Shown in pieces: positions 1-64,000 of a stretch of 64,000 nucleotides of DNA (position 1 is its first letter; every line of letters begins with the position of its first letter). The position numbers and the translations under genes were made by a program. Below the pieces are notes generated by a model. The model had not been told where the DNA came from. It ran no database searches and saw nothing but the letters and a program-made list of their open reading frames with translations. The DNA lies in the NCBI GenBank assembly GCA_950295325.1, contig OX485808.1, positions 6,450,501-6,514,500 on the forward strand, read 5' to 3'. The stretch comes from Polytrichum commune. Its lineage: Eukaryota; Streptophyta; Polytrichopsida; Polytrichales; Polytrichaceae.

Positions 1-649
1 TGCGTCCGCCACATCATCCAGGGAAGGCCAAGCGGAGTGGACCACACTAGTGCACGTGACGGGAGTACAAATTCAAGTTGTCCTCACATCTCCTTTGTGT
101 TGTTCCATAATGTCACATGCTACCACTAATTCTCTAGCATCATGCATCCATGTTAACACTACAAAACTTTGTAACATGACGTGCACTTTGGTTGCCACAG
201 GCGTGATACTACGGAGTTCAAAGTGTAGTTCGGGTGCGCCTTAAATTTTAACAACCATGGAGGTTGCTGGAAGCTCACAACATGTGACCAGCGACTTGGA
301 AACACTAGGATTTTGACCGTTCATGCCCATAAATCTCCTGGCCACTACATCTCTAGCTTAAGTCACCTTGATTTGCATGGCTGTTCATATCCATAACAAT
401 GTTATATGAATATGATATTATTCCATAGAATATTCTTCATATTTAGTCTCAATGTGGGGAATATTCTATGGACTACTATCAGTGCCACATAATATTGTTA
501 TGGATCTAAATAATGTTATGTTGCCCCAACAAGCATCTCTGCATTCTTGAAAGCCAAATTCGGTCACCTGGATCCAAGGACATTGAAGGGTGTACAGTCT
601 CATAGATGTGACGATTTTGGGGCGACCATTGCGATTTTTGGGCCGTGAT

Positions 650-890
650 CGGGGGAGATTTTTGGGCATACTAATCGGTTGAGGTCCTTAGTGTTTGCAA
701 GTCCAACCGGTTACATGTTGACATCCTTTGGTTTCCCTTTTACTAAATTGGGTATATTCTTCTATAGATTCCTATAAAACGATCCCTAATTCCCCTGCAG
801 TCTTGAACTTCAACCGCTTATTTCTCAAACTCAACCGGTTCGTCTGTAACCAACTGCCGGTTCTCCCTGATCAAAGTTTTGGGGCACTTT
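650..890 (+). repeat. dispersed repeat family C, copy 1
   Basis: This segment is matched closely by 62,236-62,446 on the same strand. A reverse-complement copy lies at about 23,765-23,937, and a short fragment at about 40,290-40,330. Shared landmarks are 'aagtccaacYggttacatg' and 'gccggttctccctg'. No coding potential or clear terminal repeats are visible, so the class is unknown. Confidence 0.6.
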
Positions 891-1195
891 TCAAGTTCCA
901 CAAACCATGAGTTACCCCCCTTACTACTACCACTCCAACGATTGATGACACAGTGGGGTGAGAAGGGACCCGAGGGCGTCCCTTGTGACGCATACACGAC
1001 TGATGTCACTCGACACCCGGGACACTCAAAATCCCTTACGGAGGCGTCATAAAGAAGCCGAATTCGTCAATGCTTTCCTTCGCGAGTGAACAGGTGAAAA
1101 CAATTAGCACAAGCTTAACTCTAAACCCCTCACACTAAAATTCCCTGACCCTCACACTAATTATGACGGACACACAGCTAGAGGCGGCTAAGCCC

Positions 1196-1415
1196 GATCA
1201 TGACCCCATCGGCATTCTATAGGGTAGCGAAATTTCAATCAGCCTGGGATTGAATTTCGATCGTGTTGGGATTGGAATTTTGTTAGGCCGGGACCAATAG
1301 TTTCATGACACGTGTCTTGGTTTTGAGTCCTAAAGTGAGGAGGAATGAGCCATTATGCTAGACTCTAGACATTGGTTATGTGATCATGTCAACTTTTGAT
1401 TTCAATAATTCGCAA
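1196..1415 (+). repeat. dispersed repeat family A, copy 1
   Basis: Shares 'ccccatcggca', 'ctaaagtgaggaggaatgag' and 'agacattggt' in the same order with 4,800-5,155 and 8,895-9,235. All copies are in the same orientation. This is the shortest of the three main copies. It is non-coding and its class is unknown. Confidence 0.6.
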
Positions 1416-4400
1416 TGATCTCTTGGTCGACTCTCGTTTTTCATTTTTCTTGTGGCTTCTCATTTTTCGGTGACTTCTCTACTCCGACATCATCATCTCC
1501 AACATGTATGTTTATTCTGAGCACCGCTTCTTCATAACACACGTTTTATTCAATCTTGGAGTCTTGGTGAATTGCATGTTGCCCCTACCATATTCGCCCA
1601 ACTGTTCAGTTTTCTTTATTTTACAATTTTTTGCGAGATCATTATGACGTCTCTCTCTCTCTCTCTCTCTCTCTGCAATCTCAACGTTTAGTAGGTAGAT
1701 TTCTGCACTCTCTATACGATGCAATTTGGGCAGTTATACAACAATAACCTCAAATGCTGATGTGATAGTTGTGTTGCAAGAGGTATTGAAAGAGGTTGCA
1801 ATTAGTGAATCACTTTGGACTTGTAGGCTACTGTTGGAGGCAAGTAGAACATTAGTAAATTAAAGAACTTAGTAAGCCTCATAAGAAGGCCACTTAGAAG
1901 TAGTGTACCTTATGTGGAATCAATGATGTTTTGACCATGTAGGTGAAGGACCCGGTGTATGGAAGGAATTAGAGCCAAGAAATGACTTCTTAATGGCCAT
2001 TCGTCATCTTCGTAAAAGTCGTAGGAGATTTGGCCATCTAGGAAGGTGGGCACATGTGAGGCGCCATCTCCTCCTATATATAGAGTTAGGATTAATGTAG
2101 AGTTAGGATTAATGTTAGCACACCTTTATTCACGACGATAGGCTACATTAGAGCTAGGTCCTTTGTATCTTTACCTTTATGTTTACAAGAGCTTCAAGCT
2201 CAAACCTTCTTCTTAGTTATTTAAGGTAGAGGCAAAGTAATTCATAACGTAGACATCATCAAATTGATTGTGTAATGAGAGATTTGACAAGTGCTATGAA
2301 TAAAAACTCGCGTGAGGTGAGATAGTCACATGAGTTGGAAGTTGAGTGTGATTGAGAAATTATTATTGTAAGTGTTGAAAGGCAGTTGTGTAATGAGAGA
2401 CCATAGAAGCTCAGATGAGGTGAGAATAGTTGCATTACAAAGTTGGTGAGTGGAGTTGGATACTTTAGAGACATTAAGGAAAACTAAAGAATATCGGAAT
2501 GAGAATTTATAAGGTTGCATGCAAGGACGCTTGATAATTGAACGCATGTATCTTCCTAAATCAATGTCGCTATGAGTCTAGAGTTGTCAAATGCTCAACA
2601 TGAACCAAATCATAATTAATTCCATACATGTCTATTTCATTACGCTATCATTCTTCACTCTATAATGATACTTGATCTTGTATTATTTAAGACTCAAAAT
2701 TGTGATTGATTGCCTTGGGAATTTAAATACAACAAGTCATATGAACATAAAAGGTGTTATGACATGATTTTTATTATGATCAAATTGAGTATACGATTAT
2801 ATTGACAAAACTATTTATTATATGTTATCCTTCTAAAAATAGACTATACCTATTACATTCGAACTTTCATAGAACTAAGATATGTACTAGAATAGAATGT
2901 AATGAATATAGACTATGTCTATTTATAAATTAAATTAAATTAATTAAGGTATCATACTAAAGATAGAGTGCAATCCATTTACAGCTGAGAATGTAATACA
3001 AGTGTTGTGCTTGTGCTAAAAATAAACCGTATCACATATAATGGCAATTATAGGATACTAAATGTGAATTATATGAGAAGGAGGCTATCTTATAAGGAGG
3101 ATTGATAAAATAAGAGAAAATATTAGGTTCAAGAGAATGACTCAAGGATATGACCACATGTGGGGTGGGCTATCCAAAGCATGACTACAATAATTCTCCA
3201 ATAAGTGTATCTTAGTTTTATAACTTGGAAGTATTCAAATTAGTTCTTCTCTTTCTACTCCCTTTAATGAGCATAAATACATTTCTCTCCTGATACTTAA
3301 AATAGAATGTTACAGTTTTAGGAAAATCTAGTAACGAGTAGATATTTTATGTTTTGGTCGTATATGTTGATTCTCATGGTTGTATATACATACCTCCACC
3401 TTATTGTCACCAATACTACTTGTCTTGCTCACAAGTAATTGCAAACTACTTTAGGGCTTCATGTTGGATGAATTAGAGGTACACTATTAGTAAAAAATTT
3501 GCTCTCACCTTTGGTTTCCAAGCAGTACGTCATTCATCTATATATATATATATAGAGAGAGAGAGAATGATGTAATCAACAAGTCGATGTCTAGCGTGGG
3601 CCATTTTTTACATGGGGATGGGGGTTGCCCTATCTAGTCGTGTTGTGTGCCCCATTGGCACTAAGTACTAGGTAGGTTAACAAATCGTGTGGTAACACTT
3701 CACCAAACGGATGGCAATCCAGGTTGGGTAATTTTGTGAGGTCTCAGACCTCGATCTCATCTCCATGTATTCCGTATATCCGTGACCTTTCTCTCTCCAC
3801 CTCTAGCTTCTCCGTCTACTCTTACATGCAACTAGGATCCTTGCTCTTGGCCTTGGCTATCGGATGCTTGAGCCGATTGGCATGCACTCCGATGCACGAG
3901 ACAAGGCAAGGAAGAGCGCTCATTGTGGACGCAAGGACAAGGTGAGGTGGCCACATATAATACATAAAGCTCGAGCCTCTCGACTGACAATGTCCTCGCC
4001 CCATCATCCATCCCCCCATCCTCCCTTTCATTCATCCATGGTTACTTGTTCTCCACGACAGAAACTCGTCCATGCGGTTCATCCATTCCTCTATCCTACC
4101 GCTTGGGCACACAAAACACTGGCACCCTCGGCCCATGTAACAAGCCCGGGGACTTCATCCTGGCACATTTCACAAAATGTGTGTGGGGCAAGGCATGCTG
4201 GGGCCACAGATGAAGAAACCCCTCGCATACAAGCAATTTCTCATCCATCCAAGTGTCCAATGTACAGGTTTGTGACGATTCATTTCAAATGACTTTGACT
4301 AGACTAATCCGGGTTCTTCAAGGGTAATTATGATCTCAAATCGATTGAAATGCGATATCACGATGGATGGATGGATGGATAGATGGATGAATGGATGGAT

Positions 4401-4799
4401 GCATGGTGAGGGGAACGGAAGGGAGGTATGGATTGTGAATGATTTTCTCATTCATGCTAGATGGATGAGACCCTTGCTTTTGTTTGTGGTGATTCCCTCT
4501 TGCCAAGAAAAGGCACACTTGTATGAGAAGATTTTCTCTCACCCCATCAACAATCTATAGGGTACTACAATTCCTATCTTCTTACACGGGAAAAATTTGC
4601 ACATCCTCATACTTCTCCACATCCAACACATAAGCTCTTAATTGATAGGTTATGGGCGCCTCTACTCTATAACCAATGAAATAAGTGAGTATGCATTTGT
4701 TTAGGAGAAGTATGACGGATAAAATAAGATAGTTTGCATAATAATACATATAAACTTTAACTTGGTTTGCCCAAAAAAATATTGTAGAGGTGACTATTT

Positions 4800-5155
4800 A
4801 CCAATCATCACCCCATCAGCAATCTATAGGGTACTACAATTTCGATCATGCTAGGATTGAATTTTTTATCACGCTGGGACTAAATTTCAATTGGGCTAGG
4901 ACCAATAATGCCATGGCACATGCCATGGCACATGCCATGGTCTTGAGTGCTAAAGTGAGGAGGAATGAGCAGTTATGGCATACTCTAGACATTGGTGGTA
5001 TGTGTGGGCCAACTTTTGGCTTCAAAAATTCAAAATATTTTCAAATCAAGGAATAAAATGATTGAAAATGTTGCAATCCTCTTGATTTCTATCTTCCTAC
5101 ATGGGAAAAATTGCACCACCTTATACTTCCCCAAATTTGGCATAGAATCTCTTAA
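4800..5155 (+). repeat. dispersed repeat family A, copy 2
   Basis: Fuller copy of the family at 1,196 and 8,895. It contains a local 12-bp triplication, 'catgccatggca', near 4,910-4,941 that the other copies lack. A second, internally deleted copy lies just upstream at 4,543-4,640: it keeps the start ('caatctatagggtactacaa') and then jumps to the end ('atacttctcc'). Confidence 0.6.
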
Positions 5156-5924
5156 GTTATTCATTATGGGCCCCTCTACTCCACGGTTAGGTCACTCTAT
5201 AAGATTTTTGTGCACCACATGCGGCGAAGGGGTATTTGTTTAGGGGCTACTTACCTCCGAGGCACAAATTAGATTCTTTGTATAATTGGTTAATTTTCTA
5301 AAATGGTCCAATTTTTTGCAGCCTACCATTGCTTATAATGCCCATATCATTGTAATTTTTTGTAGTCTCTATTATTTCTAGTCAAAAAAAATTTAATTCA
5401 AAGATGTATGCAATGCAAAAGTGGTGGAGAAAATCATGGCAAAAAAAAGGAGAGAAGCCACCAAGAGAAGTATGGAAGAGAGTTAGGCTTACAATTTCAA
5501 CCATCCCACGTGAGGCATGCGTACAAAATTTATCTTACTAAACATACATCCTAGGATCCTTATTTTGAGCCCCTATATTATTTTTACAAAAAAAATGCTC
5601 CACAATTTATACCTGTCTACTTTACTTGTAATGGGTTTGTCTACTTTTAATGGACCCTTCATTATTTGAAATTCTTTTATAATTTTTATGTCAAACAAAT
5701 TTTATTAACACGGGTTTTGTTAAAAGTGCAATTCAATATGTGAAAGTGCACATGAAAAAATTATTGCAAACGCATAAATTTCAATGAAATTATGACCATA
5801 TTATAATTATCTTGATTATAAATATGGGTATATTTATATCAATGTGCTTGGTCATTAATCAAATTATAATGAGGTAAGACTCGATTGACAATCCATTTGA
5901 TAAAGTTATTGCGTGTAGTTGGAG

Positions 5925-6375
5925 GTATGAAATGTGCCTCACTCCCTTAGACTTAGAGAAAGTCACTTATTGATTCAGAGTATGTGACATGTGCCTCACC
6001 CTCTCAAACCCGAACAAAACTAATTACTAATATAGAGGGTATGACATGTGCCTCACCCCCTCGAACCTAAACAAAAGTAATTACCCTTATAGAGGTTGTA
6101 ACATGTACCTCACCCTTTCAAATCCGAGCAAAACCAATTACCGTTAAAGATGATGCAGCATGTGCATCACCCCCACAAAGATAATTACAGATATTGAGGG
6201 TGTGGCATGTGCCCCACCCCCTTAAACTTCAGCAAAATTAATTACAACTACACAAGGTGTGGCATATGCATCATCCCCTCAAACCCGAGCAAAGCTAATT
6301 ATTATTATAAAGGGTGTGGCATGTGCCTCACCCCTACATAGCCGAACAAAGCTAATTACTATTGTAGAGGATGTT
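5925..6375. repeat. degenerate tandem array, about 60-bp unit, left arm
   Basis: About eight diverged units, each with a version of 'ggtRtggcatgtgcctcaccc' followed by 'aaacccgagcaaarctaatta'. The unit core is the reverse complement of the core in the right-arm array at 7,190-7,560. Confidence 0.65.
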
Positions 6376-7189
6376 CCTAATTACCATTATGAAGGATTTA
6401 AGTACAAGTGGAATGGCGCCACCGGCGGACTCACCTAAAACACCGCTTAAGGTTTAGGTCAAGTTCTCTTGCTTTTGTCTACCCGCTTCTCTTTTATGTT
6501 GTTGGTCTTCTCCGACGCTGCTCTTTTCCGACGCTGCTCTTTTCCGACGCATGTCTACTCCAACGCTTGCTTTCTCTCGCTTTAATGATTTACAACGTCG
6601 ATATTGTTTTCCTTGGTACCCACTCATTCCTTGATTTGATTGTTGTGTAATATAAAGTTTCGGGTGTTTCACTAGTACTAATCATCTTGTTGCGCGTTCT
6701 CACACAAATGCACTTCAACAAACAACTCCAATGTCTTCATTTGTTGCTCATCTAACTTTCTATTCTACCTTCCACTTCTATAGACGCTTGAATTCCAAAT
6801 CTCATATCAAGATTTGATTAGCATTGCATTCCATGCTTACTCTCAATCAAACTCAAAGTATACTTGAATTCAACACTTTCATTGAAAAAAAACCTAGTTC
6901 TTGATAGTTCTTTAGTTTCAGATCTGAATTTGAATATATTTATCTAGAAATAACATAATTAATTAATTACTAAAAAAACATCGTACACTTATTATATGTA
7001 GTTCACAATTTGAAATTTTAGTTATAAATACCTTATCCTCATTTTGAAAACTCTAAAATATGTGATCCTCACCTTCATTTTTAAACCTTCGAAATCAATA
7101 TCTGTCATCTCCAATTTTAAAACTCTGAATTTCTTTTTCCCATCTACAGTTGAAAAATATTATATCACCTCTAATTAGTCATTCTAAAA

Positions 7190-7560
7190 TTTTGAACTTG
7201 TGGTTTAGGGTGAGGCACATGCCTCACCTTTGTTAATAAAAATTGGATTTCTTTCAATTAGTGATTTTTTAAGAGAAGCATATGCCTCAACCTTGTTAAC
7301 AAAATTGATTTATTTTTAACTTATTTATGGTTTTCATGGTAAGGCACATGCCTCACCCTTGTTAAAAAATCTATGTGTTTTTGAACTTGTGTTTTTAGAG
7401 TGAGGCACATGCCTCACCCTTGTTTAATGATTTATATTTTTTTGAACTTGAGTTTTTAGAGTGAGGCGCATGCCTATCCTTGTTAACAAACTTGAATTTT
7501 TTTGAACTCATGGTTTTAAGGGTGAGGAACATGCCTCACCCTTATTAACAAACTTGAATT
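7190..7560. repeat. degenerate tandem array with 18-bp palindrome, right arm
   Basis: Six units spaced about 59-65 bp, each centred on a near-palindrome whose best form is 'gtgaggcacatgcctcac' (about 7,211 and 7,399). The other copies sit near 7,275, 7,340, 7,461 and 7,522 with one or more changes. A related single copy lies at about 8,090. Confidence 0.7.
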
Positions 7561-7655
7561 TTGTTTTGAACTTGTGATATTAAACTAAGACACCTGCAAT
7601 TTGAATACCAAGTTATTTTCATTGATTGTATGAATTTGTTAAGTTTACCACCATG

Positions 7656-8002
7656 CTCGGGGGGGGGGGGGGGGGGCAATGTGTTAAAAAGTTAAGGATA
7701 TAGGTGCGAACAACCACTATTTTATAGGGGGGTATTACTTTCAATTCTCTTCTTTTTTTCACATGCTATCATTATGTAAATTTCTACTTTGGGTTAATAA
7801 AAAAATGGCTTGCATTACTTATAATTCCAAAGTACCTATTATTCCATACCCTATAGTACTTTAAAGATGTCCAATGCCATTTTTGATACCCTATATTACT
7901 CTTAAGTCGATTTATAATTTTTAGCTCCCATGTTTTTAAAATACCCTATCATTTGTTCGCACGTATATTGCTACTCCAACCAATGACTACCCCCCCCCCG
8001 AG
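7656..8002. mobile_element. hAT-like MITE, copy 1 (8-bp TSD ccaccatg)
   Basis: The element starts 'ctcgggggg' and ends 'ccccccccgag'. It is flanked by perfect 8-bp direct repeats, ccaccatg, at 7,648-7,655 and 8,003-8,010. An 8-bp target duplication with short inverted termini is the hAT signature. The 347-bp interior matches the reverse complement of 27,126-27,463 almost throughout, including 'gtgcgaacaa' and 'ccctatagtac'. The left G tract is about 18 bases long. No coding capacity. Confidence 0.85.
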
Positions 8003-8894
8003 CCACCATGTCTATGAGAATCTCAACTTAATATGTTTTTATTATTGTTTGTTTCAATTTAAAATTCTAAAAATTATATTTATGGAGAATGAGGCACATG
8101 CCTTGCTCCTTTGTTTGATTTTATTGATTTTAGATTTTTAAATATAAGGTGATACAAGTATGTCGTTATTTTCTTTGGAACCATCAACTTTAATGTTATT
8201 GCTTTTATGGTGGAGTATGTGTTGTACCACTTAGTTTCAATTTATTTTCATGTGTTTAGCCAAAGGGTGAGGTGTATGTGTCGCACTTCTCATGCAATTC
8301 ACAAACAATAAATTTTAAGCTATGCACAAAGGGATGTGTTTTTAACTCTTTTAATTTTGTTTTAAAATTTAAATATTTTTGACTAAAATGGTGAATCATA
8401 ATATAAACATGACGGTCATATAGTGTACAAGGCTTGTTTTGGAATTATTTGAAACTAATAATATTCGAAAGTATTTATGCCAAAGTATGAATTTATTGCA
8501 TATTCATTTCAAAATGTGAGAATAAAATATTTAAAATTAGTTCCAAAAAAGTGCACATGCTTATGTGCACTTTTAACAAAACCGGTGTCTTAATCCTCCC
8601 TATTATGGCACACATCGTTTTTAAAATGCATTAAGTGAACTACCCATGATGTACTCTAGATCTCATCTATGTCGGTATTACATAACCCTGGTGAGCAGTT
8701 AAATGGACTTGGTCAACTTTGGATCCCTTGACCTTACATACAATATTTAGTGCAGTGTTGCTTTGCATGTTTCACCCTCCCCCATAAGCAAGTGTCACGA
8801 AACTTTACCCCTTGAGACTTTGGTGGGATTTCCCCAATCAACCAAAAGACCATCGTTGCTTTTCATCCAATCTTTGTATAGTAAAGGTACCTAT

Positions 8895-9235
8895 TCCCGA
8901 TCACGACCCCATCGGCAATCTATAGGATCTTGTAATTCCAATCATGTTGGGACTCAATTTCGATCAGGCCATTACCAATAGTGCCGTGACCCATGTCTTG
9001 GTTTTGAGTGCTAAAGTGAGGAGGAATGAGTGGCCTGAATTAATGGTTATGATAAACTCCAGACATTGGTAATATGTTTGAGCCAAATTTTGGTTTAAAA
9101 AATCTATAGTAATTTCAATTTAAGGAATAAATTTAGCAGAATATTTGTAGTCCTCATGATTTCTATCTTCCTACATGGAAAATTTTTGCACCACCTTATA
9201 CTTCTCTCTAGACTTGGTGCATAATCTCTTATTGT
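8895..9235 (+). repeat. dispersed repeat family A, copy 3
   Basis: Same order of landmarks as 4,800-5,155: 'ccccatcggcaatctatagg', 'ctaaagtgaggaggaatgag', 'tctatcttcctacatgg' and 'caccaccttatacttc'. No coding potential. Confidence 0.65.
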
Positions 9236-11664
9236 AATGATCTTTGATTGGATGATGTTTTGATAATGCTCTTCGAACCGTGTGAGATGGTCACCCATCA
9301 CACGGCTCTCCAACTTGAGTTACCCTTAGGTTTTGAATAACTAGGCCAAGGTACGACAGACAGCGCTGCCCACACTTCATGGAATCACAGGAAAGAGGCC
9401 TTGGTGAACCATCATAAGTAAACAAGTGGAAGCTTCTTTTTTCATTCCATGAGAATTCTTCTATATGAAGGCTAGATATAAAAATTCAAAATTAGGGCTA
9501 TGCAATTGATTAGACAATCAAGTACTTGTAAATGTGGTTGAAGTTACTCCTGATGATGCACTAAAACCTTATTTTTTGTGGTCCAACTAAAGAAAGTCCA
9601 AGGCCTTTTTCAATCCTTACATATATATTTTATTTAATGACTATCTTTTGTACCCTCCAAATAACAAAAATTAGCTTCCAATATAGATGGGACGAGTGTC
9701 AAATTGTGTTGATTCGATTAAGGGGGTTAATTATGGAAGATTTATAGTACAGTGACGAACTTCTTTGTGAGGGAAAATTGAAGGCAAAAAGGGCCATTCC
9801 TAGAGAATGTTGGACGAGGCAATGGACAAAAGAGACACCCCTTCCCAGTTGCAACAGTATGTTATTCTCTAATAGGATGTCATCTTATGTAAAATTATGA
9901 CGCATTGATTGGTTGTTAATACAAACTATAGTTAAGCAAAAGCAATGTGGCTTGGATTTTATGCAAATGTGTAATGTTGAAGATGCATGTTATGTACCCT
10001 TAAAACATGAATAAGGAGTTTAATATTCTATTGTGGACTCAAATCAAACTAACTTCTCGTACTTCTTGCATATTATCTTCTAAGGTCCAGTCATGTATTG
10101 GACCTTGTATTGTATCTAGAAGCTGAAAAATAAAATGGGGACTGTTTAATATGATTGGAAATGCATTTTTATTTTATAGAAGTTTGATTTATGTTGTATA
10201 AGATTCAAGTTTGGGGGTCTAGCATGTAGGGTTTAGGGCTTAAAATGTACAATTAAATACCTTAGTACCTTTACCACAGTGTCTATTTATAGGAAACTTT
10301 ATTATTATTAATTATTCTATCTTAAGATTCGACAATCCCGGACTTAAAGGGGACACCATTTTTCCCATATGAATTTTTGAGATTTTAAAAATAAGATATC
10401 TAAAAAGGTCTTCCTTAAAATGGTTTGATTAGTGCCGAAGTGGTAAAGATACTATGGTAGTATCGTGCATACAAGGATGGATAAGGGCCACTTTACATAG
10501 GAGACTGAGAGCCCGTGACCGTTACACTTCAAGCACTGTCATTGGTGGACAAGGAGGAGCCGGTCCAAGTTTGCTTCACACAATGCTTGAAGGACCAACG
10601 GAGTATGTGAATGCAAGATGGATGTAAAGTCTACATGGATTTCTACATGATATCAAATTGATCAAGTTTCATGGTCATTTGGACTACTTTCAAAAACCAT
10701 CTCTTGGAGATAGGCCTAATACAAAACCGGGAGAGCATGGCTCTTTGAATACTGGCAACAGTTGATTTATTTTATTTTATCATGTGTGAGGACCCGCATG
10801 AATAGAAATTCATTGAAATAGCATCTAGTTGAGGGCCTGGTCGCATATGACTTCACACTACACTTGAGGGTCCGTGTCCACACTACATGATTTCAGGGGG
10901 TGTCTAGGAACAACCTTTGAACACTTTCTTTTGGGCTCTCATAATTTCATGGTCATGGCTCTCGGCTCGTGTGTGAAATGGCCATGAGTATAAGCTTCCA
11001 ATCATAAATGTCGATTCCATCTTTTAATTGAATTTGGAAATTGTCTTAAATTCGTAAAGAAATAATTAATCAAAGGCATTATTCTTGTCTCATTGTATGG
11101 GATGTTATTAAATTCTATCATTTCATGTCTAAAATAATAATTTTGGGTATATCCAATTTTCGTCTAAATTAGGAATAATGTCCATAAATAGAAAACACAT
11201 TTTTAATTGTTCTTGTAGGAAATAGGTGTGGGTGACTGCTTTATATTGTGATATTTTTGTCCTTGAACTAATACTCAAGGTGCTCATTGGAAGTCTCCAT
11301 GAAGACTTAGGGAAGACCCGAGGTCTTGAGCCTATATTACTTCCACCTTGAGTAGAGAAAAGAAAAGAAAAATCATTGGTGTTCTTGCACCAATATGGAT
11401 GAGAGCTCATTATCCAATAAACTAATTATGGGGTTAGCAATGATGTAGTATAGTCATTTGGAAGGTGGGCTCTGTAAGACAACCTTGAACAAATAATCAA
11501 AGTGGCCTACAATACATTAATTATTTCCACACTTTTAGGACAATTTAGTGCACCTATTTTTCCAACTTAGAGTTTAGTATACACTCCAAAACAAATAACT
11601 TTTGGATTTGGTAATTGTAAATGGCTATCGTGATAATCATGTTCTCCAACTTCTACCAATTATA

Positions 11665-11955
11665 TGTACACAACAAAACTTGTATTGCAGTACCAAATCT
11701 AAGATGAAGCATCAACAAAAATTGGATTGAAGATCAAGCGTTCCATGTTTTAGTTATGGTTATTGGAAATGCATGTTTGTTGATTCCTTAATTGAATGTC
11801 TTCCCAAATGTGTTCAATATTGATGTGTGGATATATGGAGTAGCTGATGAATTTGATGATTTGTGCCTTTATAATATTTGTTCTTGATCCTCACCTAACC
11901 ATAAACCAATCAAATATAGGTGCTCAATTAAGAAAAGTAACCAAATAACACCAGG
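11665..11955 (+). repeat. dispersed repeat family D, copy 1
   Basis: Aligns with 56,057-56,340 in the same orientation. Shared landmarks are 'ttagttatggttattg', 'catgtttgtt' and 'aagaaaagtaaccaaataac'. It is about 290 bp, non-coding and unclassified. Confidence 0.6.
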
Positions 11956-12350
11956 ATAGCTTAAACAGTGTAGTAATTCCGAAGCTGTATGTGGTCACAT
12001 GGACAACATCACAGTCATCACAACAATCAATAGAAGGTCAATCCAGCTCAGTTCAACATAGCTTCAACATACACAAGATTTTGATTTAGTGACTTTGGTG
12101 CTTGAAAGTGGCGGTATATCTACTGCACCAACAATTTAGTATACACATATCCGGTATTGTACCAGTCACTTTATTCATGTGACCTTATTTTTCACCAACA
12201 AACCCAACTCTCTATTCACATGCACTCATCACTACAATTCCGGCCGACGCAATGCAATTCATTCCACAACACTGGTCAAGTCTTCGACTCAGTCCTACCA
12301 CATGGAGAAAAACAAGGTAAGGCAAGGTAAGGAAAGGAAAGCTCGAGCTT

Positions 12351-15300
12351 CTAAAGCCAGATATCTGAAGTGCAGTCACCGCCGGGATAACGCATCTCGT
12401 GTGCGAGGGCAGGCCCTTCAGGTTCTTTGCCAAAATCAACAAAGAAATTGGGGTTGAGAGACAACCCGCCTTTTACATTATCGACGTCGATTTGAATCAT
12501 GTGCGAGCCTTTCTCGACCATGGAAGGGTAAAATTGCTGGTCCCATGCACTGAAGAGGGAGTTGGAAGCGTAGAGGCGCTTCCCATCCAGACTCAATTGG
12601 ATCATCTGTGGTCCGCCTCTCAACTTTGTGCCCTACACAGAAAGGAACAGAACATAACTTAGTTCATGCTAAGCTTGAGAATTAAAATATCCACGTATAA
12701 TGGGCACTTTATGCTAGAGCTTGAGGGCCCATGACCATTGGCATCTGAATCCCTCATGGGTGGATTGAAATGCAGAGACCTTCCCACTTCACTTCACACT
12801 AGAGCTTGGGGGCCCATGACCAAGATTCCCACTTTAGCTTGCACTAGAGCTAAAGGAACAAGGAAATTTGACTGGATGAACTTACACGAAGTCCTACATG
12901 GCAAGCAATGGATAATGTTTCATGATATATTGGATTTTGTGTCAAAGCCCACCTCAAAGCGGTGGGTACAACACAAAACCAGAAAAGTGTAACACTTCTA
13001 AATCTCACCACCCTTGAAGTACTATATACAAGTGTAGAAGGGTCCACACGAATAGGATGATAATGAATTAGTATTCAGTTGAGAACCTTACACTACACAT
13101 GAAAGGCCCACGACCACACAAGATTGTATTCAAAACTTCAGGGCACAGTCCTTAGATGAGTTTCGAGCCCTCATAATTTTGTGGTCAATGCCCTTGGTCA
13201 GTGTAAAGTGGCTGTAAGATTTTGATTGCAAATAATCACAAACCCTGCAAGGTTTAATATAATGAATGCTTGTCCTAAGGCTCAGTACTAACTTATGAGC
13301 AACACAAATTGAAAGATGTAGAACAATCCAATCACATGTAGAAACAATGGCTCCAAAAACTAGATATTGCATAGAAAGTGTACATTGTATTCCTTCATAC
13401 TCTTGACAACCGCAGAACCTCAATGGACGAATAAAGCTAATTTGAGAAGGGTAACATTTCTAAGAATGACTAAACATCAAGTTATCAACAAGTTTAAATC
13501 TCCTTATCTGTCAAGGGTTAGTGCAAAAATACAATAAATATGTTTTAGGTCGATATCAGCCTTGCTACCGAGTAATTTAGTTCCTAACACTCGGTTATAA
13601 GAGAGTCAGCCATGACAATTCTAATCCGTACACTTTTCAATATAATGAACAAGTGTTGAACCATTATATAGCACACAGTAGGCCACATGTAGTGTATTTA
13701 CCTGGACATCAGAAACTGTCGATTGCCATTTTTCACCCGAGTCTTTCTCCACATAGACTTCACCCCCTTCACGAACCAAACCACCAACCCAAACCTGGCC
13801 AGTGAGGACTGGCTTTGCAGGGTCCTCAATATTGTACTGCCGAATATCACCGTGGAGCCAGTTGGAGAAGTACAAAAATCTATCATCTAGTGAGATGAGG
13901 AAATCAGTTATGAGTCCGGGCATTTCAGGCAAGATCCAATTCTGCACCTTCAGTGCAGGCACTGTGATGGCCACCTGGTCATGTGAGCACGTAGCTTGAT
14001 TTAGTTATTGAAGAGCAAGAATTCCAACTCAACTTTGAATTTAAGAGCGCATTTAATTTACCTTCAGCGCCTCAGATCCACGGAAGGTAAGTGGGCCTAA
14101 TTCGGTTACTTATCTTGATCAGATACCTATATTTGAGCTGTGTGTGGTCAGGTGTGGGTCTAAGAACAGATACATGTGTAAGACATGTATTTAAAGAGAT
14201 TGGACTACATGGATAAAATTTGTTCACTATTCTAGGCACAGAAGTCAACATAATTGGGGACACCTATATGATCCTTTAAGAAAGAGAATTTTCACTTTGA
14301 TAATGAAGACATCCATGAGCTGAAAATTATAATGAAGCTGGCTATCACCTCGATTTGGATTTGATAAGCATCTGGTACTAATTGCAGTCTCCAAGGAGAA
14401 GTGGATGCAGAGCTAAAAGTGTCCTTTTTGGACCCACTTACCTTACACCTCACATGTACGATCAATTTTACTCTAATTACATAACCTTCCAACAAATAGC
14501 TCCAAAGAGGACTCTTGAGTGAATTTGATCACAAAGTTTATGAGAAAAGAAAGTGTAAAACCAAGACTATTGTGGACAGGACTGCAATGTGGGCTGACCT
14601 CAGTATCCCAGGAATCGTCGTCTTTCTTAAAAAACCGCACCATGGTGCTGCTCAAGGCAGCACCTACATACCCAGTTGGCTTGCTAGGGTCATGCAAGAA
14701 CCGAATCTGAAAAGACATGAGAATTGATCAAATTGTGTCTAAAGAAACAACCCAAAACCAACCAATGCGTCAACCATTCATCATAATGATATCCCACTAA
14801 AAGCATGTAAAAGAATCTATGTCTCAATTCCCAAAACAGCCAATGATTTATGAATCATACCTCAAGGGGGATTAGACCTGTATTCCCCAAATTGAGAGTC
14901 TGCTTCAAAGTCCCCTCTGGCCAGTCATAGACAAATAAATGCTGTCCATATAGGCCATCAGCTACGTGACTTGGATTGAAACCCTTTGTGAATGCCAAAG
15001 GCGCTCCCCAAGAAGAGCTTATCATCGTCTTGTGTCGTGGCTGGTACCAAAAGTCATAGCCAAACCGGGGACTGTGTCCGGGCTTCTCCCACCTGAATAG
15101 AAGGATTGCAGTCAAAGATAACAAATAAAAATGGTGATCTAAATATGTAAATGAAGGTCTTGACTGTTTAAGGCCAACATATGTTCCATAATAGCCATCA
15201 GCCTGTGGGTTATAATATAGGAGACACATGTCCACCTGTATTATAAGATTCTGCTTTCATAGTTAAGCATAGTGGTACGTGTAGCATTGACATACATCAT

Positions 15301-17293
15301 CATCACCAAGGAAGATCCGATTACCACATCCAAATACAAGCTGCACCCAAATTCCATGTTTCGAATATTATGTGATTTAGGTTTTTTAGTTTCCATTAAA
15401 ATTGAAGTGATTTGGATCATGTAACCCAATGATCCAAGTAGCCTCAGAGGGTTGCAGTCAAGATAACAAATAAACATGGTGATCGTAATATCTTTATTGA
15501 AGGTCCTCACTGCTGAAGGCCAACATATGTTCCTAAACAGCCATCGGCCTGTGGTTTATAATATTGGAGATACATGTCCACCTGTATACTAAGATTTTAC
15601 TTTCATAAAAATCCTTAGTAATACATAAATCATTAACATGCATCATCACCAAGGCTCTCCAGTTACCATTTTAAAATCGGAATAGCCCCAATCAACTTTC
15701 ATGTTCTAAATTTTATGTGATTTGGAATATATAAACTCATTCGAGTCTATGTGATTTGGATCATGTAAGCCTATGATCCAAGTGGCCTCGGGTCAAGGTC
15801 GTTTAAATAAGCAAGACTTCATACCTTCCTTTAATGTTGAAATCCGAATCAAGTAGCAGAAACCCTGAGCCTTCAGCGTTCCCTTCTTTATCACCCATGC
15901 AGGAAACCATTATATCGCCATTGGCAAGACAATGGGCTGTGTGAGGATATGCCAAGCCTGTACGAGACCAGATCTCACTCCCTTCCACCACCTTATGCAC
16001 CTCAGGTGCACGGGGATTTTTCGCAGTATCAACAATATAAATACGCCCTGACCTGGAAAAAATTGGCGCATGGACCTCAGATTAAAGTGTTGCAATCACG
16101 CCACAGCACACTAATAGATGATTTACTCGATGCCATAGCTCAAATCATTCAGGATACTAAAAAGCACAGCAAGCCCACATTTTCTCACACCGTTGATTAA
16201 TACAATGTCAATATTTTTGTGTTTAGGGTAGTGAAATTACACGAGAGATGGCAGGACTAGGTAGCGGCGCTGAGCGCCACCATCACCATGGCAAGAGCTG
16301 CATGTGTTCCAACCACTGTGGTGAAGCTCATCGTCCAAGTGGTTTACAGATGTCCGATGAACCACCTTTGAGAAGGTTTTTGACTCCGGATCAACATCCA
16401 CAGTGGCTAGGTAGTCAGGCTTTTTCTGAGCAGTTCCTGCACAGCAAAATCAATGCAACGTGAGCCACTGAAAGCATGCTGTAAACCTGAGTGTTGTGAA
16501 TTTCCCCAATTGACACTTGCACACACCCATGCAATGGCTTAACTTAAAATCACCCAATTACAATGAGATGTTGATTTTTGGTTGCCCTTGCAATGGCATT
16601 AGACACATAAACAACCTTGTTGATGGGGAGGATATGTATTTTTAAATTCATTATAACCATCACATCGTATTGTATTCCCAACAGTAGATGTGAAGAGTTT
16701 TAAAAAATCCCAAAACTGTCTCCAAAGATTTATGAAAATTGACCAAAATATGAAACCAAGATCTTTTCCCCAATTGACACGCATCTAAGCAATCCTTTAC
16801 ACCATCACAGCACACTGTACATGCAACTTTGTGATGAAGACTTCATCGAGCATAACCGTGTATGTCCAAAACAAGTTGATGTGTAATGATTCTATGCAAG
16901 ACTTGCAAACTAACGACCAACTACAAACGTGTACGGGGGGTGTCTACCAGATGACGTTGATTTCTTCAAAACAGGTTGAATGTTTTCATATGAGCATAAG
17001 CATTAGTAAGACGTCTCTTAAAAATACGACACAGACGGTGTGAACTACCACACAGACCCACATCCCATTGTCAAATACCTTATATTTTAAGGAAGGATAT
17101 TGAGAGCTCATAAGAATGCAGGTTAAGGAGATGTTTCACCTGTATATACAGCGGTGATATATAGGAGCTTCTCCCGTGGACCTTTCTGGGCTTCGAGTGG
17201 AGAGGCATAGCCTGGCCCAGATGCATGACTGCAGCAGTGGCTTTCACTTCCTTGGAAGACTGACTTCACGGTGTCTACCAGTGCACTTGCCAT
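12351..17293 (-). CDS. SBP1: selenium-binding protein / methanethiol oxidase (7 coding exons)
   Basis: The minus-strand exons, in coding order, are 17,293-17,140, 16,436-16,241, 16,052-15,825, 15,092-14,861, 14,706-14,599, 13,974-13,702 and 12,632-12,351. Phases agree at every GT-AG junction and the sum is 1,473 nt, giving 490 residues, the usual length of plant SBP1. The start is the first in-frame ATG ([10 protein letters not shown]). Visible family marks are a CC pair at 20-21, CSSCHGD at 97-103 (the cysteine motif linked to selenium binding), HTAHC at 154-158, [11 protein letters not shown] in exon 4, [10 protein letters not shown] and a C-terminal [14 protein letters not shown]. The family is a cytosolic beta-propeller-like protein. 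Human SELENBP1 oxidises methanethiol to formaldehyde, H2O2 and H2S, and plant members bind selenium or cadmium and act in detoxification. No key residue is missing and no frame break is seen. Introns contain family-B and other repeats. Confidence 0.96.
13066..13250 (-). repeat. dispersed repeat in SBP1 last intron
   Basis: Diverged relative of 10,815-11,005. Both share 'ttgaggRcc', 'cactacacttga' and 'ctcataatttYRtggtca'. Together with 14,095-14,450 this shows that SBP1 introns host the same repeats as the intergenic DNA. Strand is by reference to the gene only. Confidence 0.4.
14095..14450 (+). repeat. dispersed repeat family B, copy in SBP1 intron 5
   Basis: Shares an ordered set of landmarks with 21,098-21,480, 44,245-44,715 and 45,015-45,640: 'taattcggttRcttatctt', 'acctatatttgagtg', 'gactacatg', 'caacataattggg' and 'gagaagtgg'. 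A reverse-complement fragment lies at 41,870-41,965. About 350-400 bp, non-coding and unclassified. It lies in the intron between the 108-nt and 273-nt exons. Confidence 0.65.
15104..15797. repeat. two tandem copies (347-bp period) filling SBP1 intron 3
   Basis: Copy 1 (15,104-15,450) and copy 2 (15,451-15,797) share 'gcagtcaaRgataacaaata', 'aaggccaacatatgttcc', 'acatgtccacctgtat' and 'tgatttggatcatgtaa'. The host intron is 15,093-15,824, so almost the whole intron is this duplication. Copies are roughly 75-85% alike by eye. Confidence 0.8.
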
Positions 17294-17361
17294 CTACCTG
17301 CACTGCCTCTTCCCAAGTGGAAATCCTGTGTCTACTTCGCTGGGAGCTTGAGCTGGTAGTT

Positions 17362-17936
17362 TAATAAAAGTCCACTGGAACATATTCAGGACTCTTGTAC
17401 ATACTTGAAAATACCATTGTAAGAATCGATGTTCAAACAACACTTACAGATGAAGTCAACCAGGTAAACAAAAAATAAGAATCAAGACATATAGATAACC
17501 CAAAGCTTTTGAAGTTACATACTCAATACTCCCTCCTTCCCGAAATGATTGTCCTAACCCCGGGACTTTTATGTCCCCGAGATGTTTGTCAGACAACATT
17601 TTGGAATAAAAAACTCCGGGGGGTAGGAGAATCATTTTGGGACGGAGGGAGAACAAAACTAGAATATAATAGGAAAAAAATCACACATGCGGAAATAGCC
17701 AAATAAAGTCCACTGGAGCATATTCAGGACTCTCATACATAATCGTAAAGAGTTTAAGAAGGTGAAATTATCCTTGTAAGTTTCGATCTTCAAACAACAC
17801 TACAGATGAAGATAACCAGGTACCCATCACATACAAATCAAGAAATATAGTCGATCCAAAACTTTTGAAGCTGATACAAAGCAATAAAACGTAGAATGTG
17901 ATAGAAAAAAAATCCTCATGCAGCAATAGCCAAATG
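17362..17936. repeat. tandem duplication upstream of SBP1 ATG
   Basis: Copy 1 starts near 17,362 and copy 2 near 17,700. Both carry 'agtccactggaRcatattca', 'caggactct', 'cagatgaag' and 'cttttgaag'. Copy 1 is longer because a 123-bp Stowaway-like element (17,529-17,651) sits in it. The matching point in copy 2 is uninterrupted. Confidence 0.8.
17529..17651. mobile_element. Stowaway-like MITE (Tc1/mariner), 123 bp
   Basis: Starts 'ctccctccttccc' and ends 'gggacggagggag', the classical Stowaway terminal inverted repeat. Left flank is TA; right flank is AA, a one-base departure from the expected TA duplication. The interior also pairs: 'gaaatgattgtccta' with 'aggagaatcatttt'. No coding capacity. 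Confidence 0.88.
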
Positions 17937-18556
17937 GTGGTAAGGCATTCGACCAAGTTCTGTCCAATTCAGTGAAAGAGTCTCAAATGTCAACTGATTA
18001 CTCATTGAATCAGAAAGCGTACTACGAGAAAAGCTCGATGATTAGTATGATTCGCCAAACCCGAAGACACCATTCTGATAGAACGAAGGCTTTCGCCCAC
18101 TACTTTTAAAAACTGTCTCTACGATCTTTATCACCTTCAACAGCAATGCAGAACATACACAACCTAAACCCACCGGTCACAAAGTACAAACAGCCGATGT
18201 TTCTTATGTTGTAAACGCAAATAATAGCATTCATACTTAACCATGGACATACAATTCCCCTCACTAAAGGCATCGACATGAAATCTCACCCATTTTTCAA
18301 TCACAACCCAACCTCAATGGAAACCGGCCCAGTACTACCACACAGCTCAATTCAACAAGTGATTTTCAAGCCCTTGGAACTGCGACCCAAAATCCTGAAA
18401 ATCCCATGCTTAAAAGATGCTTCTCTACTTGCCCGCCGCGAAGTTGGACTCATGCTGACTGTTCAATGACTCCAAAGTCTATGTAAGGGAAATCTGCGAT
18501 CCACATGAGCACATGCCACCACCATGTTCACATGGCAATGGATACTCGAAACTATC

Positions 18557-19193
18557 GACCCATAGACACAAATAGCAGAAAAAACAACAGGCAGAAAAAA
18601 CACCACCCTCGCCGCCCATAACCCAACAATCCTGCTTCACATCAGATAAAAAAGGCTCTCCGAAATCGAGCTCACGAACTTTCAATCAAAAAACATCCAT
18701 CACGGGATGCTTTCCCAAAACCATGACCCACACAAATGCCAGAAATAACAGAAGGCAGAGAAAACATCGCCCTCGTCACCCAGAACCCAGAAATCCTGCT
18801 CCACGTCAGGTCAAAAACATTCTACCAAAATCCGAGCTCACCAACTCTCAATTGAAAAAAACAGTGACCACGGGCTGCTCTCAGAAAATCGTTGACCCAC
18901 AGACACAAATACCAGAAGAAGAAAAAGGCAGAGAAAACATCAACTTCCCACCACCCGGAACCCAAAGAAAACTCTGTTGCAAATCAGATCAATAAGGTGC
19001 TCCGAAAATTCGAGCTCAATCGAAAACAGTCATCGCAGGGTGCGTTCCAAAGACCATTGACCTACAGATACAAACACCACAGAACAAAAAGATAGAATAG
19101 AGAGGGAAAAGAGCACCCCCAATAATCCTGTTTCGCGTCTGATCAAAAAACTACTCCCATAATTCGAGCTCACGAACTCTCGATCGAAAACGT
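18557..19193. repeat. 168-bp tandem array, four copies
   Basis: Units begin with 'gaccYacagacacaaat'-like sequence at 18,557, 18,725, 18,894 and 19,059 (spacing 168, 169, 165). Each holds 'aggcagaRaaaac', 'aatcctg', 'cgagctcacgaactctc' and a G-rich/C-rich junction. The array is unusually GC-rich for this window. It lies in the inferred 5'-UTR intron of SBP1. Confidence 0.85.
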
Positions 19194-19285
19194 TGACCGC
19201 AGAAGCCAGTTTCTTCTACACGACTCATTTGACATCCATTTACATCTTCCTTGCAAATTGTGCACAGGAGGTGGATGCCACTTAC

Positions 19286-19480
19286 CGGCCTCGTTGTGAC
19301 GCAATTCTACGTGTGCTTCGACGATGACAAGAGCACGCACATACTCCAAGAAGCAAGTGGATCGCAATGTTGGAGGAATTTGTAGAGCTAAGTTTTGTAC
19401 TCCGGAGACAGAAGAGTGACAAGGAGCAGAGTTGCCAAGCAGGCGAGAGCAGCGTGAGGACAGAGGCGAGGTAACTGTAA
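19286..19480 (-). other. possible non-coding first exon / promoter-proximal region of SBP1
   Basis: GC-richer sequence than its surroundings, ending on the minus strand in a consensus donor ggccg|gtaagt. It is proposed as the SBP1 leader exon because no other exon is seen upstream of the ATG exon. I cannot see a convincing TATA box, and the 5' limit is arbitrary. Confidence 0.3.
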
Positions 19481-21097
19481 AAACGAATAGAATGGTAAAA
19501 AAAGAACATGGTAAAATCCAGAATTTCGGGGGGGTAAACCGAGGGTGCAGTGTACGTGGTCAGGATGTTGGATTCACAAGGCTTGAAACGCGCTCGAGCA
19601 TACTTAAATGGGATTTTACTTTTCAATCTTTTAAATGTAAAAACAAACCATCAAAATGGGAATCATAGTTTTCCTCATACTTTCTTAGTAAGCAAGTGTG
19701 AATATGTCATTCCATAGATATTCCATAAGATCTATGGAAGTAAATAAGTGGTGACTTTTGGAATTTATAGGTTTTCTATTGTTCCAGGTTCAAGTGTTAA
19801 ATATATTTATGTCATTAGGGTGGGTTTCCATGTCTGTGGCTGATCCACTAGATTCTAGATAATAGTGGGTTGGATGTGTTCTCATGAAGGTAATAGATGC
19901 AACCAAACAACCACATCATGGTTGTTTTTTAGGATGTGGGGGGTTGTGATCATAGGCCACTACTTAGATTTCCGTGCGTTCATTGAACACATAAGATAAG
20001 AGTGAATGGTCAGCGCATCTGGACTCCACCCCATCATATCTCATCTACATTTGTCCTTGTTCTCATCAAAGTTTGGTGGGCGAGCAATATATATTGAGAT
20101 TCTACACTATTTTGAATGTTTATTACCATAGTAAAAATGCACTATTTGTTTTTTTTAACTATATTTTCTATGCATATGAAATGAACAAAGATGTAAGTGT
20201 TGTAATTTAATTTTGATCCATGGTAATTTGTGTGGGTAGAGAGTCAACCTATTTGCAAAGGCAACCTAATTGCACATATCAATGTTGTTTACATGCACCT
20301 AACTACTGGCTTGAGTTAGGATGCATGAGGATAGTTGGGGGTGAATGTTCGTGACCAGTGTTGGACGGGTAAATGATCACAACCCCTACTGAGGGTGACT
20401 TTGGAGGGGACTTGGAGGCAAACCAAGGTAGCCAACAACATTGATTACTATTGTAAACCCCTAAAAATTCTACTTCAAGCCAAATTAATTCCTAAATTGA
20501 GGTTAGAGTCCTTCAATTTAGGAATTTACTATTACATCCTCAATAGGTGTTAGGGAACCAAAACAAGGCTACACACCCACCTCTTTGAGATGGGCCCACC
20601 AATGATACCAAGGCAAAAAATGCAGCCGATTATATCATAGCATGTATTTTTTTTTCTTAGATGATTGGACCCCATAATTAGCATCAAAGATCCCAATTCA
20701 ATTGGGATGGACCCACATGAGATGCATTAACTACAAATCTATGGGGTCAAGTTTTTACTATACTCTCTTCGCCTTAGTAATAGTGGTGAAGCCAAGCTCA
20801 AAGAGGTGGGCGTCTAGCCCTAGCCAATGTTCATAACATCTAGAAAGGGAGAGGGTGAATTGGGAGAGGGGAGAGTGAAAATGTTGATAACCATTGTAGA
20901 GCCTATGGTTTCTATTTGAAGGTGTATTAATTCTTAATTCATGTGACATACACTAAAAATAATTTAATGAGCTTAAATGGAATGAAACAAGAACAAAAAT
21001 GTAAGGGGATTTTTTTACTGTCACCTCTGTGGTAGGTGTCAAGAAACCAAATGGTTGATGGGAAATTTTATTCATGACACCTATCATGGATATTTGG

Positions 21098-21480
21098 GTA
21101 TGCCTAATTCGGTTGCTTATCTTAATTGGACACCTATAGTTGAGTGGTATGAAATTAGATGTGGCTCCAAGAATGGACAGTAAAAACATATTTGTTGGAA
21201 AATAATTGGACTACATGCTCAGAATATGATATCCATTCTAGACTCAATAGTCAACATAATTGGGAGGACTTACATGACCATTTAACAAACATGAGAATAT
21301 TCACTCTTGATAATGAATAAGGTATTTATGTGAGCTTAAAATATCATAAGGAATGTGGCTACGGCCTCAATTTGGACTTGCTAACCATCTTGTACTAAGT
21401 CAATCACATGTTTCATATCCTAGAAGAAGTGGGTTACAATTTGGAAAAAGTAACCATTTAAGACCCATCTACCTTACTTT
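21098..21480 (+). repeat. dispersed repeat family B, copy 2
   Basis: Uninterrupted copy of the family seen at 14,095, 44,245 and 45,015. It runs from 'taattcggttgcttatctt' to 'agacccatctaccttact'. It is useful as the empty-site reference for the MITE at 45,325. Confidence 0.65.
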
Positions 21481-22839
21481 GCAAATGTGTTGAGGAAATA
21501 TTTCTTCAATCCGTGCACTAACGTCAATCTTGGGCACTTTCAAGTTGCCAATATTATAGTATCATACAATTCACTGCACTTGCCAAACAATTCATATAAT
21601 TTCATATTTGGAGGCAGGGAATTGTCGTATACGAGCATACCTCTCATCCATCCAACATAAAAAACTTGACTTCCTACATGCTTGTTGATTCATCTTATAT
21701 GACTTTGAGTAATCTAAATTAGGGTCAATAGAATTAAGTCTGCTGTCAAATAAACCTTAGAAAGTAATCTCCAAGTTGCACACCATTGGAGGACTTTTAT
21801 GTTGGATGTATGAAAGGCACGCTTGTTTATGATAAGCTAGCTCCTCTCCTCTTCATCATTCTCTCTTATATTTAAGTATTATAGTTCATTGTAGCAAATA
21901 ATAATATAATGTAACAAGGGAATTTGGCTTTGCCATGAGAGGCTCTGTCCTAAAATGAAATTTTGAATATTTGCAATAATCAATGTTTATATGATTAAAT
22001 GATATATTAAATTGAAATTTTCACTGAGCTTTCATTGACCTTCACCAAACCTTATTCATTAAGTTCACATGCGGAAGGGGTTCGACTCCTTGGGGAGGGT
22101 TGTATATCATGTGCGACCACGGGGTATTATGATTGCCCGGACTAATTAAATGAACCATTTTATTACCTTTTTATGTAATTCATGGTGTTTTAAGGCTCCA
22201 TATAATTACTTACAAATCGTGGGGGGGGTATTTATTCTTCCCCTTAATTTATTATAACCATTTGAATTAAATCAAAAAGTGGAGATCCAAAGCTTAAAGA
22301 TATACATATTTCTAATTGTTTGAGTGCCAAAAACTAAGACTAAGTTATCAAAGATTGGCATCATGAAACATTGAGTCCTAAACGGTAGTTGTTTTGGCAT
22401 TGGCGACCAAAAATTCTAAACTTCAATAACTTAGGTTTCATAAATGTTTCCATTACACTCTCAATGGCACAAGCATTACACAAATGCTTCATTATCAACA
22501 TGAAGATAATTTATCCCACGTGTTATATTACATCTAAAATAAACTAAAATTGGATGTGTTATGTAGGAGATTATATAAGTTACCCATCATATATAACCTC
22601 AAAAAAAAATCCAATATTTTGGGTACAAATAGCAAACTACACCATGTCTCTGATTGCACCATTCTAGCTAATTTTTTGTAACCCCCCCCCCAAACTAAGT
22701 TCAAACATGCAATTATGCAAGCCTTATTATCACTCAAAGGTAGTCTTCACAATGATCACTACATTCAGTAATTGGAGACTTTTTCATAATTTTGAGACTA
22801 CTCAAGGACATGGTTTTCAAATAAAGAACAAAAAAAAAC

Positions 22840-22843
<4 letters not shown>

Positions 22844-22895
<52 letters not shown>
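22844..22895. repeat. AT dinucleotide microsatellite
   Basis: About 26 uninterrupted AT repeats. An ATT trinucleotide run follows at 23,029-23,060. Confidence 0.95.
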
Positions 22896-22900
<5 letters not shown>

Positions 22901-23028
22901 GTGACTTAATAAAGTGATTCATGTGGGCAACATTAACCAATTTGACACAAATACATGTCATCCCAATAAGAAATTGGACTAGATATTAAATCTTTTGCAT
23001 TTAATTTGAGACATTCGAAACTCTCCGA

Positions 23029-23061
<33 letters not shown>

Positions 23062-23764
23062 ATGCCTCTATCCCATGATATGGAACAAATTAAGCCAACA
23101 AACACATGAAACGTACTATATAATGTGGCAAGGCCCTCATCACAATATGTGTCACCAAAGTGATGAGCAATGTGAACTTCTACATAGATGTGGCTTGGCT
23201 TCGGATAACTTAGCGGAGTGGAGTCACGTGCCCATGAAGGGGAATATTCTAGAATTTCAAATTATCGTTCTAGGTTCAATATTCAACATGGTGAGGGGCC
23301 GTCATATGATCATTGAATAAGAAATGTGTCACTTCTCCAATAAATAAGGTCTTTACATAAGTTCCCAAATTTGTGAGGAGAATGGCTATGTGTATGAGGT
23401 GGATTCGGTACTCATCTTGCACTACATAACGCTAATCGGTGGCCATTGTTTGGTCATAATCTAGACCTAGTTGGGTATTGACACTTTATTGCTCGCTATG
23501 AACTATTCACAATATGATTTGTTGTGTGTCGGGCAATAGTGCATTGTTGTGCATAATGTCTAGCGACACTCCCCCATTTTCAAAAACCAATGTGAAAATT
23601 GTAAAATATTCAAATATTCTTTTATGTGTGGATTTGGGGGCTAGGTGTTCGGCCCATACAACCCAAACCCCAGCTGAAGAATGTTATGTAGGCAATTTTT
23701 GTTTTATATATCTTATGAGAAGTGGGTGCAGAGCTTAAAGTGTACGTTTGAAAACATGCTTCAA

Positions 23765-23937
23765 TGAGCGGGGAGAACCAACCACTAGTTACAGATGAAC
23801 CAATTGAGTTTGAAAAACAATCAGTTGTAGTTGAAGACTTTAGAAAAATCAGTGATTGTTTTAGAGGAATTTAGAGAATATACCTCAAAATAATACAAAA
23901 AAACCCAAAGATGTCGACATGTAACTGGTTGGACTTG
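23765..23937 (-). repeat. dispersed repeat family C, reverse copy
   Basis: Reverse complement of the family at 650-890 and 62,236-62,446; 'catgtaactggttggactt' marks its end. The CACTA-like element starting at 23,942 abuts it, so that element may have inserted at its edge. Confidence 0.5.
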
Positions 23938-23941
23938 GAGA

Positions 23942-24693
23942 CACTACACTAAATACGGTATTTAGTGTCATATGATTATGTCACTATGGTAACTTTTTGG
24001 ATGACAGTTCTTATGAATAAGTGGACAAATATTGGCATGGATGATGGACGAGTTCATCCATTGACCAAAACCCTACCTTCTCGTGTGAGCAACTTGTGAT
24101 GAAAAATTGTCATGGATGAAAAAAATCACTTGGTAAGTTTACAGTAATCACAACACAGTAAATCTATCATCCCCCCCAAAACAAATTTTACAAGGAATGA
24201 CAAATAATGTTGGGTTAACATTTAATAGTGTCGGTGACACTATACCGGGGTTTACAATTAGTATTGAGCAAGACAAATTAGAATTGGGTGACACTCAATA
24301 TCAATATTTAGAGCCGGTTTACACTACGGTGGAGAAGTCCACCGGTCATGAAAAAAAGGGCGTTTCTCAATTGTGATTGGTCGAAAATGCAACTCTTGAC
24401 CGGTGGGTGTTTACACTAGGTGAAGAAAACAATGGTGGTGAACTTTTCTCATGGATGATAAAATGACATGGCCGCCTACATGGCGGCACTTTTTGGAGTT
24501 GGGCTTCTCCGGAGGAGGAGTTTCTTGTCCGACCTCAAGAGGCCGGAGAAGCCCAACTCAATAACAATATTATATTGCCTTTAATTCTTCTCCGGCACAT
24601 CCACCATTTGCCTCATATAACCATGTCTTGGCCAAGCATTCTTGACCGACCGGAGGCCTTCTCCACCGTAGTGTAAACCGGCCCTTAGTGTAG
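23942..24693. mobile_element. CACTA-like MITE interrupted by a Tourist-like MITE
   Basis: The left end is 'cactacactaaatac', followed by 'ggtatttagtgtcat'. The right end, 'aatatttagtgtag', is recovered only after removing the insert at 24,311-24,684 and one TTA. The interior resembles 63,043-63,409, sharing 'atgttRRgttWacat', 'ggtgacact', 'tcatggatga' and 'aatcacttgg'. The CACTA ends and shared interior suggest a non-autonomous CACTA family. No 3-bp target duplication is clear. Confidence 0.65.
24311..24684. mobile_element. Tourist/PIF-Harbinger-like MITE, 374 bp (TSD TTA)
   Basis: Terminal inverted repeats of 27 bp match at 26 positions. The left end starts 'gagccggtttacactacggt' and the right end finishes 'accgtagtgtaaaccggccc'. 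TTA lies on both sides (24,308-24,310 and 24,685-24,687), the PIF/Harbinger target duplication. No coding capacity. Confidence 0.88.
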
Positions 24694-25094
24694 ATCTCGA
24701 CGGATTATGTCCAAAAACATCCCCGGACATAGACCCACTTACCTTATTTACTTACTACATATTGTGTCCAAAGTTCAAACATTCGACCGTAAGGAAGCTT
24801 TTGACGTTTTTAGCCACGCATCGCAAAGCTATGCTTCATCAATCATTGAGAACGAACAACCAAATAAAATATCCTTCTCCTTCACATCTAAAGAAAGTAA
24901 CGACTCCTTACGTCGGAATGCACACTCACGAATCCTATCCACACGAGTTCGTGACTTGAGGCGGTTGCATAAGGACAAGGCGTCCTATGGAACAAATGCT
25001 TTTTGTTGGGGTGGCAAAAGCATCGGTCCCATGTGGGTAAGCCTTGCAATACCTCCACATGAGGAACATGCAGCCTCCTCAACACCGAACCCAC

Positions 25095-25140
<46 letters not shown>

Positions 25141-25756
25141 GTTACCATTTACTTGCAATTTATTCATATGTTTTACTTGTTGTGGTGGTTTTTTTAGGTT
25201 TTTTGGGGGGGGGGGGAGTAGAGTACACTTATTTTGTCTTATTAGTGTGTGTGGATACTGAATGTTAAAAGGGTTCATGTGGAAATAATTTCATCTTTTT
25301 CTTGGTTTTCTTTTACTTTTCATATGATTGGTGGAGGGTTAACCGAGTTTGGTTTCTCCACGCCTGCTGAAAGGGTGATAATAAGAATTGACCCCCTCTA
25401 GGTTGGTTGTTGGATCATCCCAATTTCAAGCGCACTAGATTAATTCGGGGTATGTGATCTTGATTTAGTGATTGATTTAGCTAAACACAGTGACAATTGG
25501 GCTCTTCAGAAGTAATCACCGTTTTCACCCTCCCCACCCATGGTTTGCTCTCCCTCTCAGCAGGTTTTGTGAAGGTTCATCTAGGACTAACTCTAAGAGC
25601 ACGGCACATAGACATGGGGATTTCAGGTCATGACACCTACCATGGGAGTTATAATTGAAACAAACTCCCCGCATAAATGTTTATTCATTTGAGTTGGCTA
25701 TGACTAGATTCAATCATGGTTTATGAGGGATCTAAATCAACATGTTCAAACAACTA

Positions 25757-25815
25757 AACCCTAAACCCCAAACAACCTACACCCCCTAACCTCTAACCCC
25801 TAAACCCTAAACAAT
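25757..25815. repeat. short interstitial telomere-like repeats
   Basis: Several 'ccctaaa' and near-matches ('aaaccctaaaccccaaa', 'cccctaaaccctaaac') cluster here. This is the Arabidopsis-type telomere unit in reverse complement, in a degenerate run of about 60 bp. Confidence 0.6.
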
Positions 25816-26309
25816 TATATCATTGCATAATTTCAACTAGTAAGTGACACTAAATACAACATTTAGTGGAGTAAATACACGACAAGGAGTAATATATTAT
25901 GAATATAGGGGGAAATCCACATTGGGTACATTAACTACACCTCGTGTTCGCACACTTTGGACCTCAAATTCAGTAGAGAAAGGACAAACCACCTTAAAGC
26001 CCAACTGAAAAAAGTGAAGTATTTGTGTCTTTCCGTTATAGCTATAGTTAGTTTCTCAACGATACGATTTGAAAACATTCCTTTGACTTAGGTTGTGTGA
26101 CTTATGTTTTACTTTGCGCTTTGGAAAATATTACATAACAATGTTGAAAAGCTAAAGTGGATAGCCTCCCATCACGGACAATTGTGTTTTATAGTATTGT
26201 GGATACATAGCATACGTTTAATGGATTCTTAAAGAAGCAAAAACCATGTGGACCCATAGCATGACTTAATATGTGCACACACGACACGTCTAAGTCATGG
26301 GTCACATAG

Positions 26310-26412
26310 GTATCTTTGGAGACATCTGATAAATTTGGAACGATAAAGAGAAGATTAGCATGGCCCTTGTGCAAGGATGACATGCACAAATTGAGAATTG
26401 GTCCAAAATTTT
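26310..26412 (+). pseudogene. U6 snRNA-like sequence, probably a pseudogene
   Basis: Near full-length match to plant U6 spliceosomal RNA. The conserved core 'agagaagattagcatggccc' (with the ACAGAGA box altered to AAAGAGA), 'gcaaggatgaca' and a 3' 'ggtccaaaattttg' are visible. From memory of canonical U6, five of its six CpG positions have become TG here and one (aacgat) is kept. The ACAGAGA change hits the 5'-splice-site-binding box. No upstream sequence element or TATA box at the expected spacing is visible. Together these point to a non-functional, methylation-decayed copy. Confidence 0.85.
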
Positions 26413-27125
26413 GAAAGAAGGCATAACACCTTATGCTGCAATACAGAGCATCGCGATCAACATAAGGCCAACGGGCTCACATTCATGTTGGTATTTAAAT
26501 ACGGGTGTATTTTTTCTTTTCTTCTTGGGCCACATAGCACACTGTGTTGAAGATAAACGGGTGGAGACTCCAATATATGTCAATCATTCGACAATTTGTG
26601 AAAGATCAACATCGATAACTTGCCCTAATCATACTACATATTGTTCCTGAACATGTGTCCCACCCACCTAGTTTTTAAATGTTTATTTGGCTCTTGGCCT
26701 ATTTATTGGCTAGCTTCTGACCCACCGCGCGCGTGCAGGGGGGGTGCTCTATACTAAACACATATGACTATACGTGAGTGCACAAAAGGGGTATTAATTT
26801 GAAGTTTGTTGTTATATGTATACATATACTACACAAGTTAAAACTCGTAACTATGTACATATGCTGAGGACTTTTAAAACATTTATAGCTTTTGTACTTG
26901 TATGGTACTGTCACTAGATTTTAAAGCATAAATTTAATATGAAGTTTATAATGGCTTATGTAGAGAATTTCCAAATATACGTTTGTTAGTCGATTGAATG
27001 ACAATCATATTTAATCTAATGATCGATCGACGCGTATTAAGGATGGCGATTTACATGATTATGAATCGTAACCTCCTTACCACCACAACCCATGATACTA
27101 TATTACAATTTGGTTGTGATTATGG

Positions 27126-27463
27126 CTCGGGGGGGGTAGTCATTGGTTGGAGTAGCAATATACGTGCGAACAAATGATAGGGTATTTTAAAAACATGGGG
27201 GCTAAAAATTATAAATGGACTTAAGAGTAATATAGGGTATCAAAAATGGCACTGGACATCTTTAAAGTACTATAGGGTATGGAATAATAGGTAATTTGAA
27301 ATTATAAGTAATGCAAGCCATTTTTCTATTAACCCAAAGTAGAATTTTACATAATGATAGCATGTGAAAAAAAGAAGAGAATTGAAAGTAATACCCCCCT
27401 ATAAAATAGTGGTTGTTCGCACCTATATCCTTAACTTTTTAACACACTGCCCCCCCCCCGGAG
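27126..27463. mobile_element. hAT-like MITE, copy 2 (8-bp TSD gattatgg)
   Basis: Starts 'ctcgggggg', ends 'ccccccggag', and is flanked by perfect 8-bp repeats, gattatgg, at 27,118-27,125 and 27,464-27,471. The 338-bp interior is the reverse complement of the copy at 7,656-8,002 with few differences. The G/C tracts here are about 8-10 bases. Confidence 0.88.
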
Positions 27464-28588
27464 GATTATGGTGTGTGTCTATAAACACACTTGAAGCTAA
27501 AAGTATTAAAAAAACGAGATAGAGCAAAAAAAACAAGCTCCAATTAAGGTATGGTTAATGTCCATAGCAATAGTGATTCATTTTCACCTTGGATGACAAG
27601 AAGGACTCTTGGCGGGCCACGAAGTTGCCAACATCATATGCCACATCAGCAAACATGTGCATAAAAAATGCAAAAATTAAATTTTGTTAAAAAAAATGAA
27701 ATAAAACTACAATAACCAATAACCCGCCTCATAGTAGTATCGCGGAATATAAAAGTTAAACTTGGAAGGGGAAGGGGAGGGGAGTTAAAAAACTCATATG
27801 TTGTAGGGAGATAATTTACCCTATACCATATATCAATGCATAAAACGTTGAGCCAATTCACACAAATATATCAATGGCACAATGTTGATTTTTGGACATA
27901 TGCACGCCAAGTAAATGACTCTACCAGTGAAATTGGACAGGCACCCTCTTCCTAGGAGTGATGTTTTGTCAACGTGAAGCTAACATATGTCCACCACTTT
28001 CTAAATTGCTAATGTAAGTGTGGCTAACACAACCCAAAATACATATTACTTGGGTACATGTAAGAATGATTTTTTAAAACTATAAATAAGTAAATAAATA
28101 AATAACCGTGGGAGAATATAACCCTAGTATTTCAACCTTGCCCACTACAACATGGAATGGCTTGTAAAACCATACATCAACACAACCCGTCCACCGCCAA
28201 ATTAGTCAACTAAACACTGGACATGCGTTGAAGGTCAAGCCCCGCCAACATCTTTCTCCAATGGTTCCATCCAGATATAGCTAGTAAACTTTACATAAAT
28301 GGTCACAAAGGACTTGCACGCCAGGCATGGTTCAAAGTTTGATACCACAACCTTGAGGTTTAGATTCATGCCTTCCCTCATCATGTTCAAATATTTGAGT
28401 GTAGGTTCTGTACATTAGGTACCTCTCATAGAACTAGGACTGCACTAGTTTTGCATTTTCCAAGCCACTTCTTAGTTGTTACTAGTTGCCCCTGACATGT
28501 GCATATGTCATACACTACCACTGCATTTGGAAACTATTTACAATAACATACATTAGAACTCATTTACTTTTTCCCTCCACAACAAACC

Positions 28589-29041
28589 CTATGAGTTTTC
28601 CAATTTGACATGGCTACTTGATAAGGTAATGTGTTGAAGGTGTAAAAGTTGTGTGCAAACATGCTGACCGCCAAGTCCCCACACCAAGTCTATGTAGGGT
28701 GTGAGCCAATTCCTCAACTTGTTCTTCAAGAACGACAAGGAATTGAATGTTCTCTCATCTTCCACACTCCCTGTCACTAGAGCATGAGCAACCTGAACGG
28801 ATTTCATGAACTTGAAAAGCTTTGCTGAAATAAGTGTTCTATCAGAAAGCTTGTGCCAAAGCCAAAACATCGGATTTTCAGTCATAGGTAAGGACATAGC
28901 AGCGTGAGCATTCAATATCATGATGATTTTGAAAGGACTTTGGAGCTCAAGGTTGTGGATGTCAAGGTGTATGTCAACTAAGAGGCCTAATTGACTCTCA
29001 ATTTTAGTTATGTTATGTGGCATGACATTTCTCCACGTCAC
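28589..29041 (-). pseudogene. hAT-family transposase C-terminal relic
   Basis: A 150-residue open frame that resembles the C-terminal dimerisation region of hAT transposases or hAT-derived plant proteins. The key stretch is SVEDERTFNSLSFLKNKLRN followed by WLTPYIDLV, the usual '(S/V)ER.FS....K.RNRL.P..L' pattern. N-terminal zinc finger and catalytic parts are absent, with no matching exons seen nearby, so it is a fragment. It might supply ancestry for the hAT-like MITEs, but nothing shows that it belongs to their family. Confidence 0.6.
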
Positions 29042-32000
29042 CGAATTTAGTTACAGTCCACCCTTGATATTTGTTAACACTTTAGAGCAAGGAAACTTGT
29101 AACACTTATGTGGTGTTAACATTTTAACACTTACATAAATAACACTTATATGTCTTTGGAATTAAAAACAATAACATTTATACAAATAAAGGATGAAAAT
29201 ACACAAAATATGAATGCCATTATACATCTAAGTGTAATGGAAGAACAAATCTAAAGTAATTTAATAAAATACTTGTGCACTCCGAGATCTTATTTCCTTT
29301 TGAAGTGTTCAAATGCTTTGGATGAGAGGTGTAATTCAGTAGGGTCTTGTTCCAAAAATTAATTCAAGGTTACCGTATGTTCATAGCTGGTCCGACACTA
29401 AATAATTCAAAAAAAAGAAGTCAAAAATTTTGGAATATTATTGGCATTTTTCCGAATATAAAATTAATTACTTTTCAAAATTGCCAAAAAGTAAGAATTT
29501 TTTACTTCTCACTGGAGTTTTACTTACAGTGGAAGCATATGTGAATTTTGAAAGAGAGAAGGTGCTCCTTTTGTAATCAAGCTCACTTACATTAGTCCAC
29601 AAAGAATATGGGTTAAGAAGTAGCAAGACTCTAGGTGAGGCTTTTCAAATGTGTTGTACACAAATTTTTGGAGTCCAATTGAGCATAGAAGATGAAGTTT
29701 TATAGAATTTTGTCCAACTAACAAAAGTTGAGAAATCAATCCTTCTTCCACCTCCAACAAGTTTTGTGTCAGAATAAGTCTTTATGCAAAAGATATGGAC
29801 AAAACATTGCAGCCGTGTAAAGATCAAAAAATTAAAATGCGTTCATAACAGTTTTTCGGAGCTCATTTGTGCATAGAAGATCAACTTTTTTGGAATTTTG
29901 TTGGTCTAAGAAAAGTTTAGAAATCAAGTAATCTTTCACCTCCAACAAATTTTATGTCATTTGAAGACTCTATGCAAAAGTTATGCGTGTCATAAAAATG
30001 AAGTCTAACTCGGTGCTTCACCTCAAAGTTTACATATCCCATATGTATTGTTGAACACAACTCCACTCTACTTGCATAAAGCACAAAGCATTCTCAACTC
30101 TTCACTCACATCTTACTTGTCATTCAATGCAAGAGAGATGTACAAGATATAAGCTTAAGTAGAAAATTAAAAATGAATTTAAGCTGAATTTTTAAAAATT
30201 AAAAGAGAAAATTGTTTAAAATATGAATATACTGTTTTTAGGTGCCGAACCTACTTTTTGAACTTTAATTAATTATTCGGCTAACATGTGTCGAACCAAC
30301 TATGAACCTACGGTAGTAATGCATTTTCAACATCCTTGAATCATACTCTATCTACCACCAATTCGCACATTATCAGCTTCTTCTATGGGTTCATTATCAA
30401 TTGCATCATGTATGTCATCAAGCATACTTATAATTTCCTCCTCATTAGGTATGTAGGAATTATTTGGTTCAAATTCCAATTCATAATTGATGAACTCATG
30501 TGCAATTATAATGGTTCCAATTACTCTCTATAGAAGTCAAATACGTGATGGATCTACTTCTATTTCATCCAAATTATAAAATTACATATTAACAAATAAC
30601 ACTTTCTACTGTTTTTTGGATTTTTTGGGGGGGAGCGCAATTTTCCTTAAAACATAGCTAGTTTTAATACTTATCAGGGTAACACATGTTGAGGATGAAC
30701 TTTAGCCCAAATATGTAGTTCATAGCTAGCACAATGTGTCGAAGAATATTATACACAATGCTTTAAGCTATTCCAAACATTTTCTCAATGAAGAATGTAT
30801 TATTCTTATGTTTGTTGGTAAAGTAACTTGCAGTGAGTTGTATGCCTCATATGGGTATGTGGTTTTGTGCATTGCACAATCCATAAAATTGAGATTTGAA
30901 TTCAACCTCATTGTCTGAAGCTATCTTTCTTCCTTATATTATGCCATGAAATCGCAAAACAATGTAAAACAATGTTAAACAATGTAAAACCCCGGTGAAT
31001 GCATTTGGAACCAACATATTTTGAATTTTGTTGGTGTTGTATTTACATCAAACATGTCGGGAAAAAACACTTATCATGGAATGCAACACAAGAACAATGT
31101 TACATCTTCTTGTCCATGGTGCAACTTGAGCAAATATCAATGGATGGACTTCAGAATATTGGTTGAAGACCAACAAGTTGGCAAGGTGTCACTTTGTCAT
31201 TGAACCATTCTCCAGTCTCTGAATATTGTCACATTTTGTGTGAGCTTTACCCCCTTAAGGCTGATGTAAAATCTCCCCAAAATCTCCCACAAATCTTTGT
31301 GAAGTTAAGACTTTTCACACAAAATTTCAGCCATCCACGTTTCCAAACCTAGAACGTAAACAAGAACACAGATGTGTACAAATTGCTTCAATTACCACTG
31401 TCTTTGTCTAAACAAAGAAATTGAAAGATTTGATTTAGTGATACATCCTTTATAAATTACATGTTTAGTGTTTACATGTGGCCAAGGTATATCACCTAAG
31501 CATGATTACAAGGTGTATGAATTTGAACCTTCATAAGTAACACAAGGACCTTTGTTTTGTTTTGTTTACATGGTGGGCCTCGAATGCCTATCTCTCCTTT
31601 GTTGTCAAAAGAGGTAGAGAACCCATGAGGATTACATATATTTAAAGTCATTGTTCCAACTCAACACTAGGTCACCTTTGCTAAAAGGACATACAAATGG
31701 ACAACAGCTTAAATCACCAATTTGGCCTTATTGCATTCCATTGTCAGAAACTCTGCAGTATAAGGTCTACAAAGATAACAGATGATGGTAAGTCTTCAGT
31801 TCATACAGCAATAAAAATTCTGACCCTTTCTAACTATGGAATGTGCATACTTCGCACTAAGAAGACTCTCTGCGCAGAATGTGGAAGCCTCAACTGTTAA
31901 AAAAATTGTACAATTCATTTGAACTTCCCAGAAAGGGAAGCACTTCAGACACAAAAATTCTGAATACCTTGTCAAATACTGTTAAATTGAGAAACATGGA

Positions 32001-32074
32001 TTTTCTTGCACTGTTGCTCAGCAGAACATCTGCTTGAAGGATACATGAGGAGCTAAACAAGAGTTCGTAGGTGT
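29042..32074. other. intergenic; 3' flank of sterol reductase gene
   Basis: Nothing coding is supportable. A diverged tandem pair, period about 187 bp, lies at about 29,668-29,985, sharing 'gagcatagaagat', 'cacctccaacaa' and 'ctttatgcaaaag'. The last few hundred bases before 32,075 should include the 3' UTR of the minus-strand sterol reductase gene. Confidence 0.45.
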
Positions 32075-35000
32075 TTAGTAGAGGTATGGGAAAATCCTCC
32101 ATGGCACAGCTTTGCAATACTCCTGCCATATCTCCTTGTACTTCGCACGACATTTGGCTTCGTCTCTTCGTTCCCTCCATAGCAAAAGGATGAAGAGATA
32201 CATTGGGTAGAAGTACGGAACAGGCGAGCTGCTCAGGCACATGCAAACACATCCCTTTTAGGACCAAATTTAAGGTGAGAGCAAAAGTGTAACTGAAACT
32301 ACTCTAAATATACCAATTAGTGAGTGTGGGAAATTAGTGAAGGTGATACTAAATTCCTTTATGCTATGAATTAGTGCCACCAAAAGATCTTAAATTTAAG
32401 ACTAGGAAGCATTGTATCTCGGCACTTGGCATTATTCACTTAATGTACCAACACTTGGCACTAATCACTTAATGTATCGGCACTGGGCACTATTTATTGA
32501 CAAGCACGCACTAATTTTCTTGAAATCTATGGTGTATGAGCATAGAATTTACCGTAGTCATGAATTTAGTGTCACTTAGTAACAACTTTAGCCCTTGGTA
32601 ACTTTGAGATTTGGCTAGATTGTGTGTGACTTGAATTAGTAGCACCCTCAATAATTGGTGTATTTAGTGTAGTTAAGACTGCACTAAACATCTGATTTAC
32701 TGTGGCATTAAAAGTGGTGTGCCATATTAACCAGAGTGATCATTGTGACTTGCCATGCAGCACCAAGTGTCATGTGACACCCTCTCTGGTTGCCACCTAG
32801 TGATTGCAAGAAAATTAATGTGTGAATGATGTGGGCCACCATATCAGATGTTTAGTGTAGTTAGGACTAGTTTCATGCTTCTAGTTGGACATGTCTAGAA
32901 TTTATTTCCAACCATTTCAGTCTATGTAATTGGACAGAGACTTCAGGAACAGCCAGAATAGAGACAGAAGCTGTTGTGTTCATGTTACTCTGCTACTCAG
33001 CCAGCTATGACATGCTAAGAACTCTAGAAATTTGGAGCAAAGTCAAATGCATATCTTGAGAGGATTCTCTGTACCTCAACTTTTAAGTTGATGTACAACA
33101 AACCAGCAGTTGCTTCTAACAAGAGCACCCCTGAAAGTGGAAGTGTAGGGAAATGTTGGTAAGGAAACATATGTGCACCTTATGCCACAAGGCAGACTGA
33201 AGGAGAAGGCCACCAAGATGTCCCCAAGATAGTTGCAATGTCTTGCAATTCCCCTACATGATACGAAAAACACACACAACTGTTAAGGCAAAGTCATTAA
33301 GAGTTAGAAACCTCAATACCAGTAACAACCAGAAGTGTAACGTGAAGCTACCTCGGCTTTAAACATCTACAGGGAAGGAGCTTAAACAAGGTTGATTTAA
33401 CAAACTGTGGAAAGTTTATTTCTGGAAAAAGACTAACCCCTCTAATTTCTTGTAAGAAGCCTAAATGACAGGGTTCAAATGGTTCTTGAGGTTGATCTAC
33501 ACAGGAGCCCTAATGCACATCACCTCTGGTCAATATCTAGATAATGGCAGATGTACCACTTTCACCCGTGGTACCATCTACATCAATCCTAGATCTTAAA
33601 CAGAGGTGACGAACTTCAGGGCTCTTGTGCCTTGTGCTAAAGATCAAGACTAACAGAGGGATCTAAAATACTCCTGACGAGGATTAAAACACTTGCCAAT
33701 AGCCTGAAACAAGCAGTCGACCTCCAACAACTTTGGCAGGCTGGCCCCAAATCAAAACCTTGGAATTCTGCTTAAACATATGTTTCTGCTTGTTTGCTCC
33801 TCTGAAAATTGCAAACCTGCTCCCAAGAAACACAAGGATGCAACATTAAAATCTAATATAAAGAGACTAGCTATCCTACTGCCTTCTCTCCATTGCACAA
33901 CACAAGCTTGTGTGTAGCAATGTCATTAATCAAAATAAGAAGCCAACCTAGGCGAATAGTGTTCATTTCACAATCCAGTAACAAAAACTAATTTTAATCA
34001 ATAATAAATAAATAAACAGCAGAATACTACAAAGGGATAGACCATAGCAAATAGCAACATACCCACAGACAAAAACACAGATGTTCAAGGCAGCAGCTGC
34101 CCAACTAATATCCACTGAGTGAGTCAAAAGCCACCACCCCTGTCAATCATACGAATGTTGCAAGTTTAGATGCCATATTCCGCATTATTTCTGATTTCAC
34201 CAAGTTAAATTTCTGTGATGTCTCAATATTGATGAGAGTAAAAGATATTCGAAAGAGGTCAATCAGAAATGTAGAAGTGTAGGATAGAATGAGCAAAATT
34301 AATCTTGTCCTGCATGTATCATTGATAATTTTCCATGACCAATTTTGGGTGATAGTTTCAGAATACAGGTCTACCTGAATGCTAAAAGTGAAGGGGATAA
34401 AAACCACGTCTCCAAAAATGAGCATGAATCCAAACTTCTCGGCAATGATGTCCCACCTGCAGATTTCATTGCATGTCTCTTGTTACACGATAGAACTTGC
34501 TGTTTAATTAGATTTCTCAAACTTTAAGAAGCATATGTCTAAGCAGTAAGAAACTGCTGGTAGAAATCAGATAGAGCTCTAGGGGGAGCAAATAATAAGT
34601 TAATTTCTTTAAAAGGAAACAAATATAGGCTGAACCATTATTTGGAAGAGATATCAAGGGGGAATTGGTACTCACATACTACCAAATCGCTAACAATGAG
34701 AGAAACAATGTTGAAAAAGAGAATATAAAGTATTTAGAGCTCAGGTGCACAGTGGAAAAACATTGATCTCAAAAGCAAACAGTCAAAAATAACAAGACAA
34801 AGATGCCCCTTTGTCTGCCTCAAAATGCTCCAATTCAAAAAGCAACTATCATGGTACACATGACAAACTGAAAACAAAAGCAGATGTAAAAGGGGACTTC
34901 AAGGCAGAGGGTCTAATGTAAATCCACATTACATGTAAAGGTTTACAGAGGTTGAACTACTCACGTTGATGTCATGTATTCTTCGTACCAAAAGTAGTCC

Positions 35001-37998
35001 AGCACATAGACCTGTCATGGCACAGTTTGTCATTTTGACACCTCAAATAGCTTGACAAGTCAATGTGCATGAAAAAATGAATTCCAGAAAAACACCTAAA
35101 TGTCACTGGAGAACTGGTTACTGCTTGAAGTTTAACTTTTATCCTATACAAGGAAGCTTCTGGGCTAGATGGTCAGAAGCTTTACACAGAAATTGCTATT
35201 TTGGTGTTTGGAGATTGAATACAGGATTGTATGAACATCATGGAGATTTAAGGAAACTTACAGCACAAAATCCTTGGAAGAGCACCATTGACAGAGACAA
35301 AGAGCCTTGGTCAATATATTGCTTAGCCGCCACTGACAAATTGATCAGGAACCAACCCATCATGCCTGCTCGGATCCAGAAAAATCTATATCACCAGCGA
35401 GAATAAAATGTCAAATCTGAGACTGTAACAACTTTGTATTCCTAACATGTAGACCTTCAAACCTTTCACCCTCATGCTGGGAAAACCTCCCTTTCTATTA
35501 CCCTTGGTAAATATGTCATGCTACTCTCATAGATAGAAGAATTCTCTCCAGCAAATCAACTTACTTGAGGTCAATACCCAGAAAGTCTGGATTCAACTGC
35601 ACACCAAACCACCTGCACAATCAGCACCACATCATATCCTATGAAGTCTTGCTGATTTAACAAACACAAATTTTTTTTGCAGAAATAAGAATGATATTTC
35701 CACCTGATAGCAACCTTAATAAAATGGCACAACAACATGGGCACCCATACCTCCATTGTCAGATGTGTTTTCTGACAGGCGGAAAATAGGTCTCAATTGG
35801 AGGCAAGCCACAACAGAATTGATACCCATTTGCTACCCATTTGATGATCACTTGATAACCACGACAGGATGTCCTGGAAGCGTTAATTTGATACCCATTT
35901 TGTCTGTGCTTGAAAATTGGGGTATAGATTAGGTTTTTGACTGGTTCTCAAAACAGAATTCTGTAATAGTATATGTGCAAAATATCAAACGAGTATCAAT
36001 ACTGTGTATCAAATGGGCATTTGATGACCACAACAGGATGTACTGTAAGTGTTGATCAAAGTAAGAGAGCAAACCAATCTTCAATCACATTTCCAGTTGT
36101 CTGTGGTCTCAAAGATTCTGACTTGCTTTTCGATGAGCATCCTTTCAAGTAGAGCCATACAGACATCTGTTTCCCAACATAAATGGAGTCAATATCTGAG
36201 CAATGAATGCAGAGCATTATGCCTTGGAAGTTTCTGAGACACACATTCTGTTGTTGTTTTGTCACCCAAGTCCCACAAAAGCAAATTTCAAAGCTGATGA
36301 GTAACAATTAGTCCCTACTTACCAGAACACAGACCACAAGTGTAGTGATGCATAATTGGCCGCCTCTATCTGCAATTACCTGTCACACACATATCTGCAT
36401 TGGTTACAAATCAGCCCTGGTCACCTGCCACCCAAGAATGTTACACTCCCTTTGCATCATACTTATTCAGCATCATAAATTTATACAATGTGGCCAAAAA
36501 TGTTCTCACCATAATTCTTCTGGAAGTTCTAATGCCTTCAAACAGCTCAAGTCAAAGACAACTCATCTTGACCTGAGTGCGAACACCAATGTGGTGTGGG
36601 CATCTAGGTTCAAACTGGGTATCCATAAGGGTATAACATACTGAACAGTTGATGTCACATCCTTCAGTGATAGTATTGATACCCACTTGATATTTGCACA
36701 CATATCATTACAACACTCCATGGTATCACCTATATACCTTGGACATGACATATATACTTTTAATACCACGACCCGCCAGGTATCAATTTCTAAGCTCTCT
36801 TTCAGTACCCTACCCACTGGGTTTATGAAGGAAATGATACTCACATAACACTGGTAAACACTAAACCCCAGCAATGGAGCAACAACATGCACACAAGACT
36901 CTCACCACAATTTTTCTGGGAACTTACCAGCTTCAAATGGCTATTCATCAAAGACAACGCATCTACAATGTGGTATGGGTATGTAGCTTCAACCTAGGTA
37001 TCAATAAGAGCATAACATATCCGACCCAGCTGATATCACATCCTTCAGAACCAGTATCAATACTGGCTTGACCTTTGTACATATACTATTTCAAAATTCC
37101 ATGGACCGGTATATAGGTGAATGAATTGGTATCAATTAAAGACGATACCAGTCCAACACTGCTCTATACCTTGGACCTGAAATTTAAGAATCTTAATACC
37201 ATGACCCGCCAGGTATCAAATTCTAAGCTCTCTTTCAAGTATATCTATGAAGGAAACTAAACCCGCACAACACTGGTAAACACTGAACTACAGCAACGGA
37301 GAAACAACAGGGGGAAAAAGAAAATGGCATTTATTTACATGGCAAATTACCTACAACCTAACGGACAAATGGAAGTCCAATAATTTCTTTCAAAATGCTG
37401 ATTAATTGATGGAGAGGAATTTACCGTGGGTGAGATGTAGCCAGTGGCAATTCCAACGCCAAGGCCAGCCACCAACACCAGCAGCGATGCCAACCCTAAA
37501 CCCCACAGTAACCCACATTTACACACAAAACCTTCAAAACGCCTCACATCGTACCAGAATGAATTCATATATTGTGTTTCATAACTAACAGGAATCAATG
37601 TCTTTCTCCAACCAAAAATTTACCAGAAAATCGATTTACCATTGCATTTGTACTGGAGCAGGGTCTTGTCCGCCAACAAAGCTCCGGAGATGGTAGGTCC
37701 TGGCAGAACTATCCCAAGGAGTGCAAGAGCTCCAAGGTACCCGAGCAATACTTGCAGCTGCACCAAAATGCAAAATGATCCATCAAAACAACATCAAAAT
37801 GGGCTATGGTGGGAGAGAGAAAATGAGAAGAACCCAAAATAATAATTTGGAATGACGTTTTTGGGGAATGGCAAGCAAACTTGCCATGGCTAGCGATGGC
37901 ATGTCGATGAGAGGGCACGCTTTAACAGATGCGGCCACGGTTTCTCGGGTCCATTCCCAACTCATCGTCGATGCTGCTGTTGAGTCCCCGCTCCCCAT
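32075..37998 (-). CDS. FK: delta14-sterol reductase (FACKEL/ERG24 type), about 13 exons
   Basis: Exons 2-13, in coding order, are 37,757-37,640, 37,495-37,425, 36,379-36,323, 36,166-36,075, 35,612-35,565, 35,385-35,262, 35,011-34,965, 34,456-34,375, 34,139-34,063, 33,816-33,697, 33,253-33,179 and 32,228-32,075. All phases agree, giving 354 residues. Exon 1 is less sure: probably ATG at 37,998 with donor after 37,881, using acceptor gcaag at 37,751 instead of gcag at 37,758, for about 391 residues in total (Arabidopsis FK is about 369). The enzyme reduces the C14 double bond left by CYP51, using NADPH, in the ER membrane. Family marks are LLADKTLLQYKCNG, DWWFGVQLNP, FFWIRAGMMGW, DYFWYEEYMTST, WDIIAEKFGFMLIFGD, RGANKQKHMFK, GIARHCNYLGD and the terminal AVPWRIFPYLY. 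Several hydrophobic membrane segments are evident. One intron has a GC donor and the last has a tandem acceptor. No break is seen. Confidence 0.94.
32620..32900. repeat. CACTA-like terminal fragments in the last sterol-reductase intron
   Basis: 'atttagtgtagtta' near 32,665 and 'tgtttagtgtagtta' near 32,855 resemble right ends of the CACTA-like family at 23,942 and 63,043. No paired left end could be fixed. They lie in the intron between the 75-nt and last exons. Confidence 0.35.
36505..37311. repeat. two tandem copies (about 396-bp period) in sterol reductase intron 3
   Basis: Copy 1 starts at 36,505 and copy 2 at 36,901, both with 'ctcaccaYaatt'. Shared landmarks are 'tcaaagacaac', 'cacatccttcag', 'cgacccgccaggtatcaa', 'tctaagctctctttca' and 'cactggtaaacact'. 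The host intron is 36,380-37,424, so most of it is this duplication. Confidence 0.85.
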
Positions 37999-38170
37999 TT
38001 TGGCAAACCTACTTACAATGCAAATGCAATGTTGGTCGAAAATGCGATGGTGTTTATTTCGAATCACCACCGGGCGCTCCGCATCGCCCGGCTGGGTGCG
38101 TGCATTCCAGATTCGGAGAACAAGAATGTCGGAGATCGAAGGGGCGAACTTGGCGAGACAGAAGACTCAC

Positions 38171-39576
38171 GGCCACTTTATACACGGCCTGGGGCCGGCC
38201 GGAGCACCGGCCCGATTGAGGCCTCAATCGGGACGCACTTTATGAATTTTTCCCGGCCCAACCTTGTCGCATGTAAAGTGGTGAGGCCCGATTCTAGGGC
38301 CCGATGGTCTTGAGGGTTAAGTTTCATGGAACTTACCGTGGTCAATGCCCGGTGCTCTTGAGCATTAGTTACACGGCTTTTATTATGGGGGATGATCTCT
38401 ATAGGCTTATGGTTAGGGGGTCAACCTTGGGTCCCATTAGACTATATCGAGCCCTTTGAATCTAATTCCGGTGTCAAAATGCTCATATAAATTCACCTAC
38501 CATGTACAATGGAATAACCGATGTACCCGGTAACAAAAAAAAACCCAAAGTTGCAATGATACAATATTCATTATAGAGTAATCTATGTTTAGATATTAAT
38601 TGGCTTCGTTCCGTTCGGGAACATGACGACATTGAGCATATATTGTGGTGTGGGTTACTGATTATAAGTAGGCATTGCGCCAACATTGTTGTCGTGCTTT
38701 TTATTTTTCAAGCTATTATTTTTCAAGTTCATATTTATACACCTATAGACTTAATCAACCTTTCTATAGCCTCACTTAACTTTCTCTTTATAGATAAGAG
38801 ATTTTATTTTAAAAATAATAATTCTAACCATAGTATAAGTTTACATTATTGTTGGATCTAAGTGCGTGTAAACTTTTGAGCATGGTTCCACTTGGAAACT
38901 ATCTTTGGCTTATTTTTGGAATGTGTTTGTTATGGTTAAAATTGTGGAGTCACTACACTAAACATGATATTTGGTGTGAGATACTATAAATACGATCACT
39001 AGACTAAATATCACTAACCCTATGAAAGGAAGTAACATTAAATGTAAAATCAAACACTAAATATCATCCATGGTAATATGTGAAAGTTACATGCACGAAT
39101 TTAGTGTTAGGAAGGATATGGAAAAAAATTAACAATGAGAAAAAGAGAAGGGACATGGTAGTAGGGAAGGTGGTGGCGCATTTATGTCTAACACTAATTC
39201 TATGAAAAAATAATTAAGGGGAAGGTGGAAGGTGAGAAGGGGAAGGTGGAGGGGAGAGTAGTAAGGAGGAGAGGAAATGCTTTTACCCCTCCTATTGATT
39301 GACGGACAAGATTGGAACAATCCAACGGAGGAGCCCCATCCGGCCCTAGATGGGAGTTCGGGACGAGGAAAAACTCATCCCGAAATCTCATCTAGGGCCC
39401 GATGGTTTGGCGCCAAAATTGTGCCACCTAAGACACCACATGGGATAGGTGAGTGTTCGGGCCGGCCCCAAGTATAAAGCCCTTGGGCCCGATTTGATGA
39501 AATCGAGCGATCCTAATGGTTCAAATTTTGAGAGTTCCGGCCGACCCTCAATCCGGCCCCAAGTATAAAGTGGCCC
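38171..39576. mobile_element. candidate TIR element just upstream of the sterol reductase gene
   Basis: The left end reads 'ggccactttatac' then 'ggggccgg'. The right end, read in reverse complement, is 'gggccactttatac' then 'ggggccgg' and 'attgaggg'. Direct flanks are TCA and TCG, so the 3-bp target duplication is imperfect. A second copy of the right-end motif 'ggccccaagtataaag' at about 39,465 suggests nested or rearranged copies. GC-rich termini resemble the Tourist-like elements at 24,311 and 50,655. A CACTA-like fragment sits inside (38,951-39,110). The left end lies about 170 bp upstream of the proposed sterol-reductase ATG. Confidence 0.45.
38951..39110. mobile_element. CACTA-like MITE, short copy
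   Basis: Begins 'cactacactaaacatga', then 'tatttggtgtgag', and ends about 'aatttagtgttag'. It looks like a shortened member of the family at 23,942. The right end is imprecise. Confidence 0.4.
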
Positions 39577-42500
39577 TCGGTGCTGATTTTTCACAAGGTC
39601 CCTCACATGTCTAGGGACATGTTCATAAAAAAACATTTCCAGTGGACATGTTCTTAGAAAATGAACCAGTTTTTGGACGTGTCAAGTTCACTTTGGACGG
39701 GTTCTAAAAATAAATATATTTTTGATTATTTTTTCCAAAAAAAATGATACAAATATCAGTTACATTATGTCATATATGACATGTGAATATAAGCATAATG
39801 CAATCAAAGATAGATAGATAGATAGAAACTCCGGTCCCTTTTTAGCAAGGAGCCGGCGTGAATGAAGTGTCCGTTCGTAATGCCAATGACCCGATGCCCA
39901 TTGGACAAGGGGACATTGGGACAATACTACTCTCCCCTTTCGAGGATGGACACTATAGTGACACACTATACTAGTTCCTAGCTATCCGGACATGGTATCC
40001 CCCCAAAGGGCTTTGAGGTACCCATACAACAAGGTCTAAGGACCTCCCACCATAGTTGGGTGGACTAAGGTGGTGAGCACCACGCCGGCATGGGGAATAG
40101 AACCTAATGCAATCAAACCACTAATACCCAATCAAAATATCAATCTTGAAGTGCTTGATCCACCTACATACATTAATTCATCAACCACAAAATTTAGAAT
40201 GGGGTGGACTGGAAAGATGAGAATCGACAGCAAAAGACATATAACTGACAAACATTGAAGGCATAATTTGTCAAGATCCTATTGTTTCCAAGTGCAACCA
40301 GTCACATGTCGACATCTTTCGGTTTTTTTGTTTTTTGTTTTTTTTGCTAATTTTTTACCAACATTGTAAGAGACTTATTTATACCTCTTGCGGGACAGGT
40401 ATTTTCATTTTCAAACCGGTTTTGGGACGGGTTGTTTTTTCTTTAACCTTTCCATGGATGGGTTGGTTTAGAAATTACCAGTTTTGGGACGGGTTGCAAT
40501 TTTTTTGCCTTTCAATTCAAGGTTTTTGGACGTGGACGGGCAAAAACTTTGTGAAAAATCAACCCTACAGAAGAGCGTTGGAGCAACTTCAGCCTAGTTC
40601 ACACTTGGGATTTTGAGGGATATTTGAGATCCTCTTCCTCGTACCGCGTTCACATTGTCTCTGGTAAGTAGCTATAATACCTTAGAATACGATACTTGAC
40701 CCTTAAACTCTTTTTACCCCAAAATGTCAAGGTGATGTTTTTGTTCGGGCAGTCACCATTACCCTACCATACTAGCATACATGTTTACGTAAAGGTCGTT
40801 AGTGAATTTTGTGGTGTAAATGGCAAGCATCTTATTATGGATTATCATCCATTATGGAATCAAGAAGTTTTTTGGTATAACCAATCGTGAGTCATTGATC
40901 ATATTCTCAATCGTCCAATGTAAGATTCTCTAGAGGACTTTATGTTTGATAATATAGGTTGATATGGGTCAACCCTCATGCAAGCCCTTATTCACGGAAC
41001 GCCCTAGTCCAAGGGCTTTAAACATTACATCCTAATATTTTGATTTTGGACACATACATGGTTCAAGAATTGTGGGGAAACTCGTGACTTTACGTAGATG
41101 CCATTTGTATGGTCAAATGTACCAAGAAAGGTGTCATTTTTTTTTAAGAAGCTATTATATTCGAGTGACAGGTTTCAGTGATTTTGGGAGGAATTTGTTT
41201 TAGTTTTTGGGGGTTAAGGTTGTTTCTCGATTTTAAATCTAAAAAATGTTAGAAGTGGCCCCATTCATCTAACAAGTCTAGTGGGCAGTTTTCATAAGCA
41301 TTATTTTGATTGGAGCATACATATATGATAAATGAAATTTAGGGAAATTTAAGCTTGTAGAAATGATCTAGACTCAAATACATATCACACATATCTTTAT
41401 CATCATTGTCACATAAGACTTTATTTTTCACTTTTATTTTTTAATATGTTGAGCTAAATATGGACTCAAATACCACATACCATATAAATTATTAATTCAA
41501 CACTTGATGGGATTTGAACACATTCTCCCATGTCTCGCATAAACACACCCTTGGTTGTTTAAGGGTTAAAGAAGAAATAGCAACAAAGGGGCTCAATGTA
41601 CAACCTATATACATAATTTCTATGAGCTTCACCAAGTCTTCTAGTCACTTTTTTTATGAACTTGATTTAATAACACATTATTATATGTCAAGAGAAAATC
41701 ATAATCTTTGGCAGTGACAATGAATAGTTTGTATATTTGAACTTGAATAAATGTAATGAAGTGAAGATCAGATTAGACGGTCATATAGCCCCCCCCCCCT
41801 CCCCTTCCAATTACGTTGACTATTTGAACCTAGAGTGGTTATCATATTATGAGCGTGTTGTCCAATCTCCTTTGGACACAAGCATTTTTATATCTATTCT
41901 TGGAGCCACACCAAACCCAATACCACTAGAATATAGGTGTCCGACTAAGAGAAGTAATTGCATTAAGTGTGTCTACATTTCAACAACCTAAATGGGCCTC
42001 AAGTGAACATAATAAATGATCTCAACACCACCTTTCACCTCGAGCAATGGACAAGATTCTTGAGTGGATTTGCCTTGAGAGCAAACTACAGATGTGAAAA
42101 TGACCTCCTCAAATATTTCAATCAATAGAGTTATTGTCCTTAGACCATTAAACCTGAAAGGACCAATGGACACAACGTACAACCTCTATACATAAGCATC
42201 ACATGGTCCAAAAAATTTAAAATTGTTATATTTATGGGCTTGAACTTGATTTAGTGCACTTGTCTCATGTCAAGGGGAAAATAATAAAAAAGACAAAAAA
42301 ATTGATATGTGACATTGGCAATAATCCAAATACTAAGTATGTTTGCACCCAAGGGCACCCAACATGTGTATTTGAATCCAATTCTTCCAAGAACATTGAG
42401 GTATTAAACTGAGTTTAATAAATTAAAAACACACACACACACACTTGAAAATTGAGTTAATCTTGCATAGGATCACTTATAAGATAATTAGTTGAAAATG

Positions 42501-43227
42501 AAAGTATGTTTTCCAAATACATGTTGTTCTGCATGGAGAGCCCCAAAATGGGCCTCGGGCTAAAATCTCATAAACAAATTCCAAAAAATCAAGTAGACAT
42601 GTTACTTGGTGTGATAACCCCTCCCTGCCAAAGGTTACCTAATGGTACTACAAAAACATGTGCAAGATCTTTAGTTTATACAACTCTCACGAACACTTTC
42701 TTTGACATGTCTTGGTGTCTTGATATGGTCAAGTATATGATCACAAGTAAATTAATACTAATAAAATTCTTGCCTTTGTTGAATACCATACTAAGTGCAT
42801 ATAGAAGAATCATGTTGTTGTTGTAATGTTCAAGATTCAATTGAAGTACATCTAACTTACAACAACTTTGTAGAAAGCACATGTTAAAACCAAAACCAAA
42901 ATGTTTATAAATACAAACATTGTGGAAGTGACCCATACACTCCTTATTTCATATCATTGCTTTTTGCAGAAAACGTTTACGGCATGCTCGTGTATGATTG
43001 GGCACACCTATGCTTAAACTCTATTATCACGTCATCACTCATTAGGTTCCAATAAATACTATGGTGACACATGCTACTTTTTAAAACACAAGGGGAAGGG
43101 CAAACATTTAATCAATCTACGCCTAAATTAATCCACACATGAGGTGTAAGTACCTATCACGTGGTACCTATTGTATCGTAAACGATCACCAAAAATCCAA
43201 ATCCAAATTTTGTTGAAATATGAAACT

Positions 43228-43263
<36 letters not shown>

Positions 43264-43614
43264 TTAGTGTGAATGATGAATGCTTCGCCTTGATCGTAGT
43301 CACAAGCTCATATGTGAACCTAGTGTAGATTTATTCAGTTGTTAGTCCTTTGTCGATGCCATATGCCAATAGCAACATAGCACCAACCTCAATCTTGTTA
43401 ATAAAAACAAAACACCTTTGCAACTTGCCATAGTTTCATGTTTTGCACAAGTTTGATTTGAAAAGCATGCACATTTGAGCCAACAAATTAAAGCCCCCCC
43501 ATTCCCTTGTCATCTCCTTAGATACTCTCCCTTGATGACTCACCTATTAAGAATATTAAACACAACAACTCAAGGTTTAGTAATAATTAGGGTAAGAAAA
43601 AGAAGGTGCATTGA
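39577..43614. other. intergenic, no gene seen
   Basis: Contains an AGAT run near 39,808, a family-C fragment at about 40,290-40,330, a reverse family-B fragment at 41,870-41,965, an AC run near 42,429-42,443 and a GA microsatellite at 43,229-43,261. Around 40,390-40,540 the phrase 'ttttgggacgggttg' recurs. Open frames show no domain. Confidence 0.5.
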
Positions 43615-43811
43615 TTATCCCAATTAGTGTGTGTTACTATTCGGAGTTATGCAATGTTAAAACTATTTAATGAGCATCTAATATTCTACCAAGCGAGTCA
43701 TTTATGTTCTATAATGTTTGAACAATACATTGAACTTTCATTAGTGAAAATTGAACTCCTAAGTTGGAATTTTTTGCACTATGTAATTTTGAATACACAT
43801 AGATTGGGATG
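43615..43811. mobile_element. MITE with 'tatcccaattag' ends, copy 1
   Basis: Left end 'ttatcccaattagtgtgtgt', followed by 'tactattcggagttatgca'; right end a decayed reverse complement finishing 'agattgggatga'. It matches the better-preserved copy at 45,325-45,535. The superfamily is not assigned because the target duplication is unclear. Confidence 0.55.
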
Positions 43812-43840
43812 ACTAGTGTTGTACTAATAGCAAATGCTTA

Positions 43841-43905
43841 GGGTTAATTTCCATGCAGGTCACTTATCCACCAAATTTTTGGTGGAAATTTAGATTCCAT
43901 CATTT
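43841..43905. mobile_element. 120-bp Tourist-like family, partial copy
   Basis: Starts 'gggttaatttccatgcagg' directly after TTA, then 'cttatccaccaaa'. It corresponds to the left half of the element at 56,721-56,840. The right end is not recovered. Confidence 0.45.
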
Positions 43906-44244
43906 GAAGTTGATGAGCAATTAACTTAATTTTGTTGAATCAATTGTCATACATTAAAGTCTAATTGGGCATGCATTTGCCTAAATTCAATTGTTGTGTC
44001 ATCCTTTAACACAATCACACAATCACACAATCACACAATGGCAAATGGCATTTTTTTTTTCTTTTTTTTGGGGGGGGGGCAACATTGTATTTATTTATGT
44101 GTAATAACATGTGCACGTACTTGGATGTACCTATTTTTTCAAAAACATGATCAAAATTCCAAGCCTTGTTATATGTAAGAGCTATTTCCATATGCAACAC
44201 AAGATAGATACTTGAGATAGACAACCCCTTTTTTTCTTATATTA

Positions 44245-44715
44245 GAACACCTATATATTGAGTGATATGTAATATGGTGTGGCTCCAGTATCACATACCA
44301 AAAAGACGTGTGTTTAAAAGGGATTGAACTACATGCTCAAAACACAATATTCATTCTAAGCTCGATAGCTAATATAATTGGGGGCACCTATATGACCATT
44401 TAATGAGCATGAGAATCTTCATCTTGAGAAAGAGAGTGAGAGAGAGAGAGAGCCGCCAACCTTTGGGGTTGGCGTGAATGAGGGATGCTTCACCTTGATC
44501 ATAATTGCGAGCTCATATGTGAACCCATATTGGGTTGATTGAGCACTAATGAATAAGATATTCATATGTGATCTAAAAACAACGATAATAGTCACTAAAG
44601 ACTCCAATCAATGGATTTGCTAACCAATGTGTTCTAATTGTGCGTATCATGTATGTGGAGAAGTGGACTACCTAGCCGTGGAAAAATAGCCATTTAAGAC
44701 CCATGTACCTTATTT
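44245..44715 (+). repeat. dispersed repeat family B, copy 3
   Basis: Contains 'cacctatatattgagtg', 'ggtgtggctcca', 'gaactacatgctca', 'gggggcacctatatgaccat' and 'tttaagacccatgtaccttatt'. A GA run and about 100 bp of extra sequence are inserted relative to 21,098-21,480. Confidence 0.6.
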
Positions 44716-45014
44716 ACCTATGCAAGTTACCATGGCCATCACATGGTTTTGCACACCTTTGGATTGGAAAGCAAGCACATAACTTACTCAACTTAACGTA
44801 GACAACATACCATTACACAACTCATTGATTGCATTCCGTAGGACTAGTAGGTATCACACAAACATAATTCTCCTTTAATTATGATATTCCATGTTGATAG
44901 GAAACACTTTGGTTGTGTACAATGAACTTTTCGACAAGCAACTGTAAAATTTCAAAGTTTTTTTAATCACGACCTCTTTCTTTGGAAAGCGACCATCATG
45001 CATATGCTCAGTAC

Positions 45015-45640
45015 TGTTATGAACCCTTATACGGTTACTTTTGCTTTATTAGACACCTGTATTTGAGTGACATGTGGTTTGACGTGGCTCCAAGAAATAC
45101 CAAGAAAACATATGTTAAAAAAAAGATGGACTACGTGCTCATAAAATGTTAATCAACCCTAGATTTAATAATCAACATGATTGGGGGGAACCTATATCAC
45201 CATTCAACGAGCATGAGAATCTTCAATCTAATAAGATGGTTCATACGACTCTCTCTGAAAACAATGATAAAAGTCACTACAATCTCAATTCAATGGATTA
45301 ACGAACCATCTCGTACTACACTGATAATCCCAATCAGTCCGTGTTATTATTCGGAGTTACGTTGTGCAATAACATCTTACTCGAGAGTCCAATTTCTACT
45401 AACGAAAGTTCAATAAGTTGTTTGAACAATATTATAAAACATAAATGACTTTGCTTGATGAAAATATGATATTCTCATCAACTAGTTAGAGCGTTGTGTA
45501 ACTCCGAATAATAACACACACTACTAATTGGGATAAATGATTGTGCTAATTGTTTGTGTGTTTCCACATCCTAGGAGAAGTGGGCTATGTAGTCGAAGAA
45601 AGTAACCATTTAAGACCCATCTATCTGCCTTATGAGCTGA
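45015..45640 (+). repeat. dispersed repeat family B, copy 4, with a MITE inside
   Basis: Carries the same landmarks as 21,098-21,480 but is about 230 bp longer, because the TIR element at 45,325-45,535 interrupts it between 'tcgtactac' and 'catcctaggagaagtgggct'. Confidence 0.65.
45325..45535. mobile_element. MITE with 'taatcccaat' ends, copy 2
   Basis: Long terminal inverted repeats: left 'taatcccaatcagtccgtgt' then 'tattattcggagttac'; right 'gtaactccgaataataacac' then 'actactaattgggata'. They pair over about 45 bp with few mismatches. It interrupts a family-B repeat, so it is younger than that copy. Flanks are not decisive for a target duplication. Confidence 0.7.
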
Positions 45641-47120
45641 CGAAGTCCCTCCCTCTATTCTATCTCCCTCGAAGCAAGGCTTGGAACCACTACATACTTG
45701 AGCTAAGGAAAGCGAGGTACCAAAAGCATCATAGCTTGATCATCGGAATGGATTCTGGAACAACAACGACATCATCGTCATCAACATCAACCAGAAACAA
45801 TTGGGAAGGAAGAAGCCAGAAGGCATCATCTTCGTCATCTGTTTCCAAAGGTGAGAACAGAAAAGATAGAGTAGAGAAGACAGGGAAAGGAAGAGCAAAG
45901 AGGAATTGAGAGAGGGAGAGTGAGAGAGGGAGAGGGAGGGAGAGAGAGAGATTGGTTCTTCGATTGTTGTCAGGTATTCGCAACCCCTTCAACTTCTCGT
46001 GGGAGAATTCCTGGCCTTGCATTGTACACCTACTGACATGGCCAACTCCACTTACGAGAATGATTGCTGGCCGCAGGGTTGCGTGTGTGGACAGGTGAAG
46101 GAGTCGCGAGGTTTGGGGTTCTTGAAAACCGGGAGGGAAGGAGGGGCATGTTAGGATTAGTTCGGTAAATGGTAATGATGATTGCACAGAGTGGTGTGCG
46201 AGGAGGAGGAGTGTGGAGGAGTGTGGTCCACTTCGTTTCTATTTTTGTTGGGCGGGAGCTTTGGGGGTGAAGAGGGTTTTAATCCCCACCTTTTAGGGTT
46301 CTAGACGGGGTCTCCAATGTGGGGGGTTATGATGCATGTTTGAGGGTTTTGTGGTGGAGGAGTGTCAACATCTCTCTCTAAGACTCTTGGAGGAGCAATG
46401 TCATCACGAGCCTGGCGTGTTGGGGGGTCATCATCGAGAATGCTGGCAAATTGTAGCGGGCAAGAGGTGAATAAGTTGGGGATTGTCCTGGCTAATTACG
46501 CGCGAAGATTGGGAGACGTGGAAAAACCCGTGCGCAGCTTGTGAACGTGGACAGAGGGCAAGCAGAGGGAAGGGAGGAAGGAAGGAAGGAAGGAAGGAAG
46601 GAAGGATTGATTGATTGATTGATGTATTTATGTATGTATGCCTCATCATCAAAATTAAAGTTGAAGCTTTTCTTCTCTATAGGAGTCCTCTCCTTTGAGC
46701 TCAGGTAGGAAGTAAGAAGGACGATCCCTCCTAAGAGTCAACCAAATCCTAACAAGAAGAGGAAGAAGAAAAAGTGGCATTCATGTATATTCTCAACAAG
46801 GTGATTCTATGTGATTATGTGAGTGTATATGCTCCGTCGCCGGTGAACTTCTCCAGACTACTGGTGAGGCAAAGAAGGAAATTTTGAACTGGAACAAAAT
46901 TCCTCTTCTCAGGCGAGAGGGAGAAATGGTTGTGGTGGTATTTATACACGTGGGGAAGATTGAGTTACGATTATGACGATGATCACCAGCTTTGAAGAAC
47001 GAACGAGGAGTGTGTAGCTCCTTTTTTGGTGGTTGGTATTGAAAACTGGGTGGATTGGTTCATTCAGTTTTTTTCTTTTTTTTTGGGGGGGGGGGGATTG
47101 ATTGAGCAAGTGGAGCAATA
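45641..47120. promoter_or_regulatory. upstream region of the trihelix-NMNAT gene
   Basis: GA-rich tract at about 45,905-45,952 and GGAA/GATT microsatellites at 46,574-46,623. TATTTATA lies at 46,939-46,946 next to a G-box core, CACGTG, at 46,947-46,952, about 170 bp before the ATG. Read on the minus strand the first motif is TATAAATA, a perfect TATA box, so direction is ambiguous. Several open frames of 60-150 codons on both strands are low-complexity and not supported as genes. A poly-T/poly-G stretch precedes the ATG. Confidence 0.35.
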
Positions 47121-50100
47121 ATGGACCAGGGGGGTGCGACAACTCCCGCCGTTCTGCTGGATGGGGCTCAGTCAAGCTCGGCGGGTCTGGACCAACAGGA
47201 CGTGAACAATTACGGGGCCCAACCGTATGGGCGCGGCGACAACAATTTTGCCGCAGACCGGCAATCGCTGTATGCGAGCGCGGCAGGGTATGCAAACCAC
47301 GAGGGGTTTGTGAGAGAGTCGCAGGCATACCCTTCTTCGTTTGTGGAGAGGGGCGCATACGGCGGGCACGACAACCGGTACCCTCGAGAGGCTTCCGCGG
47401 TGACGAAGGATGGCGAGGTTCTGCAAAGGGAGGGCGGATTGTCGGAGTCCGACTCGAGCAGCAAGCGGCAGAAACGCGCAGATTGGTGGCAGGAGTCGCC
47501 AGGGGGCGAGCGGCCATCGGATGTGGCCAAGGAAACCGGGAACCCATCCACACAAATTGTGCCTCCTGTGGTATCAAGTTTCGGCAGCCAGGTGGTGCCA
47601 TACCGAGGGTTAGGGTTGGGGGTGCATTTGGAAGGGCAGGCGATGAGCATTGAGGATGGTGATGTTGGAGGTACCAGCGGCGGGGGAGGTGCAGGAATCG
47701 GAGAGGACGAAGAAGGATGTGGCGACGGGGATGGGAAAGAAAGGTTGGACAAAGAAGGCGTGGCGAGGAAGAAGCGAGCTGAGATGTGGCAGGATGGCGA
47801 AATGGATGCCCTTGTGCGGGCGTTCCGGGAGGTTCACATGAAGCTCACTGCGGCTGGGAAGAAAGGGAAGCAGGTGTTCAAGTCAGCCAATGATAAGTGG
47901 AAGGAAGTGCGGACTCTCCTCTTAGCCTCCGGAGTTGACAGACAGCCCAAGGAAATCGAACGCAAATGGTCCAACCTGTCCACGGCGTTCAAGCAGATTG
48001 CCGACTGGAACAAGAAAGTGGGGCGCCCAACATACTGGGATCTGGATGAGAGCTTGAAAAAGGAGAAGACCAAGGCGAAGGAACTCCCCGCCACATTTAG
48101 GGTGCAGCTTTTTGATGCCATGGCTGAGTTTATGGGCGATCGACAGAGCACACGAAGCCGGTCGCCGGCTCCTGTGCACTTGACAATCCCTGGCCTTCCT
48201 CGGCCACCTCCTCTTCCAGGTCTGGCTCTTCTTTATCCTGGTGTTACTTACAATGGTTACCTAATATCAGCGTTGGGCAAAGTCTGATGAAGACCGTGAA
48301 CTGGACTTCAACAATGTGTTTGTGGAAACTGCTGTGTGGCAGAGTTTGTGCACAATCAAGGCCATGTTTGGAACGTGTTGAGTAGGTCGATTGTTGAAAG
48401 AAGTTATGTTTTTTGATGGGTTTCCCATGTTGGAGATTATGTCTTTCAAGTGAGAGACCTGTTTGTTTGTCTTTACTGGTATTTGTTTACAATGTGTTGG
48501 GCAGAGTCTGATGAAGACCATTTGGGTGGACTTCAACAATGTGCTGTCTAATTGGTTCTGTGGGTACAGCTTGTACATATTAATGCATGGGTTGGTGCAC
48601 TGTTTTTGAAACAAATTGAGTGGGCTTGTTGAAAAAAATCCTGTTTCTTTGATGAGTTTCCTGTGTTGGGAGTTTTTATTTTTTTGAGCGAGATATCTGT
48701 TTTTCTGTCTTCACCCTTTCATCCTGTTCCTAAAGGTGGCGAGCTTGGATTTGCGGGTGATGCAGGAGTGGTCGATGTGCCATTGCCAATCGACAAGCTT
48801 GCATCCCATTCAAACCCCTTGGATGCTGGAAACCAGTATGCCCTCTTCATTTGCATCATCCTTTGTATTTGAATCATTTCACCTCATTGCTGAGCCATGT
48901 AGACATGTGCTCAAGCAGCTCTGTCACTTGTGATTAAGTGAAGAGGAAAGCTTGTCTACATTGATTCTGAGAGGAGTGAGTGAATTCTTCAAGCATGTAG
49001 AGCATGCTACTTTGTCACAGTTCGGATTGCCAAAGCCATCGCTGTTCAAGTAAATTATTATTTCAGATTCGTTTATGCAGTGTGTAAATTGAGTAGTGGG
49101 GCTTGATAGTGTGACACTGCAAACAGAGGGATGCAGTATGACTGAGTATGTATTTGTAGGAAGCGCATGCGAGTGGTGCTCGTGAGTCCCGGAAGCTTCA
49201 ATCCTCCAACATATATGCATCTTCGCATGTTTGGTGAGTCTACCTCCCACCCTGTCCTGGCCCTTCTGCCTCTTTCATCTATCCTCTTCTTTCGCATTAA
49301 TTTTATATTTAAACTGTCAATAAACAGATGAGACATAAGAGACCTGAAATGAGTATAGTTGTCTATCCTGATGAAGTTTGAATGGAATCTGCCTCTGCAG
49401 AACTGGCAAAAGATGCACTTACCATAGAGGGATATGATGTGTTGGGAGCCTACATGTCTCCCGTCAGTGATCATTACAGTAAAAAGGTGCCTTTCTTCTC
49501 TTTGTCACAAAACCATGCATCTGATTTATATGCAGATTATTTGTTAGATTAGTCTTTCAAAGTAGATTTGGAAGCATTGCATTTCAAATTGTTTGAATTA
49601 CATATCAATTTCTTATGGAGTTTCTGAGTCAAAGTTCTCCATGCTCTATTGTGATCTTACAGGGTCACCTGTTTGTGCCTCCTATCTTGGTCATGCCCCA
49701 CCTTTTGCATGTCTAAGACCTCATGATTGTGAGGATGTGGGACCACAAAGTGACATGCCACACTTTGCTTATAGTGCCCAAAAATAGTTTATCAAAGTAT
49801 AAAATTTTCAAATTCATGGGCCCTATCTATGTTAGAGCCTTCACTCACTTGTTTATGTCATTGTATGCTACACTGTGGAGTTGTCATGTGTGCACATAGG
49901 TCATGCTATCCCTCCATTTGGTTTTTATTTATTTTTGAACTTTGGAACATATCCTTTGTGTCCACTATACTTTTAATGTTAGGTATTCACAATAGGTCAC
50001 AAACCAGATAGGTGCACTTACCTTACTGGTTGGTTTTCATCTAGCTGTGCTGAGGGTCATCTAAATGCATAGTGTATGATGTCTGCTGCTTTGAAGTTGC

Positions 50101-53100
50101 ACCATGGTTCTGATGTGTACCCATGTGTATATCGCCAAGGGTCTTGCTCCCGCAGAACACCGGATCAGGATGTGCCAGTTGGCAGTTGTGGATTCGCCAT
50201 TTGTGATGGTGGACACCTGGGAGGTGAGGCTTGTGCCATTTTTGTATTAAGTGATTGGTCTGCCCTGTGTGTTTGTTGTTCTGCTGTTGAAAAAGGCTAA
50301 CTCAAGTGTTGGGTGGGTATGGTTCATGTAGGCTAAGCAGACCACGTACCAGAGGACTCACACTGTATTGAGTCGAATTGAAATGGCAGTTAATAATCAT
50401 TGTTTTGCAGCTGAGGGTGAGTGGTTCAGTGATTATTGTTTAATATCCTACACATGTGTACATAATGCAGATAATGAAAATCCTGTTATGTGTGTCATTT
50501 TTATCTTAGTTTTCACAACAATGTACTTTAGGTGCTGGCTGAGTGACCTCTAGTGTATTCTCTTGGTCAGGCCTGGATAGTCTACAGTGTTGATTTTTTT
50601 GGCTATATTCACCATGCGAAGGGTGAAAAGACCCAAAGGTGCCAAAAGCTATTAGGGCCAAGTTCCATGTGCCGGTCCCGGTCCGTTTTTTTCAAAATAA
50701 ATGGGTGGGCCAGTCATGTGCCCATCCTTCTCACCCAAGGACCGGTACCCCCCATGGATGGGTGTCCCACATTTTGTGTTGTGCAAGAACGGGTGCCAAA
50801 GGACCGGCGGTCCTAACGGTAACATGAAGGACATGTGCCGGTTAGAAAGCTCCGGTGACCGGATCGGCCGGTCACCTAGGGTACACCCTTGGATACTAAA
50901 GGCCACTTTGTTCTTCTAATCCCTTCTTTTGAGGAGTACTCCTAGGGAACCGTGTATTTTATGATGTTTTTAGAATCTAGATGACCTTCATTGCCGGTGA
51001 CCTTCATAAAGTGTCATGTCTTATCACTCACCAAATTTAGTTAGAAAGTAGGAAATCGGAAAAAACCGGCACCCCACATAGAAGTACCCCTCCATAAAAT
51101 GGGTGACATCACCCATTTTTTGGATGATGTCACCCGTTTCTCACCCATTTAAAAAACGGACTGGGACCGGCACATGGAACTTGGCCCTTAGAACCTGAAT
51201 TGAGAAGCCTGTAGAGCTGGCACTGAAGTTCAGGGACTTGTCTGGCTGGAAGCAATGGATTTTTTTTGTAACTATCTGGGTAGTAGATGTTTGAGCAAGC
51301 ACATGATTACATGTTCTTTGTAGTGAGACATGTCTGCAATTGGGCCAATTTGATGCTGAATGTCTGAAAGCTCTTCTGGAAGTTTTGCCATGTTGATTTT
51401 TGTAAGTTCTTCCTGTGCAGAGAAAGTAAGAGTAATGATGATCTGTGGAGTTGACCTGCTCGGGACAATGACAACTCCAGGAGTTTGGGTACCTGAGCAG
51501 GTTGGTAGCTCTCGATTTAGTGAGAACTCACTTGACAAACTATGCATTCTGATTTTCACCACAATTTCACACAGGCCAAAACATAATTTCTCTTGCACTT
51601 GCACAAACTGTCATGTGGTTACCTTTGAATGTTCTGTTGGTTTTTCCTGCAGTGATATGGATGCTCTGTCTTCTTATGTTCATTTTGATGTGCTATTGTG
51701 TCATCTTTGGAATTTCGCAATGGTAAGCTTGTGAAATACTTAACTTGAAGATATGGGTCTCTTGAACGCATATGTTCCTACTTTTGTGTGCAAGTTGCTT
51801 AACTTGCACACAAAGTCACTTCATTGCATAGCTATGTGAATTAAAATGTGAGGAGTCATGTTCTTGCATTGCAGGTGCGAGCATTACTGCAAGAGTTTGG
51901 CGTGGTTTGCATCAACCGAGATGGCATAGATGCACGACGCCTTCTGTTTGAACATGACATTCTGTACGATAACCGAGTAAGTCTGATATTATTTTTTTTC
52001 TCACCATGATTTGAGTATTTTCCCTTTTGAATCTCATAGGATTAATTAGAGTTTGTGTACACAGTGATACTTTGAACAGATCAATGGACATAGTTTTGTA
52101 AGCATGGCCACAGAACCCAGTGCTCTGTTTTTGTAATGATTTAGCATCATAGTTATTGTGGGTTTACTAAGTATAGCAGTTGTTGGGTAGTCCTTGTACA
52201 GCTAGGGGTTGAATTTTGACGATTGAATCTTTTGAATTTCGCAGAGACAAATTTTGGTGGTGGATGACATCTCTCTTGCAAATGACATGAGTTCTACAAA
52301 AATCAGGTATGCCCTCCCCTTCTTGTTGTTAACATTTGTGATAGGTCATATAGGTCTTATGCACATGTGAGGATTGCAGTTGGATAGGTTACTCTGATCA
52401 GGGGTGAAGGCTTTCTGGCATCCATCTCTATTATTGATGTGGCTTTTTCATGTTCGATTTTCAATGTAAGTTACTGATTCCTAAGTTTCATATATTTGGA
52501 AGTATGCTCTGTGTTTTATAGGATTCCTTAATCTGTAGACCATCCGCAGATAATAAAGGTTAGTTTCCATGTAGGCTGCTTGCCCAACATGGAAACTAAC
52601 CCCAAGTCTGGCACAATCGTGCTGAACAATCAATTATTTGGCAAAAGTAGGGTTGATATTTTTTCTTGATACTATTTATCTTAAATTTGTTATGCATTTT
52701 GAATCTATTGAATATGCATGTGAGTATTTGCACAAATATTAAGTTGTAAGATATGGAAGTAAACCCCTTTTCATATACAAGCACAAACAACTTTGAATGG
52801 GTTGGTGTCTACAATGCATGTGGGATATGTAAACTTGAGATGAGGCCCTGAGAGTCCACTTGTTTGTAATTGTGCATAAGGTAAGCTGGTCTTAAACAAA
52901 TGCTTTAGCTCTGTGCCTACTTCTTGTAGTATATGAATCACGGAATTAGTGCAAGATGATTCGCAAATATAAAGTGTGCTCGTAGCCATTTTCCTCATTA
53001 TTTTTGGAGCTCATATAAATAAATTATTCATAGTCAAAGTGAAGATCATCTTTTCTAATTAAATGGTCATAAGATATTTTTAAGGCGTTGAGCCTTCTAT

Positions 53101-55762
53101 GAGCCTTTATGAGCATGCCCTTACTCATGGTTCCAAAAGAGCATTTTGGACCATGATGCACTCAATGGAGCTTGACCTTAGGCCCACTTACCTTAAGTCA
53201 TGAACAACTACTTCAAACCTCAAAATCCTTTTTGGAGGCGAAATTTTCCCTGATATTTTAGTTTTTCTCCACTGAACACAACTTCAAGATAGTCTTTCTT
53301 TGACAATCAACTCTTGAATGCCCAAGAGGCCAATTTTGGGCTTTTTTCATATGTAATTTGTAGGGTTTTCCTACATAATTATTTTTTGCCAAGTCCTTGA
53401 TCTGTGACCCCTATTCATATTATCTGATTCATTTCCAAGAATGAATGGATTCGTTGAAATGATCGGTCTTGTCAAAATATTCATTGTTTAAATTCACATA
53501 TCAACCATTAATAAATCTATGAGATTTTGTCCAATCACCACATTATCAATTTAGAAAGTGTGTCAAATGATCATCTTTCATTTTTTGGCTTGAAAAATTA
53601 TAAATATAGGTTGGTATGGCCATCCGAAATCAGAAAAAGTTAAAATCATCTGGGGCGGCCACTTTTTTTTAAGACCTACTTCCAAAGTGTGGTAAAATCT
53701 GATATATTTGTCAAATATTTGGTTTCATTTGAAGTTTTCACAATGATATGCAAAGTAATTTCCTCAAAAATGTTTAAAGAACAAATTTAAAGTCACGTTC
53801 TAGTAGTGCCAAAATTTTGTGATCCTTGAAGAATTAAGCTCCAAAAATTTGTTGCTTTGGTCTTTCTACACCTCTTTAAAAAACTCGCTGAAAATTTATT
53901 CATATCTCTTGCTTGAAGACTTGAAGTGACAAGAAGCTTTTTGATATTGGCATATTGGATGGTTTCCTAGCTTATTTTAGTTGGGCATAATGCAAAATAA
54001 GTTCACATTCTATGTGCTCTGAAGCACCAAAAATCTCATAGAATTTACACAAGATAAATGGTGACTTGAATTTTGAGCATAGAGTGCGTGAGAATACAAA
54101 TGTAGCATAAACTGATAGGTGCGACTGGTCTCTTGGCGCCACCCTCGTTGTGCATCTCCCGTGTAGCTAAGACTTCAATCACCTGAAATCCGCCCAAATC
54201 AACTACGGATAATAACTCAATATATGACAGTAAAGATTTCTTTTTCTGCTGTGTACTTTCTTAGTAGCCTTTCATAGGCTAGTCTTTTAATCATTTTGTG
54301 GTGGCTCCTCCCACTTGACTTGCCACCCTTTTACACTTGGGGTCAGTCACTCTCCTTTCCTTTGTTTCTATACTGGAGTTCAAAAGCTTGGACTTCACTG
54401 AGAGTATATTAGAATGAGTGATGGACTCAAATTGACACTAAAAATAGGATATCAGAATGTGAAAATAAGTAGAATAATGAAAACATTTTCAACTAAATTT
54501 TTTGTTTGATTTGTGATGCACACATGCATTAAGTAGGCACCATTTGAATTTTATGGACTTCTGCACCTGAATCTAGTGACATGGTCAGTACATTGTTTAT
54601 GTGTTTGAACTGTTTCATGCTCAAAACAAAATCAACACTGACTTATATCTGTGAGTCGATAGAGATATACTTCAACTCAATGGGGTTATTCATTGGGAGT
54701 TGGTCCCTTATGATTTCCCATTGGTTGTTTAGCATACATTATCAAAAATGATTGTAAAAGTTTTTCTATCCATGCTCGGAGGTAGTGTTTGAATTTGCAA
54801 GTCAAACTCAAATTAGTATCTCTTTGGCATGTTAAAATGAGTTTGACCCTCAATGAGCCGAAATAGAATGTTTTTTGTTCAGACCTCCACACTACCTGCA
54901 AGCATGCACCAAATACTTACCAATCATGGAAGGTGCTGTATGCAAAACAACCAACCCCTGACCAAAAGTTATGTTGAGTTAGAGGATAACTCTATCGCCT
55001 TCCAAGTTCCCCATAAATTTCATGTTAACCCATATGTTCTGGGGATGAGTTTAAGATGAGCTTGGACTAATAGGTCAAATTTTTCTCAACATTCTATCCT
55101 ACAACTAATTACAAACAAATATATAGACAGTATTATAAACAGTGATGATTTCACCATTTTTGGGCATTTCTGAAAGATAAACATAGTGAGATTTGCCAAA
55201 CTATGCCTCAAACTTAGAAAACAAATTGGCATTTATTTTCTGGAAAGGTGTTAGCTGAACCAGTTATCTGCCTATCTGACGGTATATAGGAGACTTTCCA
55301 ATAATCTCACAATACTCCCTAGCAGGTTTAATTATTCAAGCAATTTGCATATTGTTCTGTGAAATGGAGCGAAAGGAAAATACCATGTATTGTTTGTACA
55401 GGGGTGAAATTGTGCAGTTTTTATTTTTATTTTTATCATCATATAGTGTAGTGTTTTTTGAGCTTAACAATGTCATCTGTAGTTTGTTTTTAGGGTTTGA
55501 TCAATTTGCGAGGTGTAATAGATATAGAGCATACATGTTTAGCTTCACTTTTCAAATCTAATGAGCTTCTAGACTTTCTTGGACAGTTGACCAAAGAGAA
55601 AGAAATGAATAATTTTTTTATCGGGCAATTTCTTTTTGCAGACGAAATTTGTCGAGGGGGCTATCTGTCAAGTACCTGACTCCCGATTCGGTGATTAACC
55701 ACATCAAGATGCATCAATTATACACGAACGCCACCCCCCTTCAACAACATCCCCAATCATGA
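47121..55762 (+). CDS. trihelix DNA-binding domain fused to NMN adenylyltransferase (10 exons)
   Basis: Exons are 47,121-48,219, 48,736-48,835, 49,160-49,233, 49,401-49,486, 50,140-50,223, 50,332-50,416, 51,421-51,500, 51,875-51,976, 52,245-52,306 and 55,642-55,762. They sum to 1,893 nt with every GT-AG phase consistent, giving 630 residues. Residues 1-366 hold a Gly/Ser/Asp-rich leader and a trihelix (Myb/SANT-like) domain at about 218-345, with its three tryptophans at 223, 260 and 283. Residues about 379-630 are a complete plant-type NMNAT: VDVPLPIDKL, GSFNPPTYMHLRMF (GxFxPxxxxH nucleotidyl-transfer motif, about 411-424), YMSPVSDHY, PGVWVPEQ and SSTKIRR (ATP-binding SxTxxR-type motif). NMNAT joins NMN or NaMN to ATP to form NAD or NaAD. 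There is no in-frame ATG between the exon-2 acceptor and the conserved NMNAT start, which supports the fusion. Without splicing at 48,219 the first exon reads to a stop at 48,287, giving a 388-residue trihelix protein. Separate genes with an unseen NMNAT first exon remain possible. Confidence 0.75.
48250..48715. repeat. two tandem copies (224-bp period) filling the trihelix-NMNAT linking intron
   Basis: 'ttgggcaRagtctgatgaag' begins at 48,273 and again at 48,497, followed in both by 'ggacttcaacaatgtg', then 'gatgRgtttccYRtgttgg'. The intron is 48,220-48,735, so nearly all of it is the duplication. The stop codon of the unspliced reading (48,285-48,287) lies in copy 1. Confidence 0.85.
50655..51187. 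mobile_element. Tourist/PIF-Harbinger-like MITE, 533 bp (TSD TTA)
   Basis: Terminal inverted repeats of about 37 bp. The left starts 'gggccaagttccatgtgccg' and the right ends 'ggcacatggaacttggccc'. Both are flanked by TTA (50,652-50,654 and 51,188-51,190). The interior holds further G/C-rich inverted segments and 'catcacccatttttt'. It lies in the intron between NMNAT exons 6 and 7 of the fusion model. No transposase. Confidence 0.9.
52307..55641 (+). other. 3.3-kb last intron of the trihelix-NMNAT gene
   Basis: Long AT-rich intron between the exon ending in SSTKI-R and the last exon (RNLSRGLSVKYLTPDSV). It contains the short hairpin element at 52,558-52,603. Otherwise I see no gene, only short open frames without domains. 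Confidence 0.6.
52558..52603. mobile_element. 46-bp hairpin remnant of the 120-bp Tourist-like family
   Basis: 'ggttagtttccatgtaggc' followed closely by 'catggaaactaacccc', its reverse complement. The outer sequence equals the end of the element at 56,721-56,840, so this looks like an internally deleted copy. Confidence 0.55.
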
Positions 55763-56056
55763 GACGTTTCGCCTAGAAGCCACTTCCAGGCTTGTTCAGT
55801 TCCTGAGTGACAATTTTGTATAATCTTATGAGTAATACAAATTGAAGGTACAGGGGATACCTTTGTCGGAAAGGAACACAACTGACTCTTGTCTCATGAG
55901 TACTAAGTCATTGATCAGCAGAGAAAGTTAGAGGTCATTCTGGGAACATCACCGCCGTGATGTCACATTGGGGTTTCTCTCAGGTCCAGTTGTAAGGCAT
56001 GTGGGTGTTATTTGGTTGGTTTTTCATGTTCTGCAACGTCTACTGATTAGATTTAC

Positions 56057-56340
56057 ACAATGAAACTTGTGTTGCATTAGCAAAAACCAGATTGAAATTT
56101 GTACTTGCTCTGATTTAGCTATGGTTATTGAAAGTCCATGTTTGTTATTCCTAAATTGAATATATAGGTCCTCCATGTTGTGTTCCGTATCGAGTGTGGA
56201 GTAGTTAATAAAATTTGAAGACGTAATCTATCTCTTCTAAATGCTTGTCTTTATGGTGGTTGTTCTTTGATACTCACCTAACCACACACACCAATCAATA
56301 TGGAAGTTTGATCAAGAAAAGTAACCAAATAACACCCACA
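56057..56340 (+). repeat. dispersed repeat family D, copy 2
   Basis: Same-strand relative of 11,665-11,955, sharing 'tatggttattg', 'actcacctaacca' and 'aagaaaagtaaccaaataac'. Confidence 0.6.
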
Positions 56341-56720
56341 TACCCTATGGGATTCAATACGAGCATTTATTCTTGTTGCATACTATTTGAATTTGTATGT
56401 TAAAGTAGATATCAATGGTTGACATAGCCAATTTCAAGAAAGCATTCATAGGCCCTTATCATTTGAGTGATAGTATCAAGTCCAGAAGGGCTAACTTCCA
56501 AGGGTTTATCCCGTAGGTGTTACGGTTTAGAATCTTCATTGCACTCAACATTCCTGTGCCCTATGTGTCTTCACCCATGTCAAATATTAGAGATGCCAAG
56601 TTTTATGAGGATCTTGTTGCGACTTTGAGATTGGAGTTATTCTTTGAGAATCATAACATGTTTATTCTCAACCCTTGTTTAAATTATCTTGTGCCTAGGT
56701 TGAGTGATAGATGGAGCTTA

Positions 56721-56840
56721 GGTTAGTTTCCATGTAGGTTGCTTGTCCACCAATTTCTAGTGGTATTGTAGATGCCATTAGGTGGAACCTTCATTTCCAC
56801 TAGTATCTGGTGGGCGAGTGGCCTACATGAAAGCACACCC
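56721..56840. mobile_element. 120-bp Tourist-like MITE (TSD TTA)
   Basis: Left 'ggttagtttccatgtaggtt' then 'gcttgtccacca'; right 'tggtgggcgagtggcctaca' then 'tgaaagcacaccc'. The pair is inverted with a few mismatches. TTA lies at 56,718-56,720 and 56,841-56,843. Relatives are at 43,841 and 52,558. Confidence 0.75.
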
Positions 56841-58087
56841 TTAGCCCTCTACTTGACTTAGGTCAGCTTTGCTTTCAATAAGCGGACCCCTTAAAAAAGA
56901 AAAGAAAAAATAACGCCAGTATTTAATACCGGTGTGAATGTGAGCCCGTTGGCCATACACTGATCACGGTATTCTGTGATGCAGTGTATGGTTTTATGCC
57001 TCCTGTCGGACCCCTTGACCTATAACTCATATAAGAAAAACAAGTACATTCCACCTCCCCTTATTTGGTATTTGTCTTGCCCTCGTATATATTTTATTCA
57101 TTAAAGCTCCATGTGTTCCAAAAGGAAAAACATAGGTAGACACTCTCATATTCAAATAATCGAATCTTGTCTATAAAACAATAAACACACAAAATCCCCC
57201 TTTGCCCTCCCCCGAGTGGTAGCTATTGAAATTGTATATGACCAAAAAAACCTTGATCACAAAATTATGCATGGTTATACTCTATACATCTTGAAGAGCT
57301 CACATCTTGAAGAGCCATTTAATAATATGATCACATCGTGATCACATATTAGACTTGCAACTTCGCACTAATCTATAATGCTAGTAATTTTATCCAATCA
57401 CATCAAATTTCTCATAAAAATATGAGATTTGCGTTGATGATGATGATGAGTTTTCAAACATTCACTATGAAAGGATCCAAAATAAATTATGTGCCTCTAA
57501 CTTAACCTTATGGCTGTGATCCTATAATGGTGTCCCTCCATAAAATTAATCAACTTCCTTGCACTGTGTCCTTTCTAAAAGGGGATCGCTCAATAAGGCT
57601 GTTGGCCTTAGCATAATCTTTTCGGGAATAATGGCAAGTTGCTATTATTCATGCTATTTTAAATATTTTAGCTTCAGGCTTCACAATGACTTGGCTTTGA
57701 GGTGTGTCGGTCCACAACGGCTCCCCAACAACGGCTATTTTTGAATAAACTAAATAAGCAGACACTCCATCTCCAGTAAGGCAATCCCAATTTTTTTTCA
57801 AATGTTAGTTCAAATACATAGAATGAACAATACTTAGGCTGAGTACTCTTTGATTTGTTAAAAAAACCCAACATGAAAGAGGCATCATGCACGCAAAATT
57901 TCTAAAGGCTAAGTGATGTTGTATCAATCTCTCTTTTCTGATATGAATTTGTAAACTCTTACTCTCCTGAAATTGTTATTTTATAACACATTTTAGAAAA
58001 TGCTTTACCAGGAAACCTGAGGCCTGTAAGGGTTAAGGGTAGGCCAGGGCTTTAGGAAGCCTTCGTAGATTCTAGGCAGACTCCAAC

Positions 58088-58097
58088 CTAGGGTTTA
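58088..58097 (+). promoter_or_regulatory. telo-box-like motif upstream of the methyltransferase ATG
   Basis: 'ctagggttta' lies 110-119 bp before the ATG. AGGGTTT/AAACCCT telo-boxes are common near start sites of plant translation-related genes, which would suit an eEF1A modifier. One short motif is weak evidence. Confidence 0.3.
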
Positions 58098-58206
58098 AGA
58101 TTTCTGAGGAAATTGTGTTTGGTTTCATCCTTGCGAATTTTTTTTGTCATCAGAAGATTCGTATTCCTCTTTTCTGCTCAAAATCTGAGTAAGCGTTTCT
58201 GGAGAA

Positions 58207-61200
58207 ATGGAAGAGGATGATGATATCCCGCAGCTGAGTGCCCACACATTACTGGCTCTCCAGGAATACTTGCGCGAGCAAGCAAGGCAGGACGAAGATG
58301 GCGAGGGCGATGGCGATGATGAAGGCGAAGTGTCTCTCTTGTCGGAAGATTGGCGCATGAGCCAGTTTTGGTACGACGAAGACACAGCCGCAACGGTTGC
58401 ATCCGAGGTCCATCATTTGGCGTCGTCAAATGCGGAATTTCGAGTCGCCTGCATTGCCTGCCCCACTTTGTTCGTCGAATTGAAGGTGCGGGGATTAAGC
58501 TACCCTTGCCGTAATTACACTTAGAATTGTAAACCTATGTTTGGTAGGTATTGATTGAATGCTGTGTTTGATGTGATCGAATCAAAGTATTTTGATGCCA
58601 TTTTTTCAGTCCTATGGGGTCCCAGGCAGCTGAAGAGATGCAGCCATGGTTTTAGGAATCTAATACTGCAAATGAGCAGCGTTTAATGTTGAATCGGTGT
58701 TGGTACATATCCGTCAGGGGTTAATGTATTTTCAGAACTAATTCATCAACATATATCTAATGATTCATTCAACATTAGTTCATCTCATAATTCAAACTTT
58801 TAGGTCTTGCAATTATGAAATATACAAACGGAAGACTAGAATTGTAACTCTATGTTCGATAGGCGTTGATTCAATGTTAATGTAGTTTGATGCCCAATTG
58901 TCTGGTCTTAAGGTGGTTAGGCAGCTGAAGAAATCCAATCGACATTTTACGTATCTCCAAAATGCAAGTGACCGGCATTTAGCGTTGAGTCATTGTTGAT
59001 ACATACCTGGACCTTTCAGGGTTTAATATTTTTTCAGTGCTAATTCATCAACATTGATCTAATGAATGATTCATTCAACATTGATTCAAATCATAACTCA
59101 ACCTTTTAGGTCTTGCAACTATGAAATATATAAACGGAAGATGAGAACTTTAACCCTATGTCTGGTAGGCATTGAATCACTGCTGTAGTTTGGTGCAATT
59201 GAATCAATGTACTCTGATGCCAATTTTCCGGTCTTAAGGTGTTCTAGACAGCTGAAGAAATTGCGGTCAACATTTATGCATCGCAAAATGCAAGTGAACA
59301 AGACTTTAACGTTGAGGCAGTGTTGATACGTACTGGAACCTTCAAGGGTTTATACAATTTCAGTGCAAACTCAGTAGTTAGCTAATGGTTCATTCAACAT
59401 TGTTTCAACTCATAATTCAACCTTTTAGGTTTTGGAACTATAATATTTAGAAACGGATTTTCATAATTGCAGCCCTATGTTTGGTAGGCATTGATTCAAT
59501 GTCTATGTAGTTGGATGTTATTAAATCAATATGAAATCAGTGTTGATGATAAGTTAATTTAGAGGTTTGTCATGCAGTTCATATTTTCAGAGTAATAGTC
59601 CAATTGCTGGTTCCAGGAGTGTTCCTCAGAAGAAATTTGGCAAATACAGCTCAAGGATTATGGTTTGTGAGGGAGCAGATGTATTTTGCTCATTTCTGTC
59701 TCACTGACTTGTTTCTTGCATCAGTTGGATTTGTTATAGGCTGTAATGGTGCTCTCATAAGTTGAGTGGTGGTAAATTTTCGTCCTTGTTCTTTTGAATT
59801 TGGAAAATCCCGTAATTGTTGTTTTATATGTGGATTACAGAAAAGCTTCCCTAATGTTTCTGCTCATTTATTTGAGTACGATCAACGGTTTGAGAAATAT
59901 GGGAGCAATTTCACTTTTTATGACTACAATCACCCGGACGAGCTGCCTCAGCAACATTCAAAAGCTTTCCATCTTGTTGTTGCTGATCCTCCATATCTGG
60001 TGCGAATGTTTATCTTTTCTCAATATATGCAGCAGTTCCTGTTATACTTCTTTTCTGTGTATTCAGCTGGCAGAAGGCCTAATCTCTCATTCCACAAACA
60101 ATTTCTTTTGTTTTTAGATAATGGAAAGGGTCATGCCACGTTGTTAGTTGTCCCGATCTTAGGTCAGCTCTGACTCCTTCACTTCTCATTTTTCTTCTCA
60201 TTTACTTTTCTGGTTTTCATAGCACCAATTAAGGCATTCAACTGGGGCATCTTACAATGTCATAATGCGCCCATAATCTCCTTGATTTTTTTTAGCACTT
60301 GAAGCTGGGTGGTTGCTCATGGAGACCTCTTGATCAAGACCTTCCAGGTTGTAATACCATTTTTCTGCTTTTTATGCTCTGGTTGAATTTTGCAGAGTGA
60401 AGAGTGTTTGAGAAAGACTGTAGAGAGCATGAGATACATGGCGGCTGACAGCAAGGAACCCCTTTATATGGTTTTGACAGGTAGTTCTCTGTTCCCTTGA
60501 GCACTATTTATACTGTTGCTTATTGAAAGTGTAGGAAGGCGGTTGAAGAGACTGATCTTGTCAAGTCCGCGCAGTTGTTCAATGAGGGTTCATCTGCACA
60601 AAATCTTGTTAGGGAAAATTCACATTTAGGATATCATTATTTGTTGGGTCCTGTATCAAAACTTCAGAAGGAAAAAATTAAAACAAGGAATGGTCATGAC
60701 AAAAGTGAAGTATTCCTCGGCCACATGGCTCAAGTGCAAACTTGCAATAAGTGCAATTGTGGAAAGGAGAAGTCCTCTTGAAGAACGTTGCTATTTTATA
60801 TGTGTACACGCAACCAACTTGCCTTCCATTTCTCAAGCATCTAAAATGTTGGGATATTTAAACTACTTGGGAGTCATTTTCTGCAGTCGTTATGGGCAAC
60901 TATTCACAACATGTCAGTTCAAAGTCACCTGCAAAGTGGTGCTTTCTCCCCATGGTTCACATGGTTAAAATCAACCTATGACCAATAGGAGTTTGTTTTG
61001 ATGAATTATGAGGCATGTTGTTTTGATGCTGCTTGTGAGCTGACGATCTGTTCTGGGTTGCGCACTTCAGGAGCTGTACAGGAGAGCCTTGTGGAGGAGG
61101 TGCTGAAAGCACGTCCATGTGTATTCCGACCTGTGCATCGCAACAAACTTGGCAATGAATTTATGCTTTTTACAAATTATGACCCTCTCGATAGACTCGG

Positions 61201-61255
61201 GGGCTGGGAAAAGCAGGCAAATTATGAGGCTTCTGCAGTACAAGAAGGTTCATGA
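58207..61255 (+). CDS. eEF1A lysine methyltransferase, EFM5/EEF1AKMT1 type (4 exons)
   Basis: Exons are 58,207-58,485, 59,841-59,999, 60,396-60,480 and 61,071-61,255. Phases are 0, 0 and 1, the total is 708 nt and the product 235 residues, normal for the family (human about 214, yeast about 248). The ATG is the first in frame and is followed by MEEDDDIPQLSAHTL. Visible marks are an acidic stretch at 31-41, EDWRMSQFWYD (about 47-57, the family signature), ACIACPTLFVELK, LFEYDQRFEKYG (acidic loop near the SAM site), VADPPYL (about 140-146, the [DN]PP[YF] catalytic motif of N-methyltransferases) and a C-terminal NEFMLFTNYD. Family members methylate a lysine of translation elongation factor 1A with SAM in the cytosol. 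In older annotations they are called N6-adenine methyltransferase-like, which the DPPY motif explains. No breaks are seen. Intron 1 is a tandem array. Confidence 0.94.
58524..59545. repeat. about 315-bp tandem array, 3.3 copies, in methyltransferase intron 1
   Basis: Unit starts (variants of 'gaattgtaaccctatgtttggtagg') fall at about 58,524, 58,839, 59,144 and 59,464. Units share 'cagctgaagaaat', 'catcaacat', 'ttcattcaacatt' and 'caaccttttaggtcttgcaa'. The intron is 58,486-59,840, so the array is about three quarters of it. Confidence 0.88.
60540..60781 (+). other. unexplained open frame in methyltransferase intron 3
   Basis: About 80 codons open from the TGA at 60,526-60,528 to the TGA ending at 60,781. 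The composition is protein-like: it includes VEETDLVKSAQLFNEGSS, RENSHLGYHYLLGPVSKL, and a cysteine-rich end, CNKCNCGKEKSS. It has no place in the methyltransferase, whose third and fourth exons join in phase without it. I do not recognise it. It could be a cryptic exon, a fragment of a captured cDNA or chance. Confidence 0.25.
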
Positions 61256-63042
61256 ATGTAATATGCGACTTTTCAATTAATATGTGCCCACACTCATTGA
61301 AACTGATGTTGAGGTTAAGAGGTACTCTGAGCTTCTGCTCATTGAGCATCTATGTATAGGTATTCTGTTGCATCCAAATCAAGGTCTTTCCTTGCAGTAA
61401 AGATGGTGAACCGGATCAAACTGATCCTTTTCATTTAAATTCAGAATGAGTGCTTGTTCCTATAGGTGGAGTATTAGAGTAGTGAACTGGATTGTTTGGA
61501 TCCATGGTGTTTCCCCAAGTTCTGTTTGATCATTATAGTAAGAGTTTTTACATAAATTAGGACACAGGTACAAACATGGTGGCCAAAATGCAATGGAGTC
61601 GTTTCTCAAACTGACTGAAATTATTGAGTCAGTTCAGGGCACATGCTCTTGGGGCGTGGATTTCTTGTGACATCCATGCCACTGGTATTTTTATTTTAGG
61701 AAGTTCCGTTTGGAAGCAATTACTATGAAGTGCCTGCATTCTCCTAATAACAGAATTGGATCAAGAGTGCTGAAATATGACTTCTGCTGTGAATACTTAT
61801 GTGCTGTTATTGTACTCCTGGCTTTACAATTGAAGAGGTCTTTATGCCTCTTGCCACAGAACAGGGAGTTGGCAGAACTTTTTTCATCCAATAATTCCTG
61901 GTGTTGTCTTTGGTGATAGTTTATGTCGGAATAGTGAAGCAATTGCAGTCAAGTTCTCCCATTTCAGGACACTTGTGGGATCTTATTGCCGGGTTTGTTC
62001 TGAAGGGCACCCAATTGACCATCCGTAGAAGACAAAAGTTTCCTTAGGTTTGAGATTTTGGTCACATCATGCATGCTTCCTTTTTCAGACTCTCACTCTA
62101 GTTGTCACCTTCAAGATTGCCAATTTGTTGTTTTTAGCAGAAAGTGAAAATAGTATCTGTGGTCAGTGGGGTTGGGGATCACCAAGCCAACATTCTATTC
62201 ATTGGTTGAATGAGGCTTAGGATCAGTGTCCGGGGAGATTTATGGGCACGATCGGTCAACATCCTAGTGTTTCCAAGTCCAACTGGTTACATGTTGACCT
62301 CTTTCGGTTTTTCTTCATTAAATTGGGGTATATTCAATAAATTCCTCTATAACGATCAGTAATTTTCCTGAAGTCTTGGTCATAACCAGATATTTCTCAA
62401 ACTCAACTGGTTCATCTGTAACTAGCAGCCGGTTCTCCCTGTTCATTGCTTAGGATGATAAGGGGTCCCAATTTTGAAATCTTCTTAAATCTGGGCAGTA
62501 GAAGTGGATAAATAAACAATTTCATATTGGTTTTTGGTTCATTTAACCATGTGGACAATGGGGTGGAAGCACCACTTGGAAGTGAACTTGAACCGACATG
62601 TGGATATGTGTCCATAACAAATAGGGAAAATAATTCTTAACTAAGTCATTGTGATACACACATATTTGGTGATTGTCAAATAGGTCACCCACAACAATCT
62701 AATGCTTGAGAATTGAAAGGTGATTGTGTCCACAAAGAATGTAAGAGTGCAACATTCTTCAAGAGAAGTTCTCGTTTGCACTATAGTAGTGTACTTAGAA
62801 GTGGCACTTGCGTCATATTGCTGAGGAACATTTCACTTTTGTCGTGATATAGATCCCTGTTTTGATTTACTTATACGGTATTTGGCATATCTTTATACTA
62901 GAAATAGCAACATCTGAGTTGCATACTTTTTCAAGATTTTTATATTGGATGAATGAGAGGTATGCTTGTATGTGATAGTTCCTTCTCTCCCTATGCCACG
63001 TTACCAACAACTTGACCATCAATGCAACCTCATGGCACTTAA
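61256..63042. other. 3' flank of methyltransferase and intergenic
   Basis: Contains the 3' untranslated part of the upstream gene (limit unknown) and a family-C repeat (62,236-62,446). Short open frames near 61,690-61,940 on both strands show no recognisable domain. Confidence 0.5.
62236..62446 (+). repeat. dispersed repeat family C, copy near the window end
   Basis: Same orientation and order as 650-890: 'aagtccaactggttacatg', 'tttctcaaactcaactggtt' and 'gccggttctccctg'. Confidence 0.6.
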
Positions 63043-63409
63043 CATTACACTATATATTGTATTTAGTGTCATATGGTATTTTATGTCATTGTGGTAACTT
63101 TTCTAATGACACTTCTTGTGAATAAGTTTACAAACATTGTCATCCCAACCTACTTTTAGTTGATCCAAATGCCAATCATTGAGTCAAACTTTGGTCTTTT
63201 GCATTTTGACTTTATGTAATGAAATTTTGTCATGGATGATTGAAATTTGGACGAAAAATCACTTGGCAAGTGATAGTATTTGCAACATTGTAAATCTATA
63301 ATGCCCAAAATAATTCACAATGAACAACAAATAATGTTAAGTTTACATTGATGTTGGTGACGCTATACAATTAGAATTGGTGACACTAAATACAATATTT
63401 GGTGTAGTG
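63043..63409. mobile_element. CACTA-like MITE, 367 bp
   Basis: Left end 'cattacactatatattg', then 'tatttagtgtcatatgg' (decayed); right end 'gacactaaatacaatatttg' then 'gtgtagtg'. The interior parallels 23,942-24,693, sharing 'tgtggtaactttt', 'gtcatggatga', 'aatcacttggcaag' and 'acaaataatgtt'. Flanks are TAA and TCC, so no clean target duplication. Confidence 0.65.
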
Positions 63410-63821
63410 TCCTAATTACTAATATATCCTTGCATTAGTATGCTTTAACTATAATATTATGAGGTCTAACAACACTATTCATCAAATATACATCAACTGG
63501 GAGCGTCATTGGTGTGGTCATGATATTTGTGGTGGGCTAGGTCCACAGAGCTCCTGATCACTCGTACCTTATAGCACGCCTACGCTCATTGGTGTGGGCG
63601 ACCAACAAATGACTCCTACCAAGAGGGTTCACTTTTAGCTCTAGTTTGACCAATGATAGCCACTAAATGTAACCAATGTTGGTAGGAACCAAGGTTAAGA
63701 TTTGCACTTGTCACAACCCCAAATGTCTGAAATCATAACCCCAAACGTCCAAAATCACAACCCAAATATATAGATGATGCACATTTGACGAGTGTAGATC
63801 TCAACGCTGGTAGAAACCGTT

Positions 63822-64000
63822 CACTACACTAAAAAGGATATTTAGTGTTTGATTATAGTTAATGTTGTTACCAACCTACCTTGCTCAACACTAATTTTCA
63901 ATTCCTTGACAATTAGTCTTAGACACAAATGTGCCATTGCCTTCTCTACTGCCACCTCCCTTCCTTTCATCATTGCTATTTTTTTTTTCATATCCTTACT
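63822..64000. mobile_element. CACTA-like element, left end, cut by the window end
   Basis: Starts 'cactacactaaaaaggata' then 'tttagtgtttga', the family left terminus. The remainder continues past the end of the window, so its length is unknown. Confidence 0.45.

Follow-up and report, generated by a model that had tools for sequence, protein, structure and literature searches.

NadR of enteric bacteria unites a DNA-binding regulator and an NMN adenylyltransferase (NMNAT) in one protein, and binding of NAD to Salmonella NadR leads to DNA binding and to repression of NAD genes (PMC8027369). Human NMNAT1 is a nuclear enzyme that SIRT1 recruits to target promoters and that PARP1 binds (PMC9194868). 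Within the green lineage, the Chlamydomonas NMNAT (NIC1) was predicted to contain 234 amino acids, and RT-PCR showed 524 (PMC2936527), a case indicating that gene models of NMNAT can be wrong.

Here we describe a locus of Polytrichum commune whose sequence is best modelled as one spliced gene encoding a trihelix DNA-binding domain followed by an NMNAT. It lies in a window (the whole stretch of DNA that was analysed, 64,000 nt of contig OX485808.1, to which all positions refer) of a genome that was searched over 408 Mb in 64 contigs. As in the plant NMNAT of PDB entry 9rpk, the whole enzyme part is alignable and both nucleotidyl-transferase motifs are present; unlike 9rpk, the locus has Val379 in place of Met, with 378 in-frame residues, including the trihelix domain, ahead of it. 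Entry 9rpk is named nicotinamide/nicotinic acid mononucleotide adenylyltransferase; we take it to be the Arabidopsis enzyme. The N-terminal part resembles the trihelix (GT factor) family, for example GT-1 (PDB 2jmw and 2ebi), in carrying a PF13837 domain over the cutoff, and departs from that family in that, in the spliced model, the exon ends without a stop and an enzyme follows in frame.

The predicted protein is like NadR in combining a DNA-binding region and an NMN adenylyltransferase, and unlike it in the parts used: a trihelix stands here where NadR has a helix-turn-helix, and NadR also has a nicotinamide-ribonucleoside kinase. NadR-type helix-turn-helix and nicotinamide-ribonucleoside kinase domains were not found in the predicted product, in which PF13837 and PF01467 were the only domains detected at E<=0.1. 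Human NMNAT1 is recruited by partner proteins, whereas the predicted fusion would bring its own DNA-binding domain. NIC1 is likewise a green-lineage NMNAT much above the usual size, but its extra sequence is rich in Gly, Pro and Gln, and the accessible text of that paper mentions no DNA-binding domain. A literature search with poor coverage of subscription papers found no work in which trihelix occurs together with NMNAT, abbreviated or in full; searches for a trihelix fusion gene in bryophytes and for nuclear localization of the Arabidopsis NMNAT in pollen also found none, and the papers listed for NMNAT and moss did not, judging by titles and opening lines of abstracts, deal with plants.

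Results

A continuous frame across ten exons

Rebuilding the splice boundaries of positions 47121-55762 on the plus strand gave ten exons and nine introns, all GT-AG, which join into a continuous frame of 1893 nt without internal stop. Its translation is a predicted product of 630 amino acids and 69.2 kDa. Exon 1 (47121-48219) opens with an ATG at 47121, downstream of an in-frame stop at 47103, and contains 366 whole codons plus one base; it encodes N-terminal basic stretches, the trihelix domain (residues 222-304) and a Pro-rich tail. After an intron of 516 nt (48220-48735), exon 2 (48736-48835) encodes the linker GGELGFAGDAGV, of which the first G is split across the junction, and then VDVPLPIDKL, the conserved N-terminus of NMNAT. 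Exon 3 (49160-49233) contains Met403 and the nucleotidyl-transferase signature GSFNPPTYMH (residue 411). In the spliced model, the NMNAT continues through exons 4 (49401-49486), 5 (50140-50223), 6 (50332-50416), 7 (51421-51500) and 8 (51875-51976) to exon 9 (52245-52306), which carries the SSTKIR motif (residues 586-591) and whose final codon extends into exon 10 (55642-55762); exon 10 encodes the NMNAT C-terminus and the stop TGA.

The preliminary description of this DNA had placed the first donor at 48219/48220 (CCAG/GTCTGG) and its acceptor at 48735/48736 (CCTAAAG/GTGG), with an exon total divisible by three and an end at the natural NMNAT stop; all of this was recovered, the frame closing at the TGA of 55760-55762 and the alignment with 9rpk reaching 8 residues before the end. 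A second in-frame acceptor at 48766 would start exon 2 there and give a product of 620 residues; the presence of ten residues of the linker thus depends on which acceptor is used. Intron 6 holds a 535-bp element (50654-51188) with 38-nt inverted repeats at its ends that are 97% complementary, and this element looks like a non-autonomous, MITE-like DNA transposon.

The first exon encodes a trihelix-type domain

The Pfam profile Myb_DNA-bind_4 (PF13837) matches residues 222-304 with 38.6 bits (cutoff 27, E 1.5e-9), which bears out the earlier assignment of a trihelix domain to exon 1. Direct sequence comparison with PDB gave a weak match to GT-1 (E 0.074), and no NCBIfam match was found for exon 1 at E<=0.01. 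The open reading frame of exon 1 is the longest closed ATG frame among those listed in the window. A chance open frame was ruled out: among 500 sequences generated by an order-2 Markov model with the composition of exon 1, none reached 366 codons, and the longest frame had 355. The exon also encodes KRQKR at residue 115 and ARKKR at residue 215, which we take to be nuclear-localisation-like stretches.

Searching the genome with exon 1 gave at least 49 matches at E<=0.001, of which one is the locus itself and at least 48 lie elsewhere; the best-scoring other trihelix match among those listed is 32% identical to exon 1. Local alignment of the domain gave matches to L002, L003, L004, L007 and L008 at 25-31% identity, L005 and L006 having been removed by a motif filter and the matching L001, L012 and L015 being this locus. 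Together, these sequence comparisons support a genuine trihelix-type domain that would be without close paralogue in the genome. Among viral contigs, 15 pattern matches to a trihelix domain were obtained and none was confirmed as a relative.

Two of the trihelix-like copies, L003 and L004, lie on two contigs and are by eye nearly identical where both are readable, one of them with a stop within the matched region; L007 aligns to the same query segment. The L003/L004 group may represent a family that has multiplied recently or is carried by a mobile element.

The enzyme part is complete and was detected at one locus

The C-terminal part of the product is matched by CTP_transf_like (PF01467) at residues 410-592 (60.8 bits against a cutoff of 21, E 2e-16) and passes the NMNAT equivalog TIGR00482 of NCBIfam (147.3 bits against a cutoff of 112.45), nine other NCBIfam rows remaining under their cutoffs. 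Residues 379-622 align with 9rpk at E 1.6e-78, with 126 of 238 positions identical, from VDVPLP to 8 residues before the C-terminus. Both GSFNPPTYMH at residue 411 and SSTKIR at residue 586 are kept, in agreement with GxFxPxxxxH and SSTxxR, presumably the signature motifs of NMNAT. Since the domain is complete and keeps these two motifs, NMNAT catalysis is likely, judging from sequence.

The matching part of 9rpk begins MDVPLP, and here Val379 occupies the position of the Met. The in-frame VDVPLPIDKL had been called a conserved plant NMNAT N-terminus, and its alignment to 9rpk agrees. Moreover, the first ATG in this frame after the in-frame stop at 48630 is that of Met403 in exon 3, so the earlier observation that no in-frame ATG precedes the NMNAT start holds. 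With 9rpk and other plant sequences as the only references, we infer that the start Met was ancestral and was replaced by Val.

When the NMNAT sequence of the locus was searched against the genome, all nine matches fell at this locus. As a sensitivity control, the 53%-identical 9rpk sequence was used as query, and its five matches at E<=1 all fell here too; thus an equally diverged NMNAT split over short exons is still detectable, while a copy more diverged than the 9rpk query could escape. Neither search found another copy of NMNAT, and no retrocopy from which the splicing could be read was found either. A search with the PF01467 profile gave three hits at other loci, and this one was not among them; it is uninformative on copy number because the domain is split over short exons and the locus itself was missed. 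These three hits were rejected as NMNAT copies and assigned to two other enzymes: two, about 0.8 kb apart on one contig, are by their motifs presumably pieces of an ethanolamine-phosphate cytidylyltransferase-like gene, and the third, which is fused to CoaE, we take from its motifs to be a pantetheine-phosphate adenylyltransferase-like domain.

On L019 (151-2214, minus strand), a 687-aa open frame joins CTP_transf_like to dephospho-CoA kinase CoaE and has an additional C-terminal part, HD-like by eye, without Pfam match. In Arabidopsis, the pantetheine-phosphate adenylyltransferase and CoaE steps are encoded by separate genes.

The predicted junction between the two parts

Splice sites were scored with general plant matrices, not trained on this genome. 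The donor at 48219 scores 3.15 bits, which is fifth among the nine donors of the gene (range 0.63-5.94; those at 52306, 51500, 50223 and 50416 score higher) and within the top 1.9% of the 3582 GT sites of the window. No other phase-1 donor between 47900 and 48730 scores above zero. Its C at +3 and its G at +6 are unusual for a donor and count against it. The acceptor at 48736 scores 1.71, sixth of nine, and the in-frame alternative at 48766 (GATGCAG/GAG) is higher, at 2.63. The former ends in AAG and not in CAG or TAG, as does the lower-scoring acceptor of exon 5 at 50140 (-2.14). Agreement of phase at the junction alone has a chance of one in three.

Composition gives a further measure of where coding sequence ends. 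Within 47700-48700, the best change point lies at 48211, with a wide 2-unit support interval (48083-48231); relative to it, donor 48219 is 0.42 log units lower and the stop of the unspliced reading (48286) is 5.49 lower. The GC content of third codon positions falls already in 48111-48200. The end of coding-like composition is thus best placed near donor 48219, not at the read-through stop.

The gap itself resembles an intron. Its T and A contents (38.4% and 21.5%) fall inside the limits set by the eight remaining introns (T 30.5-39.8%, A 16.7-29.8%). Of 209 overlapping windows of 516 nt taken outside the gene, none equalled its excess of T over A on this strand, and 3 did so when either strand was counted. 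None of the poly(A)-like and TATA-like strings that were searched occurs in its 516 nt, which is weak evidence, and the absence of TATA-like strings says little because the region upstream of exon 1 is also without them. The DNA of the gap matches only its own locus in the genome. Intron 1 contains an imperfect tandem duplication with a spacing of about 225 nt.

Discussion

The preliminary description had proposed a trihelix-NMNAT fusion gene. We consider a spliced fusion, with one gene and one mRNA, to be the best model of the sequence, with a probability of about 0.7. A single gene is simplest because one NMNAT locus was detected, the start Met is replaced, the donor is in phase and the gap is intron-like. 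The proposal therefore stands as the simplest model, while the use of the junction and the translation across it are what we infer from it.

Two neighbouring genes would be the more conventional arrangement, given that plants usually have NMNAT as a stand-alone protein. The trihelix protein would then end at the stop of 48285-48287 (388 aa), a promoter in the gap would drive the NMNAT, exon 2 would be 5' UTR, and translation would start at Met403 (228 aa). The trihelix frame indeed continues just 22 residues past exon 1 before its stop, Met403 lies just ahead of the first core strand, the remainder keeps both nucleotidyl-transferase motifs, and the matching part of 9rpk has a Met of its own in MDVPLP. 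However, this arrangement would leave a conserved, in-frame VDVPLPIDKL untranslated and would have to fit terminator, promoter and leader into 448 nt in which the searched poly(A)-like and TATA-like strings are absent; composition, moreover, puts the coding end near the donor, 5.07 log units better than at the stop. We regard it as unlikely. Somewhat less likely still is a pair of genes in which the NMNAT has its own unrecognised first coding exon, in the gap or upstream of the trihelix exon. Enumeration from ATGs in 45500-47120 and 48220-48700 gave as best candidates one in the gap (48416-48449, 1.69 bits) and one upstream (45748-45850, 4.59 bits), both of which open with an ATG and reach acceptor 48736 in phase. 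At 34 nt, the candidate in the gap is very short, and its donor is weaker than 48219. The donor of the upstream candidate scores above 48219, which counts against the fusion, but its use means skipping the 1099-nt trihelix exon, and it lies within a longer open frame of 112 codons ending in a stop (45571-45909, plus strand), for which no Pfam match over cutoff was found. This frame is possibly the last exon of another plus-strand gene; if so, a spacing of about 1.2 kb between genes on one strand occurs in this region, and the closeness of trihelix and NMNAT is by itself weak evidence.

The missing start codon would also be accounted for by a non-AUG start at the GTG of 48768 (Val378, two codons before DVPLP), whose context GCAGGAGTGGTC is favourable by the usual rule (purine at -3, G at +4) and which would allow DVPLPIDKL to be translated without an upstream exon. 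GUG starts are rare among plant nuclear genes, and the trihelix exon with its in-phase donor would become a coincidence, which makes this explanation improbable. Close same-strand genes are prone to read-through splicing, and the fusion mRNA could in principle be a minor conjoined transcript beside separate main products; as this leaves the missing NMNAT start codon unexplained, we give it very little credence.

If the fusion is real, it most likely arose from two same-strand genes, one for a trihelix protein and, downstream of it, one for NMNAT. The two would have become joined once a donor near the trihelix coding end was spliced to an acceptor shortly ahead of the NMNAT start; the former initiator Met, then dispensable, would have become Val, and the rest of the N-terminus would have stayed conserved. 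The resulting protein of 630 or 620 residues would consist of an N-terminal trihelix region, a short linker and the only detected NMN/NaMN adenylyltransferase of the genome. Most likely it would enter the nucleus and produce NAD or NaAD in that compartment, part of the pool being held on DNA by the trihelix domain. Retention of intron 1 would yield a trihelix-only protein (388 aa, 42.0 kDa), and translation beginning internally at Met403 would yield the core of the NMNAT (228 aa, 25.9 kDa); shorter products of this kind are to be expected because a single gene must supply NAD elsewhere in the cell too.

The pairing of the two domains, together with the basic stretches, makes nuclear or chromatin-local NAD production plausible. 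By analogy with human NMNAT1, which acts via its partners, the fusion could supply chromatin enzymes with NAD, or it could sense NAD, as bacterial NadR does; delivery would require fewer assumptions than sensing. NadR would here be a precedent in design rather than a demonstrated relative by descent. In the most far-reaching version, the sole NMNAT of the lineage would be a DNA-binding protein that makes NAD on chromatin, perhaps with its DNA binding controlled by occupancy with NMN, ATP or NAD, and would be an independent eukaryotic counterpart of NadR; we hold this as a doubtful conjecture.

The NMNAT step is common to the known routes to NAD, and here it was detected at one locus only. If the sole NMNAT product carries a DNA-binding domain, this would permit a direct test of chromatin NAD delivery or of a transcription-factor readout in a system without redundant isoforms. 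The locus would also, if the model is true, be a clear example of a gene fusion followed by loss of a start codon.
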